Shown piece by piece: positions 1-64,000 of a stretch of DNA of 64,000 nucleotides. The DNA lies in contig NZ_CP143889.1 in assembly GCF_036417355.1 (NCBI RefSeq), forward strand, positions 558,001 through 622,000, given 5' to 3'. The notes under the pieces are model-generated. The model was not told the origin of the DNA. It made no database searches and was given only the letters and a program-made list of their open reading frames with translations. This DNA comes from Akkermansia sp. RCC_12PD (GTDB lineage Bacteria; Verrucomicrobiota; Verrucomicrobiia; Verrucomicrobiales; Akkermansiaceae). Each line of letters starts with the position of its first letter. Position 1 is the stretch's first letter. The translations under genes and the position numbers were made by a program.

Positions 1-28
1 TTGCCCGGATGATTTTATCCGGTACAAT
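1..28 (+). promoter_or_regulatory. Candidate thiE promoter
   Basis: A TTGCCC box (1-6) and a TACAAT box (23-28) are separated by 16 bases. The -10 box ends 8 bases before the thiE ATG, so transcription would begin at or just before the start codon. Read by eye. Confidence 0.5.
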
Positions 29-36
29 TCCCGTGC

Positions 37-681
37 ATGAACCGGATGGAACGCCTCACCGCCTGCCGCCTGTACGGCATTGTGGATTTGGGATACACGC
101 CTGAATATCAACTGATACATGTCACAAAAAAACTGCTGGAGGGAGGACTGGGCATTCTTCAGCTCAGGGCGAAGAACCACGCCCCGGAGCACATAGAGCG
201 CATGGGCCGCCAACTTGCCCCTCTGTGCCGGGAATACGGCTGTCTTTTCATCATCAACGACTATCCGGAAGTTGCCCGGAGCATCGGCGCGGACGGGGTG
301 CATCTGGGGCAGGAAGACGGGAAGCTGGAGGCCGCGCGGAGCCTGCTGGGGCCGGACGCCCTCATAGGCCGCTCCACCCACAGCCCGGAACAGGCGCTGG
401 GCGGCTTCCGGGAGGGGGCGGACTACATAGGATTCGGCCCCCTGTTTCCTACGGACACCAAGCCGGGGAGGCAGGCGATCGGCCTGGAGCACATTGCCGG
501 CATGCAGGCGCAGCTTCCGGAGGATTTTCCCGTCTTCTGCATCGGCGGCATCAATCAGGCAACTCTTCCTGCCGTTCTGGATGCCGGGGCGAGAAGGGCC
601 GTGATCGTTTCCTGGCTGCTTACGCATCCCGACATTACGGGAACTGTTGAGGCGGTGAGGAAACGGCTTGGAGAGATCTAA
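37..681 (+). CDS. thiE: Thiamine-phosphate synthase
   Basis: This 214-residue cytoplasmic TIM-barrel enzyme joins hydroxymethylpyrimidine diphosphate to thiazole phosphate, giving thiamine phosphate. Visible family motifs are the QLRAK substrate-binding segment near residue 48, a IINDYPEVA segment, GADGVHLGQED with its conserved Asp/Gly pattern, IGRSTHS, YIGFGPLFPTDTK (the phosphate-binding region) and the late CIGGIN motif. The length is normal for ThiE. No other thi gene lies in the window, so it is separated from the rest of the pathway here. A promoter-like pair sits directly in front of the ATG; an alternative ATG lies three codons downstream. The gene converges with the tetR-like gene, with only 8 bases between the stops. 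I am confident of the family; the exact start is less certain. Confidence 0.93.
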   Translation: MNRMERLTACRLYGIVDLGYTPEYQLIHVTKKLLEGGLGILQLRAKNHAPEHIERMGRQLAPLCREYGCLFIINDYPEVARSIGADGVHLGQEDGKLEAARSLLGPDALIGRSTHSPEQALGGFREGADYIGFGPLFPTDTKPGRQAIGLEHIAGMQAQLPEDFPVFCIGGINQATLPAVLDAGARRAVIVSWLLTHPDITGTVEAVRKRLGEI

Positions 682-689
682 AAAAGTTT

Positions 690-1361
690 TTATGCGTTCC
701 CCTCGCCATCCGGAGAAAGAGCCGGACGGGAAATGAGCAGCACGGCCGTATCCACGATCATTTTCAGGATACGGTCCTGGTCTTTCATCCAGGGTTCCTT
801 GTCGTGAAGATCGGGGCGCGTGGCGTATTTCCCCAGTGTGGCATGAAAAATGGAGCTCATGATATGAACATGCCAGGAAAGAGAGAGTTCATCTCCCCAA
901 GGACAAATCTGACGAACCCTCTCCGTCATTTCCCGGATGACCGGAGCGTAGAATTCACCATAGATTTTCTGAACGAGGCATTCCGGTTCCTGCGGCAGAC
1001 GCCACAGCAGACGCATATGGTCGGGGCCGCCCAGACTTTCGTCCAGAAGCATGCGGAAGGCAGGCTCAATGAATGCACGGGCATATGCCCTGAGGGACGG
1101 TTCCCTGTCCGCCTCCTTCAGCAACTTCATGCGCTCTTCCATCAAAGGTTCCGCATAATGGCGGAAGACGGAGAGATAAAGCCCTTCCTTGTTTTCAAAG
1201 TAATAGACGATGGAAGCCAGGTTTACCCCGGCCTCCGACGCTATGGCACGCATGGTCACGCCGTCAAAGCCACTATGAGCAAAGAGCTTTTGTGCGGCGC
1301 GAAGAATTTTGCCGCTGGTTTCCGCGGAACGGTCGGCCTGGGATTTACGGACTGCGGGCAT
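690..1361 (-). CDS. TetR/AcrR-family transcriptional regulator
   Basis: A 223-residue regulator with an N-terminal TetR helix-turn-helix (about residues 15-62). It shows the typical ILRAAQKLFAHSGFDGVTMR start, the recognition-helix region ASEAGVNLASIVYYFENKEGLY, and a helical C-terminal ligand or dimerisation domain that cannot be assigned a ligand. It lies 30 bases downstream of the thioredoxin-like gene on the same strand. It is therefore probably the last gene of the cytochrome-thioredoxin group and may regulate it, although gene order is the only support. No palindromic operator was recognised nearby. Confidence 0.85.
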   Translation of the reverse strand: MPAVRKSQADRSAETSGKILRAAQKLFAHSGFDGVTMRAIASEAGVNLASIVYYFENKEGLYLSVFRHYAEPLMEERMKLLKEADREPSLRAYARAFIEPAFRMLLDESLGGPDHMRLLWRLPQEPECLVQKIYGEFYAPVIREMTERVRQICPWGDELSLSWHVHIMSSIFHATLGKYATRPDLHDKEPWMKDQDRILKMIVDTAVLLISRPALSPDGEGNA

Positions 1362-1391
1362 CGTTTCAAAAACACGGGAAAGCTTTTACGC

Positions 1392-2132
1392 CTAGCGTGA
1401 GGGGCGTGAGGAGCCGGCAGCCTTCACCAGCTGCTCCATGTTCTGGGAGGACTGAATCACTTTCCCATCCTTGTCCATCAAAATCATCGTGGGAATGCCG
1501 CGCGGAGATACCTTTTTGGCCATTTCCGTCAAATCCTTCCGTAGCAGGACGGGCCACGGCATATTGTTGGCCGCAGCCCATTTCTGGGCAGCTTCCAGGT
1601 TCTGATCCAGATTGCACATGATGACTTCCACATCCGGGTTTTCCTTCACCACCTTGTTGTAGGATTCCACGCTGTGTGGAGCGTTCCGGCAGCACGGACC
1701 GCACCAGCTCGCGCTGAAATACAGGATGAAGTATTTGGCGTTCAGCTTGCCGTCCTTCTTCTTGAGCTTGCCGTCCTCCAGCATGTAGGTCTGCCCCTTC
1801 ATTTCCTTAGCCAGCGGGCCGGATGGCGTGGAAGACCATTCGGAAAGTGGTTTGCCTATAACGTCCTTGTGTTCCTCCAGCCATGTGCGGTCTTCATCCG
1901 AAAGTTTTTCCAGCGGCATGGTGATGGGCTTTTTGGCCGTGGTTACCAGCTTGACGGTTTTCATGTTCAGGGCTATGGGGCGCGCTTCCACCGTGGTGCC
2001 TGTAGACTTGTTCGTCCAGGTACGTAGGGAGGGATCCGCCGCGGAGTCCTGGGATTCCGCAAAACCGACGGAAGCGCCCAATAGGAACGCTCCCGCTAAT
2101 AGAGTCCGAATAGAAGGGGAATTTAAACACAT
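1392..2132 (-). CDS. Secreted thioredoxin-like protein with N-terminal SLA1-like domain
   Basis: A 246-residue exported protein. Residues 1-25 form a Sec signal peptide ending in GFAES. Residues of about 36-90 (RTWTNKSTGTTVEARPI to LSDEDRTWLEEH) match the small SHD1/SLA1-like beta domain often seen in Planctomycetota and Verrucomicrobiota periplasmic proteins. Residues of about 115-240 form a TlpA-like thioredoxin fold with a CGPC active site at 144-147 followed by an extra Cys148, and a cis-Pro segment RGIPTM. The expected role is reduction of periplasmic disulfides, possibly haem-ligating cysteines before c-type haem attachment. That link is inferred from the octahaem cytochrome gene 20 bases upstream on the same strand. 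Confidence 0.85.
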   Translation of the reverse strand: MCLNSPSIRTLLAGAFLLGASVGFAESQDSAADPSLRTWTNKSTGTTVEARPIALNMKTVKLVTTAKKPITMPLEKLSDEDRTWLEEHKDVIGKPLSEWSSTPSGPLAKEMKGQTYMLEDGKLKKKDGKLNAKYFILYFSASWCGPCCRNAPHSVESYNKVVKENPDVEVIMCNLDQNLEAAQKWAAANNMPWPVLLRKDLTEMAKKVSPRGIPTMILMDKDGKVIQSSQNMEQLVKAAGSSRPSR

Positions 2133-2151
2133 GACATTGATATACTACATC

Positions 2152-4431
2152 TTATTTTCCGTGTCGAGAAGCTGATTCCAGAATTTGCCTGGCCTGGGCG
2201 TGCCTCGGCTCGCGGCGCAGGGTTTCTGCGGCGGCGGCGGCGGCATCCCGGTAACGGCCGTTGCGGTACAGCATGACCGCCAGGGTGAAAGGAATATCCG
2301 GATTTTCCTTGTCCAGAGACGAACAGTTTTCCAGATCCTGAATCGCCTGTTCCAAATGCCCTACCTTTTCATTAAGCAGAGCCCGGTTGAACAGGGCGCG
2401 GATGAAGGCAGGCTCTATTTTCAGCGCCTCGTCAAAGGATTGGAGAGCTCCCGGCTCATCATTGTTCTCAATCTGGCCCAGGCCCAGCAGGTACCACAGG
2501 TTGGCGTCCCGGGGGGCCAGCCGCACTGCCTCCCTCATCTGTTCCTCGGCTTCCCGGCTGCGGCCCTGGGATGCCAGGAATACGGCGTAGTCCCGGTGCA
2601 CGACGGAGGAGGTGGCATCCCATTTCAACGCCTTGGCAAACCACTGCTCCGCCGCCTTGGCGTCTTTCCGGCTGATGGCGATCTGCGCCAGCTTCATGGC
2701 CCCGGAGGGCTGGTCCGCCTGGTGCAGTGCGGCGGCCGTCAGTTCCTTCATACCGGGGCTGCCTGACGGCAGGGAATCCCGGAGGGCCCATTCTGCCTGC
2801 AGGCGCACAACTTTGAGCGGGTCATTGAGAAGTTTTCCGGCAGAGGGGTTGTTGGCGCGGCCCATTACCTTGGCGGCGGCGGCACGGGTCAGGGCATCCG
2901 GATCGTTCACCGCTCCGGCAGCCAGTTCCTGCACGGCGGGTTCATGAGCCCAGGAGTCCATCAGGTCCAGCAGCGTGGCGCGCCATGCCCCCACTTCCTC
3001 CTTCCTGAAACATTCCATCAACAGGGGAAGAACATCCTCTTTGCCTTCATAGGCATGCTGCACGGCCCTGGTGCGGTCCCTGTATTTTCCCATTTTGGGG
3101 TCTGGCCCGTAATATTTTTTCACTGCTTCAGCAGCCCATTCATTGCTCTTGTCCCGGTGGCACATGGTACAGGCATTCGGGATGCCCAGTTCTACACTCA
3201 GCAGCGGGTCCGGAGAATTGAACGAATGGTCGCGGCGCGGGTCGCGCGCCATGTACAGGCTTTCCGGCATGTGGCATTCCACGCACCGCGCGCCCATGCT
3301 GGACTGCGGGCAGGGGGTATGTTTGGAGATATCAATGATGGGGGCCTTTACTCCGTTAACAGCCTCTCCCGTACCGTGGCACCTCATGCAGAGCGTATTG
3401 TCCTCCTGGGGAAGCTTGAGCGTACCGGTATGCGGGTCATGGCAGTCCAGACAGGTGACGCCCGCCTTGCCCATGCGGCTCAGGCGCAGCCCCGTTTCAC
3501 AATAGTCCTCGTCCCTCTGCATGCCGTTGGGCCAGAACACGCCGGGCTGGACGGGGAGCACCAGTTGAAAGTGGTCGTCAAAACGGTCGCCCACGGCAAA
3601 ATCATGATCGAATTCGTCACGCCGGGCATGGCAGGAAGCGCAGTTGTCGTGAATCTGCTGAGGAGTCAGCTTGTTCTTCGTGGAGATCATGCAGCCCGTT
3701 CCCGCCTCCGGCTTATCCAGCAGGGGGCCGTGGCACTGGATGCAGGTAACCCCGGGTTCCTTCCAAGTGGAGGCGTAGCGGTCCTTGACGGGATCATAAT
3801 TTTTATGAAACAGGGACATGTGGCACCAGGCGCACTGGGTGTTCCAGTTCATGCCACGGCCCGTCCAGTGGCCCCAGTCGCCAGGCTGGCGGACTTCCTT
3901 GCCGAAAATATCGAACCATTCCTTGCGGTTCACGTCCCATGCAGCACTGAGGGTATGGTAGCCGCCGTCCTTGGCGGGGACCAAGTACTGCACCAGCGGG
4001 ATGCGGCCCGTGGCCCATTCCGCCCGCCAGGAGGTGTTGGCCTGCTCGTCGTGAACCGTACGTCCCTGCCCGTCCGTGGAAAATTGGAGAACGCTGCCAT
4101 GGGCGCTCAGCTTCATGTTGTGGAAAGCCTCGGATTCCCACTGGTCACCCAGCTTGCGGAACGCCCAGGCATGGTCGGAACCGGCCCACTGCCTGAATTC
4201 CTTTTCATGGCAAGCGCCGCACTGCATGGAAACGGGAACTTCATTCTGGTCCCAGTGCTCGCTGCCGCCCGCAAATACGGCCGGCTGGGCGTCGGCAGCC
4301 GCCCGCCTTTCCATCCATGCCTTCATCATGGTCCCCAGCCCCACGAGCGCTCCCAACACGACAATAAGAACCACCCATTTTTTCACGGACGGTTTTCTGC
4401 TGGAAACACGGGAAGGTTCAGGTTCGGACAT
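2152..4431 (-). CDS. Octahaem c-type cytochrome with C-terminal TPRs
   Basis: A 759-residue periplasmic protein anchored by one N-terminal transmembrane helix (about residues 19-36). Eight CXXCH haem-binding motifs start at residues of about 71, 200, 230, 264, 327, 348, 383 and 421. The arrangement resembles cytochrome c554/hydroxylamine-oxidoreductase-like electron-transfer proteins. After residue 440 there is a helical repeat region, and residues of about 590-750 contain TPR units (for example the ALKWDATSSVVHRDYAVFLASQG and ANLWYLLGLGQIENN regions). All haem motifs are the standard form; no CXXCK active-site haem was seen, so NrfA-type nitrite reductase is unlikely. The redox partner and substrate are unknown. 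A consensus TATAAT on the minus strand (4452-4457) lies 20 bases before the ATG without a clear -35 box. It leads a probable operon with the thioredoxin-like and TetR genes. Confidence 0.88.
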   Translation of the reverse strand: MSEPEPSRVSSRKPSVKKWVVLIVVLGALVGLGTMMKAWMERRAAADAQPAVFAGGSEHWDQNEVPVSMQCGACHEKEFRQWAGSDHAWAFRKLGDQWESEAFHNMKLSAHGSVLQFSTDGQGRTVHDEQANTSWRAEWATGRIPLVQYLVPAKDGGYHTLSAAWDVNRKEWFDIFGKEVRQPGDWGHWTGRGMNWNTQCAWCHMSLFHKNYDPVKDRYASTWKEPGVTCIQCHGPLLDKPEAGTGCMISTKNKLTPQQIHDNCASCHARRDEFDHDFAVGDRFDDHFQLVLPVQPGVFWPNGMQRDEDYCETGLRLSRMGKAGVTCLDCHDPHTGTLKLPQEDNTLCMRCHGTGEAVNGVKAPIIDISKHTPCPQSSMGARCVECHMPESLYMARDPRRDHSFNSPDPLLSVELGIPNACTMCHRDKSNEWAAEAVKKYYGPDPKMGKYRDRTRAVQHAYEGKEDVLPLLMECFRKEEVGAWRATLLDLMDSWAHEPAVQELAAGAVNDPDALTRAAAAKVMGRANNPSAGKLLNDPLKVVRLQAEWALRDSLPSGSPGMKELTAAALHQADQPSGAMKLAQIAISRKDAKAAEQWFAKALKWDATSSVVHRDYAVFLASQGRSREAEEQMREAVRLAPRDANLWYLLGLGQIENNDEPGALQSFDEALKIEPAFIRALFNRALLNEKVGHLEQAIQDLENCSSLDKENPDIPFTLAVMLYRNGRYRDAAAAAAETLRREPRHAQARQILESASRHGK

Positions 4432-4522
4432 GGCGGGGAATATCTTGCCACATTATAGGCCCCCCTCCAAGGAACTTTTACGCAAAGTCCCCCGGAAACC
4501 CTGAGAAAGTGACGGAGAACGG

Positions 4523-5848
4523 CTATTCCTCGTCTTCCAGCGCCTCTTCCCGCATCAACGGGGTAATCCGGGTGACGATGCACCTCTCCACCCCACCGTT
4601 GTCCGTCCGGGTCACCTTGAATTCCAAACCGAGGTAACCGACAATATCGCCTTCCCGCGCCGGAGCCTGGAGCAGGTTGAGGACCAGACCGCCCACGGTG
4701 TCTATTTCCTCATTCTGCAAGTCCATGTCCAGGGCCTCGCCCAGTTCGCCGATGCGGGCCAGCCCGGACACGTCGCAGGAAAATCCCACGGCATCCGGCG
4801 GCAGATCCGTCAACACGCGAATGCGGCCGCGGTCCCAGCCCATTACCTCGGAAAATACATCCGTCAGGGTGAGCAGGCCAGAGGTGCCGCCGTGCTCGTC
4901 CAGAATAATGGCCAGCCGCACGTTATCCCCCCGCATGATTTCCACTACATTGTCAAATTTGACGGTCTTGGGAACCTTCGGAATGGAATGAATGTATGCG
5001 GCACCCAAAGATTCTCCACGGAGCATGATCCGGAACAGGTCGCGGGCATGAACCATCCCGACCACATGGTCCAGGTCTCCGCGGTAAACGGGGTAGCGCG
5101 TGCGGCGCGTGCGGCGCACGATTTCCCGGATCTGCTCATGGTCCGCTCCTTCCGGAATGGCGTCAATCCGGACGCGCGGCGTCATCACCTGGTGCACGTA
5201 TAAATCATCCAGGTCAAACAGGCAGTCCATGATACGTCCGGATTCTTCCGGCAGGGCGCCGTTTTCATGGCTTTCCTCAATGATGTACTGGAGTTCCTCC
5301 GCGGAATGGTAGTGTGATTTGGATTCATTCCTGTCCACTCCCAGAAGACCCAGGAAGAAATTGCCCAGCATGTTCATGCCCACCACAAGGGGATACAGGC
5401 AGAGCTGAATGACATACATGGGCATGGTGATGATGAGGCAAAGCTTCGTGGCGTATTGAAGAGCCAGGGCCTTGGGCACCATTTCCCCCAGAACAATGTG
5501 CAGATACGTCAGCATTCCCACGGACAGGACACTGGCCGCGCCGTGCGCCACCAGCCAGGAGGCCCAACCGTACTGGGCCAGCCATTCCTGAATCCATACG
5601 GCCATGGTGTGCTCCCCGTACATGCCCAGCCCCAGGCTGGCGAACGTAATGCCGAGCTGGGCCGTGGCAATGTAACGGTCCTGGAGCCTGGGTGTTTTCA
5701 GCACCTGGGTGATGTGGCGCGCCACCATGTTGCCGGAGGCCGCCATCTGCTCCAGGGACGCACGGGGCGCGCCGAGCAGGGCGAATTCCGCGGCCACGAA
5801 CAGGCCGTTAAGGATAATCAGCAGCAAAATGATGAGAATCGTCATCAT
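4523..5848 (-). CDS. CNNM/CorC-type hemolysin-family membrane protein (second of pair)
   Basis: A 441-residue inner-membrane protein with the usual three parts: an N-terminal DUF21/CNNM transmembrane domain (about 1-190, beginning with a hydrophobic helix and an AEFALLGAPR segment), a pair of CBS domains (about 205-325, with the VHQVMTPR and YPVYRGD segments), and a C-terminal CorC/HlyC domain (about 340-430). Family members are linked to Mg2+/Co2+ efflux or metal resistance; the historical name hemolysin is not a function claim. Its ATG overlaps the TGA of the upstream paralogue by 4 bases (ATGA), so the two are translationally coupled and may form a heterodimer. Confidence 0.9.
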   Translation of the reverse strand: MMTILIILLLIILNGLFVAAEFALLGAPRASLEQMAASGNMVARHITQVLKTPRLQDRYIATAQLGITFASLGLGMYGEHTMAVWIQEWLAQYGWASWLVAHGAASVLSVGMLTYLHIVLGEMVPKALALQYATKLCLIITMPMYVIQLCLYPLVVGMNMLGNFFLGLLGVDRNESKSHYHSAEELQYIIEESHENGALPEESGRIMDCLFDLDDLYVHQVMTPRVRIDAIPEGADHEQIREIVRRTRRTRYPVYRGDLDHVVGMVHARDLFRIMLRGESLGAAYIHSIPKVPKTVKFDNVVEIMRGDNVRLAIILDEHGGTSGLLTLTDVFSEVMGWDRGRIRVLTDLPPDAVGFSCDVSGLARIGELGEALDMDLQNEEIDTVGGLVLNLLQAPAREGDIVGYLGLEFKVTRTDNGGVERCIVTRITPLMREEALEDEE

Positions 5849-7182
5849 ATGCTCACCCCACTTTCCATGGCAGGTTTATCATCCTCCTTTTTTTCAGGAG
5901 GAAGCAACAGGACGGAAGATACGCGGTTGTGGTCCATTTTCTCCACCACCAGCACGCGTCCGGCAATAATCAGGCGGTCTCCTTCCTTAGGGATGCAGGA
6001 CATGTGCTTGATCACACAGCCGCCCACCGTCGTGGCTCCGTTCATCAGGAAGGGAACCAGGCATTCCGCTTTGTGGGCGCGCATCATGCCGGGAATTCTG
6101 ACGGAGCCGTCAGGCAGGTATTCCACTTTTTCACCGGAGCGGATAAATTCATCGTCGATGTCGCCCACCATTTCACCCAGCAGGCGCTCCAGAGTCACCA
6201 GTCCTACGAATTTTCCGTATTCATTCAGTACGAAGGCTTCCTTGGCCTTTTCCTCGCGCAACTGAGACATAAGCATTTCCACTGTCTGCATTTCCATCAC
6301 GCACGGAACCTGGCGCAGCATGGAGCGCAAGGGGGGAAGAACGCCTTTTTCCGTGTAAGCGGCCACCATGTCCTTGATGTGCAGCATGCCGATCACGGAT
6401 TCGCGGTTACCCTCATACACAGGGATATGGGTGTGGGGCCTGCCGGAAATCATGTCCAGGATATCCTCCTGCGTAGCGTCTACATCCAGGCAGACCAACT
6501 GGAAACGTGGAATCATGATCTGTTCCACGGTGCGTTCCGCCAGGGAGAGCGCACTGTGCAGCCGTTCGTGCTCGTCCTCCTCCAGCATGCCTCCCTCATG
6601 ACTTTCATCCAGCAACATGTTGATCTCCTGCTGGGAGTGGACGTGCTGGTGCCCGCCCGGCGGCAATTTGAAAAGCTTGAGCAGCAGCAGGCCGCTCCCG
6701 TTCAGAAAATCAATGAACCACGCGCAGAAAGTGAGCGTCCAGCGCATGGGGTAATACGTGTACAGGGCCGCCTGCCGCGGAAACTGGAGAGCCAGCGACT
6801 TGGGCATCAATTCTCCCAGAATCACCTGAAACACCGTCAATCCCACCAGAACGACCAAGGCGGAAACGGAGGCGGCCATCACGGAGTCCATTCCGCCAAA
6901 CCGCTCAAATAACGGAAGCAGGTAGGAAGACAATTGTACCTGCCCGTACGCACCAAGAATCAGACTGGAAATGGTAATGCCGAACTGGCAGGCCGCAATG
7001 TAGCGGTCAAGCTCGCGGGTATTCTCCAGGATTTTCAGCAAATGCGCGGCCACCTTGCTGCCGCCCTCCGCCATTTCCCGGATCATGTTGCGGCGCACGC
7101 TCACGGCGGCGAACTCTGCGGCAACGTAAAAGGCGTTGACCAGAATCAAAAGGAGAATAACAAAAATGATGAAAAGAATCAT
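5845..7182 (-). CDS. CNNM/CorC-type hemolysin-family membrane protein (first of pair)
   Basis: A 445-residue paralogue of the protein encoded next to it, with the same order of domains: DUF21/CNNM membrane domain (about 1-190, AEFAAVSVRR after the first helix), CBS pair (about 205-335, with VEQIMIPR and HIPVYEGN) and CorC/HlyC domain (about 350-430, with DEFIRSGEKVEYLPDGSVRI). Probably involved in divalent-cation homeostasis at the inner membrane. It is first in a two-gene operon and has a strong promoter upstream (TTGACA, 16 bases, TATGAT), about 40 bases from the ATG. Confidence 0.9.
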   Translation of the reverse strand: MILFIIFVILLLILVNAFYVAAEFAAVSVRRNMIREMAEGGSKVAAHLLKILENTRELDRYIAACQFGITISSLILGAYGQVQLSSYLLPLFERFGGMDSVMAASVSALVVLVGLTVFQVILGELMPKSLALQFPRQAALYTYYPMRWTLTFCAWFIDFLNGSGLLLLKLFKLPPGGHQHVHSQQEINMLLDESHEGGMLEEDEHERLHSALSLAERTVEQIMIPRFQLVCLDVDATQEDILDMISGRPHTHIPVYEGNRESVIGMLHIKDMVAAYTEKGVLPPLRSMLRQVPCVMEMQTVEMLMSQLREEKAKEAFVLNEYGKFVGLVTLERLLGEMVGDIDDEFIRSGEKVEYLPDGSVRIPGMMRAHKAECLVPFLMNGATTVGGCVIKHMSCIPKEGDRLIIAGRVLVVEKMDHNRVSSVLLLPPEKKEDDKPAMESGVSI

Positions 7183-7221
7183 GAATTCCTGGGGTGTCCG
7201 TAAAACGCAACGGGCATCCGC

Positions 7222-7249
7222 ATCATAGAAACCGCAAAAGGCCTGTCAA
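7222..7249 (-). promoter_or_regulatory. Promoter of the CNNM/CorC pair
   Basis: On the minus strand TTGACA (7244-7249) and TATGAT (7222-7227) are 16 bases apart, close to the sigma70 consensus, with the ATG 39 bases downstream of the -10 box. Confidence 0.65.
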
Positions 7250-7370
7250 GATTTCCCTGCATAAATTTACGCCATGAAAAAGCCTTTTCCGCCGTGCCCA
7301 TTCAAGGTTCTTCCATCTGCCACGGATGGCCCACCCCACTGCAATGCTTCCCGTTTTCCGCGGTATTCCG

Positions 7371-7913
7371 TTAATTCTGTTTCAGTTCAAAAGTGACTTC
7401 CACGTCCCCGGAACCAAGAGCCCCGGCAAGCCCGGCGGCATTATCGATGCGTCCCAGCCGCGTATAGTTGTAGGATGTGGAAAAAGTCTTGTAGAAGAGA
7501 ACCAGTCCCCCGGCACCCCACAACATCAAATCCCCCTCATGCACGATTCCCGGATTGGCCGCGGCAACGGGCAGGGGCCGTGACAGGCGGTAAAATTTTT
7601 CGTTTCCGTTGACGTCCTCCATCTTGAGCGTCAAAGGCAGCAGCGCCTGGAATGCGGCAGCGGCAGCGTTATCTGAAAGGGTGGCCGTAAATGTTGAGGA
7701 GCCAACGGTTATTTTGATCACGTTGTTCATGGGTTTGTTGTTTTGCGGGTGAGGGCCGGCAGCCATATCACTGTGGGGAGCATCGGCCCCGGAATGTCCG
7801 GCGGTTCCTTCCACATCACAGGATGCCATGCAGAACAGAAGCGCCAAAACGGAAAAAGAGTTTCTTATTCCCGCCGTTCTCCGGGAGAAGTGTATTTTTT
7901 TCATATTCGTCAT
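7371..7913 (-). CDS. Cyclophilin-like-fold lipoprotein
   Basis: A 180-residue protein. The N-terminus has a basic stretch and hydrophobic core ending in CMASC, a lipobox-like cleavage site, so it is probably a lipoprotein. An alternative ATG lies three codons in (7904). From about residue 63 onward it matches small cyclophilin-like-fold proteins: a MNNVIKITVGSSTFTATLSDN strand pair, GDLMLWGAGGLVLFYKTF, then YTRLGRIDN and a closing EVTFELKQN strand. Peptidyl-prolyl isomerase activity is not established for this family. It follows the DUF418 gene by 3 bases and is last in the DUF3737-MFS-DUF418 group. Such proteins often sit beside AraC regulators and hydrolases, as here, but the function is unknown. 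Confidence 0.8.
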   Translation of the reverse strand: MTNMKKIHFSRRTAGIRNSFSVLALLFCMASCDVEGTAGHSGADAPHSDMAAGPHPQNNKPMNNVIKITVGSSTFTATLSDNAAAAAFQALLPLTLKMEDVNGNEKFYRLSRPLPVAAANPGIVHEGDLMLWGAGGLVLFYKTFSTSYNYTRLGRIDNAAGLAGALGSGDVEVTFELKQN

Positions 7914-7916
7914 GGT

Positions 7917-9149
7917 TTATTTAAGGAGCGGGAGCCATTTTCCGTAAGTCAGCATCCGCCATATCCATTCCAGAGGACCGAACAGACAATAATGCAGCCA
8001 GATGCGGCTGAATACCGTCTCACAGAGATAGACGCCGGCCGCCACCAGCATGACGGCAGAAAGCCCGGTATCCGCACCAAAGCCAAAGCCGATGCCATAA
8101 AAAATAATCATCCCCAGCACGGACTGTCCGATGTAATTGGTCAGAGCCATTTGCCCCGGAGCCGCCAGCATTTTGAATATCCGGCATTCCCTGTGATGGA
8201 GGTACCACAGGCTGACGGACGCCATATATGCCAGCCCCACAGGGAAAACCCCAAACGTGTACAAGGCCGAATGGGCCGTCATGCCCCACGGGTGGCCGTT
8301 CAAAGAGCTCCACGCATAGAATACAGAGACGGGAAGTCCGATCGCAAAGCCGTACATGGATACTTTTTTCAAGAGCTTTTTGTTGCCTTCCAGCTTGGCA
8401 TACAGGCGGTTTCTGCCAACGTAGAATCCCAGCAGGAACAATCCCATCACCTTAAAGAAACGGTTGCCGTCAATGAATTCCTGCATTCTGACGAAGGCCC
8501 CCTGCACCAGGAATTTGAAAACGTCCGTGTAGCTTGCGGCATCCCTCAGCCAGAAGGCGAAGTTGTCTTCCGTAATGCCATATTTTGCACAGAAATACTG
8601 CTGCATGCGGACGGCCAGGGCGGATGGGTCCATGCCGAAGACGGCTCTCGCGGCATCCGCCGCTATGGGGACCAGCAGCAGGAACGCGGAAGCAAGGAGC
8701 AGCCCCTTGTTGGAGACATTCCGGAAGAGAGGCAGAAGCAGGCCCAGCAGGGCATAAAGCATCAGGATGTCACCGCTCCAAAGGAACATCAGGTGCAGGA
8801 AGCCGATGACCAGCAGGATTCCCATCCTCCGATAGAAGATGCGGAGCCCGTCCGCATGCCTCCGCATGGCGTTGGAGATGATGATTGAAAATCCTATCCC
8901 GAAGAGGAGTGAAAACATGGTGTAGAATTTTCCGTCTATCAGGATGTACTGGATGTATTTGATGATCCTGTCGATTCCAGCTGTGGGCATTGCCGACACG
9001 GCGTCGCTTTTCAGAAAGGTATAGAGGGAGAATTCCGGGAAGTTGGCCAGGCATATCCCGAAGAGCGCCAGTCCCCTTAAAGCATCAAGGATGATATGGC
9101 GTTCTTTCGAACGGACCGGGTCAATGTGTTCTGAAGGATGGTTGTTCAT
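7917..9149 (-). CDS. DUF418 (YeiB-like) integral membrane protein
   Basis: A 410-residue polytopic membrane protein. The start (IILDALRGLALFGICLANFPEFS) is the typical heparan-N-acetyltransferase-like/acyltransferase-like first helix, and the C-terminal half carries the DUF418 signature around NYIGQSVLGMIIFYGIGFGFG and the late GPLEWIWRMLTYGKW segment. About ten hydrophobic helices are visible. The biochemical role is unknown; the fold suggests transfer of an acyl group across the membrane. It is 9 bases downstream of the MFS exporter gene and 3 bases upstream of the cyclophilin-like lipoprotein, so the three are co-transcribed. Confidence 0.88.
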   Translation of the reverse strand: MNNHPSEHIDPVRSKERHIILDALRGLALFGICLANFPEFSLYTFLKSDAVSAMPTAGIDRIIKYIQYILIDGKFYTMFSLLFGIGFSIIISNAMRRHADGLRIFYRRMGILLVIGFLHLMFLWSGDILMLYALLGLLLPLFRNVSNKGLLLASAFLLLVPIAADAARAVFGMDPSALAVRMQQYFCAKYGITEDNFAFWLRDAASYTDVFKFLVQGAFVRMQEFIDGNRFFKVMGLFLLGFYVGRNRLYAKLEGNKKLLKKVSMYGFAIGLPVSVFYAWSSLNGHPWGMTAHSALYTFGVFPVGLAYMASVSLWYLHHRECRIFKMLAAPGQMALTNYIGQSVLGMIIFYGIGFGFGADTGLSAVMLVAAGVYLCETVFSRIWLHYCLFGPLEWIWRMLTYGKWLPLLK

Positions 9150-9158
9150 GGTTGTTTT

Positions 9159-10343
9159 TCAAGATGTTATAGGATTTGAGGAACGGTTCCTGAGGAAGAT
9201 GAAGACGATGCCCGCCATAAGAAACAACAGCGCCCCCAATACGGAATAGCGCGTGTTCAAGAAGGTGATGAACAATCCGCAAACGGCCGTCCCCACCGTC
9301 GTTCCAAGGTTGGCGGACGCCAGAAACAGGCCATTGGCAAAGTCGGGAGCTTCCGGCGCGGCATCCGTGATGATGTATTGCATGTTGTTGCTGGCAATGC
9401 CCGCCAGAATTCCCAGAACAAAGATGATGGCTACTACCGGGATAAGCCAGCCCCCCAGCAGGAACAAGGACGCGTAAACCGCAACGAGGACAAACGGGAT
9501 AAGGGTTACACACCGCGCGGCATTCATGGAAAGCAGCCGACCCGCCAGGACGTTGCCGACGATATTGGCCAGTCCGTACACCAGCAATACCGTGCCAATG
9601 AGCGTGTAGGATATTTCCGTTACCGTTTTCAGATAGTCCGACAGGTAGCTGAAAAAGCCGAACATGGCCGCGTTGATCATTGTAACGGCCAGAATGGCCT
9701 GCCAGGTGACTGCCTTTTTCAGTACGCCGAGCTGCGCTCCATAGGAAAGCCGCTTCCGGACGGGCAGAGAGGGAACAAAGAGTAGCGTAGCCACAAGCAC
9801 CAGGGCATTCACGGCGGCAAAGAACAGCATGGCCATGGAGAATGATGCCATACTTGCAATGAAGCTGGTGACCGGAACGCCCAGAACCATTCCAGCCGAT
9901 ACACCGATGAACACTCTGGCAACCGCCTTCGGAGCCTTCGCCTTTCCTGCCGACGCCGCAGCCACCGTGAAGGCCATGGAAATGTAAACCGGGTGAAGAA
10001 AGGCGGGAATGGCCCGGACTATCAACATGACTGTAAAACTGTCGGTAAATGCTGAAACGAGATTGCTCAGCGTAAAGGTTCCCAGGGCCAGCAGCATGAC
10101 TGTCCTGCGGTTGACCCTGGAAAACAGCACCGGCATGACGGGAGCGGACAAAGCCACAATCAGCGCAAACAGGCCGACCGTCCAGCCGGCATCCGGCACG
10201 CTTATCTGAAACCTCTGCGCTATCTGGGGAAGAATCCCTACGACTCCCATTTCCGTATTGATGATGCCGAATACGCCTGCGGTGAGAATAAAGACAAGCA
10301 GACCTCCTGCATTCCCCGCATGCTGGTTATTTTCCCGTTTCAT
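9159..10343 (-). CDS. MFS drug/sugar exporter (AraJ/YdhP type)
   Basis: A 394-residue major-facilitator protein with twelve predicted helices. The first helix contains FGIINTEMGVVGILPQIA followed by the conserved PDAGWTVGLFALIVALSAP segment, and motif A appears as SRVNRRTVMLLALG between helices 2 and 3. This pattern fits the DHA1 AraJ/YdhP/purine-efflux subgroup, which exports small molecules by proton antiport. The substrate cannot be read from sequence. It is in the minus-strand group DUF3737-MFS-DUF418-cyclophilin-like, 83 bases below DUF3737. Confidence 0.88.
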   Translation of the reverse strand: MKRENNQHAGNAGGLLVFILTAGVFGIINTEMGVVGILPQIAQRFQISVPDAGWTVGLFALIVALSAPVMPVLFSRVNRRTVMLLALGTFTLSNLVSAFTDSFTVMLIVRAIPAFLHPVYISMAFTVAAASAGKAKAPKAVARVFIGVSAGMVLGVPVTSFIASMASFSMAMLFFAAVNALVLVATLLFVPSLPVRKRLSYGAQLGVLKKAVTWQAILAVTMINAAMFGFFSYLSDYLKTVTEISYTLIGTVLLVYGLANIVGNVLAGRLLSMNAARCVTLIPFVLVAVYASLFLLGGWLIPVVAIIFVLGILAGIASNNMQYIITDAAPEAPDFANGLFLASANLGTTVGTAVCGLFITFLNTRYSVLGALLFLMAGIVFIFLRNRSSNPITS

Positions 10344-10426
10344 CGTTTAATCGTGTCCGGTCCCTTTTTCCCTGTTCATTCCGTGTACTCCATTTCAGAG
10401 GTTATCTTGCCGGAGGAAGCCGGGCG

Positions 10427-11305
10427 TCACGCAACCTGCCCGGGACCGCTCCACGCTCCACGGGTTTCCACGGAACAGCAGCCCGGCGCCTTGCAGTGGC
10501 TGTCCAGAATGATTTCCCCGTACCCGTTCGCCACAATGCGGCCGCTGCGCGGATTTTTGACGCTACGGACCGTTCCGCTGATTTCCGCCTGCACGCTGGC
10601 GTACTCAAAGGCCAGATCGGCATCCTCCGTCATGGAACAGTTTTCCATGACCAGATCCGTGGCGTAGCACAAGGGCTGGGTCCCTGAAATCCGGCAATTG
10701 ACCAGGCGCAGGTTCTTCGAGTGCCAGCCCAGATATTCGCCGTCCAGCACGGAATCATATACCGTTACGTTTTCCGTGTTCCAGAAGGCATCCTTGGAAT
10801 GGATTTCCGCATTGCGTATTTCCACGTTTTTACAGTACTGGAAGGAATAGTTCCCCTGAAGCCGGAATTGATTGATCCGTATATCGGAACCGTGCATGAA
10901 TATGTAGTCGCCCTTGCCCGCCGCCACTTGGTCCAGTTCCACATGGCGGCAATGCCAGAGGGTTTCCTGGGCATTGGGCAGCCGGACGCGCTCCAGCTTC
11001 AGCCCGTCCATGTCGCGGAACATTTTCGGGGCTTCAACAAGGGTGTCCACCATGTGCAAATTCCTGCAATACCAGATGGCGGCCCGGGCCCCTTCCCGGA
11101 AGATGCAGTTCCTGACGAGAAGGTCTTCATTGTGCCAGAAGGGGTATTTCCCCGTGAATTCACATTGAACGGCTTCAATTCCGAAGCATTCCTTCAAGGC
11201 CGATTCTCCGGGGAGGATCGTCACATTGCGGAGTCTCAGGTTGCGGGTGGCAAAGAGGGGGCGTTCGCCTCCGTACGATGCGTTGCTGATGTATTCTTTT
11301 TTCAT
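10427..11305 (-). CDS. DUF3737 family protein (right-handed beta-helix-like)
   Basis: A 292-residue protein without signal peptide or membrane helix. It is built from short repeating strands with Asn/Cys ladders (for example LRNVTILPGE, VRNCIFREG, MVDTLVEAP, LVNCRISGTQ, MENCSMTED), which suggests a parallel beta helix like pentapeptide-repeat or pectate-lyase folds. The pattern matches DUF3737, whose activity is unknown. The start YISNASYGGERPLFATRNLRL and the late GEIILDSHC segment are typical of that family. It is probably first in the group with the MFS, DUF418 and cyclophilin-like genes. Confidence 0.85.
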   Translation of the reverse strand: MKKEYISNASYGGERPLFATRNLRLRNVTILPGESALKECFGIEAVQCEFTGKYPFWHNEDLLVRNCIFREGARAAIWYCRNLHMVDTLVEAPKMFRDMDGLKLERVRLPNAQETLWHCRHVELDQVAAGKGDYIFMHGSDIRINQFRLQGNYSFQYCKNVEIRNAEIHSKDAFWNTENVTVYDSVLDGEYLGWHSKNLRLVNCRISGTQPLCYATDLVMENCSMTEDADLAFEYASVQAEISGTVRSVKNPRSGRIVANGYGEIILDSHCKAPGCCSVETRGAWSGPGQVA

Positions 11306-11590
11306 GATGATGTGTGTTGTTGAAAGTATCGTTAATGTCTGCCGGGGCAGGAGATTTTTTGAAAGGACGCTTGTGATGCGCCTGTTCTTCAGGGTTTGTA
11401 ATTTTTGCTGTTTGTATTCAGGGTTAAAGTTAGAATAACTGTAATAAGAACGGATCGTTTTTCCGCAGCGGTATGAAGGATTGTTTCCGGCGGCAGGCTG
11501 ATTGGTGTTGGCTCAAGGAAGCTCCGACAGAAAACATCTATTAAACGTTGTTAATACAATAAGGTAGGAAAAGATTAGGAGAAAGGGTAG

Positions 11591-12547
11591 TCATGGAATT
11601 CCTTTCCGGATGTGGCTGCCGGAAGGTTTTCTGATCAGGGAGATGCTGAAAAGGATGATGCAGAGACCCATTATTTGAATCCAGCTTATCTCCTCCCCAC
11701 CTAGCATCGTACCCAGAACCACCGCCACAAGCGGGTTTGCGTAGGCATGGGTGCCTACTTCCGTTGCCGGGCGCACCTTGAGGAGCCAGATGTAGCTGGT
11801 GTAAGCAAGGATGGAACCGAACAGGATCAAATAGACCAGGGAAAGCCATGCGGCGGACGGAATCGCTTCCCAACTGACGGCATCCGTTTCACGGCCCAGG
11901 AACGAACAGACCCAGAACATGCCGCCGGCAAAAAGCATTTGCCACGCCGCACCGGCAAAATCGTTCACTTCCTCTTCGGAAGACGATTTGTATTTTGCAT
12001 ACAGTGTTCCGAGAGCCCAGGAGATGCAGCCTACGACCAGGAGAACCACGCCATATTCGTGATGGACGTTTTTCCCGCCGTGGAAGAGCTGTTCCAGGAA
12101 CAGAAGCCCCACCCCCAGGAATCCCGTGACAATGCCTATGGAAACGGCAGGAAGCCTGAAATTTGTTTTCCACATGGGGATGTCCAGAGCCATGATCCAG
12201 ATGACGGTTGACGATGCAAGGATGGCCACCAGGCTGCTGCTCAAGTATTGCTGGGCGAGCATGATGACCGCCATGTCAATGAAAAGCAGGATAATTCCAC
12301 TGACGGCGGATTTCCGGATCAGGCCGCCCCGGAAGATGCCCTCCCCCCGGATGCGGCTAAAGGTCAGCAGCAGTATTCCCGCCGCACTGAAACGCAGGCC
12401 TCCCAACAGGAAGGGTGGAAATCCCCTGAGGGCCACGCCAATGAAATAGTAAGTGGACCCCCAAACGACGTAGATCAGAAAATACGCAAGGATAACGGCC
12501 AGGTATCCCGGTTCTTTTTTTGTCGTGCTTTCCGTCATTGTCGTCAT
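11591..12547 (-). CDS. EamA-domain DMT-superfamily exporter
   Basis: A 318-residue membrane protein with ten hydrophobic helices arranged as two EamA repeats. The first carries YVVWGSTYYFIGVALRGFPPFLLGGLRF, the typical RhaT/YedA-like signature, and the second repeat ends in the conserved NPLVAVVLGTMLGGEEISW segment. Members export amino acids, metabolites or drugs; the substrate here is unknown. It lies 285 bases upstream of DUF3737 on the same strand and 150 bases downstream of the hydrolase, so it may be transcribed alone. It belongs to the same accessory neighbourhood of exporters and an AraC regulator. Confidence 0.88.
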   Translation of the reverse strand: MTTMTESTTKKEPGYLAVILAYFLIYVVWGSTYYFIGVALRGFPPFLLGGLRFSAAGILLLTFSRIRGEGIFRGGLIRKSAVSGIILLFIDMAVIMLAQQYLSSSLVAILASSTVIWIMALDIPMWKTNFRLPAVSIGIVTGFLGVGLLFLEQLFHGGKNVHHEYGVVLLVVGCISWALGTLYAKYKSSSEEEVNDFAGAAWQMLFAGGMFWVCSFLGRETDAVSWEAIPSAAWLSLVYLILFGSILAYTSYIWLLKVRPATEVGTHAYANPLVAVVLGTMLGGEEISWIQIMGLCIILFSISLIRKPSGSHIRKGIP

Positions 12548-12697
12548 GTTCCGGTGTCGATTTCTGCGGAGGACTTATCAGGAGAAAGCCATGCAGGTTT
12601 TCCTGTTTGTCCCTGTTTTATTCGTGAACCGCCGGGAGCATCGCCGCGGGAAGGTCCGTGACCAATGCTCCCGGCCCGTTCTTTTAACGCGGGAGGA

Positions 12698-13762
12698 TTA
12701 TTTCAGGTTTTTAGTGAAGAAGTCCGTCAGCTTGTCGAACGGAATCAGGTTTACCCGGTCATAGAGGTCCACATGTCCAGCCTTGGGCACCCAGTACAGT
12801 TCCTTGGGTTCGGCAGCCCTCCGGTACGCGTCTTCGCTGAATTCCCGTGAATGTGCCTCCTCGCCCGTGATGAACAACAGGGCGCGGGGGGAGATGGTTT
12901 CAATGTCCACAAACGGATGGAAGTTCATGAATTTTACGTTGCTGGTCAGTGTGGGATGCGTGGTCAGTTCCGGCGACTGGCCGCTGGGGGTGAATTCGCC
13001 TCTCGGAGTACGGTAGAATTCATAGAATTCCCTTTCAATGGGGTGGGAATTTTCGTTGAGTTCATGCACTGTTCCGCTGGTGTATTTGGCTGCCCCGCCG
13101 GTGAATTCCACATAACGCTGTTTCGCCGCTTCCGCGAGAATCTTCTTCCTTTGTTCAAGAGTCTGCGATTTCCAGAGCCCATTGCGGTTGGCCGCACCCA
13201 TGTCATACATGCTAACGGTGGCGACGGCTTTCAGCCGCGGGTCGATTTTGGCGGCGCTAACGGCAAAGCTTCCGCTGCCGCAAATCCCGATGGCCCCGAT
13301 GCGGCCGCGGTCGACAAACGGGCGCGTGCCCAAAAAGTCCACGGCCGCGCTGAAAGCTTCGGCATACATGTCCGGAGAGACGGCGTTGCGGGGTTCTCCC
13401 GCACTTTCACCCCAGAAGGGGAGATCAATGGCCAGCGTCACGAATCCCCGTTCAGCCATTTTCGCGGCGTACAGGTTCGCACTCTGTTCCTTGACGGCGC
13501 CCATGGGATGCCCCACGACGATGGCGGGGTATTTCGCATCCTTGTCCATATCTCCGGGCAGGAACAGGTTTCCCGCCACCTTCATTTTATACTGGTTGTT
13601 GAATTCAACTTTCTGAGAGGCGACCTTGCCGCTCTTGTAGAAGTTGTCCGCGTCCGCGGGCTTGTCCGCCGCGCAGGCAATGCCACCGGACATGACGAGC
13701 GCGCCCAGGGCCGTTGCCGTGAGGTTTTTTACCTTGCGGTTGATGATGGATTTCGAGTTCAT
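12698..13762 (-). CDS. Secreted alpha/beta hydrolase
   Basis: A 354-residue protein. I chose the ATG at 13762 because it gives a good Sec signal peptide (basic N-terminus, hydrophobic core, cleavage near IACAADK); the reading frame stays open further upstream but that part looks non-coding. The fold is that of a DLH/YcjY-like hydrolase: VGHPMGAVKEQSANLYAAKMAERGFVTLAIDLPFWGES, a nucleophile elbow GICGSGSF, and a C-terminal KAGHVDLYDR with the likely catalytic His. Such enzymes hydrolyse esters or related bonds; the substrate is unknown. It is divergent from an AraC regulator, a common arrangement for regulator and target. Confidence 0.85.
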   Translation of the reverse strand: MNSKSIINRKVKNLTATALGALVMSGGIACAADKPADADNFYKSGKVASQKVEFNNQYKMKVAGNLFLPGDMDKDAKYPAIVVGHPMGAVKEQSANLYAAKMAERGFVTLAIDLPFWGESAGEPRNAVSPDMYAEAFSAAVDFLGTRPFVDRGRIGAIGICGSGSFAVSAAKIDPRLKAVATVSMYDMGAANRNGLWKSQTLEQRKKILAEAAKQRYVEFTGGAAKYTSGTVHELNENSHPIEREFYEFYRTPRGEFTPSGQSPELTTHPTLTSNVKFMNFHPFVDIETISPRALLFITGEEAHSREFSEDAYRRAAEPKELYWVPKAGHVDLYDRVNLIPFDKLTDFFTKNLK

Positions 13763-13983
13763 TGCCTGTTTCTTTCTGTTTGCTTGATTGATGTTTTTCA
13801 TGGGGCGGAGGGAGGGTTTCCGGCATGTTTCAGCGCAGCTTCCTTGCCCCAGGCCGCCGGGGGGGGTGGCGGGAAACGGGATGTGCTTCACCTCTCCCAC
13901 CTTTCCCCTTTACGGTCCTGTCCGGTCTTCCAACCGAATAATGGCAATATAACAGAATATCCGGAAATCAGTTAGCCCGATAC

Positions 13984-14011
13984 TTTTGCATTATTGCCCA
14001 ATCCTGCAAAA
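13984..14011. promoter_or_regulatory. Perfect inverted repeat, candidate AraC operator
   Basis: TTTTGCA (13984-13990) and its exact complement TGCAAAA (14005-14011) are separated by 14 bases. The repeat ends 15 bases before the -35 box of the AraC promoter and lies in the divergent region, a suitable place for an activator or autorepressor. Assignment to the AraC protein is inference. Confidence 0.45.
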
Positions 14012-14026
14012 TGGAGATGAATGGGA

Positions 14027-14054
14027 TTGCTCCCGGCCATTCCTTGAATACAAT
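14027..14054 (+). promoter_or_regulatory. Candidate promoter of the AraC gene
   Basis: TTGCTC (14027-14032) and TACAAT (14049-14054) are 16 bases apart. The -10 box ends 9 bases before the ATG at 14064, which supports this start over the upstream in-frame Met and implies a very short leader. Confidence 0.5.
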
Positions 14055-14063
14055 GGGGACATC

Positions 14064-15011
14064 ATGAAATGGACGAATGAAATGAAGAAGGGGTTTCCCG
14101 AAGTTCCTTCCTTTCCTGCCGCACATGAACCGTTACGGCTTGCCGGTATGATTGCCAAATGGACGGAAGGGAAGCACCGGACAGAGACGGCTATTCCCGG
14201 ACTGGTGCTTCACCGCTGGTCGTCCCCCACGGAGCCGAGCAGCTATATGTTCGCTCCCCATCTTTGCCTGATTGCACAAGGGGTCAAGCGCATCCTGCTG
14301 GGGGATGAGGCCTATGTCTATGACGCGCAAACGTTCGTGGTTTCTTCCGTGGAGCTCCCGATCGTTTCCCACGTCCTGGAAGCCACTCCGGAAAAGCCCT
14401 ACCTGGGGTTGACGCTGGAACTTGATTTGAAAGAGATATCCCGGCTCATGCTCCACGGCAGCCTCCCCCCGGCCAGTTCCAGCCCGACGGACCGGGGAAT
14501 AGGCGTCAGCAAGCTGACGCCGCCTCTGCTCAACGCCGTGGAACGCCTGCTGGCATTGCTGGATACTCCGGAGGAAATTCCCGTTTTCCAGCGCCTGGTG
14601 GAACAGGAAATTTACTACCGCCTGCTGATGGACGAAGGCCAGGGAACCCGGTTGAGGCAGATCATCATGGCGGAGAGCCGCAGCAACCAGATCGCACGGG
14701 CCATTGACTGGATGAAACGGCATTTCGACCAGCCCCTGCATATCAGCGAACTGGCGAAACACGCAGGAATGAGCCCTTCCGGCTTTCATCAGCATTTCCG
14801 CGCCCTGACGGCCATCAGTCCGCTCCAGTTTCAAAAGAGAATCCGCCTGAATGAGGCCAGGCGCCTCATGCTTCTGGAAAACATGGACGCGGGGAATGCC
14901 GCCTTCCGGGTGGGCTATGAAAGCCCCACCCAGTTCAACCGGGAGTACAAGCGCATGTTCGGAAATCCGCCCCGCACGGATATTAAAATGCTGCAATCCG
15001 CGCAAGTCTGA
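14064..15011 (+). CDS. AraC-family transcriptional regulator with AraC_N domain
   Basis: A 315-residue regulator. Residues of about 35-190 form the AraC_N cupin-like ligand domain (SSYMFAPHLCLIAQGVKRILLGDEAYVYDAQ) and residues of about 205-305 two helix-turn-helix motifs (HISELAKHAGMSPSGFHQHFRALTAISPLQFQK and the second with GYESPTQFNREYKRMFG). The ATG at 14064 is chosen because a promoter lies directly in front of it; the frame is open 26 codons further upstream. It is divergent from the hydrolase gene and is the likely regulator of that gene and perhaps of the exporters beyond. Confidence 0.9.
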   Translation: MKWTNEMKKGFPEVPSFPAAHEPLRLAGMIAKWTEGKHRTETAIPGLVLHRWSSPTEPSSYMFAPHLCLIAQGVKRILLGDEAYVYDAQTFVVSSVELPIVSHVLEATPEKPYLGLTLELDLKEISRLMLHGSLPPASSSPTDRGIGVSKLTPPLLNAVERLLALLDTPEEIPVFQRLVEQEIYYRLLMDEGQGTRLRQIIMAESRSNQIARAIDWMKRHFDQPLHISELAKHAGMSPSGFHQHFRALTAISPLQFQKRIRLNEARRLMLLENMDAGNAAFRVGYESPTQFNREYKRMFGNPPRTDIKMLQSAQV

Positions 15012-15051
15012 CGGGAATCAAGGAAGGCCTGCCCAACGGCAGCCCCCAGAC

Positions 15052-15100
15052 AAAAAAGAGGCCGCCCTTCCCCGGTTGAATTACCCGGGAGAGGCGGCCC
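15052..15100 (-). terminator. Intrinsic terminator of pnp
   Basis: On the minus strand GGCCGCC (complement of 15093-15099) pairs with GGCGGCC (complement of 15060-15066), with an inner CCCGG/CCGGG pairing, and is followed by CTC and six T (15052-15057). It lies about 30 bases after the pnp stop. Confidence 0.8.
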
Positions 15101-15128
15101 CTATGATTACAGGCTCAACGGAGAACCG

Positions 15129-17270
15129 TTATTCCGTGATGCCGGCGGCTTCGGCTTCGGCAGCCTTGGCGTCGCGCAGAGCGGCACGGATGGACATTTT
15201 CACGCGGCCCTTGTCGTCGATACCGATGCACTTGGCAGTCACCACGTCTCCCACGCTGACGACGTCTTCCGTCTTCACCGTGCGGCCTTCGGCCAGTTCG
15301 GAGATGTGAATGAGGCCATCCTTGCCGGGCAGCACTTCCATGAACGCCCCAAAGGTGGTCGTGGAAACGATCTTGCCGGTGTACAGCTCACCGATTTCAA
15401 TGGTCTTGAACATGCGGGTGACCAGTTCCATGGCGCGGTCCAGGCCTTCCTGCTTGGAGGCGTAGATGTGCACGGTGCCGTCTTCCTCAATGTTGATGTC
15501 AGCACCGGATTCCGCCTGGATGGCCTTGATGTTCTTGCCGCCGGGGCCAATCAGTTCGCCAATGCGGTCGGCGGGAATCTTGGTGGATTCAATGCGGGGA
15601 GCGTTCGGGCTCATTTCCGCCGGGGCGGCAATGGCTTCATGCATCACGTTCAGTACGTCGGAACGGCCCTTCTTGGCCACATAGATGGCTTCTTCCAAAA
15701 TGTCCAGCGGGATGCCGGGGAGCTTGAGGTCCAGCTGGTAGCCGGTGACGCCCGCATCCGTGCCGCAAAGCTTGAAGTCCATGTCGCCGTAGAAGTCTTC
15801 GGAACCGATGATATCCAGAAGGGTCACGTAGCGTTCCATCTGGTCGCCGTTGAATTCGGTCACCAGGCCTACGGAGATGCCGGCTACCGGACGGATCAGC
15901 GGAACCCCGGCGGCCAGCAGGGACATGGTGCCCGCGCAGACGGTGGCCATGGAGGTGGAGCCGTTGGATTCCATGACTTCCGAGGAAACGCGGATGGCAT
16001 AGGGGAAGTCCGCATCCGCCGGAATGACGGGAGCGATGGAACGTTCCGCAAGGGCGCCATGGCCAATTTCACGGCGGTTCTGGCCGCCGAAACGGCCCGT
16101 ATCGCCCACGGAGAAGGGCGGGAAGTTGTAGTGCAGAATGAAGCGCTTGGTGTCTTCACCGCCGGTGTAGGAGTCAAAGTACTGTCTTTCTTCCAGCGGA
16201 GCCAGCGTGGCAAGGGCCATGGCCATGGTTTCGCCGCGGGCGAAGAGGGCGGAACCGTGAACGACGGAAGGCAGGCAGTTGATTTCCGCCGTCAGGGGAC
16301 GGAGTTGCTTGAGTTCGCGGCCGTCGGCACGCTTGTTCTTTTCCATGATGGAAATGCGGAAGGCCTTTTTCTGGATGTATTCAAATACCTGCTCCACGTC
16401 AAAGTCCGTGGCTTCCGGATGGCGTTCCTTGATGGCGGCTTCCACTTCGTCGCGCAGGGCGCCCACCTTTTTCTGGCGTTCAACCTTGCTGTCGGCGTAA
16501 ATGGCGTCTTCAATGCGGTCTCCGGCGATTTCATAGCCGATTTCCAGAAGTTCCGGCTTGGCGACAATCAGTTCATAGGAGCGCTTGGGCTTGCCGGCCA
16601 CGCGGGCCAGTTCTTCCTGCGCTTCGCAAAGCTTGGTAACGTTTTCCTGGGCAAAGCGGAGAGCCTGCACGAATTCTTCTTCCGGCAGCTCATTCGCGGA
16701 GCCTTCAATCATGATCACGTCTTTCTTGTTGCCCACGTACACCAAGTCCAGGGTGCTTTCCTTGCGCTGGGTATTGGTGGGGTTGATGACGAACTGGCCA
16801 TCGATTTTACCGACGCGCACGGCGCCCACGGGGCCCTGGAAAGGAATGTCGGACACGCAGAGGGCGGCGGAAGCGCCGTTGATGCTGAGAATGTCGGAAT
16901 CGTTTTCACCGTCCGCGGAGAGCAGGATGGCGATCACCTGGGTATCGTAAAGATAGCCTTTGGGGAAAAGGGGGCGCAGCGGACGGTCCGTCATGCGGCA
17001 GGTCAGGATTTCCTTTTCCGTGGGACGGCCTTCGCGCTTGAAGTAGCCGCCGGGGAACATGCCCGCCGCAGCGGCTTTTTCCTTGTATTCCACGGACAGG
17101 GGGAAGAAGGTCTGGCCTTCCTTCACCTTGGTGGCGCTGACAGCCGTGACCAGAACCACGGTGTCTCCGCAACGCACTGTCACGGCGCCGTCCGCAAGAC
17201 GTGCCATTTTACCGGTTTCAATCGTAACGGGATTTGTACCAACGTTGCATTCAACTGAATGTATGCTCAT
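15129..17270 (-). CDS. pnp: Polyribonucleotide nucleotidyltransferase (PNPase)
   Basis: A 713-residue trimeric 3'-to-5' phosphorolytic exoribonuclease, a core of RNA turnover. Domain order is first RNase PH-like core (about 1-140, GDTVVLVTAV and FFPLSVEYKEK), alpha-helical linker (about 235-320), second RNase PH core (about 320-540, RADGRELKQLRPL, FPPFSVGDTGR and the DFKLCGTDAGVTGYQLDLK metal site), KH domain (about 553-610, IPADRIGELIGPGGKNIKAI) and S1 domain (about 622-690). The ATG at 17270 is preferred to the TTG six codons earlier because it gives the usual MSIHSVECNVG start. The upstream gene is an efflux channel rather than rpsO, and the candidate promoter leaves a leader of about 280 bases. 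Confidence 0.96.
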   Translation of the reverse strand: MSIHSVECNVGTNPVTIETGKMARLADGAVTVRCGDTVVLVTAVSATKVKEGQTFFPLSVEYKEKAAAAGMFPGGYFKREGRPTEKEILTCRMTDRPLRPLFPKGYLYDTQVIAILLSADGENDSDILSINGASAALCVSDIPFQGPVGAVRVGKIDGQFVINPTNTQRKESTLDLVYVGNKKDVIMIEGSANELPEEEFVQALRFAQENVTKLCEAQEELARVAGKPKRSYELIVAKPELLEIGYEIAGDRIEDAIYADSKVERQKKVGALRDEVEAAIKERHPEATDFDVEQVFEYIQKKAFRISIMEKNKRADGRELKQLRPLTAEINCLPSVVHGSALFARGETMAMALATLAPLEERQYFDSYTGGEDTKRFILHYNFPPFSVGDTGRFGGQNRREIGHGALAERSIAPVIPADADFPYAIRVSSEVMESNGSTSMATVCAGTMSLLAAGVPLIRPVAGISVGLVTEFNGDQMERYVTLLDIIGSEDFYGDMDFKLCGTDAGVTGYQLDLKLPGIPLDILEEAIYVAKKGRSDVLNVMHEAIAAPAEMSPNAPRIESTKIPADRIGELIGPGGKNIKAIQAESGADINIEEDGTVHIYASKQEGLDRAMELVTRMFKTIEIGELYTGKIVSTTTFGAFMEVLPGKDGLIHISELAEGRTVKTEDVVSVGDVVTAKCIGIDDKGRVKMSIRAALRDAKAAEAEAAGITE

Positions 17271-17622
17271 TATATTATTGTCTTTCAATCACCCGCAGCC
17301 TCATCTGCTCATCCAGGCCGGCTCCGGGCGGAAAACCTGAATGACGTTAGGTACGGGCAGTGCCTCAGGAAGAACTTATTCGCGGCCCTCGCTTCCCGGA
17401 ATGGAAAAAGGACTCGCGCGGCAGGACGCACATCCCATGCGGATCAAGCGTTCCATGCCAGTCTTACCGGCCTGACAGCCCGTGAAAATCCGAAAATTTC
17501 TCAAGGCATGCCCGATGAAAAACGAGCGGGAACGCAGTCCCCGAACGTCGGATGCCAGCATAGTCCCTGTCAAGGATAATGCAAGCAAATAGTTCGATAA
17601 CGCGCCTTTCCGCAGTTTTCCC
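17271..17622 (-). promoter_or_regulatory. Long pnp leader region with candidate promoter
   Basis: No gene is supported in these 352 bases. On the minus strand TTGCAT (17579-17584) and TATGCT (17557-17562) are 16 bases apart, giving a transcript starting near 17550 and a leader of about 280 bases. pnp is autoregulated through its leader in enterobacteria; whether that holds here is unknown. No strong hairpin was recognised by eye. Confidence 0.35.
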
Positions 17623-19038
17623 TCATGCGGAATCCGGCCCCCTCTGCCACCCGCCGCCCAGAGCCTTGCAGAATTTGACAATGGCATTCAAACGCATCTG
17701 CGCCGCGTCCGCCATGTCCAGCTCCCCGCTCAGCAGGTTCCGGTGCGTGTCCAGGGCGTCCATCAGCCCCAGGTACCCGGCTTCATATTGCTTGGAGGCA
17801 ATGTCCCAGCTCCGGCGCAGGCAGGTTACCTCGTCCCGGGAAGCCTCATAGGCTTCCGCGCTTTTCCGGCGCTCCACCAGGGCATCCCGTATTTCCCGGA
17901 AGGCGTTCAGCACGGCCTGTTCATAGGCGGCCTGCGCAGCCGCACATTCGGCGGAGGCGGCCCGCACCGCGGCGCGCTTTCTGCCTCCATCAAACAAGGT
18001 TTGCAGGATGCCCGCGCCCATATCGTAGTTCCTGGACGGGCGCGACAGCAGGTCTTCCAGCCGGGTGCTGACCTGCCCCAGCCTGCCCGTCAGCACCAGG
18101 GAAGGGAGCCTGTCCGCACGCGCCGCCTCCTTTCCGTAAAAGGCCGCCTTCAACCGGGCTTCCAGTTCACAGATGTCCGGACGCCGTTCGATCATATCCC
18201 CCGGTATTCCTGCCGGAATGGAAGGAGGGGACGCCAGCAGATCCTCCCGGCCCCCGGAAAGGCGTCTTCCCGCCATGATCTGCCGGGGGCTGTCCCCCAC
18301 CAGCACGGCCAGAGCGCTTTCCGCGCGGGACAGCTCGTTTTCCGCCAGCTTCAGCTGAGCCAGGGTTTTGGCCCGCTCCGCCTGAACGCGCCGCAAGGCA
18401 AGTTCCGGATACTGTCCCTGAACAAACCGCTTTTCATACATGGAGCACGTCTGTTCGTAAGAGGCGTGGACATGCCGGATGATGAGGCATTTTTCCTCCC
18501 ACGTCCGAACATTGATGTAGGCGGAAGCCACTTCCGCGGTGAGTCTCAGATAAACGGCATCCCGCGCCGCGGCGGAGGCCAGCAGGTCCGCACGGGCCTC
18601 TTCCGTGAGGGCTCTCAGCCTTCCCCACAGGTCAACTTCGTAGGAGAGCACCCCGGACATGCCCCACAGATCCCTGGCGCGGTCCGGCAAATTGTTCATG
18701 TAGCACTCACCCTCGGACAGTTCCTGCCTTTTCCCCTCCGCCTGAAATCCGGCCTGCGGCTTCAGGGAAGCCCCCGTCTCCGCCGCCATGGCCGCGGCAC
18801 GGTCCACGAGCGCGGAAGCGCGCACAAGATCGCGGTTGTATTCCACGGCTTTTTCCTCCAGCCGGTTCAGGGTTCCGTCGTGGAAGACGAACCACCAGTT
18901 TTTCCCTACGGGGGAAGACCGGGCCGTTCCGTCCGGAATGTCCATCGCGGGCCTTTCAAATGCAGCCGGGCCGCCGCATGCCGCCAGCAGAAGGGCTGCG
19001 GCCGCCGATACGGAAGCAAGGGAGATCAGAGTATTCAT
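17623..19038 (-). CDS. Outer-membrane efflux channel lipoprotein (TolC/OprM/NodT type)
   Basis: A 471-residue outer-membrane factor. The start at 19038 gives a lipoprotein signal (MNTLISLASVSAAAALLLAACGG) and a 4-base ATGA overlap with the MFS gene upstream. Two OEP repeats are visible: the first in the region AVEYNRDLVRASALVDRAAAMAAETGASLKPQ to SAYINVRTWEEK, the second from EARLKAAFYGKEAARADRLPSLVLTGRLG to LNAFREIRDALVERR. It would form the exit duct of the tripartite pump with the adaptor and MFS proteins encoded just upstream. Last gene of the tetR-controlled operon. Confidence 0.9.
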   Translation of the reverse strand: MNTLISLASVSAAAALLLAACGGPAAFERPAMDIPDGTARSSPVGKNWWFVFHDGTLNRLEEKAVEYNRDLVRASALVDRAAAMAAETGASLKPQAGFQAEGKRQELSEGECYMNNLPDRARDLWGMSGVLSYEVDLWGRLRALTEEARADLLASAAARDAVYLRLTAEVASAYINVRTWEEKCLIIRHVHASYEQTCSMYEKRFVQGQYPELALRRVQAERAKTLAQLKLAENELSRAESALAVLVGDSPRQIMAGRRLSGGREDLLASPPSIPAGIPGDMIERRPDICELEARLKAAFYGKEAARADRLPSLVLTGRLGQVSTRLEDLLSRPSRNYDMGAGILQTLFDGGRKRAAVRAASAECAAAQAAYEQAVLNAFREIRDALVERRKSAEAYEASRDEVTCLRRSWDIASKQYEAGYLGLMDALDTHRNLLSGELDMADAAQMRLNAIVKFCKALGGGWQRGPDSA

Positions 19039-20594
19039 GAAGCTGTGTTTCGTTCCTTTCCGGATTTCAGGCAAAGCAGCGCAAAGAGGACTCCGGCGCC
19101 CCCCACGATCACGGTGCAAAGGTAAAAGGCATCCACGGAAAATATCTGGCTCTGCAAGGCTACGGCATGGTTCAGCATGGCGTTCACGGAGGCATGGATG
19201 TCCGCCGCCGTCCCTCCCGTTTCCGAAAAATGCCGCTGCCACATGTCGAGCGTCTGCACCGTACCGGGAGAGTCGTCCCGGACCTGTTCCGCCATGTCGA
19301 AACGGTATCCCGTCTTCATGTGGGCCAGCACGGTGCTCACGCTGCCGACATACATGGAAATGAAGACGTAGCGCACCGTGTTCAGCGTCCGGGAGGAGGC
19401 CGCGGCGGATTTAGCCTCCACCCCCCGCAACGCGAGCGGCGTGGCTACATTCAGGCAGAAGGCGTACCCGACACCGAGAAGGCCCAGGGGCCACGCCACG
19501 TCCAGCCAGGAGCGGCCGGCGTCCAGCCGGGACAGAAAGAAGGCGGAGGAACCCAGCCCCAGCAGTCCCGCCATCATGCCCACCCGCAGGGCCAGCCTGC
19601 CTTTCTGCATCAGCGGCAGGACGATGGCCGCACCGGCGCAGAACCCCGCCACCAGCACCAGGAATACCCATGCAATTCCCGCGGGCTCGTAGTTCATGAC
19701 GTTGCGCATGAATTGCACCGTTCCCACGCGCACCCAGCAAATACAGAAGATGTTGCACAGGGAGGCCAGCAGCCCGAACAGAAACCGCCAGTTTCCCAGC
19801 ACACGGACGTCCAGCAGAGGCGTCCGGTGGGTCATGCAGGAGATGGCGGCCAGCACCAAGGAACAGAATCCGCCATACATCCAGCACAGGACTCCGGGAG
19901 CCGTCCAGCCGTCCGTTTCCCCGTAAATGAGCACCATCAGGATGCACACGCACCCCGCCGCCAGCGCCAGGAAGGAGAACCAGTCAAATTTCCCGTTTTT
20001 GGGAATCTTCGTGTTGGGGACGTACAAGGTCGTCAAAACCGCCAGCAGGGCGGCCGCCGCGCCCACGATCACAAACAGCCCCTTCCAGTGCCAATACTGG
20101 ACCAGCAGGCATCCAGCCACCGGGCTTGCACAGGAAGCCAGCCCGATGGAACACAGCTTCACTCCCATCGCCGGGCTGCGGCGCTCCGGCGGCAGCGCGG
20201 CATTGACCAGGCCCGTTCCGTAAACCAGGGCCAGGCCGCCTCCCGTCCCCTGAAGGAAACGGGCCAGAACCATGATGAAGAAATGGTCCGCCGCCAGTCC
20301 CGCCAGCGTCCCGGCCAGCATCAGGAGCAGTGCCGTCCGCAGCGATCTTCTCAATCCAAGGCGCGCCCACAGGTACGCCGCCACGGTGAAGGACAGGGCC
20401 GTTCCCAGCGGACACGCCGCTCCGGACCAGGAAACGTCCAGGGTACCCACGACAAAGGTGCCGGAGAGATCGGGCGTGGCGGCCGTGATGCACCCCATGT
20501 TCAGGAACGTGAGCATGGTGCAGACGCAGGCCATTCCCAGCAGCAGCCACCGCCGCCCTCCGGTCATTTCCTTTTCATCCGCATTTCCACCCAT
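19035..20594 (-). CDS. MFS multidrug transporter, DHA2 (EmrB/QacA) type
   Basis: A 519-residue inner-membrane pump with about fourteen hydrophobic helices, as expected for DHA2. The first helix region includes MLTFLNMGCITAATPDLSGTF, in which the family's usual Asp-containing motif D1 is altered. The following segment is SWSGAACPLGTALSFTVAAYLWARLGLRRSLR (motif A region), and LARFLQGTGGGLALVYGTGLVNAALP carries the helix 4-5 motif. With the HlyD-type adaptor and outer-membrane channel it should export drugs or other amphiphiles across both membranes. Starts 11 bases after the adaptor stop. Confidence 0.88.
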   Translation of the reverse strand: MGGNADEKEMTGGRRWLLLGMACVCTMLTFLNMGCITAATPDLSGTFVVGTLDVSWSGAACPLGTALSFTVAAYLWARLGLRRSLRTALLLMLAGTLAGLAADHFFIMVLARFLQGTGGGLALVYGTGLVNAALPPERRSPAMGVKLCSIGLASCASPVAGCLLVQYWHWKGLFVIVGAAAALLAVLTTLYVPNTKIPKNGKFDWFSFLALAAGCVCILMVLIYGETDGWTAPGVLCWMYGGFCSLVLAAISCMTHRTPLLDVRVLGNWRFLFGLLASLCNIFCICWVRVGTVQFMRNVMNYEPAGIAWVFLVLVAGFCAGAAIVLPLMQKGRLALRVGMMAGLLGLGSSAFFLSRLDAGRSWLDVAWPLGLLGVGYAFCLNVATPLALRGVEAKSAAASSRTLNTVRYVFISMYVGSVSTVLAHMKTGYRFDMAEQVRDDSPGTVQTLDMWQRHFSETGGTAADIHASVNAMLNHAVALQSQIFSVDAFYLCTVIVGGAGVLFALLCLKSGKERNTAS

Positions 20595-20605
20595 AACGTC
20601 CCTGA

Positions 20606-21616
20606 TCAGAAACCGATGGAAACCGTGCCCTGCATGCCGGGCCTAAACACCACGCCGTCCCCGCTTTCCGGCAGGCTTACCTTGATGGGGAAGCGCTGCA
20701 TGACCTTGGTGAAGTAGCCGCTGACGTTTTCCGTGGAGATGAGGGAGAACATGGCACAGGAGGCGGCGCCTATTTCATACACCTTTCCGTAAAACACCCG
20801 GCCGTCATAGCCGTCCAGCGTGAACCGCACTTCCTGCCCCGTTCTGATGCGGCCTATTTTCGTTTCCTCCACCCGGACATTGAGCCAGATGTCATGGCTG
20901 TCCACGATGGAAAAGAGTTTCTGACCGGCGCTGACCATTTCCCCGCCATTCACCAGCTTGCGGGCAATGATTCCGTCCACGGGGGACTTGATCACGCATT
21001 CCTCGCACAGCACTTCCAGTTCATCCTGTTCCGCCCTGGCCGCCTCCAGCTGGGCCTGGGCCGACCTTTTTTCCTCTTCGCGGTAGCCTTCCAGGCGAAG
21101 GGCCAGATTTTCCCGCTCCGCCTTTTCCACGGCCTGAGCCGCCAAATAGGAGGCCCGGACGGCATCGCGGTCTGCGGAGCTGATACCCGCCTGGTCACGC
21201 ACCAGTTTTTCAATGCGCTCGTAATCACGCCGCGCGTGTTCCAGATTGGCGGCCGCCTGGGCGGTTTTTGCCCGCTGGGATTCGATTTCCTGAGGGCGGA
21301 ATCCCGCCAGCATCTCATCATACCTGGCCTGCATGAGCTTGACCCTGGAACGCGCGGCCAGCAGGCGCGCCTGGACGGCCCGGCCGTCCAGATGGGCGAG
21401 CGTCTGTCCCTTCTTCACCGTGTCTCCTTCCTCCACCTCCACAGCAACCACCCGTTCCGCCAGCTTGGTGCCCACGGACACGATGCTCGCCTCCACGCGG
21501 CAGTCGTCCGTACTCATGGAACGGCTTTCCCGGATATGCCAGACTCCCCAGATGATGCCGCCCGCAGCCGCCAGAGCCATGCTTCCCAGGGAAACGGCCT
21601 TCAGATGCTTGCTCAT
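20606..21616 (-). CDS. HlyD/EmrA-family membrane-fusion protein
   Basis: A 336-residue periplasmic adaptor with one N-terminal membrane helix (LGSMALAAAGGIIWGVWHI). The order is a first half-lipoyl strand set (VVAVEVEEGDTVKKGQTLAHLDGRAV), a long coiled-coil hairpin (about 65-180), the second half-lipoyl domain (CVIKSPVDGIIARKLVNGGEMVSAGQ) and a beta-barrel domain. It bridges the DHA2 transporter and the outer-membrane channel. The start at 21616 overlaps the tetR stop as ATGA; the frame is open upstream but that sequence belongs to tetR in another frame. Confidence 0.9.
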   Translation of the reverse strand: MSKHLKAVSLGSMALAAAGGIIWGVWHIRESRSMSTDDCRVEASIVSVGTKLAERVVAVEVEEGDTVKKGQTLAHLDGRAVQARLLAARSRVKLMQARYDEMLAGFRPQEIESQRAKTAQAAANLEHARRDYERIEKLVRDQAGISSADRDAVRASYLAAQAVEKAERENLALRLEGYREEEKRSAQAQLEAARAEQDELEVLCEECVIKSPVDGIIARKLVNGGEMVSAGQKLFSIVDSHDIWLNVRVEETKIGRIRTGQEVRFTLDGYDGRVFYGKVYEIGAASCAMFSLISTENVSGYFTKVMQRFPIKVSLPESGDGVVFRPGMQGTVSIGF

Positions 21617-22230
21617 GCAGTGACGGAATTGCCGGTTTGAGAGAATCCCTGGATGAACAGGTCTATGGTCAGCTTCATGGAAGCCACCTTGTCCCCCCAT
21701 GATTTGCCGTCGTCATTCAGGCAGTACATGAGCATGTACCCGTGCAGCGTGTTGACGAAGGCGCGCACCATGAGGCGCACATCCCCCGCCCTGACCTTTC
21801 CCTTTTCCTGCATGGCGGTCATGTAGTCGCACAGGAAGGCGTGAAGCTCCCGCGGATCGCGCAGAAAATCCTCTCCGTTCGTGTCCACGGAATCCAGGGC
21901 GCTCAGATAGGCCCGGAACGCGTTCCTCTTGGCCTTCGTTTCCTGAAAGTAGAGCCGCACCGCCAGTTTCAGGTCATGCTCCAGATTCCAGGTCCTGCCG
22001 TTTTCAAATTCCCTTTTCAGTTCGCTGGCGTATGCCCTGTACCGGATGATTTCATCCAGCAGGGATTTTTTCGTCGCAAAGTAGCGAAATACGGTTTTTT
22101 CACAAATGCCTGCCTTTTTACCGACCTCCTGCACACTGACCCGGTGGAATCCCCGCTCGCTCATCAATTCAATGGCCGCCTCCACAATCCTCCGCAGCGT
22201 ATTTTGCTGGATTCTTGTCATCTGTTCCAT
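21613..22230 (-). CDS. TetR-family regulator of the efflux operon
   Basis: A 205-residue regulator with an N-terminal helix-turn-helix (about 8-55: RRIVEAAIELMSERGFHRVSVQEVGKKAGICEKTVFRYFATKKSLL) and a helical ligand domain. First gene of a four-gene operon with 4-base overlaps. A perfect palindrome covering its own -10 box (22233-22255) indicates autorepression and control of the whole pump; the inducer is likely a pump substrate. The ATG lies only 11 bases after the -10 box; a second ATG three codons later (22221) is also possible. Confidence 0.9.
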   Translation of the reverse strand: MEQMTRIQQNTLRRIVEAAIELMSERGFHRVSVQEVGKKAGICEKTVFRYFATKKSLLDEIIRYRAYASELKREFENGRTWNLEHDLKLAVRLYFQETKAKRNAFRAYLSALDSVDTNGEDFLRDPRELHAFLCDYMTAMQEKGKVRAGDVRLMVRAFVNTLHGYMLMYCLNDDGKSWGDKVASMKLTIDLFIQGFSQTGNSVTA

Positions 22231-22232
22231 AG

Positions 22233-22255
22233 ATGTCTGTCAGGCTAACAGACAT
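22233..22255. promoter_or_regulatory. TetR operator palindrome
   Basis: ATGTCTGT (22233-22240) and its exact complement ACAGACAT (22248-22255) flank a 7-base centre that contains the -10 box of the tetR promoter. Size, symmetry and position are typical of a TetR-family operator. Confidence 0.75.
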
Positions 22256-22269
22256 TTTCAGCCAGTCAA
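22242..22269 (-). promoter_or_regulatory. Promoter of the tetR-efflux operon
   Basis: On the minus strand TTGACT (22264-22269) and TAGCCT (22242-22247) are 16 bases apart. The -10 box lies inside the palindrome, and its end is 11 bases from the tetR ATG. Confidence 0.6.
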
Positions 22270-22318
22270 GCCTTCCTTTCCCTCCTGGCGGAGGCAGGAA
22301 AACCCGTACACCAGGCCA

Positions 22319-22354
22319 CAAAAAACGGCCGCCGCGAAAAACGCAACGGCCGTA
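22319..22354 (-). terminator. Intrinsic terminator of rpsO
   Basis: On the minus strand ACGGCCG (complement of 22347-22353) pairs with CGGCCGT (complement of 22325-22331) around a T-rich loop, followed by a T run (22320-22325). It separates rpsO from the efflux operon. Confidence 0.8.
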
Positions 22355-22378
22355 TCAAACGGGAATATGCTCCTCCGC

Positions 22379-22633
22379 TTAGCGGCGCAGTCCAAGACGC
22401 TGAATCAGGCTCTGGTATTGGGCCAGATCTTCACGCTTGACGTAGTCAAGAAGCTTGCGGCGCAGAGCCACCATTTTCAGCAGCCCGCGGCGGGAGGAAA
22501 CGTCGTGCTTGTTTTCTCCCAGGTGGGCGGTCAGGTGGGCGATGCGCTTGGTCAGAAGGGCGATCTGGAAGCTGGAGCTACCGGAGTCCTTTTCGTGCAT
22601 CTTGAATTCCTGCAGATTGATTTCGTTACTCAT
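22379..22633 (-). CDS. rpsO: 30S ribosomal protein S15
   Basis: An 84-residue protein of normal S15 length. It shows the conserved order [49 protein letters not shown], with the rRNA-contacting HL..H..D.SSRRGL segment. It binds 16S rRNA early in small-subunit assembly. In many bacteria rpsO is directly followed by pnp; here a terminator and a 4.6 kb efflux operon lie between them. Confidence 0.97.
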
Positions 22634-22693
22634 GAGTGTTTTTCTTGAATGTGTTTAGCTCGTGGCAGCGGCTAATCGACACTGTGAGGGCGT

Positions 22694-22723
22694 TAACTAT
22701 GCACGATCGCCCTTTAAAGGCAA
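22694..22723 (-). promoter_or_regulatory. Candidate rpsO promoter
   Basis: On the minus strand TTGCCT (22718-22723) and TAGTTA (22694-22699) are 18 bases apart, about 60 bases upstream of the rpsO ATG. Moderate match only. Confidence 0.4.
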
Positions 22724-22731
22724 TTCAAATT

Positions 22732-23364
22732 TCACGGCATCCGGGAATTTGTCTCCGCCCGGCCGTCCACGCGCCTGTTTCCGGCATAAAATTCGCGGTC
22801 TCTTTCCGCAATGGGCCGCAGAACGCGGCAGGGATTGCCCGCGGCCACCACGCCGGGGGGAATGTCCCGGGTCACCACGCTTCCGGCTCCTATCACGGAG
22901 TTCCTGCCGATGCGCACGCCAGGAGCCACCGCCACGTGGCCGCCTATCCAGACGCCGTCTTCAATGGCGATCGGCAGTGCGAATTCCAGGCATTCCTGCC
23001 TGAGGCCGGGGTCCACGGGATGGCCCGCAGTATAAATGCCTACATTCGGGCCTATCAGCACGTCGTTTCCAATTTCCACCCGGGCGCAATCCAGAATGAC
23101 CAGATTGAAATTGGCGTAAACGCGGTCCCCCAGGCTGATGTTGGAACCGTAGTCGCACCTGAACGGAGGCTCCAGATAGCACCCCTCCCCAACGCTTCCC
23201 AGGAGTTCGCGGGCCGTTTCCCGGCGCAATTCATCATCCTCCGGGTCCGCACCGTTATAACGGGCCGTCAGCCTGCGGGCCCTGAGGCGCCGCGCGGCCA
23301 GTTCCGGATCGCGGGCGTCGTACAGACGCCCGGAGAGCATATTATTCAACTGGTTTGAGTCCAT
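22732..23364 (-). CDS. Maltose/galactoside O-acetyltransferase-like protein (LbH family)
   Basis: A 210-residue cytoplasmic acetyltransferase. An N-terminal helical segment (MDSNQLNNMLSGRLYDARDPEL to ARYNGADPEDDELR) is typical of Maa/LacA/NodL proteins. It is followed by a left-handed beta helix of hexapeptide repeats (NISLGDRVYANFNLVILD, IGNDVLIGPNVGIYTAGHP with the catalytic His, IEDGVWIGGHVAVAPGVRIGRNSVIGAGSVV and GNPCRVLRPI). It would transfer acetyl from acetyl-CoA to a sugar hydroxyl; the acceptor is unknown. The start at 23364 lies inside the end of the L,D-transpeptidase gene (23-base overlap), so the two are probably translationally coupled and the acceptor may be a cell-envelope sugar. 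Confidence 0.88.
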   Translation of the reverse strand: MDSNQLNNMLSGRLYDARDPELAARRLRARRLTARYNGADPEDDELRRETARELLGSVGEGCYLEPPFRCDYGSNISLGDRVYANFNLVILDCARVEIGNDVLIGPNVGIYTAGHPVDPGLRQECLEFALPIAIEDGVWIGGHVAVAPGVRIGRNSVIGAGSVVTRDIPPGVVAAGNPCRVLRPIAERDREFYAGNRRVDGRAETNSRMP

Positions 23365-24241
23365 GGCCGGAAGAGGGGGATGCCGCCTCCGCCGGAGAAA
23401 AGGAAGGGAGAGCGGCTTCCGCCACGGACGAAGCGCCCGAAGACGCGGAAGTCTCTTCATTTTTTCCCGCGGATTGTCCCGATTTTAAAGGAACTTCCAG
23501 TCCGGGGGAAGAAGAATTCCCGCCAGTCCCGGCCACCGCGGTTCCTCCCGACTTGCCCGGAGAGGGCCTGTGCACCGTTTTGAAATGGGAGTCCGGTTTC
23601 TTCTGCAGGTCATGAACGTTCCAGCTGCCGTATTTGACAATGACGCGCGTCCCCACCGGGGCGACCTCAAAGAGATTTGCGGCAATCAGATGGGGAATGC
23701 GTATGCACCCGTGCGAGGAAGGATGGCCGGGCAGATACCCTTCATGAATGCCTACCGCCCCGTTCACCCTCATGAAGTAGGGCATTTTGGCCGGCTCAAA
23801 CCTTTCGCCCGCCCTCGGGGATTCCTTTCTGATGTCGCCGTCCCGCTGGCTTCCGTCACTTGCGACAAAGGTCCCGTAATAGGAATGATGGTCCCTGTCC
23901 TTGGAGGAGATGCGGAAATAGCCGTCCGGCGTCATGCCGTGGCTTTTTCCGGAGCTGATGGGAGCATAGGCTATGCGGTGCGTGCCGCGGTAAACGTACA
24001 TCATCTGCTTTTTCTTGTCCACCACGATCAGAAGCTTTCCGGGCAGGGAAGGATCATCCTCCCACTTGAGCAGATGGCCGGGGATGGTTCCCTTCCCCTC
24101 AAAATACCCGGTCAGTTCCTCCACAGGTGTGGAGGAAGCCGGAGGAAGAGGGGCATTCCGCCCGCCAGTACCGCAGGAGGTTACCAGAACCGGGATACAG
24201 AACAACAGGGCAGACAGGGAAAAACAGGGCAATTTCATCAT
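23342..24241 (-). CDS. L,D-transpeptidase lipoprotein (YkuD domain)
   Basis: A 299-residue envelope protein. The start at 24241 gives a lipoprotein signal ending LVTSC. Residues of about 68-210 form the YkuD catalytic domain: LLIVVDKKKQMMYVYRGTHRIAYAPISSGK, then GIHEGYLPGHPSSHGCIRIPH, with the catalytic SHGCIR motif at about 176-181. It would form 3-3 cross-links in peptidoglycan or attach proteins to it. The last 90 residues are a Ser/Pro/Gly-rich, low-complexity tail with no recognised domain, and it is this tail that overlaps the acetyltransferase gene. Confidence 0.9.
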   Translation of the reverse strand: MMKLPCFSLSALLFCIPVLVTSCGTGGRNAPLPPASSTPVEELTGYFEGKGTIPGHLLKWEDDPSLPGKLLIVVDKKKQMMYVYRGTHRIAYAPISSGKSHGMTPDGYFRISSKDRDHHSYYGTFVASDGSQRDGDIRKESPRAGERFEPAKMPYFMRVNGAVGIHEGYLPGHPSSHGCIRIPHLIAANLFEVAPVGTRVIVKYGSWNVHDLQKKPDSHFKTVHRPSPGKSGGTAVAGTGGNSSSPGLEVPLKSGQSAGKNEETSASSGASSVAEAALPSFSPAEAASPSSGHGLKPVE

Positions 24242-24282
24242 CTCGTGCGGCAGCATCACTCCGTTAGACAACGGAACGCCGG

Positions 24283-24341
24283 AAAAAAGAACCGTTTTTT
24301 GACGAAACTGTCAACCATCAATCAAAAAAACGGTTCTTTTC
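24283..24341. terminator. Bidirectional terminator after the terminase operon
   Basis: AAGAACCGTTTTTTGA (24287-24302) and TCAAAAAAACGGTTCTT (24322-24338) are inverted copies of about 16 bases around a 19-base loop. Each arm is flanked by a T run on its own strand (six T on the minus strand, four on the plus strand). It separates the phage-derived block from the L,D-transpeptidase gene. Confidence 0.8.
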
Positions 24342-24348
24342 CTTCCCT

Positions 24349-25980
24349 TCACCACATTTTGGCCCTCCTGTGGCGCGGCCGGACGTCTCCGGGTCCGTGA
24401 AGCAGTCCATGGGACCAGGCTTCCGCAAAAGTGCGGGCGGCGTCCGCCGTGTGGGAATGGGCGTCATGCACGGGACTTTCCGCCAGGGAGCCGCCCGTTC
24501 CGGGCAGTCTGGACCGGTACAATTCCAGATGCTCCACACCTCCCGGCTCCTCCTCCCCGCGCAGATTGCGCGCCCGCTCCTGGGTGCGGGCATGGAAGAA
24601 ACTGCGCTCCAGCAGTTCCCGGAACGTGTTGATGCCGCGCCATACATCCGTTGTCCGGGGCACCACGCGCACGTTGGCCAGCCCCAGCCTCGCCATGTTT
24701 TCCACGTAGGAAACACCGTGGGCGTCCCGGCGTGCGGCGTCATGGGGCAGCAGGTGGGCTGTTGCCGTCAGGCCGTATTCCTTTTCCCATTCCTTTATTT
24801 TTTCCGCATAGTGGGCCAGGGGCTGCTGGTTGGCGGCGTAATGGTCCAGCCAGTGGATGCTGTCCCCCATGACCTGGACCAGCCAGATAGCCGTATGGTC
24901 GCTCAGGCCCAAGTCCCACGCCGTGAATGTGGGAGCCTCCGGATCCGCCGGGAATTCCATCCCCACGCGTCCCCGCTCCCGCAGGGCCATGATGCGGCTG
25001 CCGTAAATGCTTCCCTCCTCGCCGATGGAGAATGCCTCCTGGGGAGTTCCCGGATATTCCTGCTTCATGGCCGCGCCCATCACGCGCGCCATGCGGGCAT
25101 ACCACCGCTTCTGCCCCGCGTCCAGCTTCACGCCCGTTTCCCGCTCCAGGGAAAGGAAGTAGGCATCCAGTTCCCTGCTCCACCTGCCGCGCCCCGGCAG
25201 GGAGTATTCTTCCTGGTCAAACCAGCTGAAGAAGAAGAACCGGAAGTCCAGCGGGGACAGCTCGCTCTTGCCCATGTTTTCCATGGCCTGCCGCGTCAGT
25301 TCGTAGTTCACGCCATAGCGGCCGCCTTCATGGGTGCTTTCCTTCAGGATAAAACCGCCGGGCGGCACGGTATTGATGGCTCCGGAACGGATTTCCCGCG
25401 CCCGCCACGGGGCATGCACGGAGACATGCGCCAGCTCGGAAACATGCAGGAACTGCATCGTGCCGCCGCGCAGGTTGGTGCCCACCCGGACATCGCTGCC
25501 GTTGGAGAAAGCCAGCCGGGTGAGAGCCGCCGTACAGGGACGCCATTCCCCCTTTTTTTCCACGCCGGACATGCGCTTGATTCTTTCCCCCAGGCGCGCC
25601 AGCGCTACATCCATGGCGGAGGGTTCCGGCGGCAGGTAGTCCAAGTGGTCCCACGCGAAGTGGAGCTTGGCCAGCTTTGCCTGGGCGTCAGGCAGGCTTT
25701 TATCAATAATGCCGCAGTGGAAGTTGGAACGGAACAGGCTCATGTCCAGCATCAGGAGGGCCACATACGTGGAGATGCCGAGCTGGCGCGCCTTCAGAAT
25801 GTCGTTCCGATACCACAGCCCTTCATGCAACCGCCTCTGGGCCTTGTTCATGGAGAAGCGCTGGAGCTGGCCCGCCTTGTTTTCTATCCAGTACAGGTGT
25901 TCCAGCCGCCAGAGCTGGCTGGACAGAACAGACTGCCACGGCAGACTCCACGATTCCGTCAAATGTTCATGGTTTTTCAT
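24349..25980 (-). CDS. Phage terminase large subunit (ATPase plus nuclease)
   Basis: A 543-residue protein with the layout of T4-type terminases. The ATPase part has a Walker A-like KARQLGIST (63-71), a Walker B region FLHVSELAH (177-185) with the SE in place of DE common in such terminases, and a coupling-motif-like KESTHEGG (213-220). The C-terminal RNase H-like nuclease has Asp356 in AWDLG, Asp414 in LPHDA and Asp513 in HTADAAR, the expected acidic triad. All key residues are present and the length is normal, so the gene appears functional. Terminases package phage DNA into proheads through a portal, yet no portal, prohead protease, capsid or tail gene lies nearby. Its start overlaps the 1,717-residue gene by 14 bases. 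Confidence 0.85.
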   Translation of the reverse strand: MKNHEHLTESWSLPWQSVLSSQLWRLEHLYWIENKAGQLQRFSMNKAQRRLHEGLWYRNDILKARQLGISTYVALLMLDMSLFRSNFHCGIIDKSLPDAQAKLAKLHFAWDHLDYLPPEPSAMDVALARLGERIKRMSGVEKKGEWRPCTAALTRLAFSNGSDVRVGTNLRGGTMQFLHVSELAHVSVHAPWRAREIRSGAINTVPPGGFILKESTHEGGRYGVNYELTRQAMENMGKSELSPLDFRFFFFSWFDQEEYSLPGRGRWSRELDAYFLSLERETGVKLDAGQKRWYARMARVMGAAMKQEYPGTPQEAFSIGEEGSIYGSRIMALRERGRVGMEFPADPEAPTFTAWDLGLSDHTAIWLVQVMGDSIHWLDHYAANQQPLAHYAEKIKEWEKEYGLTATAHLLPHDAARRDAHGVSYVENMARLGLANVRVVPRTTDVWRGINTFRELLERSFFHARTQERARNLRGEEEPGGVEHLELYRSRLPGTGGSLAESPVHDAHSHTADAARTFAEAWSHGLLHGPGDVRPRHRRAKMW

Positions 25981-28900
25981 ATTCCTGCATCAATTCCTTC
26001 AATAACACGCCCTCCCGCGTCATCGCCCTCAGGGCATCCGTTCCCCTGTCCAGCGGCAGCCGGAATGCCAGGGGATCATTCAGCACATGGGAAACGAAGC
26101 GCAGCCCCTGCACCATCACGGGATGGAACAGGTCCAGCCTGCCGCGCAGATAGTCTTCCCTCACGCCCTGTTCCTCATACAGCCTGATTACGTCTTCCAT
26201 GAAGCATCCCACGGCCTGGTCCGCATTCCACCAGTACCGTTCCTGTGCGGCGGCATCACCGAAGGTCTCCAGAATCCTGCCCAGGAAACGGCCGCGGCTT
26301 TCCCGCGCCACGGCGGCGGAAGGTTCTTCACCCGCCCCCGTAAAGCATTCCAGAGGAATGTAGGATTCCCGTTCAGAGACGGCGGGGCGGCCGTTCCCGT
26401 CCAGATAGACTCCGTTCCAGGCATGCACCACGTACGGCGCACGCGCCTCCTTCATGGGGCTTTCCGGAACGCCCGGCATCAGGCGGACGGTATGCCCCGG
26501 ATCATCCGGATCACGGTAAAGAACACAGGTGGCGTACATCGCATGCGCCTCTTCCGGGTCAGGCAGGAAGGGGAGCATGCCTCCACGTACTTCCTGCTGC
26601 CTCCGGTCCAGCATGTCAATCAGCACCGCCGCTTCATCCAGCGGCACCTCCCGCGTCCATGCGGACGTCACTCCCTCCGGAGCCGCTTCCGAATCCACGC
26701 GGTATTTCCTTCCCTGCCAGACGATGCCGGATTCCGCCGCTTCCGGACGGCCGGCAAAGTCACGCCTCACTGTCTCCAGCGTCTCTACCGCCCTGGCCAC
26801 ATCCGGACGACCGCGCCAGGCGGCGGGGGCGGAAACGCCGCGCCGTACGGAAAAGTCATCCTCCACGTAGGAGGGAGCCTCCAGAACCGGAGTGGGCAGA
26901 GAATCGTTCACCGTCCGCGGAAAGGCGTTTTTCGCGCCTCTGAACGGTTTGCGCACCAAATGCAGGTACAGGCCGGGACGGTCCGGGTCCGGCCGCCATG
27001 AGTTCAAATCCGGGAATTCCCGCAAGACGCCGGCCAGTTCCGCCATGCGCGCCGCCGCCAGACGCTCCGCCCGGCGGAGGGAACCGCCTTCATAACCATC
27101 CAGGGAAGCCAGAGCCCTTTCCAGGTCCGTCCGCACATGGACGGGCACGGAGGACAGAACATGTCCCGCCATCAAACTGTGAGCGTACCGCTCCATCATC
27201 GGAAGGCGGACTTCCTCACCCCCGTTCCCGCTCCAGGCACGTTCCGCCCGTATCCGCCCGTTCATTCCCACGGTTTCCCGCAGCATATCCAAAAATCCGG
27301 TATCCGCACCCTTTCCATCTTTCAGCATCCTGTTCAATGCAGCCGCGCGGCGGCTCAGTTCCGCGAGGGGCTGCGGGGCCCTTTCCGGACTGGCCGCGCC
27401 GTAACGCGCCCATGCGGCCACCGTTTCCGGCACGGCTTCATGGTCCAGACTGGCAAAGAAATATTCCTTGGAAAGCTGGGACAGCTCCTCGATCAGCTCC
27501 GTTTCTCCGGGGAACGTCTTGCGGCGCGGGACACGGCCCATGCGCTTGAGCATTTCCCAGGCCGCTTCCGGGGAAAGCTGTTCCGTACGCATCAGACGGT
27601 CCCAGACGACTTCCGCCTTATCCTCAATCAGGGCCAGGGGATTGGCCGTGTTATGCAGGCGCAGGCGGTGCATGACCAAACCCTTGGCAGTGGGCACGGG
27701 CTGGTTGTCCGCATCCACGCCCAGCCTTTGCACGCCGCCCACGTATTTGCCGTGGATGTCCATGCGCTCCCGCAGGGCGTCAGGGCTCATCAACTTTTCC
27801 GCGGCCACTCGGCCTGCGCCCGTCACTTCCAGCAGGTCTCCGGACCCGGAGGCTCCGCGGAAGCCGTAGCCCGCCCTCAGCATGTCGGAGACAGCCAGGG
27901 CCGTCAGACCGTCATACAGGTAGGGGAGACGCTCGCCGCGCGCATTTTCCAGACCGCCGGACAGCCTCAAATGCGTGGGGTCCCATTCCGGATGTCCGTT
28001 GACGGCATGCCACCGCCACCCGCGGATCAAATCCTTCTTGGCAACGCAGGCCGGGGAAAACATCATGGAGACATTCGCCATCAGGTCCGCCGCGGCTCCC
28101 TCCCGCGAGGAATGCCACGCCGACCATGTTCCCGAGGGATAGCGAACTCTCCACAATCCGTTCCCGCGGACGCCCGAGGACTGGAACAGGCTGGGCGTCA
28201 GGCAGGACAGGTTTTCCACGGCCTTGTCCGTACCGGGATAGATACGGGGGGCAGGCTCTTCCGGCCCGGCGGACAGCCGGTCCGCATCCAGCACGGAGGC
28301 AAATTCCGCCGTCCGTCCGGGAGAAGTTTCCAGATAGCGGGACAGCAGGCGGGAGTAACTTTCCACCGGCGTATAGCCGCGCCCCACGCAGACATCAAAG
28401 TCCGCCATGTTCGGCAGCACGTGGAACAGGCTGTTCACGTCCGCCTGGGCTCCCCATACGCAGCGGTTCATCTCCTGCAATTCGGGGCTGACGGACTGGC
28501 GCTCCCTGTCTCCCAGCCGGGACATCATCGCACTCATCCGGGACAGGGAGGAGACGAGCCCCTCCGGAGTGGAGGAATTCTCCAGCAGCTCCGGAGCGTT
28601 CAGCAGGGAGCTCCCCTCCTCCAGCCAGAGGCGCGCTCTGCCAGAACTGTATTCATCCCGGCAAAAGGACTGCCACAGCCTTCCGGCCACGTGGCCGGCT
28701 ACTTCCTCCTGGGAAGCGCCGTGCACGCGCTCCATGACGCCCTCATATACATTCGCACGGGCTCTTCCGTCCATTTCCCGCGTCACGGCGTCCCAGTCCT
28801 GCCGGGAAAACTTCACCGCGGCGCCCGCTTCCTCCGGATAAGCCAGCAGAAGCATTTTGTAAGGACGGGCGGCGCCCTGTTTCAGCCTTTCCGCCACAAA

Positions 28901-31120
28901 GGAGCGGCGCACGTCTTCCGCCCGCATGTCGTAATCCGTCTCATTGCGCAGACGCCACGGAATTTCCAGGCCGTTCCTGTTGCGGATCAGGCCCAGGTCC
29001 TCCGCCTCCTTTCGGCACAGGAATTCATACCAGGAGGAAAGGGCCTCCTCCGCGGAAGACTTTCCGGAAACGCGCTTGAGCGGAGAGCCCGGGGCGGGGT
29101 CCATGCCGTACGCCGTCCTTCCCTCCGCGTCCAGCGATTCTCCCACGCGAGGCAGCCCGGCGCGGAGCAGCCACCGGGAACGCACTTCCGCATGGTCCGG
29201 ATGCAGGGAAAGCTTCCTCAACGCTTCCGCGGATTCCGGAAAGTCAGCCATGCTCCACGGTTTGGAACGCACGGGGGAAGGCAGCTCCAGAAAATCCCGC
29301 ACCTCCCGTTCCGTCCTTAAAAACGGTTCTCCGCCCTCGCCGAGGGCGCGGGACCATTCCAACGCCTTCCCGGAAATATACAGGGAGCCCCATAGCGGGG
29401 AATTGCGCAGGGATTCCTGCAAGAGATCCCCGGCCCGGTACACGTCCTTTTCCCGCAGAATGCGGGCCGCCTCATCGTCCGGAATGCCGAACACCTTGAG
29501 AGGAGTCCCATCCCCCAGAAGGGAGGACGGATGTCGGAAGTGATGCAGGGCCGCCTTTCCCGCCCCAATCAGCAGGAAAGGCATCATCATGCCGGCCTCC
29601 CTCAACTGGTCTTCCGGGGAAAGCTGCCTCTGCTTCCACCCTTCCCAGTCCACGCCGGATTCCTTTCCGGTGGCCAGGCCGACCCCTTCCTGAGCCAGCA
29701 TGGGGGTCAGTTCCATCAGCTTGTTCTCCGCGGCCATCTTCACGGCATCCGCGGCAAGGGCGCCCGTTCCGGAAAGAACCGCTCCGGCGGCGGCCCCGGC
29801 ACCTCCCGCGGCACGCATGGACTGGAAGGAGCGCATGCCCTGCCCCAGCATTTTCTGGCCCAGCTTCGTCATTCCGAAGGAAAGGAGGGTGTTTGCTCCA
29901 CCGGACAGAACGGCCCCGTCCATCTGGGCGTCAAAGTCGCCGTCCGGATTCATGCGCCGCGCATCCGCCATATGCCGCCCCGTTTCCCCGGCCATCAGCA
30001 CGCCAAGCCCCGCGGGTCCGGCAAACGCCAGCGCCGTGGATGCGCCCTGCTGGGCCATGTCCACCATCATTTCACGGAACCATGGCGCATCCTTGCCCCC
30101 GCGCAGAGGGGCGAATTCCAACCGCGCAAAATTCCTCAGCTCTTCAAAACTCCGGGAATACCGGTCCAGGGCCTCCTTCGTTTTTCCGTCCGGCATGACC
30201 CAGGCCGCACCGTTAACGGCAAACTGGCCAACATTTTCCGCCGTCTCCGCAGTCCCGCGTTTCAGCGCGGACTCCAGAGCCGTCCTGAAACCGGGCCGGG
30301 AACGCATGTACGGAGCCATCATGCGAAACACCTTCTGCCGATCGTCGCCGCCCAGCCCCGCCAGACAATCCACGGCGCGCACGACGTCCGGAATGCCTTT
30401 CACCGGATTCCAATTCACCTGCACGGCAGGGAAACCGCCTTCTGGCGGCGCTTCATTGGCCACCAGGCCTTCCAGCCCCTTCCGTATCATGTCTGCGGCT
30501 TCCGACAGGCGGTTCCGGTCATCCAGCGCGTCGGAGACGGCCCTGCTCCTCATCTTCTCCGCCACGGACCGCAAATCCTCCGGCCAGCGGGAAACGGCCT
30601 CCAGTCGCCGTTCGTCCGGCTCTTCCGAAGTCCCCGCCAGGACCCGGTCATAAGCCTCCTGGTACAGTTCAAACAGCGTTTCCCGCTGGGAAAGGCGCAC
30701 CTGGTTGTGCTGGGAGACCGCCACGAACAACTCGTTGTCAGACTTTCCGGAAGCCCCGTACTGGCGCGCCACCTGTTCCCGTATCCGCCCCCACTCCTTC
30801 CGGATGCGTTCGCGCGGAATCCCTCCGGTGTCCGCCACCCAGGACTGCATCACGCAGGCGGCCACCCGCTCGCCATCCGCCATGCCGGGGGAGTACATGG
30901 CCTCCGCCTCACGCCGCACCTCCCGGGGGATGGTTGCCACATCCCCCGTCAGCACACTGTTCCAGTACTCTTCCCGCTCCGCCGCCTCGCGTCCCGCATC
31001 CTCCACAATTGAGGCAGGCGCGGCCTGTGCCGGAACCGCCTCCGTCTTCATGGTTTCCTCCGCCAGAGCCTCTTCCTGCAGGAGCGAGCTGCCCTGCCCT
31101 TCTTCCCATTCCGCCTTCAT
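25967..31120 (-). CDS. Giant 1,717-residue protein of probable phage virion origin
   Basis: Not recognised as a known family. The N-terminal 340 residues are charged and mostly helical (no signal peptide). Residues of about 350-530 are rich in Gly, Ala and Met with several hydrophobic stretches (for example ASTALAFAGPAGLGVLMAGE, GAAAGAVLSGTGALAADAV, MMMPFLLIGAGKAAL), which could insert into a membrane. The rest is long, charged and Trp-containing with no visible catalytic motif. Size, the membrane-active centre and the linked terminase resemble internal virion/DNA-ejection or polyvalent proteins of tailed phages; this is inference. The 5.1 kb frame is uninterrupted, arguing for selection. It starts one base after the stop of the 433-residue gene and overlaps the terminase start. 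Confidence 0.6.
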   Translation of the reverse strand: MKAEWEEGQGSSLLQEEALAEETMKTEAVPAQAAPASIVEDAGREAAEREEYWNSVLTGDVATIPREVRREAEAMYSPGMADGERVAACVMQSWVADTGGIPRERIRKEWGRIREQVARQYGASGKSDNELFVAVSQHNQVRLSQRETLFELYQEAYDRVLAGTSEEPDERRLEAVSRWPEDLRSVAEKMRSRAVSDALDDRNRLSEAADMIRKGLEGLVANEAPPEGGFPAVQVNWNPVKGIPDVVRAVDCLAGLGGDDRQKVFRMMAPYMRSRPGFRTALESALKRGTAETAENVGQFAVNGAAWVMPDGKTKEALDRYSRSFEELRNFARLEFAPLRGGKDAPWFREMMVDMAQQGASTALAFAGPAGLGVLMAGETGRHMADARRMNPDGDFDAQMDGAVLSGGANTLLSFGMTKLGQKMLGQGMRSFQSMRAAGGAGAAAGAVLSGTGALAADAVKMAAENKLMELTPMLAQEGVGLATGKESGVDWEGWKQRQLSPEDQLREAGMMMPFLLIGAGKAALHHFRHPSSLLGDGTPLKVFGIPDDEAARILREKDVYRAGDLLQESLRNSPLWGSLYISGKALEWSRALGEGGEPFLRTEREVRDFLELPSPVRSKPWSMADFPESAEALRKLSLHPDHAEVRSRWLLRAGLPRVGESLDAEGRTAYGMDPAPGSPLKRVSGKSSAEEALSSWYEFLCRKEAEDLGLIRNRNGLEIPWRLRNETDYDMRAEDVRRSFVAERLKQGAARPYKMLLLAYPEEAGAAVKFSRQDWDAVTREMDGRARANVYEGVMERVHGASQEEVAGHVAGRLWQSFCRDEYSSGRARLWLEEGSSLLNAPELLENSSTPEGLVSSLSRMSAMMSRLGDRERQSVSPELQEMNRCVWGAQADVNSLFHVLPNMADFDVCVGRGYTPVESYSRLLSRYLETSPGRTAEFASVLDADRLSAGPEEPAPRIYPGTDKAVENLSCLTPSLFQSSGVRGNGLWRVRYPSGTWSAWHSSREGAAADLMANVSMMFSPACVAKKDLIRGWRWHAVNGHPEWDPTHLRLSGGLENARGERLPYLYDGLTALAVSDMLRAGYGFRGASGSGDLLEVTGAGRVAAEKLMSPDALRERMDIHGKYVGGVQRLGVDADNQPVPTAKGLVMHRLRLHNTANPLALIEDKAEVVWDRLMRTEQLSPEAAWEMLKRMGRVPRRKTFPGETELIEELSQLSKEYFFASLDHEAVPETVAAWARYGAASPERAPQPLAELSRRAAALNRMLKDGKGADTGFLDMLRETVGMNGRIRAERAWSGNGGEEVRLPMMERYAHSLMAGHVLSSVPVHVRTDLERALASLDGYEGGSLRRAERLAAARMAELAGVLREFPDLNSWRPDPDRPGLYLHLVRKPFRGAKNAFPRTVNDSLPTPVLEAPSYVEDDFSVRRGVSAPAAWRGRPDVARAVETLETVRRDFAGRPEAAESGIVWQGRKYRVDSEAAPEGVTSAWTREVPLDEAAVLIDMLDRRQQEVRGGMLPFLPDPEEAHAMYATCVLYRDPDDPGHTVRLMPGVPESPMKEARAPYVVHAWNGVYLDGNGRPAVSERESYIPLECFTGAGEEPSAAVARESRGRFLGRILETFGDAAAQERYWWNADQAVGCFMEDVIRLYEEQGVREDYLRGRLDLFHPVMVQGLRFVSHVLNDPLAFRLPLDRGTDALRAMTREGVLLKELMQEYEKP

Positions 31121-31121
31121 A

Positions 31122-32423
31122 TTACTGTTTCTCCTTCCTGTTTTTCATGTCCCGGAAGCCGACCCATCCGGCATCCTGCATCCGGTTTTCCTCTTCAAAA
31201 ACCCGCTCCATTTCCGCGGCGGCATTCGCCGGATTCTTCTTCACGGCATCCAGCAGGGCCCACTGCACCCGCTTCCATTCCTCCACGGCCCGCGCATCCG
31301 TCACCGGTCCCCAGGCCCCGTTCCGGAACATGGAGGACAAGCGGCGGGAAGCCGCCCGGCGCACCTCCTGCGGCACCAGCTTCATCGCCTCCCGCCTCTC
31401 GGCCAGCATCTTCACCTGTCCGGAGGGAAGTCCGGAAGTGGCCACCTCAATCACGGCGTCCGTATCCCCTTCACCGCCGCAGTCCTCGTCAATCAGGCGG
31501 GTCATCCGGCACAGCAGCCCCTCGTCCGCCGGGAAGCTGATGCCGGAAAGCTCCGCCTCCCGCATGCGGTCGCGGGCATCCGCATAACGCCTCAACTGGC
31601 CGGAACTGACCAGGCCGTATTTCTCCGCATTCGCCAGCCCTTCGTCGCGCAGCATGCCGCCGCCGGCCACGGTACGGAAAATGGAATCCGCATACCGCCG
31701 CTTCAATTCCCCGTAGGCCGCTTCAGCTTCCCGGGCCACCTTCCTTTCCATTTCATTCAGGGAGGCTCCCTCCTGTTCCGCCCGGACGACGGGCAGAGCG
31801 GCAGCCGGGTCCCGGCGTACCTCTTCCACGGCCCGGTTCAGAGCAACCCGGTCGCGCGCGTCCTCCGCCATGCGCCCGGCTTCCTCACTGGTCACAAACA
31901 CGCCCGTCCCCTCTTCAATCCTGCGTTCCGCCAGTCCGGCATCCCCCTGCTCCACAGCGGACTCCACGCTTCCGGTCCAGGAACGGCGCGCCTGCTCCAC
32001 CTGGCCAAGACGGGACATCTTTTCCAGGTAAATGCTTCCGGCGGCGGCCAGATTTTCCCGCGCCGCCTCCACACGCCCCTTCACCCGGCCGGACATTTTT
32101 TCCGGCAGGTAGGAAGGCAACCTGTCCGCCAGAGCCTTCTTCCACCTGGCTTGCAAATCGTCCGCGGTGCCAGCGGAATCCAGCTCCCGCATCACATCCT
32201 GTTCAAAGCGGTAGAGGCCGTCCCGGGCCTCGGCCCATTGTCCGGCGTCCCTCACCTCCTGCATCCCGGCCAGCATGTTCCCTGCCGTTCCCGCTAAATC
32301 CGCCACCCCGGCGGACAGGCGGCGAACGCCTGCGGCCTGGGCTTCCAGCGCATCCAGCGGGATCATTCCGGACAGATCCGGCCCCATGCGCGACATTCCA
32401 AAATCCTGTATTCGTATAGCCAT
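31122..32423 (-). CDS. Helical 433-residue protein, probable phage structural/ejection partner
   Basis: No family recognised. The whole protein is charged and helical with long heptad-like stretches and several internal Ala/Arg/Glu-rich segments (for example MSGRVKGRVEAARENLAAAG, ERRIEEGTGVFVTSEEAGRMAEDARDRVALN). It has no signal peptide and no membrane helix. It begins MAIRIQDFGMSRMGP, reminiscent of short virion-protein starts, and it is first in a tight three-gene unit with the giant protein and terminase. Phages often encode such a coiled-coil internal virion protein beside a giant one. The functional label is inference; the gene is real by length, frame and spacing. Confidence 0.65.
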   Translation of the reverse strand: MAIRIQDFGMSRMGPDLSGMIPLDALEAQAAGVRRLSAGVADLAGTAGNMLAGMQEVRDAGQWAEARDGLYRFEQDVMRELDSAGTADDLQARWKKALADRLPSYLPEKMSGRVKGRVEAARENLAAAGSIYLEKMSRLGQVEQARRSWTGSVESAVEQGDAGLAERRIEEGTGVFVTSEEAGRMAEDARDRVALNRAVEEVRRDPAAALPVVRAEQEGASLNEMERKVAREAEAAYGELKRRYADSIFRTVAGGGMLRDEGLANAEKYGLVSSGQLRRYADARDRMREAELSGISFPADEGLLCRMTRLIDEDCGGEGDTDAVIEVATSGLPSGQVKMLAERREAMKLVPQEVRRAASRRLSSMFRNGAWGPVTDARAVEEWKRVQWALLDAVKKNPANAAAEMERVFEEENRMQDAGWVGFRDMKNRKEKQ

Positions 32424-32540
32424 GTTCTAATGGCTTTCAAGCTAGGGAGCGGACGGAACACCGGTCATCCATTCCAAACCGTCACTGTCTCCCTTACTTG
32501 CCTCTTGCCAAAACGGAGGCATTCCAACACAATCCCCTGC

Positions 32541-33335
32541 ATGCCCCGCATCCGTTTCATCACCGCCTACGACGGCCGCCCCTACCTGGGCTGGCAAAGC
32601 CAGCCGGGAGGCCGCACCGTGCAGGACAAGCTGGAACGTGCCTTTTCAACCCTTTTCGGGGAAGCCGTCCGCATCCACGGGTCCGGCAGGACGGACGCCG
32701 GAGTGCACGCCCTGGGACAGGTCTTCCACGTGGATGCGCCGGACACCCACCGCATTCCCGCAGACAAATGGCCTGCTGCCATCAATACCCGCCTGCCCAG
32801 CACCATCCGGGTCATCCATGCGGAGTACACGGGCCCCGGCTTTCACGCCCGCTTCAGCGCCACGGGGAAAACGTACCGCTACTGCATTTCCAGCGAACCC
32901 ATCCTGAACCCGTTTGACGCGGGCCTGGCCTGGCACCGTCCGCTGGCCTGGAGCCTGGACGCCCTGACGGAAGCCGCCGGGCTCTTTCTGGGGGAACACG
33001 ACTTTACGGCCTTTGCCGCCCTGAGGGGCAACGAGCCCCGCCCCATCCCGGAAGACTACTTCCGGCGCACCATTACCCGTGCGGACGTGAGGCGGGAAGG
33101 GAACCACACCTTCATCACATTCACGGGCACGGGCTTCCTTTATAAAATGGTGCGCCTCATGGCGGGCGCGGCCCATGAGGCGGCACGCGGGAAAATCACA
33201 CTGGAGGAATTAAACCGCCTCATCCGTTCCCCGCGCCCGGATGACAAAAGCCCGTTCTGCGCGCCGCCGGACGGCCTTACCCTGATGCAGGTGCATTACC
33301 CGGATTCCGTCCCGGAAAACAGGCCGGAGCAATAA
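32541..33335 (+). CDS. truA: tRNA pseudouridine(38-40) synthase TruA
   Basis: A 264-residue enzyme that isomerises uridines 38-40 in tRNA anticodon stems. The catalytic Asp52 is in GSGRTDAGVHALGQ, preceded by the typical FITAYDGRPYLGWQSQ start; later motifs are FHARFSATGKTYRY and the C-terminal GTGFLYKMVRLMAGA. The start at 32541 matches family length; the open frame upstream is not conserved-looking. Divergent from the phage-derived block, with 117 bases between, and convergent with nadD. Confidence 0.95.
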   Translation: MPRIRFITAYDGRPYLGWQSQPGGRTVQDKLERAFSTLFGEAVRIHGSGRTDAGVHALGQVFHVDAPDTHRIPADKWPAAINTRLPSTIRVIHAEYTGPGFHARFSATGKTYRYCISSEPILNPFDAGLAWHRPLAWSLDALTEAAGLFLGEHDFTAFAALRGNEPRPIPEDYFRRTITRADVRREGNHTFITFTGTGFLYKMVRLMAGAAHEAARGKITLEELNRLIRSPRPDDKSPFCAPPDGLTLMQVHYPDSVPENRPEQ

Positions 33336-33352
33336 AAAACGGCCTCCGGGGG

Positions 33353-33940
33353 TTACTTTTCCGCCATTCCCCGCGGAACGCCGTACAGCCCTTCCCTTCT
33401 GATGAAGCTTTCCACTTCCGGATTCAAATGAGGCACGGGGCATACGCCCGCGCGCAGGGCTTCCCGGATGCCGGTGGAAGATGCTGGTTCATCCCCTTCA
33501 ATAAAAACGGCCCGAACTCCCTCCCTGGGATCCGGCGCGCCGCCCCGGTGGTACACGATGAACGTCGCCATGTTAGCCAGATGCCTCCAGCGGCCCCATT
33601 TCTCCAGGGAATCCCACTGGTCCTTGCCCATCAGCCAGAACAATTCCGCTCCCGGATGGCAGGCAGCCACGCTTTCCGCCACCCGCCATGACCAGGAAGG
33701 CGGGGGCAAATTCAAGTCCGTACGGTCCAATACGGCCCAGTCCAGCCCTTTCAGGGCCAGTTCAATCATCCGGCAGCGCCGGGCATCCGAAACGGAAGGG
33801 GCCTGTTCCTTCAGCGGGGAAAGGGAACAGGGCATGAACAGTACGCGATCCAGGCCACAGCACTCCCTGGCACGCGAAGCCACGCGCACATGGCCTTCGT
33901 GCACGGGATCAAACGAACCGCCGAAAATGCACAACTTCAC
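33353..33940 (-). CDS. nadD: Nicotinate-nucleotide adenylyltransferase
   Basis: A 195-residue enzyme adding AMP to nicotinate mononucleotide in NAD synthesis. The nucleotidyltransferase motif GGSFDPVHEGHV (GxFxPxHxGH) is at the start, LFWLMGKDQW in the centre, and the C-terminal SSTGIREALRAG provides the ISSTxIR motif. Length is slightly short but normal. The end converges with truA (17 bases between stops). Confidence 0.94.
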   Translation of the reverse strand: MKLCIFGGSFDPVHEGHVRVASRARECCGLDRVLFMPCSLSPLKEQAPSVSDARRCRMIELALKGLDWAVLDRTDLNLPPPSWSWRVAESVAACHPGAELFWLMGKDQWDSLEKWGRWRHLANMATFIVYHRGGAPDPREGVRAVFIEGDEPASSTGIREALRAGVCPVPHLNPEVESFIRREGLYGVPRGMAEK

Positions 33941-33968
33941 TGTCCGTCACCTCCATGAGGCCAGGAAA

Positions 33969-34646
33969 TCAGAGCCCCTCCGTACCTTTATAGGGGAGGA
34001 ACCCCCCGATGGGAACGCGCACCATCCTCTTTTCCAAAGGCAGGCGCCGGAACCGGTTGATAAAATCCGTCAGGCGCCCGTAATTGCGTTCCGTCTTGGG
34101 AATCCCCTGATGACCGCAGTTTACGTCCGGATTGTAATGCAGCTCCACATGAAGATGGGCAGGGTACATGCCGCGGTTCGTGCCGATGGTGCCCACCTGG
34201 GTGCCGCGCAGCACCAGTTGGCCCAGCACTACGTTGATGTCATTCAAATGGGAATAAAGCGTCTGGCAGCAGAGGACCTTGCCGGACTTGGGCTCCCGGA
34301 AGGCATGGCGGACAATTACCACCTTTCCCCAGGCGCCCCGTGCGTCTGCCGCATACGTGACCACACCGTGGCCCACGGAATAAACGGGGTCTCCCAAGTC
34401 GGTATTGCCTCCGCCGTTGCCGTTCCAGTCCTCGCCCATGTGACGGGGGCTTTTCAGGCGCAGGCCGCGGGAACGGTAATAGCCCTTGCCGTCCGGCTTG
34501 CCCACCGGAAAATCAAAGCCGTCGCACAGGGGGACGAGCGCAAACTTACTGTCCCGCTTGGCCATGTAAACGGGCGCGCTCTCGCTGATGAAGGCCGTTC
34601 CGGTCAGAAAGAACAGGGCCAGCAATAAAAAACGGAAGTAGAACAT
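33969..34646 (-). CDS. Secreted M23-family metallopeptidase
   Basis: A 225-residue exported protein with an N-terminal hydrophobic signal (MFYFRFLLLALFFLTGTAF). The M23/LytM domain carries the Zn ligands in HMGEDWN (HxxxD) and HLHVELH, with SVGHGVVTYAADARGAWGKVVIVRH and LVLRGTQVGTIGTNRG between. It likely cleaves peptidoglycan cross-bridges or stems, or activates an amidase. A -10 box ends directly at the first in-frame ATG (34664), so the next ATG at 34646 is chosen; it leaves a leader of about 10 bases. Confidence 0.87.
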   Translation of the reverse strand: MFYFRFLLLALFFLTGTAFISESAPVYMAKRDSKFALVPLCDGFDFPVGKPDGKGYYRSRGLRLKSPRHMGEDWNGNGGGNTDLGDPVYSVGHGVVTYAADARGAWGKVVIVRHAFREPKSGKVLCCQTLYSHLNDINVVLGQLVLRGTQVGTIGTNRGMYPAHLHVELHYNPDVNCGHQGIPKTERNYGRLTDFINRFRRLPLEKRMVRVPIGGFLPYKGTEGL

Positions 34647-34664
34647 AGGGGGAAAAGTTTCCAT

Positions 34665-34693
34665 ATGCTAGACAGCGCGCATGTCCGTATCAA
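34665..34693 (-). promoter_or_regulatory. Promoter of the M23 peptidase gene
   Basis: On the minus strand TTGATA (34688-34693) and TAGCAT (34665-34670) are 17 bases apart. The ATG at 34646 lies 18 bases beyond the -10 box. Confidence 0.55.
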
Positions 34694-34839
34694 GCGGAAT
34701 TCTCTGTATGTCCCAGTTAGAAGGTTCCGGACCTTTCCCCTGCCCGGAAGAGCACGTTTCCCTTTCAACTTGACAGCAAAGTCCCTCTATGAAAGAAGGA
34801 GGGAGCATTCTGCATATTTCTGTAACACATATATTCTTC

Positions 34840-36918
34840 ATGAACAAGCTTGCTCCCCTCTTTGTTGGAACCGCTCTTTCCTCCCTGATGCTGCCCGGAC
34901 AGGCCGCAGACCCGCCCAAACCTTTCGGCGCCGTGCCTACGCCCCAGCAGGTGAACTGGCAGCGCATGGAATTCTACGGTTTCATCCACTTCGGCCTGAA
35001 CACCTTTACCGGCAGGGAATGGGGATACGGAGACGAAAACCCGCAAATTTTCAACCCCACGGACTTCAATGCCTCCGAGATCGTGGAAACCTTCAAGAAA
35101 GGCGGCATGAAGGGCATGATCTATACGGCCAAGCACCACGACGGCTTCTGCGCGTGGCCCACCAAGTCCACGGAGCACAATATCACGAAAACCCCGTGGA
35201 AAAACGGCAAGGGGGATGTAGTCAAGGAATTCGCCCTGGCCTGCAAAAAACACGGCATCAAATTCGGCACCTACCTCAGTCCGTGGGACCGCAACCACGC
35301 CGAATACGGCAAGGAAGGCTACCTGAAAGCCTACTACCAGCAAATTCGGGAACTGCTGACCAACTACGGTCCCGTATTTGAAATCTGGTTTGACGGGGCC
35401 AACGGCGGCGACGGCTACTACGGCGGAGCCCGTGAAAAACGCAACATCGGCGATGCGGAGAAGTACTACGACTTTGAAAAGATTGTGGAAATAATCCGCT
35501 CCATCCAGCCCAACTGTATCATTTGGGGCGCCGGCCATTATGGAGATGCCCGCTGGGGCGGCTCTGAAAAGGGACATGTCAATTATCCCCACTGGAGCAC
35601 CGTGGGACTGAATGGCGGCGGTGGCGGAACCGGCAAGCGCGGCGGCGAACGCTGGGTGCCCGCGGAAGGAGACACTACCATCAACCATTCCGGCTGGTTC
35701 TGGCACCAGGGACAGTCTTCCCGCGTCAAATCCCCGGAAGAACTTATGCAGGTCTGGTTTGACTCCGTAGGCCGCGGGGCCAACCTCATCCTGAACGTAG
35801 CCGCAGACAAAACCGGAAAACTGGACCCCGCCGATGTCAAGTCTCTGATGGAATTCAAGGAATTGCGCGACAAGCTGTATGCCAAGAACTTCGCTCTGGG
35901 AGCCACGGCCACGGCCAGCCAAACCCGCGGCAATGACAAGAAATTCTCCCCTTCCAACATGACTGACGGCAACCTGGACACGTACTGGGCCGTGGAAGAC
36001 GACAACCTGACACCCTCCGCCGTCATCACGCTGCCCAAGCCCGCCACCTTTGACGTCATCCGTCTGCGCGAACAAATCCGCCTGGGCCAGCGCGTGGACT
36101 CCTTCAACATCGACGCTTTCATCAAGGGCAAATGGGTCTGCATTGATAATGGCGGAAAAACCATTGGCAACCAGGTCATGCGCCGGCTTGACCGTCCCAT
36201 CACCGCCCAGAAGCTGCGCCTGCGCATCACGGGCAGTCAGGCCACGCCCTGCATCTCTGAATTCGCCCTGTTCCGCCAGCCTGCGGGAGCCGTACGCCCG
36301 TCCATCTTCCGCCGCGGCGACAACCTGGTCATCCTGGCGGACGGCAAGAACAAAATCCTCTACACGACGGACGGAAGCGAACCCAAGGCCGGGTCCTCCG
36401 TCTATTCGCAGGGAGCCAAATTCAGCGAAAGCGGAGTTGTCAAGGCACGCTGCCAGTTTGCCAACGGCAAGCTCGGCCCCGTCAGCCAGGCAAAATTCGG
36501 CATCAGCAAAACCGGATGGAAAGTGAAAAGCACCACCTCCGGCAATGCGGCCGCCGCCATTGACGACAACCCGGAAACCTCCTGGACCGCCAATGCCGGC
36601 GTTCCCCAGTCTTTCGTGGTGGACATGGGCAAGCCCTACCAAGTCACCAGTTTCTCCTACCTGCCTCGTCAGGATGGAAAAACGGAAGGCATGACGGACA
36701 AGTACCAGTTTGAAGTAAGCGCGGACGGCAAAACCTGGAAAAAGGCGGCAGAGGGGGAATTCTCCAATCTCCGCGCCAATCCCATCGAGCAAAACGTCAA
36801 CCTCAAGAATGTTGACGAGCCCGTGCGTTACTTCCGCTTTACCGGAACAAATGCGCTGGACGGCGGCGGAGCTTCCGCCGCGGAAATCAATGTCTTCGGC
36901 ACTCCCGCCCAGGGCTAG
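34840..36918 (+). CDS. Secreted GH29 alpha-L-fucosidase with C-terminal carbohydrate-binding domains
   Basis: A 692-residue exported enzyme. The start at 34840 gives a Sec signal ending QAADPP; an SD-like AAGAAGGAGGG lies too far upstream (34793-34803) to serve it directly. Residues of about 30-350 are the GH29 barrel: FGLNTFTGREWGYG, MIYTAKHHDGFCAWPT, FGTYLSPWD and EIWFDGANGG with nucleophile Asp185. Then come an F5/8-type (discoidin-like) domain (about 355-480), a chitobiase/beta-hexosaminidase C-terminal-like segment with YTTDGSEPKAG (about 485-560) and a second F5/8 domain to the end. It should remove terminal fucose from mucin glycans; the linkage is not predictable. Followed by a strong terminator, so monocistronic. 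Confidence 0.93.
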   Translation: MNKLAPLFVGTALSSLMLPGQAADPPKPFGAVPTPQQVNWQRMEFYGFIHFGLNTFTGREWGYGDENPQIFNPTDFNASEIVETFKKGGMKGMIYTAKHHDGFCAWPTKSTEHNITKTPWKNGKGDVVKEFALACKKHGIKFGTYLSPWDRNHAEYGKEGYLKAYYQQIRELLTNYGPVFEIWFDGANGGDGYYGGAREKRNIGDAEKYYDFEKIVEIIRSIQPNCIIWGAGHYGDARWGGSEKGHVNYPHWSTVGLNGGGGGTGKRGGERWVPAEGDTTINHSGWFWHQGQSSRVKSPEELMQVWFDSVGRGANLILNVAADKTGKLDPADVKSLMEFKELRDKLYAKNFALGATATASQTRGNDKKFSPSNMTDGNLDTYWAVEDDNLTPSAVITLPKPATFDVIRLREQIRLGQRVDSFNIDAFIKGKWVCIDNGGKTIGNQVMRRLDRPITAQKLRLRITGSQATPCISEFALFRQPAGAVRPSIFRRGDNLVILADGKNKILYTTDGSEPKAGSSVYSQGAKFSESGVVKARCQFANGKLGPVSQAKFGISKTGWKVKSTTSGNAAAAIDDNPETSWTANAGVPQSFVVDMGKPYQVTSFSYLPRQDGKTEGMTDKYQFEVSADGKTWKKAAEGEFSNLRANPIEQNVNLKNVDEPVRYFRFTGTNALDGGGASAAEINVFGTPAQG

Positions 36919-36940
36919 CGAATACAGCGCCGCTTGTTTG

Positions 36941-36975
36941 AACGTCCCGGCCCGAAAGGACCGGGACGTTTTTTC
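36941..36975 (+). terminator. Intrinsic terminator of the fucosidase gene
   Basis: AACGTCCCGG (36941-36950) pairs with CCGGGACGTT (36961-36970) and is followed by a T run and C, about 20 bases after the stop. Confidence 0.85.
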
Positions 36976-37416
36976 ATGGTTACAAAAAACAGGCTCATTT
37001 ATCTGCCGCCAAGAATATCTCCGTTTCAAGACTTCCAGACAAGGCCATGGCTCCTTGAAAAAAGTTCCGGATAATGGAGGCTCCCACCCTGATTCTATCA
37101 CCTTAATGCGTTCTTCATCCTTCTTCTGAGGCGCATCAGGAGGGAGCCCAAACCGGAAGAGTCCACCAGAGAACAGGCACGTTCCGAAGCCACCGCATTG
37201 AATCCTTCGCATTCTCCAAGGCCTCTCTCAGCGGGGCAGATGGAAGAATCCCGCCAAGTTCTTCCGGAAAGAAAGGAACGCCAAAGAAACCTTTTCTAGA
37301 TGAAATTACCTGGCGTTATCATCTTTCCCATTCTGCCATTCCGAAGCTGTTTTCCAGTCTCCCGCTCGCTTTTTACCCGTCTGAGTAGGGGCCTTTCTCC
37401 CGCAATACGCGCATAC

Positions 37417-37445
37417 AAAAAAGGCGCGTCCCGAAGGACGCGCCA
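37417..37445 (-). terminator. Intrinsic terminator of the prepilin gene
   Basis: GGCGCGTCC and GGACGCGCC form a perfect 9-base stem with a CGAA tetraloop (37423-37444). On the minus strand it is followed by TTTTTT (37417-37422), about 30 bases beyond the stop. Confidence 0.88.
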
Positions 37446-37474
37446 CACAAAATCATGCCGACTTGGGAAAAGAC

Positions 37475-38233
37475 TTATTCCTGGCCGCTGAAATCAGGAG
37501 TGAGAATCAGGAACTGGTCACTGATATCCTTGCCCCTTCTCTTGGGAATGAAAGTATCCTGAAGGTCGTCGTTGTCGTTCAGTTCCAGAGTTTTGGCACT
37601 CTGGGCGGTCGTGAAGATCAGTACCTTGCCGCGGAAACTTTCCGGGTCAAAGCGGACAGCATTGCCGGCAACCACTGTAGAGCCGCCATCGCCGGGAAGC
37701 ACGGAGGTAACCATCAGAGGATATTCGCCAACGGAGCTGCCGATACCCACCTTCTTGTTGTTCTCACCCTTGCGCATCACGTAGGAAATGCCCACTTCAC
37801 CGGGAGTCAGGGCCTTGCCGTCATAGATTTCACCGTCGGGAGTGACGGTGGAACCGCCGGAAGCAGTCTGGACCTTGGCGTAGAAGTTGCTTTCAGACAC
37901 GGACTCATTGGCCAGAAGCTGGCGGAAATAGTCATTGGAGGTGTCGCCCTGCAACGGTCCCAGGCCAGCCATGTAGCTGTGCTGGGCCACCACGCGGTCA
38001 GCGGTGATGTCGTCCGGGAAATTGCCCAGCTTGCTGTTGGACTTGAATTCGTTCATCGCCACGCCCACGTTCTTCATGTTGGTCAGGGCCTGCATCTGGT
38101 CTCCCTTGTTGATCTGGTTGATGATGGGACCATACGCCACGGACGCGAGCAGCGCGATAATGGCGATAACGACCAAAAGTTCGATCAGGGTGAAACCCCG
38201 GCGTAACTGGCGTGTTGCAAAAGATACTTTCAT
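37475..38233 (-). CDS. Prepilin-like (pseudopilin) protein, type II secretion/type IV pilus class
   Basis: A 252-residue secreted protein with a class III prepilin leader: RRGFTLIELLVVIAIIALLASVAYG, cleavable after RRG with Glu at +5 and a following hydrophobic helix. The rest is a globular domain without clear homology (GspG-like size but unusual sequence, ending DQFLILTPDFSGQE). No assembly ATPase, secretin or prepilin peptidase gene lies in the window, so the machinery must be elsewhere if used. It may be a structural pilin or a pseudopilin; the sequence does not decide. A perfect terminator follows. Confidence 0.85.
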   Translation of the reverse strand: MKVSFATRQLRRGFTLIELLVVIAIIALLASVAYGPIINQINKGDQMQALTNMKNVGVAMNEFKSNSKLGNFPDDITADRVVAQHSYMAGLGPLQGDTSNDYFRQLLANESVSESNFYAKVQTASGGSTVTPDGEIYDGKALTPGEVGISYVMRKGENNKKVGIGSSVGEYPLMVTSVLPGDGGSTVVAGNAVRFDPESFRGKVLIFTTAQSAKTLELNDNDDLQDTFIPKRRGKDISDQFLILTPDFSGQE

Positions 38234-38422
38234 TGTTGAATCTAATGGAATGTTTACAGTTTAAGAAAACCGCATGTGGTTATCTATGTTCGTTTCTACT
38301 ATTAACGTCATTTCCTAGTCAGGACAAGCATATTCTCACAAAATTCTCGGGTCTGGAAAGGCGGTTCCGCATTCCCGGAAATGCAGGACGTTTCCCTGCC
38401 CGGAGAAATATGGAAAACGTCT

Positions 38423-39208
38423 TTACTTGCCCCGGCCGAAAAAGGCGCTCAAATCTTCCAGCGCTCCGGCGTCCGGTTTGTCCGCCTCCGCAATGACGCG
38501 GCGCTGGAGTTCCGCGATCTCGTCCAGACCCTTGCGCCCCAGCTCCAGCATCCTGTTCATCTGGTCCGCAGTGAAGACGGCTTCTTCTCCGGAACCCTGC
38601 ACTTCCACAAACTCGCCCTGGTCGGTCATCACCAGGTTCATGTCCACTTCCGCGTCCTTGTCTTCCACGTAGCAAAGGTCCAGCAGGGCTTCCCCTTCCA
38701 GCATGCCTACGGACACGGCGGAAACGAGCCTCTTGAGGGGGGATTCCGCCAGCTTGCCCGCAGCCACCAGCTTGTTCACGGCAATCGCCAGAGCCACGGA
38801 AGCCCCGGTGATAGAAGCGGTCCGCGTTCCGCCGTCAGCCTGGAGAACATCGCAGTCCACCCAGATGGTGCGCGCGCCGATCTTGCCCAGGTCCACGGCG
38901 GCCCGGAGGGAACGGCCAATCAGACGCTGAATCTCGCTGGAACGTCCGTCCAGCTTGCCCGCCGTGATGTCGCGGCGCTTGCGGTCCAGCGTGGAATAAG
39001 GGAGCATGGAATACTCCGCCGTCAGCCAGCCGCCCTCCACGCGCTGCACCTTCATCCAGCGCGGCACATCCTCTTCAATCGTGACGGCGCAAATCACCTT
39101 CGTCCGTCCGAAAGTCACCAGCACGGAGGCCGTGGCGTTCGGAGCAATGCCCGTTTCAAAGCTGATCGGGCGCAACTGGTCCACAAGTCGTTTATCCTGA
39201 CGTTCCAT
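38423..39208 (-). CDS. rph: Ribonuclease PH
   Basis: A 261-residue phosphorolytic exoribonuclease that trims tRNA 3' ends. Seen motifs are RPISFETGIAPNATASVLVTFGRTKVICAVT near the start, GGWLTAEYSMLPYSTLDRKRRD, ERQ-like SSEIQRLIGRSLRAAVDL, TIWVDCDVLQADGGTRTASITGASVAL and the metal/phosphate region DKDAEVDMNLVMT. The ATG at 39208 fits the family (MERQDKRLVDQLRP). Divergent from the phosphodiesterase-like gene with 80 bases between. Confidence 0.95.
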   Translation of the reverse strand: MERQDKRLVDQLRPISFETGIAPNATASVLVTFGRTKVICAVTIEEDVPRWMKVQRVEGGWLTAEYSMLPYSTLDRKRRDITAGKLDGRSSEIQRLIGRSLRAAVDLGKIGARTIWVDCDVLQADGGTRTASITGASVALAIAVNKLVAAGKLAESPLKRLVSAVSVGMLEGEALLDLCYVEDKDAEVDMNLVMTDQGEFVEVQGSGEEAVFTADQMNRMLELGRKGLDEIAELQRRVIAEADKPDAGALEDLSAFFGRGK

Positions 39209-39275
39209 GCGGGGAATCATGACGGATGCGGAGCTTTTTTTCAAATGGAAAGATGGATTTCCTCCGCCGAACCGG

Positions 39276-39281
39276 TAATAT
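39276..39281 (+). promoter_or_regulatory. Candidate -10 box for the phosphodiesterase-like gene
   Basis: TAATAT ends 7 bases before the ATG at 39289; no good -35 box at 16-18 bases. The spacing fits a leaderless start. Confidence 0.35.
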
Positions 39282-39288
39282 TTCTCCC

Positions 39289-40668
39289 ATGAAACTTCCC
39301 GCCACCCGCGTAGCCGTCCTTGATGCAGTAGCCCTTTCTCGCCAGATGATGGAACATATGCCCAGGCTTTCCTCCTGGGCGGAGCGCCAGCGCGTTTCCT
39401 CCTTCCCTCCGGCCTTTCCGGCGGTCACCTGCACGGCGCAGAGCTCCTACATCACCGGGCTCTCCCCGGAGGAGCACGCCATTCCCGGCAACGGCTGGTA
39501 CAACAGGAACATGAGCGAAGTACAGTTCTGGAAGCAATCCAACAAACTGGTACAGGGGCCGCGCGTCTGGGAGAAGCTGAAAAACCTGTACGGTCCCTCC
39601 TTCACCTGCGCCAAGCTCTTCTGGTGGTACAACATGTACTCCACCGCGGACTGGAGCATCACGCCGCGCCCCATGTACCCGGCGGACGGCCGCAAAATCT
39701 TTGACATCTATACACAGCCCATGGACCTGCGGGAAATCATCAAGCGGGACCTGGGTGAATTCCCCTTCCCCACGTTCTGGGGCCCCATGGCGGGCATCGG
39801 CGCCACGCAATGGATTGCGGACTCCGTCCGGTGGATTGAGCAAAAATACCGCCCCAATCTCAACCTGGTCTATCTGCCCTACCTGGACTACGACCTCCAG
39901 AAATTTGGTCCCTCCTCCGGGGAGGCGGCCAAGGCGGCCCGGGCCATGGACGATCTTCTCTGCGATCTGATCGACTTCCTGGAACGGGAGGGAGTCACGC
40001 CGATTGTCGTGAGCGAATACGGCATTTCCGACGTCTCGCGCACGGTAGCCCTGAACCGCCTCTTCCGGAAACGCGGCTGGATCACTGTCAAACCGGAACT
40101 GGGAACGGAAATGCTGGACGGGGGAGCCTCCAGAGCCTTTGCCGTAGCCGACCACCAAGTGGCCCAGATTTACGTTAACGATCCCTCCGTCCGGGAAGAA
40201 GTAAAAGCCCTGCTCTCCGCTACCCCCGGCGTGGAGGAAATCCGGGAGACGGACTTTTCCGGCCTGAACCCTGCCGCCTGCGAGCGCCTTCCGGACTTCA
40301 CCGCCGTGGCGGCCCCGGACACTTGGTTTACCTACTACTACTGGACGGACGACGCCAAGGCCCCGGACTTCGCCCGCTGCGTGGACATCCACCGCAAGCC
40401 CGGCTATGACCCTGCGGAAATGTTCTTTGACCCGGCCCTTGCCTTCCCCATGCTGCATGCCGCCTCCTTCCTGCTGAAAAAAAAGCTGGGCTTCCGCGCC
40501 CTGATGAAAGTCATCCCCCTCAACGGAGACCAGGTGAAAGGCTCCCACGGCAGGGACCGGGTGCCCGCAAACCAGCAGCCCGTATTCATCGGCCCGGCAT
40601 CCCTGCCGGAAATCCGTTCCGCGCAGGACGTGCATGAGGCCATCCTCTCCGTCTTTGCGGAAAGCTGA
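39289..40668 (+). CDS. Alkaline-phosphatase-superfamily phosphodiesterase-like protein
   Basis: A 459-residue cytoplasmic protein without signal peptide. It has the type I phosphodiesterase/nucleotide pyrophosphatase fold: an N-terminal VAVLDAVAL (metal Asp), PAVTCTAQSSYITGLSPEEHAIPGNGWYNR with the Thr nucleophile position, and a late KGSHGRDRVP with the His. Two other metal-binding motifs are altered: the usual DxxGHxxGP is LDYDLQKFGP, and the usual SDHGM is SEYGI. It may therefore bind metals differently or have lost hydrolase activity. The substrate is unknown. The start at 39289 is chosen because a -10-like box lies 7 bases before it. Confidence 0.8.
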   Translation: MKLPATRVAVLDAVALSRQMMEHMPRLSSWAERQRVSSFPPAFPAVTCTAQSSYITGLSPEEHAIPGNGWYNRNMSEVQFWKQSNKLVQGPRVWEKLKNLYGPSFTCAKLFWWYNMYSTADWSITPRPMYPADGRKIFDIYTQPMDLREIIKRDLGEFPFPTFWGPMAGIGATQWIADSVRWIEQKYRPNLNLVYLPYLDYDLQKFGPSSGEAAKAARAMDDLLCDLIDFLEREGVTPIVVSEYGISDVSRTVALNRLFRKRGWITVKPELGTEMLDGGASRAFAVADHQVAQIYVNDPSVREEVKALLSATPGVEEIRETDFSGLNPAACERLPDFTAVAAPDTWFTYYYWTDDAKAPDFARCVDIHRKPGYDPAEMFFDPALAFPMLHAASFLLKKKLGFRALMKVIPLNGDQVKGSHGRDRVPANQQPVFIGPASLPEIRSAQDVHEAILSVFAES

Positions 40669-40685
40669 ATCCGGGAGCGGCCCCG

Positions 40686-42854
40686 TCAGCGGACGTCCGG
40701 CCTGGGATCGTACTCCAGACCAGGAACCTCCCGGTAATGGGTGCCGTCCCACAGGACGGGCATGCAGCAGAAAAACCAGCTTCTCTGCCCGTTGTCCCCC
40801 TTCCAGTGGCCGAATACGCTGCGTACCAGGACACGGTTCACCCCCTTGCGGAGCTTTACCTTCACGGGAGGGCGGAAAAAATACCCCTCCCAGGTCAGGG
40901 GAGCCTCCTCAATGCGCCCCTTGCCCCAATCCGTCCAGGGCAGGCTCTTGAACGGCCACTTGGGAGGATCCACGCGCTTTCCGTTCAGCCACACGTCCCC
41001 TCCGGAAAAATCCCAGCTCCCCTGCTCCGGAGCGCGCGCGCTGCGGTACCCTCCTGAATGCCCCCACATGCCATTCAGGCCAACCATCAGCCACACTTCC
41101 TGATCCTTCGGGCTACGGATGGAAGTCAGCGCGTAACAAGTCCCGCCTCCCTTCCCCACATCCTCTGACATCAGCGTGGGCCAGTGGGCCAGCCGGTACT
41201 GGTTCCGGTGCATATTGAACATCGCAAAAAGGTGCCTGATATGCACGGCCCCGCCGTAAACGGGCGTACTCTTCCATTCCAGCGTCCTGTCCCCGTCCCG
41301 GTAGGAGGCGGCAATCTTCCGTTCCGGTTCAAAGGACGTATCATTCTTTCCCCGGTGGTCAAACGGGCCTACCAGGCTCCAGGCCATATCCGCCTGTTTT
41401 ACGTACGCAAAGGGAACGCCCCGGAAAAACCTGTCACGGTGGGAGACAAGACGACGTTCAAACTCCCGGAACTCCGCCCATCCGGCCGTTCCTTTGGGGG
41501 GAAGCTGAGCCATGTAATCCTTCCTCTTGGTGGCGCCTCCGCGCCAGACGCGTTCCGCAAACGTCAACACGCAGGGGTAAAGAGGATACTGTTCCAGCAC
41601 CCTCTTCTCACTGCTCAGATTCCCGTCACACCACACAGGCAGGATAGCGCCCAACGCCTTTTCATCCCCTCGGGGAACTTCGCACGGCTGCTGGAAAAAC
41701 ACCTGGTATACGCCGGACTGGGAATCCGCCCAGTCAATGTAAAAGCCATTGCTGTCAATTCGCTTCATTCCTTTGTCCATTCGGGCTCCAGCCTCGCTCT
41801 CTCCCCAGCACATCAGCACGGAATCCTTGTCGTGAGGACCGCCCGGCGACCATACAACCACCTCCTTCCCCTTCCCTCGGAGATACTCTGCCATGCGCGG
41901 AATAAAATCCTTCATGGTAATATGCACCTCGTCGGACCCCATATGGAAATACCTCCCGGGAAAAAGGGGAACAACCTCGTCCAGCACCTCCTTCAATATG
42001 GAAACGCCTTTCTCCGTCTGCATGCCGGTCTTCATGGCCTTGGCGAACGGCTGGCTGTGCCCCGGCATGTCGATCTCCGGAATCACCTGGATATTCAGCC
42101 CGGCGCAATAATCCACCAGCTCCTTCAACTGCTCCTGCGTATAAAACTTGCCCGGCAGCCGTGACTTCCAGTGAAAGACGCGGTCCGTCAAAGCCGGAAA
42201 CTTCTTCACTTCCAGCCTCCACGCGGGATCATCCGTCAAATGCAGATGGAGCGTATTAATCTTGTAGCGGGAAACCCGGCGCATCAGCTCCTTGATAAAC
42301 GCGGGAGACATATAATAACGCCCCACGTCCAGCATCATGCCCCGCAGGGCGAAGGCGGGTTCGTCGCTGATCTGCACGGAGGGCATGAAAAAACCTCCCT
42401 TTCCTTTGGAAACCAGCTGCCTCAGCGTTTGCAGGGCATTAAAAAAACCGCCAAAGCTCCCTGCTCTGACAGTTGCCTTTTCCGGTGCGACGGACAGGAT
42501 ATATGCTTCCCCCTCAATTCCGGCGTCCAGGCTCAACTCCCATGTCAGGGAACCTTCCTCAAAAACATCCTTGCTCACGGAAGCCGGAATGCCGAACATC
42601 CCGAATACATCCTTCATTTCCCTCACCAGGTCATCCCTGCGGGGAACATCCCGGTCTAAATGCACATGAACGCTTTTAAAACGCACCCCGCCCTTACCCC
42701 TGACGACTTTGGAAGGATAAGGAATCAACGCAGGGGAGGAAAACTCCGGCACAGGCGCGGTCACGACCTCCCCGCCCATCAACCCCCACGGGGAACAAAC
42801 CAGCAGGGCGGCAAAAAACCGTACAGGAATGCTGAAAACTCTGAACAAAAACAT
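40686..42854 (-). CDS. Secreted GH20 beta-N-acetylhexosaminidase
   Basis: A 722-residue exported enzyme. The start at 42854 gives a Sec signal (FLFRVFSIPVRFFAALLVCSPWGLMGG); a TTG nine codons earlier is the alternative. Residues of about 35-160 are the GH20b domain. The catalytic barrel (about 165-480) contains LRGMMLDVGRYY, LHLHLTDDPAWRLE, IPEIDMPGHSQPF and HMGSDEVHI with the catalytic Asp308-Glu309 pair used in substrate-assisted hydrolysis. About 230 C-terminal residues form an extra beta-rich region (GEGYFFRPPVKVKL-like galactose-binding features near EGYFFRPPVKVKLRKGVNRVLVR). It would remove terminal GlcNAc or GalNAc from mucin glycans. Confidence 0.92.
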   Translation of the reverse strand: MFLFRVFSIPVRFFAALLVCSPWGLMGGEVVTAPVPEFSSPALIPYPSKVVRGKGGVRFKSVHVHLDRDVPRRDDLVREMKDVFGMFGIPASVSKDVFEEGSLTWELSLDAGIEGEAYILSVAPEKATVRAGSFGGFFNALQTLRQLVSKGKGGFFMPSVQISDEPAFALRGMMLDVGRYYMSPAFIKELMRRVSRYKINTLHLHLTDDPAWRLEVKKFPALTDRVFHWKSRLPGKFYTQEQLKELVDYCAGLNIQVIPEIDMPGHSQPFAKAMKTGMQTEKGVSILKEVLDEVVPLFPGRYFHMGSDEVHITMKDFIPRMAEYLRGKGKEVVVWSPGGPHDKDSVLMCWGESEAGARMDKGMKRIDSNGFYIDWADSQSGVYQVFFQQPCEVPRGDEKALGAILPVWCDGNLSSEKRVLEQYPLYPCVLTFAERVWRGGATKRKDYMAQLPPKGTAGWAEFREFERRLVSHRDRFFRGVPFAYVKQADMAWSLVGPFDHRGKNDTSFEPERKIAASYRDGDRTLEWKSTPVYGGAVHIRHLFAMFNMHRNQYRLAHWPTLMSEDVGKGGGTCYALTSIRSPKDQEVWLMVGLNGMWGHSGGYRSARAPEQGSWDFSGGDVWLNGKRVDPPKWPFKSLPWTDWGKGRIEEAPLTWEGYFFRPPVKVKLRKGVNRVLVRSVFGHWKGDNGQRSWFFCCMPVLWDGTHYREVPGLEYDPRPDVR

Positions 42855-43032
42855 CTCCTTATATACGGCATCCTGTCTCAACTCTTGTCAAAACAGGCCT
42901 TGTGGAGTAAAAAATACCCCTTTCTTCTGGTCTTTTAACACTGCATGCCGGATACTCCACGCTGCATTTCAACGCTTGAAACGGACGGAAAGGAAAGAGC
43001 ATTCCCTCCATCCCGTAAAACCGCAGCCATGC

Positions 43033-43674
43033 CTAGCGCAAACGTTCCAGAAGGGCGTCAATATCCATGAAATCCTGCCCGTGGATCAGTTCCCCGAGAA
43101 TGGGCGCGTCGGAAAACTCCTCCACCATGCTCCTGTTCGTAACGCAAGCGGTATCCCACTCATCCTTCACGTTATTAAACACAATACCCAGGCATTCCAG
43201 ACCGCGCGCCTTGATCGCATTCAGCGTCAGCAGAGCATGATTGATGGCTCCCAGCTTGTTGCCGATCACCAGAAGAATGGGAAGATGGAAATCCGCAGCC
43301 ATGTCGCTGAAATTCCGGCCTGCCGCGATCGGCACCTCCCAACCGCCCACGCCTTCCACCAGCACACACTCATGCGCGGCGGCCAAAGCCTCATAAGCGC
43401 GGCGGATAGCGTCTTCATCCACCTGTGTATTCTCCAGCTTGGCAGCCACATAGGGGCAGGTGGCATTCTTCAAAAACACGGGATTCAACTCATCCAGCGT
43501 CAGGCCTTCCGGCCCTGCCTCCCGCAGAAGCCGGGCATCCTGCCTGTCTCCGCAGGCCACGGGCTTGAATCCTGCGGCGTTCACGCCCCGTTCTCTCAGG
43601 GCCTTCACAATCAGGCAGCTTACATAAGTTTTGCCTATCTCCGTATCAGTTCCGGTAACGATAAAATTCCTCAT
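43033..43674 (-). CDS. bioD: Dethiobiotin synthetase
   Basis: A 213-residue ATP-dependent enzyme that closes the ureido ring to make dethiobiotin. P-loop GTDTEIGKTYVSC at residues 8-20, substrate Lys/Ala in GFKPVACG, VEGVGGWEVPI as the Walker B/glycine-rich segment and VIGNKLGAINHALLT near 148. Length is normal. No other biotin gene is nearby; it follows the small CdaR-like ORF by 11 bases and is probably co-transcribed with cdaA, an unexpected pairing. Confidence 0.93.
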   Translation of the reverse strand: MRNFIVTGTDTEIGKTYVSCLIVKALRERGVNAAGFKPVACGDRQDARLLREAGPEGLTLDELNPVFLKNATCPYVAAKLENTQVDEDAIRRAYEALAAAHECVLVEGVGGWEVPIAAGRNFSDMAADFHLPILLVIGNKLGAINHALLTLNAIKARGLECLGIVFNNVKDEWDTACVTNRSMVEEFSDAPILGELIHGQDFMDIDALLERLR

Positions 43675-43685
43675 GACGGTAAGCT

Positions 43686-43838
43686 TCAGGGATGGGATCT
43701 TCTGATCTCCTCCAGTTGCGCGCGGGACGGTGCGGCATCATTAGTAGTCACCCAATGGTTGATGAAAGACCAGATGATGACGGCCAACACCAGGCAGAAC
43801 AACTTGGCAGGCCAGTTAAGCAATAGCAGTTTTTTCAT
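43686..43838 (-). CDS. 50-residue CdaR/YbbR-N-terminus-like membrane peptide
   Basis: A small ORF encoding a 50-residue protein: basic start, an aromatic-hydrophobic helix (LNWPAKLFCLVLAVIIWSFINH, about 7-28) and a short polar tail. This matches only the membrane anchor of CdaR (YbbR-domain) proteins, which regulate CdaA; the periplasmic YbbR domains are absent. It overlaps the end of cdaA by 23 bases in another frame and precedes bioD by 11 bases. No Shine-Dalgarno sequence is visible, so it would rely on coupling to cdaA translation. It could be a truncated relic or a functional mini-regulator. Confidence 0.6.
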   Translation of the reverse strand: MKKLLLLNWPAKLFCLVLAVIIWSFINHWVTTNDAAPSRAQLEEIRRSHP

Positions 43839-44607
43839 TGGAAGGAGAAATATTCAGAAGCTCTTCAAGACGGGCCTTCAACTGTTCCGGAGTCAGGTTG
43901 CGCTCCAGCTTGCCGCCCACGGCCAGGGCAATGGCTCCCGTTTCTTCGGAAACCACCACCACCACACAATCGCTTTCCTCAGACATGCCTACGCCGGCAC
44001 GGTGCCGCAGCCCCAGGGTACGGTCGCTCATCTCCTTCTGGGAAACAGGGAACACGCAGGCGGCAGCAGAAATCCGGTCGCCGGAAATAACCACTCCTCC
44101 ATCGTGAAGAGCGGTTTTCGTATGAAAAATAGTCAGGGCCAGTTCCGGGGAAAAAATGGCGTCCAGCTTCACGCCGGAATCTTCAATGGGCTTCATGCTG
44201 ATACTCCGCTCAAAGGCGAACAGGGCGCCGAACCGCTGATTGGAAAGCTTGCTCACTGCCTTGCAGAAATTGTCCAGGAAGTCCACCCTCTGAAGCTTGG
44301 CGAAGGAGGAGAAAAACGGATGGCTACCCAGCTTCGCCAGCCCTACGCGCAATTCCGGCTGGAAAATCACCACCAGCGCCAGCGCCAGGCCCGGAGCGAA
44401 AATGCGCGTCAGGATCCATGAAATGACGTTCAACTGGAAGAAAAAGGCCAGTACCACCAGGGCCAGGAAACAGGCGAACAGCCCTACCATAATGCGGGCG
44501 CCGCGCGTCGCATGGAAGGCACGGTAAATCTGATACAGGAACACCCACAGGATGAAAATTTCAACGATCGCCCTGAGCGCATCCTTGATCACAATCCAGT
44601 CCCACAT
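43816..44607 (-). CDS. cdaA: Diadenylate cyclase CdaA
   Basis: A 263-residue membrane enzyme making c-di-AMP from two ATP. Three N-terminal helices (about 10-85: FILWVFLYQIY, IMVGLFACFLALVVLAFFF, PGLALALVVIF) are followed by QPELRVGLAKLG, the usual link into the DAC domain. The active-site motifs are ALHDGGVVISGDRISAAACVFPVS (DGG) and TLGLRHRAGVGMSEESD (RHR). I chose the ATG at 44607 over the GTG at 44613 because the -10 box ends directly at 44614, leaving 6 bases before this ATG. First gene of an operon with the CdaR-like ORF and bioD. Confidence 0.93.
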   Translation of the reverse strand: MWDWIVIKDALRAIVEIFILWVFLYQIYRAFHATRGARIMVGLFACFLALVVLAFFFQLNVISWILTRIFAPGLALALVVIFQPELRVGLAKLGSHPFFSSFAKLQRVDFLDNFCKAVSKLSNQRFGALFAFERSISMKPIEDSGVKLDAIFSPELALTIFHTKTALHDGGVVISGDRISAAACVFPVSQKEMSDRTLGLRHRAGVGMSEESDCVVVVVSEETGAIALAVGGKLERNLTPEQLKARLEELLNISPSNEKTAIA

Positions 44608-44613
44608 GGGCAC

Positions 44614-44642
44614 AAGCTACACAACAACCCAGATGATTGCAA
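44614..44642 (-). promoter_or_regulatory. Leaderless-type promoter of cdaA
   Basis: On the minus strand TTGCAA (44637-44642) and TAGCTT (44614-44619) are 17 bases apart, and the -10 box ends 6 bases before the ATG at 44607. Transcription would start at the ATG itself. Confidence 0.55.
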
Positions 44643-44663
44643 CACCGATCCTTTCCTTCCCTG

Positions 44664-44692
44664 TTGCTACGCAAAATGAAAACTGCTATAAG
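44664..44692 (+). promoter_or_regulatory. Leaderless-type promoter of the M28 peptidase gene
   Basis: TTGCTA (44664-44669) and TATAAG (44687-44692) are 17 bases apart. The ATG at 44699 begins 6 bases after the -10 box. Divergent from the cdaA promoter. Confidence 0.55.
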
Positions 44693-44698
44693 CGCACC

Positions 44699-45686
44699 AT
44701 GAAATTCCGGATATTTCCCTCTCTGCTATCCGCTGCGCTCATCCTCTCCATCTCCACGGGTTGCATCATCTCCCACTGCACCACGCCCGGGGACGAAACG
44801 GCACCAGCCTCCACCGTGCGGCCCGGACTGGAAAGAGAACTGAAAAAAGACGTCCGTTACCTGGCGAAAACCTGCCATCCCCGTCCGGCCGGCTATGAAA
44901 AAAACCAGGCCAAAGCCGTAGAATACATTGCCCGTTCCCTGGCGGACTCCGGAGCCAAAGTCACCTATCAGCCTTTCTCCGCGGACAAGCGTCCCTTCGT
45001 CAACGTCAGTGCCGTCTTCCCCGGAAAATCAGCCAAAAGAGTCATCGTAGGAGCACACTATGATACCTGCGGGGACACGCCCGGGGCGGACGACAATGCC
45101 AGCGGCGTGGCCGGGCTGCTGGCCCTGGGGCGCATGCTTAAAGGCATATCCCCCCCAATACACCATTGAGCTCATCGCCTACGCCAACGAGGAACCCCCG
45201 TACTTTGCCACGGAACACATGGGAAGCGCGCAGCACGCCCGGAAGCTTTACACGGAACAAATAGGCGTCAAAGCCATGATCTGCCTGGAAATGATCGGCT
45301 ACTTCTCCGACAAGGAAAACAGCCAGACCTATCCGGGGCCCGGCATGGGGACGCTGTATCCGGACAAGGGAAACTTCATCGCCATCGTAGGCAACTGGAA
45401 CAGCGTCAGGCTGGGCCGCGACATCCAGAAAAGCATGCGTCCCTTCCTTCCCACCGTCCGACTCAACCTGCCGCAGATCAAGGGCATGTGCATGGACTTC
45501 TCCGACCACCGCAACTTCTGGGCTAAAGACATGCCTGCCGTGATGATCACGGACACGTCCTTCTTCCGCAACCCGAACTACCACCAGCCCGGAGACCTTC
45601 CGGAAACGCTGGACTACCGCCGCATGGCCCAAGTGGTCTGCGGCGTCCACCAGGCCGTTCTGCATCTGGCGGCGGAAGAAAAATAA
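44699..45686 (+). pseudogene. M28-family aminopeptidase lipoprotein, frameshifted at a run of seven C
   Basis: Two overlapping frames encode one M28 Zn-dependent peptidase. The first runs from the ATG at 44699 (lipoprotein signal, SISTGC lipobox), through GAHYDTCGDTPGADDNASGVAGLLALGRML with the Zn-binding His and Asp, and stops at 45169. The second continues with YTIELIAYANEEPPYF (catalytic Glu-Glu) to YHQPGDLPETLDYRRMAQ and stops at 45684-45686. The shift is at seven C (45150-45156); with six C the product is a normal 328-residue protein ending at 45686. All other active-site residues are intact, so either this is recent, phase-variable, or a sequencing or assembly error. It was probably an exported aminopeptidase. 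Confidence 0.82.
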
Positions 45687-45708
45687 AGTCCCCGCGCCGT
45701 GCTCGGCG

Positions 45709-46362
45709 TCAAACGGCCTGGCCGTCCATAATCGTGATGATGCGGTCGCCCCGCCGGGCCAGGTGTTCGTCATGAGTCACGATCACCAGTGTTTTGCGGG
45801 ACTCGTCCGCCAGACCGAACAAAAGATCAAGGACTTCCGCGCCATTCTTCCTGTCCAGATTCCCGGTAGGTTCATCCGCAAAAATGATGGGGGCGTCATT
45901 CGCGAGCGCACGTGCAATGGCTACACGCTGTTGTTCTCCGCCGCTCAATTCGCCCGGCAGATGATTCAGGCGGTGGGACAGGCCCACACGGTCCATCAGT
46001 TCCGTGACATACTCCATGCGCGGCCTTTTACCGATGGAGGAAGCCAGGCAGGCGTTTTCCAGGGCCGTCAATTCCGGCATGAGCAAATAGTTCTGGAAAA
46101 TGAACCCCATGTTCCTGTTGCGGAAAATGGAGCGCCCCGTGGCAGACAGGGAGTAAATATCCGTGCCGTTGATCGTCACTTTGCCCTCCTGGGGTGTTTC
46201 CAGACCGGCGAGCGTATACATCAGCGTCGTCTTCCCGGCACCGCTGGGACCGCACAGGAACACCTTTTCCCCGGCGGCAATGTGCAGGTTCACCCCGTGC
46301 AGAATCTCAATGGACTTCTTGCCGATGGAATAGCTGCGGTGGAGGTTGGCGGCGGTAATCAC
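45709..46362 (-). CDS. LolD/MacB-like ABC transporter ATP-binding protein
   Basis: A 217-residue ATPase. Walker A GPSGAGKTT (about 38-46), signature LSGGEQQRVAIARAL, Walker B IIFADEPTGNLD and a switch His (VTHDEH) are all present. The start (ITAANLHRSYSIGKKSIEILHGVNLHIAAGEKVFLCG) is of the LolD/FtsE/MacB class that works with FtsX-like permeases. No permease gene adjoins it, so the partner is elsewhere; lipoprotein export, macrolide efflux or cell-division functions are all possible. It is 30 bases downstream of panC on the same strand. Confidence 0.88.
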   Translation of the reverse strand: MITAANLHRSYSIGKKSIEILHGVNLHIAAGEKVFLCGPSGAGKTTLMYTLAGLETPQEGKVTINGTDIYSLSATGRSIFRNRNMGFIFQNYLLMPELTALENACLASSIGKRPRMEYVTELMDRVGLSHRLNHLPGELSGGEQQRVAIARALANDAPIIFADEPTGNLDRKNGAEVLDLLFGLADESRKTLVIVTHDEHLARRGDRIITIMDGQAV

Positions 46363-46392
46363 GGAATTCAGTATAACGAAATGGCTGCCGGA

Positions 46393-47244
46393 TTAAAGTT
46401 CTATATTGTCGATAAGACGCACGTCGCCGAAATACACGGCGGCGGCCATCAGGGCCGGCTCCCGGTTCCCCTCCAGGGGCTGCATGGTCTCCGCGTCCAC
46501 AATCTCCAGGTAGTCGATCCGCGTGCCGGGAACGGCTTCAATCACCGCGGCGGCATGATCCTTCACTTCCCGGACTCCCGTCCCGTACCTGAACTCGTCC
46601 CTGGCCTGGAGCATGGCCTTCCGTATCACGACGGCCTGTTCCTTCTGCTCCGGAGACAGCCGGGCGTTCCGGGAAGAATAGGCAAGGCCGTTCTCATGCC
46701 GCACGATCTCCGCACCGTGGATGCGCACCGGAATATCCAGGTCGCGCACCATGCGGCGGATAATTGCCAGTTGCTGGTAATCCTTCTTCCCGAAGATGGC
46801 GTCCGTAGGCTGCACCAGGTTGAAAAGTTTGGCCAAAACCGTGCAAACTCCGGAAAAATGTCCCGGCCGTGACGCCCCGCACAGCGTAGTGGACAAAAAA
46901 CCTTCCTCCACGCTGATGCTGCGCTCTCCAGCATACATCTCTTCCGGAGCCGGGGAAAACACGTAATCCACTCCGGCGGCTTCGCACAACTCCAGGTCCT
47001 TCTCCGGAGTGCGGGGGTAGGTCAGCAAGTCGGAAGTGTTATTGAACTGGATGGGGTTGACGAAAATGCTGGCTACCACTACGCCGTCCTCCCCGGCCAG
47101 CTTCCTGGCCTGCTCCAGCAGGGAACGGTGGCCGCTGTGGAGAGCCCCCATCGTGGGAACGAGAACAACGGGATCATTCTGCCGGCGGTGTTTGGACAGG
47201 GCTCCCTTCAACTGAGCCTTGGTCGAAAAAGTTTGCATGCGCAT
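46393..47244 (-). CDS. panC: Pantoate-beta-alanine ligase
   Basis: A 283-residue enzyme forming pantothenate from pantoate, beta-alanine and ATP. Motifs are VPTMGALHSGHRSL (the HIGH-type nucleotide motif), SIFVNPIQFN, YTPRTPEKDLELCEAAGVDYVFSP-like region (here LLTYPRTPEKDLELCEAAGVDYVFSPAPEEMY), FGKKDYQQLAIIRRMVRDL (KMSKS-like) and LAYSSRNARLSPEQ. Normal length. Its start region is divergent from skp, and it may be the first gene in a pair with the LolD-like ATPase. Confidence 0.94.
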   Translation of the reverse strand: MRMQTFSTKAQLKGALSKHRRQNDPVVLVPTMGALHSGHRSLLEQARKLAGEDGVVVASIFVNPIQFNNTSDLLTYPRTPEKDLELCEAAGVDYVFSPAPEEMYAGERSISVEEGFLSTTLCGASRPGHFSGVCTVLAKLFNLVQPTDAIFGKKDYQQLAIIRRMVRDLDIPVRIHGAEIVRHENGLAYSSRNARLSPEQKEQAVVIRKAMLQARDEFRYGTGVREVKDHAAAVIEAVPGTRIDYLEIVDAETMQPLEGNREPALMAAAVYFGDVRLIDNIEL

Positions 47245-47294
47245 AAAGTGGCCTCATGATGACAAAAGTTCAATCCTGAAATATGGCTAGAAGA

Positions 47295-47322
47295 TTGACG
47301 CATGCCATTCCACATGTAAACT
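47295..47322 (+). promoter_or_regulatory. Promoter of the skp-lpxD pair
   Basis: TTGACG (47295-47300) and TAAACT (47317-47322) are 16 bases apart, with the skp ATG 26 bases downstream of the -10 box. Confidence 0.5.
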
Positions 47323-47348
47323 GGCAAAGTCAGAAGACGCTAAAAATT

Positions 47349-47984
47349 ATGAGATTCTTCAAAACAGCATTATGTGTATCCGCTGCAATGGCATTCAGCG
47401 CCACTGCCAACGCCGAACTGAAAGTAGCTACAGTGGACGTGCAGAAACTCTTTGCCGACTACTACAAAACGCATGAAGCCCAGGCGGAAGTGGACAAGGC
47501 GGCGCAGGCGGTCCAGCAGGATAACAACACCCGTGCGGAAAGCATCAAGAAGATGGAAGCCGATTTCACCGAAATGGTCAAAAAGCTCCAGGACCCTTCC
47601 CTGAATGAAAAGGACAAAAAAGACCTGGAACAGAAAGCCCAGATCACGCGCCAGCAGGCGATTGCCCTGGAACAGGAACGCCGCACTTTTGTGGAGCGCC
47701 AGCTCAAATCCCTTCAGGAACAAATGAAACTGCGTTCCACCAACATCATGGGTGAAATCACCAAGGTTGCGGAAGGCATCGCCACCAAGAGCAACTATGA
47801 CCTTGTTCTGGACAAGAGCGCCCAGGCTCTCCGTTCCAACAACGTCTTCGTTTACACCAAGCCCAGCATGGACATCACCCCCACCGTGATGAAGGAACTC
47901 AACAAGGATGCGCCCGCGGGCTTTGATCCTACCAAGAAAAAGACACCGGCCGTTCCCGCCGCGCCTGCGGCTCCGGCCAAGTAA
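47349..47984 (+). CDS. skp: OmpH/Skp-family periplasmic chaperone
   Basis: A 211-residue exported protein with a Sec signal (start at 47349, cleavage near ANAELK). The mature part starts with KVATVDVQKLFADYYKTHEAQAEVDK, typical of the OmpH trimer core, followed by a long charged coiled coil (about 45-135). It ends in a Lys/Pro/Ala-rich tail of about 20 residues. Skp binds unfolded outer-membrane proteins during transport to the BAM complex. lpxD follows by 39 bases, the usual skp-lpxD arrangement. Confidence 0.9.
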   Translation: MRFFKTALCVSAAMAFSATANAELKVATVDVQKLFADYYKTHEAQAEVDKAAQAVQQDNNTRAESIKKMEADFTEMVKKLQDPSLNEKDKKDLEQKAQITRQQAIALEQERRTFVERQLKSLQEQMKLRSTNIMGEITKVAEGIATKSNYDLVLDKSAQALRSNNVFVYTKPSMDITPTVMKELNKDAPAGFDPTKKKTPAVPAAPAAPAK

Positions 47985-48023
47985 CCCTTGACATTGCCCC
48001 CGGGAAGGCGGAATCATATCCGC

Positions 48024-49061
48024 ATGAAGCTTTCACTTGAAGCCGTGGCCGCCCTCACCGGGGGAACAATCCTCTCCGGCGATCCCGAACTGAATGTGTT
48101 CGGGGTCGCTTCTCTTCTCGACGCCACCCCGGAGGAAGCCTCCTTCCTGGGCAACGAGAAATACTTTGAAGATTTTCTGCATACTTCCGCGGGAATTGTC
48201 CTGGTGCCTCCGGGACTGCCCAAATATCCTGAAAACGTCGCATTTGTGGAAGTAGCCAATCCTTCCATGGCCTTCAACGCCCTGGTCAAATACTTCAAGG
48301 CTTCATCCTATAAATTCGTGCCCGGCATCCATCCCTCGGCCGTCATCGACCCTTCAGCGAAAATCAATCCGGACAAGGTCCGCGTGGGGGCTTACACCTG
48401 CATCGGCGCACACTGCGAAATCGGCGACGGCACGGACATAGGCAACGGATGTCAGATCGGTGACGGTGTCACGATGGGGGAAAACTGCCGCTTGCACGCC
48501 AATGTCACCATCCGCGAACGCTGCAAGCTCGGCAGTCGCGTCACCATCCAGCCTGGCGCCGTCATCGGTTCCGACGGCTTCGGCTTCCTAATGGGAGATA
48601 ATGGCCGCTATGTGGGCATCGACCAGGTAGGCATTGTGGAACTGGAGGACGATGTGGACATAGGAGCCAACACAACGATTGACCGCGCCCGGTTCGGCCG
48701 CACCGTCATCGGGGAAGGGACTAAAATAGACAATCTCGTCCAGATCGGACACAACGTCGTGGTGGGCAAGCATTGCATCATTGTCGCACTGTCCGGAATT
48801 GCCGGCAGCACGCATGTGGGGGACTACGTCACCATCGCAGCCCAGGTAGGCATTGCCGGCCATCTCAAGGTTGGTTCCAGATCCACGCTGGCGGCACAAA
48901 CGGGTGTTACGGCGAACATTCCGGAAAACGCTGCCTACTGGGGTACTCCCGCCTCCCCCTTCAAGGACGCTTGCCGCCAATTTGCGGCCCTCAGGAAGCT
49001 CCCGGCCCTCGTCAAGGAAGTCCATTCCCTCAAAAGGAAACTGGACTCATCCGGAAACTAG
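48024..49061 (+). CDS. lpxD: UDP-3-O-(3-hydroxyacyl)glucosamine N-acyltransferase
   Basis: A 345-residue enzyme adding the second acyl chain in lipid A synthesis. An N-terminal uridine-binding domain (about 1-95, LEAVAALTGGTILSGDPELNVFGVASL and EASFLGNEKYFEDF) is followed by a left-handed beta helix with many hexapeptide repeats and the catalytic His segment DNLVQIGHNVVVGKHCIIVALSGIAGSTHVGD. A C-terminal helix with HSLKRKL ends the protein. Start at 48024 fits the family. Confirms a lipid A-type outer membrane. Confidence 0.95.
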   Translation: MKLSLEAVAALTGGTILSGDPELNVFGVASLLDATPEEASFLGNEKYFEDFLHTSAGIVLVPPGLPKYPENVAFVEVANPSMAFNALVKYFKASSYKFVPGIHPSAVIDPSAKINPDKVRVGAYTCIGAHCEIGDGTDIGNGCQIGDGVTMGENCRLHANVTIRERCKLGSRVTIQPGAVIGSDGFGFLMGDNGRYVGIDQVGIVELEDDVDIGANTTIDRARFGRTVIGEGTKIDNLVQIGHNVVVGKHCIIVALSGIAGSTHVGDYVTIAAQVGIAGHLKVGSRSTLAAQTGVTANIPENAAYWGTPASPFKDACRQFAALRKLPALVKEVHSLKRKLDSSGN

Positions 49062-49119
49062 CAGGGAACAGGACAGCCCGGGGACGGAGCCTCAGAAAAA
49101 CGTCTCTGAAAACAACACT

Positions 49120-49911
49120 TCAGGCCTGGCCCGTTCCCCAGCGGCGGTGAAGAAACCGTTCCAAGGGAGAAAACAGAATCTTGTCCGACAGGAGTCCTAT
49201 CACCACAATCACGAACATAATGCCCACTACCTGATCCATCGCGTTCAGCTCACGCCCATAATGCAGAAGCTGACCCAGGCCGAACCCGGTCAGAATGGGC
49301 ACGAAAATTTCCGCAGCCATCAGGGAACGCCACGCAAAGGCCCAGCCCTGCTTCATGCCGCTCACCACAAACGGGGCGGAAGCGGGCAAGGTGACGTGGA
49401 TCAGGCAGTAAATGGGCCCGGCGCCCATCGTGCGGGCGGCCCTGGCATAAATGGGCGGCACGTTCCGCATGCCGTTGGCCGTAGCTAGAATGACGGACCA
49501 CAGGGTTCCCATAATCACCACAAACAGCATGGCGGACTCCGTCTGCCCGAACCACAGGGTAGCCAGAGGAACCCAGCATACGCTGGGCAGAGCCTGAAAC
49601 CCCAGGGAAACCAGACCCAGCGTATTCTGCATCAACTGGAATCGGGAACACAGCATGCCGAGGGGAATCCCCATCACCAGGCCAATGCCGTACCCCAGTC
49701 CCAGCCGCTTCACCGTAATCCAGGAAGCTTCTTCCAGAGCTCCGTCCGCAAAGGACGAGCGCAGATATTCCCACACCTCCAGCGGAGAGGGAAACAAATA
49801 AGGTTTCCAAACCTGCTCGTCACTCAAATACTGCCATACCCAGATGACGACAATGAAAAACACGAGAGAACATGCGTGGGCTCCCCATTTTGACCATCTG
49901 TTCCTGTTCAT
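49120..49911 (-). CDS. ABC transporter permease, sulfonate/nitrate/taurine type (SsuC-like)
   Basis: A 263-residue inner-membrane permease with about six helices and the EAA loop around AARTMGAGPIYCLIHVTLPASAPFVVSGMKQGWAFAWRSLMAAEIF, typical of the SsuC/TauC/NrtB group. The start overlaps the ATPase stop by 4 bases (ATGA). Together with the ATPase and binding lipoprotein it forms a complete importer. Family members import sulfonates, taurine, nitrate, thiamine precursors or similar; which one cannot be told from sequence. Confidence 0.9.
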   Translation of the reverse strand: MNRNRWSKWGAHACSLVFFIVVIWVWQYLSDEQVWKPYLFPSPLEVWEYLRSSFADGALEEASWITVKRLGLGYGIGLVMGIPLGMLCSRFQLMQNTLGLVSLGFQALPSVCWVPLATLWFGQTESAMLFVVIMGTLWSVILATANGMRNVPPIYARAARTMGAGPIYCLIHVTLPASAPFVVSGMKQGWAFAWRSLMAAEIFVPILTGFGLGQLLHYGRELNAMDQVVGIMFVIVVIGLLSDKILFSPLERFLHRRWGTGQA

Positions 49912-50696
49912 TTCGCAGCTCCTTTCAAATCACGGGTGATGCGGGACGACAGCAAGGCCAGATCCTGGCTGTTGATATCCCTGGGATGAGGCAGATCCAC
50001 GGAATACTCCTCGCAGATTCGTCCCGGATGCGGAGTGAACAAAATCACGCGGTCTCCCAGGCACACGGCTTCCCGCATATTGTGGGTAACAAAAATGATC
50101 GTCATGCCCCACCTGAGGTGAATATCCTGAATATCCTGATAAAGCTGTTCCCGGGTCATGGCGTCCAACGCGCCGAACGGTTCGTCCATCAGCAAAATGC
50201 GTGGATTCGTCGCCAGAGCACGGGCCAGGGCCACGCGCTGCTTCATTCCCCCGGAAAGCTCGTGAATGTGGGCGTGCATGCAATCCTGGAGCCCCACCAG
50301 CTCCAGATTCTTCTCTGCAATGGCCATGCGCGCGCCGCGCGTCAAACCGGGCACCAGCTTCAGGCCGAACATCACATTCCCCAGCACGTCCAGCCACGGA
50401 AACAGGGCGGACTCCTGAAACATCACAGTACGGTCCCGGCCCGGCCCGCTCACGGGAACACCGTCCAGTTCCACCGTGCCGGAAGAGGGGAACTCAAGCC
50501 CGGCGATAATATTCAGCAAAGTAGTCTTTCCGCAGCCGCTGGGGCCTACCAGGCAAACGAACTCCCCGGCCTTGATATTCAGGTTGATGCCCTCCAGGGC
50601 CTCCACCTTCCCCCGCCGTCCTTCAAACACCTTGGACACTCCGGCGATGCGCAGCTTGCATCCGCCCGGCCCGCAATGCTCTTCTCCCATAATCAT
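49908..50696 (-). CDS. ABC transporter ATP-binding protein (SsuB/TauB-like)
   Basis: A 262-residue ATPase with Walker A GPSGCGKTT, signature LSGGMKQRVALARAL, Walker B ILLMDEPFGALD and switch VTHNMREA. The start at 50696 is chosen because ATGA overlaps the stop of the binding-protein gene; a second ATG is two codons later. The sequence fits the nitrate/sulfonate/taurine ABC class. Middle gene of the importer operon. Confidence 0.92.
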   Translation of the reverse strand: MIMGEEHCGPGGCKLRIAGVSKVFEGRRGKVEALEGINLNIKAGEFVCLVGPSGCGKTTLLNIIAGLEFPSSGTVELDGVPVSGPGRDRTVMFQESALFPWLDVLGNVMFGLKLVPGLTRGARMAIAEKNLELVGLQDCMHAHIHELSGGMKQRVALARALATNPRILLMDEPFGALDAMTREQLYQDIQDIHLRWGMTIIFVTHNMREAVCLGDRVILFTPHPGRICEEYSVDLPHPRDINSQDLALLSSRITRDLKGAAK

Positions 50697-51739
50697 CCCT
50701 GCGTTTCCTCCTTCATGGCCAACTGTTTCTCCTCTACCGCCTCCGGTGTCACCAGGCCGGAAACGTCGGGAACCTCCTTCATGAATCCGGCATGATAGGC
50801 GTCCTGCACAAACTGCTGCAACTTGGGGATGAAAATCTTGTCCTTCATATGAATGCTCTTCCATGCCCGGGCAATCAATTCCGGTTCAACCTTGGAATGG
50901 GTAAGCTCCTCCAATTCCTTCACCACAATGGCCTGGGCCTCCTCCGGATTCTCCCGTATCCACTGGTTCAGCTCTTCATGCGCCTTCACGACGGCCTGCG
51001 CTACTTCGGGCTTCTCCTTCAAAAAATCAGCCCCGCACACCAATACCGTTGCTATGGAATCCTCCTCGTTCACCAGCACCCTTCCTTTGGCCATCATCAC
51101 TAAACGGCTCACCCAGGGCTCCACCGTCCAGACACCGTCCAGCTTCCCCTGGCGGAACAGGCTCAACTGTTCCGGATTAGGCGTAGGAAGAATCTTCACG
51201 TCTCCACCGCGCTGCGTCACGTGCAGGCCGCCTCGGGAAAACCAAGCGCGGGCGGAAACATCCTGCGTATTGCCAAGCTGGGGCGTGGCTATCACCTTGC
51301 CGCGGAAATCCTGCGGTTCCTTCAGGGAGGAATCCTCCGGCACCACCAGGGAGGCTCCTCCTTCTACAGCTCCGGCGATCATCCTGATATCCTGGCCGCG
51401 GGAGCGGACAAACGCGTTGATGGCTGGACTGGGTCCCACATACGTCAGCTCAATGGACCGGGCAAATACCGCCTCCATGGCGCTGGGTCCTGCGTTGTAC
51501 ACATACCAGTTGATCCTGACATCTTTCCCGGTAGCCTTCTTCACGCGCTCTTCAAACCACCCGTTCCCCTGTCGGGAAAAATGATGGGCCACCAGACCCT
51601 GCACGTGGGTCACATTCGGGAAATGACCGAAATTCAATTCAATCACATTCGCATCCTCCTCCTTCCCGTCCCGGCAGGAAACGAGAGGCAGGCAGAGGGA
51701 GGCGGCCAGAAACAACAAAGGAAATCTTGAAAAAAACAT
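50693..51739 (-). CDS. ABC transporter substrate-binding lipoprotein (SsuA/TauA-like)
   Basis: A 348-residue lipoprotein (lipobox LVSC at about 19-22) of the NMT1/THI5-SsuA class. Motifs are NFGHFPNVTHVQGL at the mature start, SIELTYVGPSPAINAFV, the DFRGKVIATPQLGNTQDVSARAWF segment (ligand-binding loop), and GKLDGVWTVEPWVSRL. Anchoring to the membrane is common in Bacteroidota-like and Verrucomicrobiota importers. First gene of the operon. Sulfonates or taurine would make sense in a mucus-dwelling organism, but this is a guess. Confidence 0.88.
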   Translation of the reverse strand: MFFSRFPLLFLAASLCLPLVSCRDGKEEDANVIELNFGHFPNVTHVQGLVAHHFSRQGNGWFEERVKKATGKDVRINWYVYNAGPSAMEAVFARSIELTYVGPSPAINAFVRSRGQDIRMIAGAVEGGASLVVPEDSSLKEPQDFRGKVIATPQLGNTQDVSARAWFSRGGLHVTQRGGDVKILPTPNPEQLSLFRQGKLDGVWTVEPWVSRLVMMAKGRVLVNEEDSIATVLVCGADFLKEKPEVAQAVVKAHEELNQWIRENPEEAQAIVVKELEELTHSKVEPELIARAWKSIHMKDKIFIPKLQQFVQDAYHAGFMKEVPDVSGLVTPEAVEEKQLAMKEETQG

Positions 51740-51920
51740 GGGATATCAAAAAAATGGTTGCAGGCTCACGGCATCTTGGCCGCACCCTTTCAGGCTCCGA
51801 CTAGCAGAAAAAGACATCTGCGGCAAGTTTCCGCATGTGACGACTTTTTCACAATGGACAGCCGGATTGCCGATTCTGTTGAAAAACTCCCCCATTCTGC
51901 AACCCGCAAAATCCGGTCTA

Positions 51921-51949
51921 TTGACAAGGACGTGCGTTCCCGCTACAAA
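51921..51949 (+). promoter_or_regulatory. Promoter of the 214-residue membrane protein gene
   Basis: TTGACA (51921-51926) and TACAAA (51944-51949) are 17 bases apart, and the ATG at 51970 is 20 bases beyond the -10 box. Confidence 0.6.
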
Positions 51950-51969
51950 AAAGCGCTATTTGCCCCTCT

Positions 51970-52614
51970 ATGCCGAACAAAACGCACCAGCCGCATTTCG
52001 GAGCATGGCTCAACCTGCCTCCGCCCGGGGACGGACGGGTGCGCCCCGCCGTCAAATACAGATGCACCCTTCTGCTGCTCCTTTACTGGGGTATTCTGTC
52101 TGCTGTGCCGCAGGCAGGAAACAATGTGGTGGAAGTCGGCCCCTCCTTCTCCCCCTGGATAGCGGCTCTGGAGCTTACCCCCTTCATCCTTGTTCCGGCA
52201 TTCCTGTGCCTCGTCCCTCGTACGGGGTCCCAATGGAGGGCTCTGATGATTGCCGCGTATGCGGGACTGGCGCTGTGCCTGCTGCTGGACCTGTCGCTTC
52301 CTGCGGACGGTTCATGGGGAGACCTTCCCCTGACAGGGCACTATGGCACGCTTGCATGGCCCGCAGACGGCCACTGCGAATGGCTCATTACGCTGCCCCG
52401 CTTCTCCACCTTCTGGAGCCTGCTCATCTATGTATCCCTTTCCAGCGCCGGAATTTCACCCATCCTGCGTCTGCTGGCGCTCGCCTGGTGGTTCCTGCTC
52501 TGCTTGGCCCCCATCAACACCGGAATAATTGGATACGCGGACCTTCTGGGCCCCCTGGCCATCATCGCCGCCATCCTGGCCTGCATGCACCTGGCAAACA
52601 AAAACGGCTCCTGA
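51970..52614 (+). CDS. Uncharacterised integral membrane protein
   Basis: A 214-residue protein without recognised family. A charged N-terminus of about 30 residues is followed by five or so hydrophobic segments (TLLLLLYWGILSAV, ALELTPFILVPAFLCLV, ALMIAAYAGLALCLLLDL, FSTFWSLLIYVSLS, LLALAWWFLLCLAP, LGPLAIIAAILACMHLA). No catalytic motif is visible. A consensus-like promoter directly upstream and a terminator downstream support a real single gene. It stands alone between two minus-strand operons. Confidence 0.75.
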   Translation: MPNKTHQPHFGAWLNLPPPGDGRVRPAVKYRCTLLLLLYWGILSAVPQAGNNVVEVGPSFSPWIAALELTPFILVPAFLCLVPRTGSQWRALMIAAYAGLALCLLLDLSLPADGSWGDLPLTGHYGTLAWPADGHCEWLITLPRFSTFWSLLIYVSLSSAGISPILRLLALAWWFLLCLAPINTGIIGYADLLGPLAIIAAILACMHLANKNGS

Positions 52615-52733
52615 CAATGCTTGCCGTTTCCGATGGAAAAACTCTTCCGCAGCCCGGCAAAGGGGAACACTGCCCTCATCGTCACTTCCATGCCGAGAAG
52701 ACGGGAGCGGCCATGGCACGGACGGCTCAACGT

Positions 52734-52770
52734 CAAAGAGCTGTTTCACACCCGGTGAAACAGCTCTTTT
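52734..52770. terminator. Bidirectional terminator between membrane protein and GH84 genes
   Basis: AAAGAGCTGTTTCAC (52735-52749) and GTGAAACAGCTCTTTT (52755-52770) form a stem of about 14 bases with a 5-base loop. T runs flank both sides, so it can serve both converging genes. Confidence 0.82.
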
Positions 52771-52792
52771 CCAAATTCATTCCAAGTCTGAA

Positions 52793-55783
52793 CTACTTCC
52801 AGATCACCTCAAAAATGTTCACGGAAGTATCCTTCTTGCCGGTAAGGCCGATAGCCTTGACCGGCTTCCTGACGGACTTCAAATTCAAGGTGGTCACTTT
52901 CTTGCCCTTGCCCAGGCTGCCAACGGGAACCCAGCGGCCGTCCGCTCCGCAGGCCTGGACGGTTGCTTCCCTGCCGTCCGACAGAACAATGGCTGAATTA
53001 GCGCGGGGAGAAGTACAGGGAATCTCCACCCGTTCCGGGGACAAATCCACAGACAAAAACGTAGCCAGGTTGAAATCGCCGGCCGCACCGCTGTTGCCGT
53101 CTTTCTTGCCCTTGTTGGCAAGGTTGAGCTTGAACTCTTCCAGCGTTACCTCCTGCGGGGATGATCCGGCATTCACCAGTTTCACACCTTTCACCACACC
53201 GCCGATCTCTGCGGAGCCGTCTGCTTTCAGCGGCACTTCCGTCCAGCCCTTCCCGTCCATGGAAATAAACAATTTAGCCCACTTCATGTCCGGCGTCTTC
53301 AAATTGATGGACGCGGACTCCACAGCCGCGCCGGCAGGAATTTGAAGCCCCAGAGACTTCCTGGGGGGCAACGGATGCACCTCCATGATGCGCTTCAGGG
53401 AAATATCCGTGTCGCCTGTCTCGGCCACGGCTCCCTTGAAAGCAGGAGCGTCCGTCAGAACGGAAGGAGCGGCGGGGGCATTCACCTTGAAATCACGAAT
53501 GGCCGTCCACACGTCGGGCTTGCCGCCGGGAACGCCCTGCACCGTGGCGCGGTAGCGCACAAAGCGGCCTTTTTTCCCGCTGCCCTGGTACTCCACGCGC
53601 ACACCGCTCGTTTCCGGCATCAGGGGCGACCATGACTGTCCGTCCATGGACACTTCCAGCTGCCCCTTGTTCACGGCATCCTTGTCTGAATCATTCCGGC
53701 CCATCACGATGGAAACGGTGCGTATCTCGCGGGGGACACCCAGGTCCACGCCGAAAAAGTCGCCCTTCTTCTGAACTTCCTTGCAGTAAAAATAGGACTC
53801 GGGATCGTCATCCAGCATCTTTTCAATACCGTTCTTTAGCTTGGTGGAAACATACGGCTTCACCCGCCCCACGGCCCGCCCGCTCACGCGGGAAAGCACC
53901 GGAGTGGACCCCAGGTCCAGCAACTCGCGGACGGCGGGAGCCATTACCAGTTCGGACGGCTTGACAGCCGTCTGCCACGGGGAATTCTTCTTGGTCACCT
54001 CCGTCACGTGTTTATTGATGGCCTTGCTGATCTCCTTGCTGTAGCGCTGCATCTCCGCCAGCAGGCAGGCGGCCTCCATGGCGTAATTCAATGCCGCGGA
54101 GGAATTCCCCGCCTCCGTGGCCTCCAGCATCTGCATGCTGTTCATCCCCGCCTTGCCGAGCGATTCAAACTGGATCAGCCAGGGCTCCACTTCCGCGACA
54201 AAAGCGGGATTGTTCGCCTTGGCCCGGATGATGTCCGGAGCCTGGGCCATCTTCGCAAACTCGGCTTTCAGGCGTTCAAATGCCTTGTTGTCCGCCACCT
54301 TCGCGCCGCGGCGGCACAGGTCCAGAACCTGTTCCACCACGGGAGCGATCTCCACGGACTCCTCCTTGCGGTAATTGTGCCCGCTCGGACCGCCGTCGCT
54401 ATTGTGGTTGGCAAACGTCTGCATGGCGGAGGCGCAGCCGGGGAACAAAATGCGGATACTGTCCTTCCACGTCTTGTCGGAATCATACGCCTTGGCGTTC
54501 CAGGTCATGTTCGCCACGCTGAACAGGGAAATCTTGGAGGCCTCCGGCTTGTCCATCGGATTGGAGGCGAACCCCTGCATGTACGGCATCGCGTCCGCAT
54601 CCACACCGTAGGTGCGCCCCAGGAACAGCGCGTGGCGGACGTAATCCGTCACCGGGAAATTCCACCAGATGAAAGCGGGCCTCTGCAAAAACTTGTTGAT
54701 GCCCTTCAGGGCCGGGGTGCGGATATCGCTTACGATGCCGGACCCCGTCCACATAATGCCGATATCCTTATCCAAATGTTCCCCCATCACCTCGTGATAA
54801 CGGCCGCCGTTGCCGGCATACGCCGTGGGACACACGATGAGCGGGGTTACGTCCGGCTTCTTGTGGATAAACTCCTTGTTCAAATAATTCAGGAACTCCA
54901 CCTGACCTTCAGGCTTGGCCCCCTCTCCGCCGATGTCGTCAAAAAACACGGCAAAGGAGCGGAACCCCAAATCATACATCATCTCAAACTTCTTCACTGC
55001 CGCCTTCCGGTCCGCCTCTCCCCAATGGATATCCGCACCGGGGTGCACGGCCCAGACGAAATTCACCTTGTTTTCCTTTGCAATCTTCACCAGTTCTTTC
55101 AAATCCTTGGCCATGTCCGCCGGATAAGGCTCCCGCCATCTCTTGGAAAAACCGTGGAACACGTCGTCCTTCGGGCCGTAGATGTAGGTATTCATCTTGT
55201 ACTTCCCGTAAAACTTGAACTGGCTGATGCGGCCTTCCTGCCCCCACGGCAGCCCGTAAAAGCCTTCAATGGTGCCGCGGAACGGAACATCCGGCCAGTC
55301 CAGTACCTCCACCTGCGGAACCGTCACGCCGGAAGGCGTCTTCTCCGCGAGCTGAAGCAGGGTCTGGGCCGCATAAAACAGGCCCTCGTCATCATACCCC
55401 GTCATCCGGATTCCCTGCGGCGTCACGCTCAGGGAATAGGCGCCCGCCTTCTGCGGAATATTCCCGGCAGGTTTCTTGCTCCCCTTGATGATGGACATCT
55501 GAACAGGAAACCCGTTCGGAGACAGCGCGAACATGCTCTTCAACGCGTTCATGGTGGGGGCATCCTTGACGCCGATCAGCTTCAGCGCGGGAACCGTTAC
55601 GGAACCGCCGCTTCTGGTCATCTTCTGGGGAATGGGATACACTGGCATCCTGGACGCTTTTTTCGCGTGACCGGATGTGGCCGCGGATGAAGTGGAGGAG
55701 GAGGACTGGGCGAACAGAGGCAGGGCAAGCCCGGCTCCAAGCGCCGTGACCGCCATCATGGATCGGAAGGGAATCAAGTTCAT
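52793..55783 (-). CDS. Secreted GH84 beta-N-acetylglucosaminidase, multidomain
   Basis: A 996-residue exported enzyme. Signal peptide about 1-25. Residues of about 45-160 are the GH20b-like N-terminal domain; the GH84 (O-GlcNAcase/hyaluronidase-type) barrel starts with VPFRGTIEGFYGLPWGQEGRI at about 167, and the catalytic pair Asp282-Asp283 is in FAVFFDDIGGEG. A helical middle domain (about 470-690) and a C-terminal F5/8-type domain (about 715-860) plus about 130 further residues follow. It should cleave terminal GlcNAc from mucin glycans. A TTGTCC-TACACT pair (55785-55812 on the minus strand) ends one base before this ATG, too close to serve it, so the true promoter or start is uncertain. 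Confidence 0.9.
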   Translation of the reverse strand: MNLIPFRSMMAVTALGAGLALPLFAQSSSSTSSAATSGHAKKASRMPVYPIPQKMTRSGGSVTVPALKLIGVKDAPTMNALKSMFALSPNGFPVQMSIIKGSKKPAGNIPQKAGAYSLSVTPQGIRMTGYDDEGLFYAAQTLLQLAEKTPSGVTVPQVEVLDWPDVPFRGTIEGFYGLPWGQEGRISQFKFYGKYKMNTYIYGPKDDVFHGFSKRWREPYPADMAKDLKELVKIAKENKVNFVWAVHPGADIHWGEADRKAAVKKFEMMYDLGFRSFAVFFDDIGGEGAKPEGQVEFLNYLNKEFIHKKPDVTPLIVCPTAYAGNGGRYHEVMGEHLDKDIGIMWTGSGIVSDIRTPALKGINKFLQRPAFIWWNFPVTDYVRHALFLGRTYGVDADAMPYMQGFASNPMDKPEASKISLFSVANMTWNAKAYDSDKTWKDSIRILFPGCASAMQTFANHNSDGGPSGHNYRKEESVEIAPVVEQVLDLCRRGAKVADNKAFERLKAEFAKMAQAPDIIRAKANNPAFVAEVEPWLIQFESLGKAGMNSMQMLEATEAGNSSAALNYAMEAACLLAEMQRYSKEISKAINKHVTEVTKKNSPWQTAVKPSELVMAPAVRELLDLGSTPVLSRVSGRAVGRVKPYVSTKLKNGIEKMLDDDPESYFYCKEVQKKGDFFGVDLGVPREIRTVSIVMGRNDSDKDAVNKGQLEVSMDGQSWSPLMPETSGVRVEYQGSGKKGRFVRYRATVQGVPGGKPDVWTAIRDFKVNAPAAPSVLTDAPAFKGAVAETGDTDISLKRIMEVHPLPPRKSLGLQIPAGAAVESASINLKTPDMKWAKLFISMDGKGWTEVPLKADGSAEIGGVVKGVKLVNAGSSPQEVTLEEFKLNLANKGKKDGNSGAAGDFNLATFLSVDLSPERVEIPCTSPRANSAIVLSDGREATVQACGADGRWVPVGSLGKGKKVTTLNLKSVRKPVKAIGLTGKKDTSVNIFEVIWK

Positions 55784-56119
55784 AAGTGTAAAAAAAAGCC
55801 TGTACAGGACAAGTCCATGTAAATACGGACCAATCGCCTCACTTCTAGCAGGATGACCCCTGCATGTCAAATTACTTCGCCCCGGTACGGAAAGCTGCCC
55901 ATCGTAACGACTGTGCCATGAAGACAGAACCCATTCCTGCGGGCATCGCTCCTGCGGCCCCGTCCCCTCCATGCGTACTCCGGTCCGTACCGCCATACAC
56001 GCCGCAGAAGGAGTCAATTCCCGAAACGGAAAAAACGAAAACACATTCGAGGGAAACGAACCAGGCAGGCAGCCGCCCCGGAAAGGAATACTGAAAATGA
56101 ACTCAGAAATTGTTCTTCT
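55784..56119. other. Intergenic region upstream of the GH84 gene
   Basis: About 336 bases between the 122-residue protein gene and the GH84 start. No gene or RNA structure is supported; short open frames on both strands lack coding character. It presumably holds the GH84 promoter. Confidence 0.55.
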
Positions 56120-56488
56120 TCAACCCCTGGCAGGGAAAAATCCGGAAATATCGAAATAGATGACCACTTCCTTGCCTTTTTTCGTCCTGATCGTAATCAC
56201 ATCATAGGACTTCCCTTCATGCTGGACGAGCCCCTGCTGAAGCTTTTCATAACTCCCGTATTTTTTCTTAAGCCATTTCCCTTCGGCAGGGACACCATCC
56301 ATCGAACTTGTTGCGCCAACGATCACGACGGCCTTTTCAAAGCTGGAACCGTCTCCGCCTTTATAAGTAATACGGGAGGCTGCCTCTTTTTTCCCTACCT
56401 TCGCGGGCATGGCTGGATCTTCGGTTTTGGCAACGGCGCACAGGCCGGAAACCAGCGCAAAAAATAAAACGGGCAGCAAGGCTTTCAT
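56120..56488 (-). CDS. Small secreted protein, unknown function
   Basis: A 122-residue protein with a clear Sec signal (MKALLPVLFFALVSGLCAVAK) and a short mature domain (KGGDGSSFEKAVVIVGATSSMDGVPAEGKWL to EVVIYFDISGFFPARG) of mixed strands and helices. No family recognised. A promoter (TTTACA, 17 bases, TATATT) is directly upstream, with 9 bases between the -10 box and ATG. It stands alone between GH84 and gmhB. Confidence 0.75.
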   Translation of the reverse strand: MKALLPVLFFALVSGLCAVAKTEDPAMPAKVGKKEAASRITYKGGDGSSFEKAVVIVGATSSMDGVPAEGKWLKKKYGSYEKLQQGLVQHEGKSYDVITIRTKKGKEVVIYFDISGFFPARG

Positions 56489-56497
56489 ACTCTATGA

Positions 56498-56526
56498 AAT
56501 ATAAAAAGTACTCATTCCCATGTAAA
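56498..56526 (-). promoter_or_regulatory. Promoter of the 122-residue secreted protein gene
   Basis: On the minus strand TTTACA (56521-56526) and TATATT (56498-56503) are 17 bases apart; the ATG at 56488 lies 9 bases beyond the -10 box. Confidence 0.55.
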
Positions 56527-56629
56527 GTTTTTTAAGACAAGAACATCCGCATGGCCGCATCAGGAAACGGCATACGGGAAAACATAGCAACAAATCCCTG
56601 CATCCTTTCACCTGCGGAACCATTCCCGA

Positions 56630-57136
56630 CTACAACCACGCCGCCACTTCGTTTAAAGTCCCGACACGGGCCGTGGCGCAAGTCGGCCCATTTCCGGAGG
56701 AAAACAGAAAATTCCGTCCCACGCCGGCGGAAAGGGCTGCCCGAATATCCCGTTCCCGGTCGCCGACGGACACGCAGGATGCCATATCCAGACCGTGCGC
56801 GGTACAGGCTTTCAAAAACAGGCCCGGATTCGGCTTCCGGTCGGGATGCCCGTCATCCACGCTGGGGCAGTGGAACACGTCCGCGATCTCCGCCCCGGCG
56901 TTGCGGAACACCCCCTTCATGTAATCCGTCAGCCGTGAAAAATCCTCTTCCGTAAACATGCCGCGGCCTATGCCGGACTGGTTGGTCGCCACGATCACCA
57001 AATACCCCTTCTCCTTCGCCCGGCGGCAAAGCTCCAAAATTCCCGGCACCAGTTGGAAATCCTCAATGCGGTGCACATACCCCCCGTCCACGTTCACCAC
57101 ACCGTCCCGGTCCAGAAACAGGGCTTTACCGTCCAT
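56630..57136 (-). CDS. gmhB: D-glycero-D-manno-heptose 1,7-bisphosphate 7-phosphatase
   Basis: A 168-residue HAD-superfamily phosphatase removing the 7-phosphate during ADP-heptose synthesis. HAD motif I FLDRDGVVNVDGGY is at the start, ATNQSGIGRG carries the motif II Thr/Asn, then KPNPG (motif III Lys) and VGDRERDI (motif IV). Cysteines in HCPSVDDGHP resemble the zinc-binding loop of GmhB, partly. The start at 57136 overlaps the gmhA end by 11 bases. Last gene of the heptose operon. Confidence 0.9.
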   Translation of the reverse strand: MDGKALFLDRDGVVNVDGGYVHRIEDFQLVPGILELCRRAKEKGYLVIVATNQSGIGRGMFTEEDFSRLTDYMKGVFRNAGAEIADVFHCPSVDDGHPDRKPNPGLFLKACTAHGLDMASCVSVGDRERDIRAALSAGVGRNFLFSSGNGPTCATARVGTLNEVAAWL

Positions 57137-57695
57137 ACATTTCCTGTTCAACCAGCTCGCAGACCAGATGGCCCACGGCAATGTGCATCTCCTGAATATT
57201 ATTCGTGGCATCGGAAGGAACGGCAATGCAGAAATCCGCCTGCTCCTTCATGGCGCCTCCGCCCCGCCCCGTAAGGGCTACGGTCCGAATACCCATGCTC
57301 CGCGCCAATTCCATCGCCAGCACGATATTCCGGCTGTTGCCGCTGGTAGAAAGCCCCACCAGCAGATCTCCCGCACGTCCCACGCCTTCGAGTTGCCGGG
57401 CAAACACGGTATCATACCCGTAATCATTCCCGACGGCGGTCAGAATGGACGTATCCACCGTCAGGGCCAGGGCGTTCATGGCCGGACGGTTCAACTTGTA
57501 GCGTCCCACCAGTTCCGCGGCCAGGTGCTGGGAATCCGCGGCAGACCCTCCATTGCCGCAGAACATGATCTTGTTCCCGGCCCGGAGGGTGTCCGTACAG
57601 ACGCGCGCCACCGTTTCAATATCCCCGGACAAAACGGCCAGCGCCCTGAAATTGTCCGCTATCCCTAAAATCTGTTCCTTGATGTAATCGCTCAT
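57126..57695 (-). CDS. gmhA: Sedoheptulose 7-phosphate isomerase
   Basis: A 189-residue SIS-domain enzyme, the first step of ADP-heptose synthesis. Typical motifs are GNKIMFCGNGGSAADSQHLAAELVGRY, LVGLSTSGNSRNIVLAM and a C-terminal EMHIAVGHLVCELVE with the zinc His residues. Normal length. The start overlaps the hldE stop by 4 bases (ATGA), and its end overlaps gmhB. Confidence 0.93.
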   Translation of the reverse strand: MSDYIKEQILGIADNFRALAVLSGDIETVARVCTDTLRAGNKIMFCGNGGSAADSQHLAAELVGRYKLNRPAMNALALTVDTSILTAVGNDYGYDTVFARQLEGVGRAGDLLVGLSTSGNSRNIVLAMELARSMGIRTVALTGRGGGAMKEQADFCIAVPSDATNNIQEMHIAVGHLVCELVEQEMYGR

Positions 57696-59182
57696 TCCGG
57701 TCTCTTCTTCATTCGGTTGATAATATCGGTGGAGGAAAAGCCCTCCAGCCGGGGCAACTCAACGGCCCTGCCCCCATAGGACACCACATACTGCCCTTCC
57801 GGCCAGCGTTCCAGAGGATACCCCTCCTTGGCGATCACGTCCGGGCGCAGCTTCTCGATCAGCGGAAGCGCGGTATCCTCGTCGAAAAGAACCACGTAAT
57901 CAATGAAATCCAAAGATGCCAGCAGCAGGGAACGAAGTTCCTCGTTATTGACGGGCCTGTCCTCCCCCTTCAGCCGCTTGATGGACGCATCCGTATTCAG
58001 CCCCACAAAAAGCACGTCGCAGGCCTCGCGAGCCTTCATGAACGAATGCAGGTGGCCCAGATGCAGAAGATCGAAACAGCCATTCGTAAACCCCACCACC
58101 TTCTTTTCCTTCCGGAAGCGTTCCGCCAATTCCGCAGCGGCTTCCGCCGTCAGGATATTGTTCCGGTGATGCCAGGAGGAAACCTTGCGGGCTTTCTCCT
58201 CCAGCGCTTCTTTCAACTCCCCTCCGGTCACGCTCGCCGTGCCGAACTTGCCCACCACGATTCCGGCGGCCACGTTGGACACGACCAGCGCCTCCGGCAC
58301 CGTGGCGCCCGCCGCCAGGGCCGCTCCCAGGCTGGCCAGGGACGTGTCCCCGGCGCCGGATACGTCAAACACCTCGCGCGCCTCCGTGGGAATGCATACA
58401 AAATCGGCGGGATTGGAAGAAGGAATGAAAATCATCCCGTGCTCGCTCAAAGTCACGAGCAAATTCTCAATGCCGAACTCGTCAAACAACTTCGCGGCGC
58501 CTTCCAGAGCCGCCTTCTCCCACCCCGGAGCGGAGGGATTCAAACGGACTCCCGTGGCCTCCTGAAACTCCTTCATATTCGGCTTCACCAAAGTAGCCCC
58601 GCCGTAACGGGAATAATCCGCTCCCTTGGGGTCCACGATGACGGGCTTTCCGGCCGCACGGCACCGGGCAATCACGGCGGGAGCGGTTTCCCCGTCAAAC
58701 AGGCCCTTGCCATAATCAGACAAAAGGACAAGATCGGCGTCCGGCAGGCAGGCGTCCACCCGTTCCAGAAACCTCGCGGCCAATTCCGGCGCCATATTCA
58801 ACTCCTGCTCCTGGTCCGCCCTCAGCAAATGATGTTTTCCCGCCACAAAACGGATCTTCACCGTCGTCTCGTAATCCCGGCACTCCACCAACTCAGGGGT
58901 GCAGCACGTATCTTCCAGAAAAGCCTTCACCTGCCGTCCGTTCGCATCGTCTCCCACCACGCTGACAAAAGTGGTCCGGCACCCCAGAGCGCACAAATTG
59001 GACACCACGTTCCCCGCGCCGCCCAGCATGCGCGTTTCCCTGTCCATCCTCATGATTGGAACGGGTGCCTCCGGAGAAATCCGGGTGACGCTGCCGTACA
59101 GAAACTTGTCCAGCATCACGTCCCCGATGCAGAGAATGCTCACCTGGGGAAATCCATCAATCAATGTATGCAGCCGGTTCAT
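57692..59182 (-). CDS. hldE: Bifunctional heptose kinase/adenylyltransferase
   Basis: A 496-residue two-domain enzyme. Residues of about 1-320 are the ribokinase-type kinase (ILCIGDVMLDKFLYGSVTRISPEAPVPI at the start, DVSGAGDTSLASLGAALAAG with the catalytic Asp near the end), which phosphorylates heptose 7-phosphate at C1. Residues of about 345-490 are the nucleotidyltransferase (VGFTNGCFDLLHLGHLHSFMKAR with the GxFDxxHxGH motif, and FSSTDIINRMKK), which makes ADP-heptose. The ATG at 59182 places the GDVMLD motif at the usual distance; an ATG seven codons earlier (59203) is possible. First of hldE-gmhA-gmhB, a complete heptose set apart from the epimerase. Confidence 0.94.
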   Translation of the reverse strand: MNRLHTLIDGFPQVSILCIGDVMLDKFLYGSVTRISPEAPVPIMRMDRETRMLGGAGNVVSNLCALGCRTTFVSVVGDDANGRQVKAFLEDTCCTPELVECRDYETTVKIRFVAGKHHLLRADQEQELNMAPELAARFLERVDACLPDADLVLLSDYGKGLFDGETAPAVIARCRAAGKPVIVDPKGADYSRYGGATLVKPNMKEFQEATGVRLNPSAPGWEKAALEGAAKLFDEFGIENLLVTLSEHGMIFIPSSNPADFVCIPTEAREVFDVSGAGDTSLASLGAALAAGATVPEALVVSNVAAGIVVGKFGTASVTGGELKEALEEKARKVSSWHHRNNILTAEAAAELAERFRKEKKVVGFTNGCFDLLHLGHLHSFMKAREACDVLFVGLNTDASIKRLKGEDRPVNNEELRSLLLASLDFIDYVVLFDEDTALPLIEKLRPDVIAKEGYPLERWPEGQYVVSYGGRAVELPRLEGFSSTDIINRMKKRPE

Positions 59183-59342
59183 GGAGACGTTTCTTTCTAC
59201 CATGCCCCGCCTGATAAGGCAAGGACAGTTGAAAACCGCCGGGAATACGGGAAAAAGGCAAAATCCCCGTCTCCCCGGGCTTCCTGCGGCATCTCCCTGC
59301 CCCCTCCGGACCGCAAAAAATGGGTCAGTCACGATAAAAATC

Positions 59343-59371
59343 TTGACCTCCAGGCGGGAAAGCACTACCTA
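59343..59371 (+). promoter_or_regulatory. rpsU promoter
   Basis: TTGACC (59343-59348) and TACCTA (59366-59371) are 17 bases apart, 42 bases before the rpsU ATG, which is preceded by an AAAAGGAAAA ribosome-binding site. Confidence 0.5.
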
Positions 59372-59413
59372 TTGTCTCCCGTTCCCGGACGAATAGAAAA
59401 AGGAAAATAAATC

Positions 59414-59668
59414 ATGCGTGAAGTTACCGTAAGAAAAGGTGAACCTATCGACCGCGCTCTCAAGCGCCTCAAAACCAAGCTGGACGTCGAAGGCATTCTG
59501 GACGAAATGCGCCGCCGCCGTGCCTTTGAAACCCCAATGGACGAACGCCGCCGCAAGGCCCGTTCCGCCAGCAAGCGCAACAAGGTGAAATGGCGCTTCA
59601 ACAACAAGAGCGAAGAAGCCGCCGCCGAAACCGCCGAAGCAGCTCCCGTTTCCGCTCCTGAAGCTTAA
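59414..59668 (+). CDS. rpsU: 30S ribosomal protein S21
   Basis: An 84-residue small ribosomal protein. The first 60 residues are typical S21 (REVTVRKGEPIDRALKRLKTKLDVEGILDEMRRRRAFETP...RRRKARSASKRNK). The last 18 or so residues form an acidic Ala/Glu/Pro tail absent from most S21 proteins. Unlike several genes here it has a ribosome-binding site (AAAAGGAAAA) and a normal leader. Divergent from hldE and ended by a terminator. Confidence 0.93.
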   Translation: MREVTVRKGEPIDRALKRLKTKLDVEGILDEMRRRRAFETPMDERRRKARSASKRNKVKWRFNNKSEEAAAETAEAAPVSAPEA

Positions 59669-59701
59669 ATCTCCATTGGTTCGGGAATAGAACCTCTTTC
59701 C

Positions 59702-59737
59702 ATAAGGGCAACCCTTCTCCAAGGTTTGCCCTTTTTG
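59702..59737 (+). terminator. Intrinsic terminator of rpsU
   Basis: AAGGGCAA (59704-59711) pairs with TTGCCCTT (59725-59732), with inner CCTT/AAGG pairing, followed by TTTTT. hemL begins 15 bases later. Confidence 0.8.
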
Positions 59738-59751
59738 CTTACCTCAGCAAC

Positions 59752-61032
59752 ATGATTCAATCCGCCCAGCTCTTCTCACGTGCACGCGCCGTCATACCGG
59801 GCGGCGTCAACTCCCCCGTCAGGGCCTTCCGCAATGTGGACGGCGATCCCTTCTTCGTCCAATCCGCCAAAGGCGCCTACATCACGGACGCGGACGGTCG
59901 CCAGCTCATCGACTACATCGGCACATGGGGCCCCGCCATTCTGGGACACGCCCCGGAATCCGTCCTGAACGCCGTACATGCCGCCGTGAACCGGGGGCTG
60001 GGCTATGGCATCCCTGCGCCGTCGGAGGTGGACATGGCGGAAATGATTGTCCGCATGGTGCCCTCCGTGGAAAAAGTGCGCATGGTCAACTCCGGTACGG
60101 AAGCCACCATGTCTGCCATCAGGCTGGCCCGCGGCTATACCGGACGCCGTAAAATCATCAAATTCATCGGCTGCTACCACGGGCATGTGGACTCCCTGCT
60201 CGTCGCGGCGGGTTCCGGCGCACTTACCTTCGGGGAACCGGACAGTGCGGGCGTTCCCCGGGAAATGACGCAGCTCACCATCACCCTGCCGTACAATGAC
60301 CGGGAAGCCGTCAAAAAAGCCTTTGAATTGCATGGCCGGGACATTGCCGCCGTCATCATGGAACCCTTCCCCGCCAACGCCGGCCTCTACTTCCCTCAAA
60401 ATGGTTTTCTCCACTTCCTGAGGAAAATCACCCGCCAGTATGACTCCCTGCTCATCTTCGACGAAGTCATGACAGGGTTCCGCGTTGCCCCCGGCGGCGT
60501 CCAGCAGCTTCATGGAATCATGCCGGACCTCACCTGTATGGGGAAAGTCATCGGCGGCGGACTTCCCGTAGGCGCATTCGGAGGCCGGGCTGAAATCATG
60601 GACTGCCTTTCCCCACTGGGGCCTGTGTACCAGGCCGGTACACTCTCCGGAAACCCCGTGGCCATGGCGGCAGGGCTGGCGCAGCTCCGGGAACTTCTGG
60701 AAGGAAATGCCTATGACCGCCTGGAGCAGCTGGGGGCACGGCTGGAGGCAGGTATCCGGGAAGCCATCCGGAAACACGGCAGGAACTACACCTTCCACCG
60801 CGCAGGCTCCATGTTCTGCCTCTTCTTCACGGAAGAGAAAGTCTATGACCTGGACACCGCCCAGAAAGCCTCCAAGGCTCTCTTCAAGCCCTTCTTCTGG
60901 AACATGCTGGAACAGGGCGTCTACTTTGCCCCTTCTCCCTATGAAACGGGATTCATCTCCCTGGCCCATACGGAAGAAGACATTGACCGCACGGTGGAAG
61001 CCGTGCATGCCAGCCTCTCCAGGCTCGTCTAG
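59752..61032 (+). CDS. hemL: Glutamate-1-semialdehyde 2,1-aminomutase
   Basis: A 426-residue PLP-dependent enzyme making 5-aminolevulinate for haem synthesis by the C5 pathway. Signature AVIPGGVNSPVRAF at the start, VRMVNSGTEATMSAIRLARG, CYHGHVDSLLVAAGSG, LIFDEVMTGFR (PLP Asp) and GKVIGGGLPVGAFGG with PLP Lys265. Normal length. It is preceded closely by the rpsU terminator; its own promoter was not recognised. Haem supply fits the multihaem cytochrome encoded earlier. Confidence 0.96.
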   Translation: MIQSAQLFSRARAVIPGGVNSPVRAFRNVDGDPFFVQSAKGAYITDADGRQLIDYIGTWGPAILGHAPESVLNAVHAAVNRGLGYGIPAPSEVDMAEMIVRMVPSVEKVRMVNSGTEATMSAIRLARGYTGRRKIIKFIGCYHGHVDSLLVAAGSGALTFGEPDSAGVPREMTQLTITLPYNDREAVKKAFELHGRDIAAVIMEPFPANAGLYFPQNGFLHFLRKITRQYDSLLIFDEVMTGFRVAPGGVQQLHGIMPDLTCMGKVIGGGLPVGAFGGRAEIMDCLSPLGPVYQAGTLSGNPVAMAAGLAQLRELLEGNAYDRLEQLGARLEAGIREAIRKHGRNYTFHRAGSMFCLFFTEEKVYDLDTAQKASKALFKPFFWNMLEQGVYFAPSPYETGFISLAHTEEDIDRTVEAVHASLSRLV

Positions 61033-61099
61033 CGGGCCACAACTGCCTCATTCTCCGCGGAATGCGCCGTCGCCCGACGGCCGCAGTCCATGATTTGGA

Positions 61100-61128
61100 G
61101 TGACAGATGTCGTCCCTTCCCTTATAAG
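61100..61128 (+). promoter_or_regulatory. Leaderless-type promoter of the ankyrin gene
   Basis: GTGACA (61100-61105) and TATAAG (61123-61128) are 17 bases apart, with the ATG at 61135 6 bases beyond the -10 box, the same geometry as the M28 peptidase promoter. Confidence 0.5.
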
Positions 61129-61134
61129 AATGGC

Positions 61135-62196
61135 ATGAGACAGATGGCAGGTTCTGTTCTGCTCGCGTCCGTGACGGCCCTCATGGCGGTTCCGCTGGCA
61201 AACGCGGAGGAGAGAACGATGCGACTTACAGAAGAAGAAAAACAGGAACTGAGGGAAGCGAACGGACGCTTGCTTTCCCTCACTTTCCGCTTCCTGTATG
61301 ACTCCTGGCCTCTGGACATCATGTCTCCCGGAAAAATGCAGGAGGAATTCAACTCCATCCTGCAATGCTACCAAATGATGGAGCAATTCCGGGAAACGGG
61401 CAGGCTCCTTCTTCAGGCTCCCGACCGCAACACGCCCTTGCATCTCTGCATCGCCATGGGCCTGAACAAGCTGGCCGTCCGGATGATAGAAGCGGGAGCC
61501 CCAGTCAATGCCCAGACCGTTTTTCCGCATAACGGCACGAAGGAACCCGGGGATACGCCCCTCATCTGGGCATGTTCGGCGGGCATTTACCAGGACTCAT
61601 CAGCCGTGGACAGGCTTCCCGTAGTCCGAGCCCTCCTCAATCACGGGGCAGACCCCGATCTCCCGGGACCGGGAGGCACTACCCCCTTCATGTGGGCCGC
61701 CGCCCTGACCAACTCCGACCCTGAACAGGAAAAAATCGCCTTGGCCCTGCTGGATGCCGGCAGCCCAGACCTCAAGCGCAGGCTAAACGCCCATACGCGC
61801 GGAGTAGGGTTCTCCAGCCTTTCCACCGCCATTTTCAAACGGCTGATCCAGGCAGGCTGCGATGTGAACGAACGTTTCTTTGCCAGCAAGCAATCTCCAC
61901 TCCACTTGGTCTGCGCCAGGGAAGAACCTCCGGAACGACTGATTCCTCTCATTGAACTCCTCATCAAGGCGGGTGCGGACCCCAACCAACTGGATGTGGA
62001 CGGTCTGACGCCGCTGATGGCATGCAATTCCCCGGAAATAGCCGTCCGCCTCATGAACAACGGCGCCAATCCCTCTCTCCGCAACGAAGATGGCCAGACG
62101 ACCTATGACTTCCACATGAAAAACGGGTATCGGGAAATTGCGGAAGCCATCAAGAAATGGCAGTCGGCACAGAAAAAAACTGCACAGGACCAGTAA
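61135..62196 (+). CDS. Secreted ankyrin-repeat protein
   Basis: A 353-residue protein with a Sec signal (QMAGSVLLASVTALMAVPLANA). After a linker of about 60 residues come ankyrin repeats: NTPLHLCIAMGLNKLAVRMIEAGAPVN, GDTPLIWACSAGIYQDSSA..VRALLNHGADPDLPG, GTTPFMWAAALTNSDPEQEKIALALLDAGSP, QSPLHLVCARE..PLIELLIKAGADPNQLD and a final GLTPLMACNSPEIAVRLMNNGANPSLRNEDG. The repeats probably bind a protein partner in the periplasm or outside; partner unknown. The start is supported by the promoter 6 bases upstream. Confidence 0.88.
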   Translation: MRQMAGSVLLASVTALMAVPLANAEERTMRLTEEEKQELREANGRLLSLTFRFLYDSWPLDIMSPGKMQEEFNSILQCYQMMEQFRETGRLLLQAPDRNTPLHLCIAMGLNKLAVRMIEAGAPVNAQTVFPHNGTKEPGDTPLIWACSAGIYQDSSAVDRLPVVRALLNHGADPDLPGPGGTTPFMWAAALTNSDPEQEKIALALLDAGSPDLKRRLNAHTRGVGFSSLSTAIFKRLIQAGCDVNERFFASKQSPLHLVCAREEPPERLIPLIELLIKAGADPNQLDVDGLTPLMACNSPEIAVRLMNNGANPSLRNEDGQTTYDFHMKNGYREIAEAIKKWQSAQKKTAQDQ

Positions 62197-62545
62197 AACA
62201 CGGCATTTCGCGCTCATTCGCTCATACCGCAGAAAATGAAGCCGTAATCTCCCAAACGGAAAAGCTCCCGCAGACAACATTCAAACCGCCTGTCCTTCTT
62301 CCCTTCCGTTTACAGGGAAACATCCAAAAACAGGACAAATACCCATCCCCATGCGGACCTGGCTGTAAACAGGCAATCCTTGAAGCAACTTTCCGGAAAA
62401 TTCAAATATTTCCAGAAAAATTTAAGAAAACATATAACGGCCCCATCCACAATGTCCATGATGCCCCGGCGGACGGCTGCTTGAACAGCCCAAAAAAAGC
62501 CGCCTCCCCGGACGGGAGACGGCTTTGAAAAGGAAAAGCGGTTCT
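62197..62545. other. Intergenic region before the sugar porter terminator
   Basis: About 350 bases. The right end holds the sugar-porter terminator; the rest is AT-richer than its neighbours and shows no gene or clear signal. Confidence 0.5.
62491..62527 (-). terminator. Intrinsic terminator of the sugar porter gene
   Basis: On the minus strand AGCCG..CTCC and GGAG..CGGCT arms form a stem followed by seven T (62492-62498), about 20 bases beyond the stop. Confidence 0.75.
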
Positions 62546-64000
62546 TTATTCTTCCGCTTCAATCCCTTCACCGATCATCTTGAGATCTTCCGGCATCTTG
62601 CCTGTAGCAAAATAACCTTCAATTTCTTCAAGAGAACGGCCCTTGGTTTCAGGCAGGAAGAAAGCCACCGTGATGAAGTACAGCACCGTAATGCCGCCCA
62701 GCGTAAAGAACACGCCGGAATAGCCGCAGCTTCCCACCCACGGGAGGAAGGAACCGGCAATCACCGTGGACACAAGCTGGTTGATCAGCAGAGCAATCGC
62801 CATGCCGTTGGAACGGATGCGGGCAGGCATCAGCTCGGACAGGGCCAGCCAGACACAAACGCCCGGACCCGTCGCATAAAAGGCGATGAAGATGATGAAG
62901 AAGGCAGTGACGCCCCAGCCCACCGAGGAATCCGGCTTTTCACCCAACTCCGCCTTCAGGATGGAAACGGGCTTCATGGCATAGCCGTCCTTGCCGGCTA
63001 CGACCATCTTGTTGGTGGAATCCGGCACCGCCTTGATGACGGCCAGGGAGGCTTTGTCCTCTTCCTTCTTGATATCCTTGGGATCCTTCGTCAATTCGGA
63101 AAACTCCACGACGGAAAGCTGCGTGGAAGAACCCATCAGGAACTGATACCATGCAGGATTGGCTTCCAGCTGGTCGTAAGTGATGATCAGCTGCATCCTG
63201 TTGATATCCTTGTCCGCCATGCCATTCTTGGAAAGCAGATCCTTGACGAATGTGGAATCGGGCGTACGTTCCAGCTGCAGCGTACGGATGCTGTCCACTT
63301 CCTTGCCTTCTTCAAACTGCTTCTGGACGGAGGGGCTCTGCTGCGCCAGCAGGGCAGCCACGTCGGAAGTCACGTCCTTGCGGGCCTCTTCCACATTATT
63401 GAACAGGAAACCGGTGCCAAGCAGGCCCACCACAATACCGGCCGTGCCGATCTTGAGCAGGAACTTGCGGCCCTTGCGGTCCACCAGCATCATGGCGACG
63501 ATGGTCATCAGGCAGTTCACCACCTTGATGGTGAAATCCGCCCAGTTGGCGGTCGTGCCTTCCAGGCCGGCCTGCTGGAATACCTTCACGGAATAGTTCA
63601 GCACGGAGTTGATACCCGTAGCCTGCGTGAATGCCAGAACAAGAACCGCCAGAATAAAGGGATATACATACTTGCGCTGAAGAAGGGACTCGCCGGAGGA
63701 ACTCTGCTTCTTCAGCTCTTCCGCCTTCAGCTTCTCTTCCTCTTCAATGTGAACCATTTCATCAAACACCTCCTGGGCGCGCACTTCCCCATAACTGCGG
63801 ACGAGTACGGCCATGGCCTTATCCTTGCGGCCACGTCGGAACAAATAACGGGGGGATTCGCTCAAACGGAAGGAGCCGAAAAACAGGAACAGGCCGGGAA
63901 TGGCGCACACCCAGAAAATGGCCTGCCAGGCAAACACCTTTGCGGAAGCCAGTTCTTCTTCGCTCACGCCGGAATCCTCCACGCCACCCACGTATTTGGC
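62546..64000 (-). CDS. Sugar porter family MFS transporter (partial; N-terminus outside window)
   Basis: At least 484 residues visible; the frame stays open to the window edge, so the first helices are missing. Signatures of the SP family are GSFRLSESPRYLFRRGR (PESPR), FTQATGINSVLNYSVKVFQ (helix 7 QxxG-N sugar-binding region), VDRKGRKFLLK, and ELMPARIRSNGMAIA, then FFLPETKGRSLEEIEG (PETKG) near the C-terminus. An unusual insertion of about 150 residues lies between the helices after GTGFLFNNVEEARKDV and before SSVGWGVTAFFIIFIAF; it is charged and probably extracytoplasmic. The porter likely imports a hexose or pentose by H+ symport. Confidence 0.88.
   Translation of the reverse strand, partial: AKYVGGVEDSGVSEEELASAKVFAWQAIFWVCAIPGLFLFFGSFRLSESPRYLFRRGRKDKAMAVLVRSYGEVRAQEVFDEMVHIEEEEKLKAEELKKQSSSGESLLQRKYVYPFILAVLVLAFTQATGINSVLNYSVKVFQQAGLEGTTANWADFTIKVVNCLMTIVAMMLVDRKGRKFLLKIGTAGIVVGLLGTGFLFNNVEEARKDVTSDVAALLAQQSPSVQKQFEEGKEVDSIRTLQLERTPDSTFVKDLLSKNGMADKDINRMQLIITYDQLEANPAWYQFLMGSSTQLSVVEFSELTKDPKDIKKEEDKASLAVIKAVPDSTNKMVVAGKDGYAMKPVSILKAELGEKPDSSVGWGVTAFFIIFIAFYATGPGVCVWLALSELMPARIRSNGMAIALLINQLVSTVIAGSFLPWVGSCGYSGVFFTLGGITVLYFITVAFFLPETKGRSLEEIEGYFATGKMPEDLKMIGEGIEAEE

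Follow-up and report, generated by a model that had tools for sequence, protein, structure and literature searches.

Gene transfer agents (GTAs), as set out in the available excerpts of PMC9662315, are built from particle proteins of caudoviricete descent, carry mostly random host DNA and deliver it to other cells; they are endogenised, often at multiple loci, their own genes exceed the capacity of one particle, and they are inherited vertically. The same excerpts place the genes of RcGTA at five loci. FpGTA was present in 12/12 Faecalibacterium genomes examined and is called, in the accessible part of the 2026 report, the first GTA from the human gut microbiome and also the first to show podovirus-like morphology (PMC12946183). 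Here we analysed a 64-kb window of contig NZ_CP143889.1 from Akkermansia sp. RCC_12PD that contains a cassette of phage-type genes. We consider it likely that this cassette is the packaging/ejection part of a domesticated podovirus-derived particle encoded over five loci, which would be a GTA or a close functional equivalent.

A three-gene cassette between host genes

The cassette (Table 1) is flanked by genes for an L,D-transpeptidase (PF03734, 4e-20) and truA (PF01416, 4e-35; start ATG at 32541, chosen by eye). The open reading frames (ORFs) of the 433-aa protein and the giant protein are separated by a 1-base gap and those of the giant and the large terminase (TerL) overlap by 14 bases. ORF calls and Pfam matches thus agree with a preliminary description, made without database searches, of three coupled intact genes between host genes. 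The strong bidirectional terminator that it placed at the end of the cassette is also consistent with the sequence, as an inverted repeat containing A/T runs folds better than its shuffled versions on either strand (z of -2.97 on the minus and -4.43 on the plus strand). No tRNA or Rfam matches were found in the window.

Table 1. Features of the cassette and its borders, in window coordinates.
Feature	Position	Strand	Reading	Basis
433-aa gene	31122..32423	minus	probable gp15-like internal (ejection) protein	open frame, first in cassette
1,717-aa giant gene	25967..31120	minus	probable gp16-like ejection protein	
TerL (large terminase) gene, 543 aa	24349..25980	minus	large terminase, dispersed clade	PF17289 and phrog_2
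Inverted repeat, TerL/L,D-transpeptidase interval	24278..24345		probable bidirectional terminator	RNA fold z
Divergent cassette/truA interval	32424..32540		probable promoter region	direct reading of sequence

The 433-aa protein had been described as a helical partner of the giant, and its predicted model is indeed composed entirely of helices (pLDDT 82.8). Eight of the 50 listed PDB entries matching this model are podovirus ejectosome, core or ejection proteins, at Z 4.6-7.5, where Z below ~13 is common among helical proteins. Foldseek returned no match of the model to the PDB at E<=0.001, a search of PDB sequences with the profile gave nothing useful (best E 0.08), and comparison with the prophage counterpart gave a probability of 4. 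Judging by the model, the protein is probably a gp15-like internal (ejection) protein.

In the giant, for which a Gly/Ala-rich centre had been reported, a Gly/Ala-rich stretch can be seen by eye around residues 365-480. Searches of PHROG and of phage records gave no match, and no effector domain was recognised in Pfam and PHROG searches. There were three weak matches (E<=0.001) to giant phage proteins, and comparison with prophage giants gave a probability of 88 and E 3e-6 at 4% identity. The structure model spans residues 1-1050, and this N-terminal part had no VIA-align match at Z>=8; two ejectosome/core entries were reached at only Z 3.5. From its place beside the TerL and 433-aa genes, together with the three weak matches, we infer that the giant is probably a gp16-like ejection protein. 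Both large cassette proteins would then probably be virion (ejection) proteins themselves. A nuclease-like domain, PBECR3, is present in the giant of a related prophage.

Virion genes at four further loci

With the homologues from whole-genome searches, the total is 11 genes, distributed over five loci of a single 3.17-Mb contig. Outside the window there are single homologues of short-tailed-phage virion genes: a portal, accompanied by three small neighbours, tail tube A, the major capsid, the tail nozzle and an internal virion protein; the genes of the four non-cassette loci include a scaffold-like gene. Family support comes from PF12236 (portal), PF19821 (capsid), phrog_394 and phrog_376 (tail proteins), a Bbp19-like protein and the internal virion protein; significant family matches of the portal, capsid, tube A, nozzle and TerL point to caudoviricete descent. 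The statement that the cassette comes without virion genes therefore holds within the window but not genome-wide, where portal, capsid, tube A, nozzle and internal protein genes lie elsewhere, and the label of an orphan module has to be dropped, since homologous phage virion genes occur at four other loci of the same genome. The preliminary description had also suggested looking for portal and capsid genes outside the window, both of which were found there, and had raised the possibility of support from phage genes elsewhere. This possibility fits the presence of portal, scaffold-like, capsid, tail and internal-protein genes that are conserved with the cassette.

The five loci sit among host genes rather than in a contiguous genome as in an intact prophage or phage, and they span at least 0.96 Mb even if the chromosome is counted as a circle, which would be far above the capacity of any podovirus head. 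The dispersed genes were found without any replication, integration or lysis module, and none of them could be assigned as a small terminase, tail fibre, lysis gene or regulator; the prophage small terminase had no match in the retrieved loci. In tblastn searches of the retrieved stretches, a 71-aa protein was present in 13/17 genomes and a winged-helix gene, which lies beside tube A, in 11/17. A cement-like protein adjoins the capsid only in genome G015. Comparison of the loci revealed no shared promoter motif beyond background: letter-shuffle controls had suggested a motif, but just as many words were shared among random segments drawn from the same genome.

Joint occurrence in the genus

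Among 25 Akkermansia genomes tested, the nozzle, portal, capsid, tube A and internal protein were all present in dispersed form in 17/17 genomes with the dispersed TerL, while the other eight had none of the five gene types or had prophage-type copies. The giant was confirmed in 16 of the 17 (G059 was left out). In a larger set of 59 genomes, the dispersed capsid was found in 42/45 genomes with the dispersed TerL versus 1/14 without it (Fisher p 1.8e-9); the three TerL-positive genomes in which a dispersed capsid match was absent are drafts (G012, G027, G036). Capsid flags were raised in the scan for G006, G010, G066 and G074. Matches flagged for stops were near full-length as ORFs (nozzle in G071, G017 and G069, portal in G009, internal protein in G022), and the G033 nozzle is cut by a contig end. 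As for prophage internal proteins, the G017 copy was not found and the G000 copy matched poorly.

A scan of genome contigs covered 52 cassette loci, 50 dispersed-type (one of them a fragment) and two of a 44% type. The 433-aa gene was in the same order at 45/52 loci, the remainder being mostly contig-end cuts or prophage type, and a giant ORF was present at 49/52, three of them short. The cassette genes thus do occur together in other Akkermansia, a check that had been proposed at the outset.

Selection and shared history

Purifying selection was evident in 61/61 comparisons, with dN/dS of 0.022-0.250 (0.12-0.20 for the giant). Of the host rows, 13/14 were kept, that of truA in G004 being dropped because of a wrong ORF. 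The giant frame is open in all species examined, as are the other two cassette frames, without the frequent stop codons in relatives that the preliminary description had named as evidence against it. The earlier argument for selection rather than decay is upheld by these results, and purifying selection and open frames led us to reject a decaying relic. Scattered phage genes are usually relics, and a truncated head-gene remnant does lie at another place in G071; yet neutral relics of an ancient prophage, dispersed by rearrangement, are hardly credible in the face of dN/dS of 0.02-0.25 in every comparison, frames kept near full length from species to species and genes that are jointly present or absent.

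The best conserved genes are those for TerL and the portal (dN/dS 0.03-0.09), both of which serve in DNA packaging. Their conservation, along with the lack of any recognised effector domain in the giant, argues against an injection device whose cargo is protein, such as the giant, instead of DNA. We regard such a device as very improbable, even though the two largest products of the cassette are probable ejected proteins and a related prophage giant carries the PBECR3 domain.

Pairwise distances of the eight dispersed families correlate with each other (r 0.885-0.991), with 0/999 permutations as high in 28/28 pairs; the set comprised 17 genomes (giant 15, 433-aa protein 16, nozzle 16), prophage copies excluded. 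Distances of the dispersed genes also follow those of two host genes in seven genomes (r 0.975-0.996; <=8/5040 permutations as high), a congruence measured as distance correlations rather than by full tree tests and on a small host set. On this measure the genes, at unlinked loci, are inherited vertically, congruent with host genes. Their loci keep the same host neighbours and places in close species, and have different neighbours in distant species.

Relationship to prophages and phages

TerL matches Terminase_6C (PF17289, 1.9e-6) and phrog_2, 'terminase large subunit' (8.8e-18), and PDB sequence searches with TerL and with its profile gave no useful match. In a quickly built tree, which has long prophage branches and no AU test behind it, 32 dispersed TerLs formed one clade, separate from eight prophage and five phage TerLs. 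Eight positions that we take to have motor or nuclease (catalytic) roles (K63, R65, G68, T71, E182, D356, D414 and D513) were invariant in 32/32 dispersed, 6/6 prophage and 5/5 phage TerLs aligned. This identity agrees with the first description, in which the ATPase and nuclease residues are in place.

All identities of TerL to phage records were below 60%, and 32-37% among the 40 matches listed. Pattern-based scans of IMG/VR yielded 0, 14 and 0 relatives; 13 of the 14 were at 37-51% identity (prophage type) and one, L325, at 64%, which adjoins a lambda-type terminase (PF05876) and portal (PF05136). We rejected a currently mobile phage on the basis of these TerL identities, the giant without a match and the few IMG/VR relatives. 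Also rejected was a split prophage with the cassette at one end, an outcome that the preliminary description had said would count against it: the genome has a complete-looking prophage elsewhere, at ~3.098-3.140 Mb, which has an integrase, portal, scaffold, small terminase, TerL, capsid and tail genes of its own.

Akkermansia genomes commonly harbour prophages that have homologous virion genes, the same virion type occurs in prophages of the genomes with the dispersed genes, and some prophage capsids are close (~70%) to the dispersed capsid. A split or helper-dependent element, whose dispersed genes complement a resident prophage or satellite or travel packaged with it, could draw on such relatives. 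We nevertheless find it quite improbable, as the prophage of the window genome has a full set of its own and many genomes with the dispersed system have no prophage-type portal or capsid match (e.g., G004, G059, G069, G076, G079). Resident prophages of the same type would also suit phage parts co-opted without a DNA-filled particle, for example capsid, portal or TerL as dominant decoys against phages or prophages, as would the portal locus that adjoins cas genes in one species set. However, the entire structural set is kept (portal, scaffold-like, capsid, both tail and core proteins) and the motor and nuclease positions of TerL are unchanged. A decoy would need fewer than all these parts, which makes this explanation unlikely.

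A probable domesticated gene transfer agent

Particle genes that are scattered yet intact in most related species examined point to a domesticated DNA-packaging or transfer device. Such a device was among the possibilities first raised, and the dispersed, conserved gene set fits it; packaging and transfer themselves would be as follows. The best reading is a vertically inherited GTA without a main structural gene cluster. Some cue would switch on all five loci together. The scaffold-like protein and major capsid would assemble a head upon the portal, around a core of internal protein, 433-aa protein and giant (gp14/15/16-like). TerL would then dock on the portal and fill the head with host chromosomal DNA, because, with the genes scattered, there is no phage genome to be packaged. 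A short tail, closed by tube A and the nozzle, would complete the particle, and cell lysis would follow. On contact, the internal proteins would form a conduit across the recipient envelope, through which DNA may enter and recombine.

A stronger claim is that most Akkermansia species have an active podovirus-descended GTA, dispersed to single-gene loci, chromosomal since early in the genus and driving recombination in A. muciniphila; we see this as evenly balanced. For the GTA reading itself, extensive recombination in A. muciniphila, reported in the available text of PMC9315967, counts in its favour, and the accessible portion of a three-donor virome study reporting gut GTAs, which makes no mention of Akkermansia, counts against it.

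Few GTAs are known, and if our reading is true, the Akkermansia system would have been domesticated independently, and would be the first GTA to be described from Verrucomicrobiota and one without a main gene cluster. It would provide a concrete mechanism for recombination among strains of a mucus-dwelling genus and candidate probiotic, and would indicate that particle genes are separable to single genes while retained as a set and that cluster-seeking finders overlook dispersed systems of this kind. The reading is directly testable in DNase-protected DNA of culture supernatants.

Comparison with known systems

The dispersed set shares the portal (PF12236), capsid (PF19821), phrog_394, phrog_376, Bbp19-like and internal proteins with T7-type podoviruses and Akkermansia prophages, and the predicted 433-aa model may resemble podovirus ejectosome and core proteins. 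It differs from both in that its genes are dispersed without a contiguous genome and its TerLs form a separate clade.

GTAs are fully endogenised, often at several loci, and the Akkermansia genes occupy five loci, which keep their places in close species. RcGTA of Rhodobacter capsulatus and relatives likewise consists of caudoviricete genes that are chromosomally fixed and vertically inherited (PMC9662315, available excerpts). Unlike in RcGTA, the capsid, portal, nozzle and terminase genes of Akkermansia are each at different loci, and the tail genes are of podovirus type. RcGTA retains a main structural cluster and has siphovirus-type tail genes. The energy-cost signature reported for alphaproteobacterial GTAs, a lower amino-acid cost, was not found in the Akkermansia set: fewer carbons were found in 13/24 pairs (p 0.86) and a lower cost in 14/24 (p 0.14), with higher GC at codon positions 1-2 in 19/24.

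FpGTA comes from another phylum, Bacillota (Faecalibacterium) as opposed to Verrucomicrobiota (Akkermansia). It is encoded by a main operon of 10.5 kb and a second operon of 5.5 kb, ~125 kb apart, whereas Akkermansia has no main cluster; it also has lysis genes, and its particles, which contain 8.4-9 kb DNA, are proven, whereas Akkermansia offers genes alone, among which no lysis gene was found (PMC12946183, accessible part). Compared by description, with genes alone on the Akkermansia side, the two systems are alike in belonging to a human gut genus, in having homologues of short-tailed phage genes and in occupying more than one locus (PMC12946183, accessible part).

Particle genes inside and outside the cassette

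The three coupled genes, all on the minus strand, were found where the preliminary description had placed them, with the same flanking genes (an L,D-transpeptidase gene on one side and truA on the other), and a probable bidirectional terminator lies behind the large terminase (TerL) gene. The terminase call also held, as TerL was assigned to a phage terminase family. TerL matches 427 of 50,697 phage records, and among the 40 matches listed, which include Lessievirus phages of Burkholderia, identity is 32-37%. With 64.1% G+C, the cassette (window 24349-32423) is richer than the window as a whole (58.6%) and than two stretches of the intact prophage (50-56%).

The predicted model of the 433-aa protein (46 sequences, pLDDT 82.8) consists entirely of helices. 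Eight of the 50 PDB entries listed by VIA-align for this model are podovirus ejectosome, core or ejection proteins (9k2v, 8vb2, 9jyy, 7eyb, 9bgo, 7k5c, 6yt5 and 9vvp); taken singly, no Z exceeds what helical proteins reach by chance, but the number of such entries may point to an ejectosome likeness. Eight viral models reach E<=0.001 against it; one is unnamed and the other seven come from uncultured Caudovirales phages. For the giant protein, a model of residues 1-1,050 (pLDDT 72) gave three matches with E<=0.001, each to a giant protein of a phage, but TM-scores were low. By position and sizes, the 433-aa and giant proteins are presumably equivalents of T7-type gp15 and gp16.

The genome is a single contig of 3,168,262 bases, in which the window occupies C1:558001-622000. 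In two relatives, particle genes accompany TerL: a tail-nozzle gene (phrog_376) directly follows it in G022, and an internal-protein gene (phrog_418) is near it in G015. Using these two proteins as queries, plus profiles made from the portal, capsid and tube A proteins of Akkermansia prophages, we identified in the window's own genome one homologue each of nozzle, portal, capsid, tube A and internal protein that lies outside the prophage described below. The portal and capsid genes, which the preliminary description had proposed to seek elsewhere in the genome, are both present and lie outside the window. The portal has three companions, which encode proteins of 71 aa and 293 aa and a Bbp19-like protein (PF25181); the 293-aa protein is termed scaffold-like because it follows the portal. 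For it and the Bbp19-like protein, family scans were run on the copies in genome G075. In total there are 11 particle genes in five loci, and even on a circular contig these would span no less than 0.96 Mb. No small terminase, tail fibre, lysis gene or regulator could be assigned to the set. A search for a promoter motif common to the loci found none.

Cassette genes and dispersed particle genes of the Akkermansia sp. RCC_12PD genome
Feature	Position	Strand	Evidence
433-aa protein gene	31122-32423 (window)	minus	open frame
Giant, 1,717 aa	25967-31120 (window)	minus	open frame
TerL	24349-25980 (window)	minus	phage terminase family match
Dispersed nozzle	2802323-2804758 (genome)		phrog_376, 4e-129
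Dispersed portal	3003435-3004979 (genome)		PF12236, 5e-139
Dispersed capsid	361165-362073 (genome)		PF19821, 1e-99
Dispersed tube A	3005560-3006102 (genome)		phrog_394, 9.5e-43
Dispersed internal protein	229198-229671 (genome)		phrog_418, 8e-4 (weak match)

The portal/tube A locus also adjoins cas2, cas1 and cas4 (PF09827, PF01867 and PF01930) and repeat-like sequence (L190 12785-15957, which corresponds to 3.007-3.010 Mb of the genome). The same locus has cas2 beside it in G004, and cas2, cas1 and cas4 in G071.

Co-occurrence across genomes

Copies were called dispersed or prophage-type by identity, score and neighbours. Among 25 same-genus genomes tested, 17 have a dispersed TerL (with the giant confirmed in 16) and eight do not. 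Dispersed nozzle, portal, capsid, tube A and internal protein were detected in all 17, and the Bbp19-like and 293-aa genes adjoin the portal in every one. A 97-aa winged-helix gene, a candidate regulator, follows tube A in 11 of the 17, as far as the stretches examined reach. Of the eight genomes lacking a dispersed TerL, three (G008, G014 and G026) had no match to any of the five other gene types, two (G016 and G064) had tube-A matches only, and three (G020, G013 and G025) had prophage-type copies.

Of 59 genomes of the genus, 45 carry a dispersed TerL (60% or more; a fragment in one of them), and five further genomes have prophage-type or partial TerLs only. The dispersed capsid is present in 42 of the 45 TerL-positive genomes versus one of the 14 others (Fisher p 1.8e-9); the single exception, G018, also carries the giant. 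The giant is present in 29/37 same-genus genomes versus 0/22 genomes from other genera of the same order. Of the 52 loci recovered by pattern-based scanning of 84,980 species genomes, 50 belong to the dispersed type. All 52 are titled Akkermansia or Akkermansiaceae bar four: uncultured bacterium (two), Verrucomicrobiales, and Muribaculaceae, this last locus being of the 44% type. The contig from the bin labelled Muribaculaceae (L299, CANQWS010000058.1), whose TerL is of the Akkermansia prophage type (44%), is probably misbinned; alternatively, it comes from a phage whose host range extends further.

Selection and history of the dispersed loci

The compared frames are open and near full length. 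The dN/dS comparison that the preliminary description had called for indicates purifying selection, with values of 0.022-0.250 in 61/61 particle-gene comparisons (eight genome pairs); 13 host-gene comparisons gave 0.007-0.224. Distances within eight families, some pairs of which are physically linked but most unlinked, correlate in 28/28 pairs (r 0.885-0.991; 0/999 permutations as high), and family distances track those of two host genes that adjoin the nozzle locus (r 0.975-0.996, <=8/5040 permutations, seven genomes).

Host neighbours were compared using ORF lists that may include spurious ORFs. G017 and G075 keep them at every one of the five loci, and G004 and G071 at each locus compared (four and three, respectively). 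G067 keeps them around the cassette, nozzle, capsid and internal protein, and G015 around the cassette and nozzle; in G019, G009 and G022 they are essentially not kept. The dispersal is therefore old, and loci were relocated in some lineages. In G060, a 65-aa internal-protein match lies just before the cassette and a capsid lies ~7 kb beyond TerL, perhaps as remnants of an ancestral cluster.

Relationship to prophages

A second TerL, 51% identical, is located in a complete-looking prophage at ~3.098-3.140 Mb of the same genome. This prophage also encodes a 2,409-aa protein, an integrase, a small terminase and portal, scaffold, capsid and tail proteins. No second match to the giant or the 433-aa protein was found in this genome; the prophage has an 863- and 2,409-aa pair after its internal protein, which is comparable to the 433-aa/giant pair. 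In the TerL tree, 32 dispersed copies form one clade (SH-aLRT 97), to the exclusion of eight prophage and five phage TerLs.

In a prophage of G075 (L168), the capsid shares 70% identity with its dispersed counterpart but the portal just 37% with its own, which could reflect either exchange between prophage and dispersed genes or a mosaic origin. A truncated phage head remnant in G071 (L345 8.9-11.4 kb; G071:C1:559-562 kb) retains, in usual phage order, a capsid 73% identical to a dispersed capsid, a cement-like protein, tube A and a 52-aa nozzle piece. In the viral contig IMGVR_UViG_3300022601_000527 (L325), a dispersed-type TerL adjoins a lambda-type terminase (PF05876) and portal (PF05136); a viral-contig collection has thus listed part of the cassette as viral.

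A putative gene transfer agent

A set of head, portal, tail and ejection genes that is chromosomally inherited, selected and too scattered to package itself fits a gene transfer agent (GTA). Among six GTA-defining features (PMC9662315), three were found in the sequence and one more would follow from gene positions, depending on head size. The dispersed genes do not show the energy-cost signature that alphaproteobacterial GTAs are reported to have (PMC7360931). Extensive recombination has been reported among A. muciniphila strains (PMC9315967). Among the titles and abstracts listed from an open-access library, which lacks most subscription papers and all bioRxiv preprints, there was no report of this system. 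The nearest system in biology is the Faecalibacterium GTA, FpGTA (PMC12946183); the main text of that paper does not mention Akkermansia. Some described GTAs have loci separated by hundreds of kilobases, including loci of just one or two genes (PMC11841831), and the kind of system is therefore already known; what would make the Akkermansia set a new version of it is that no main cluster is present, together with its phylum and its podovirus type.
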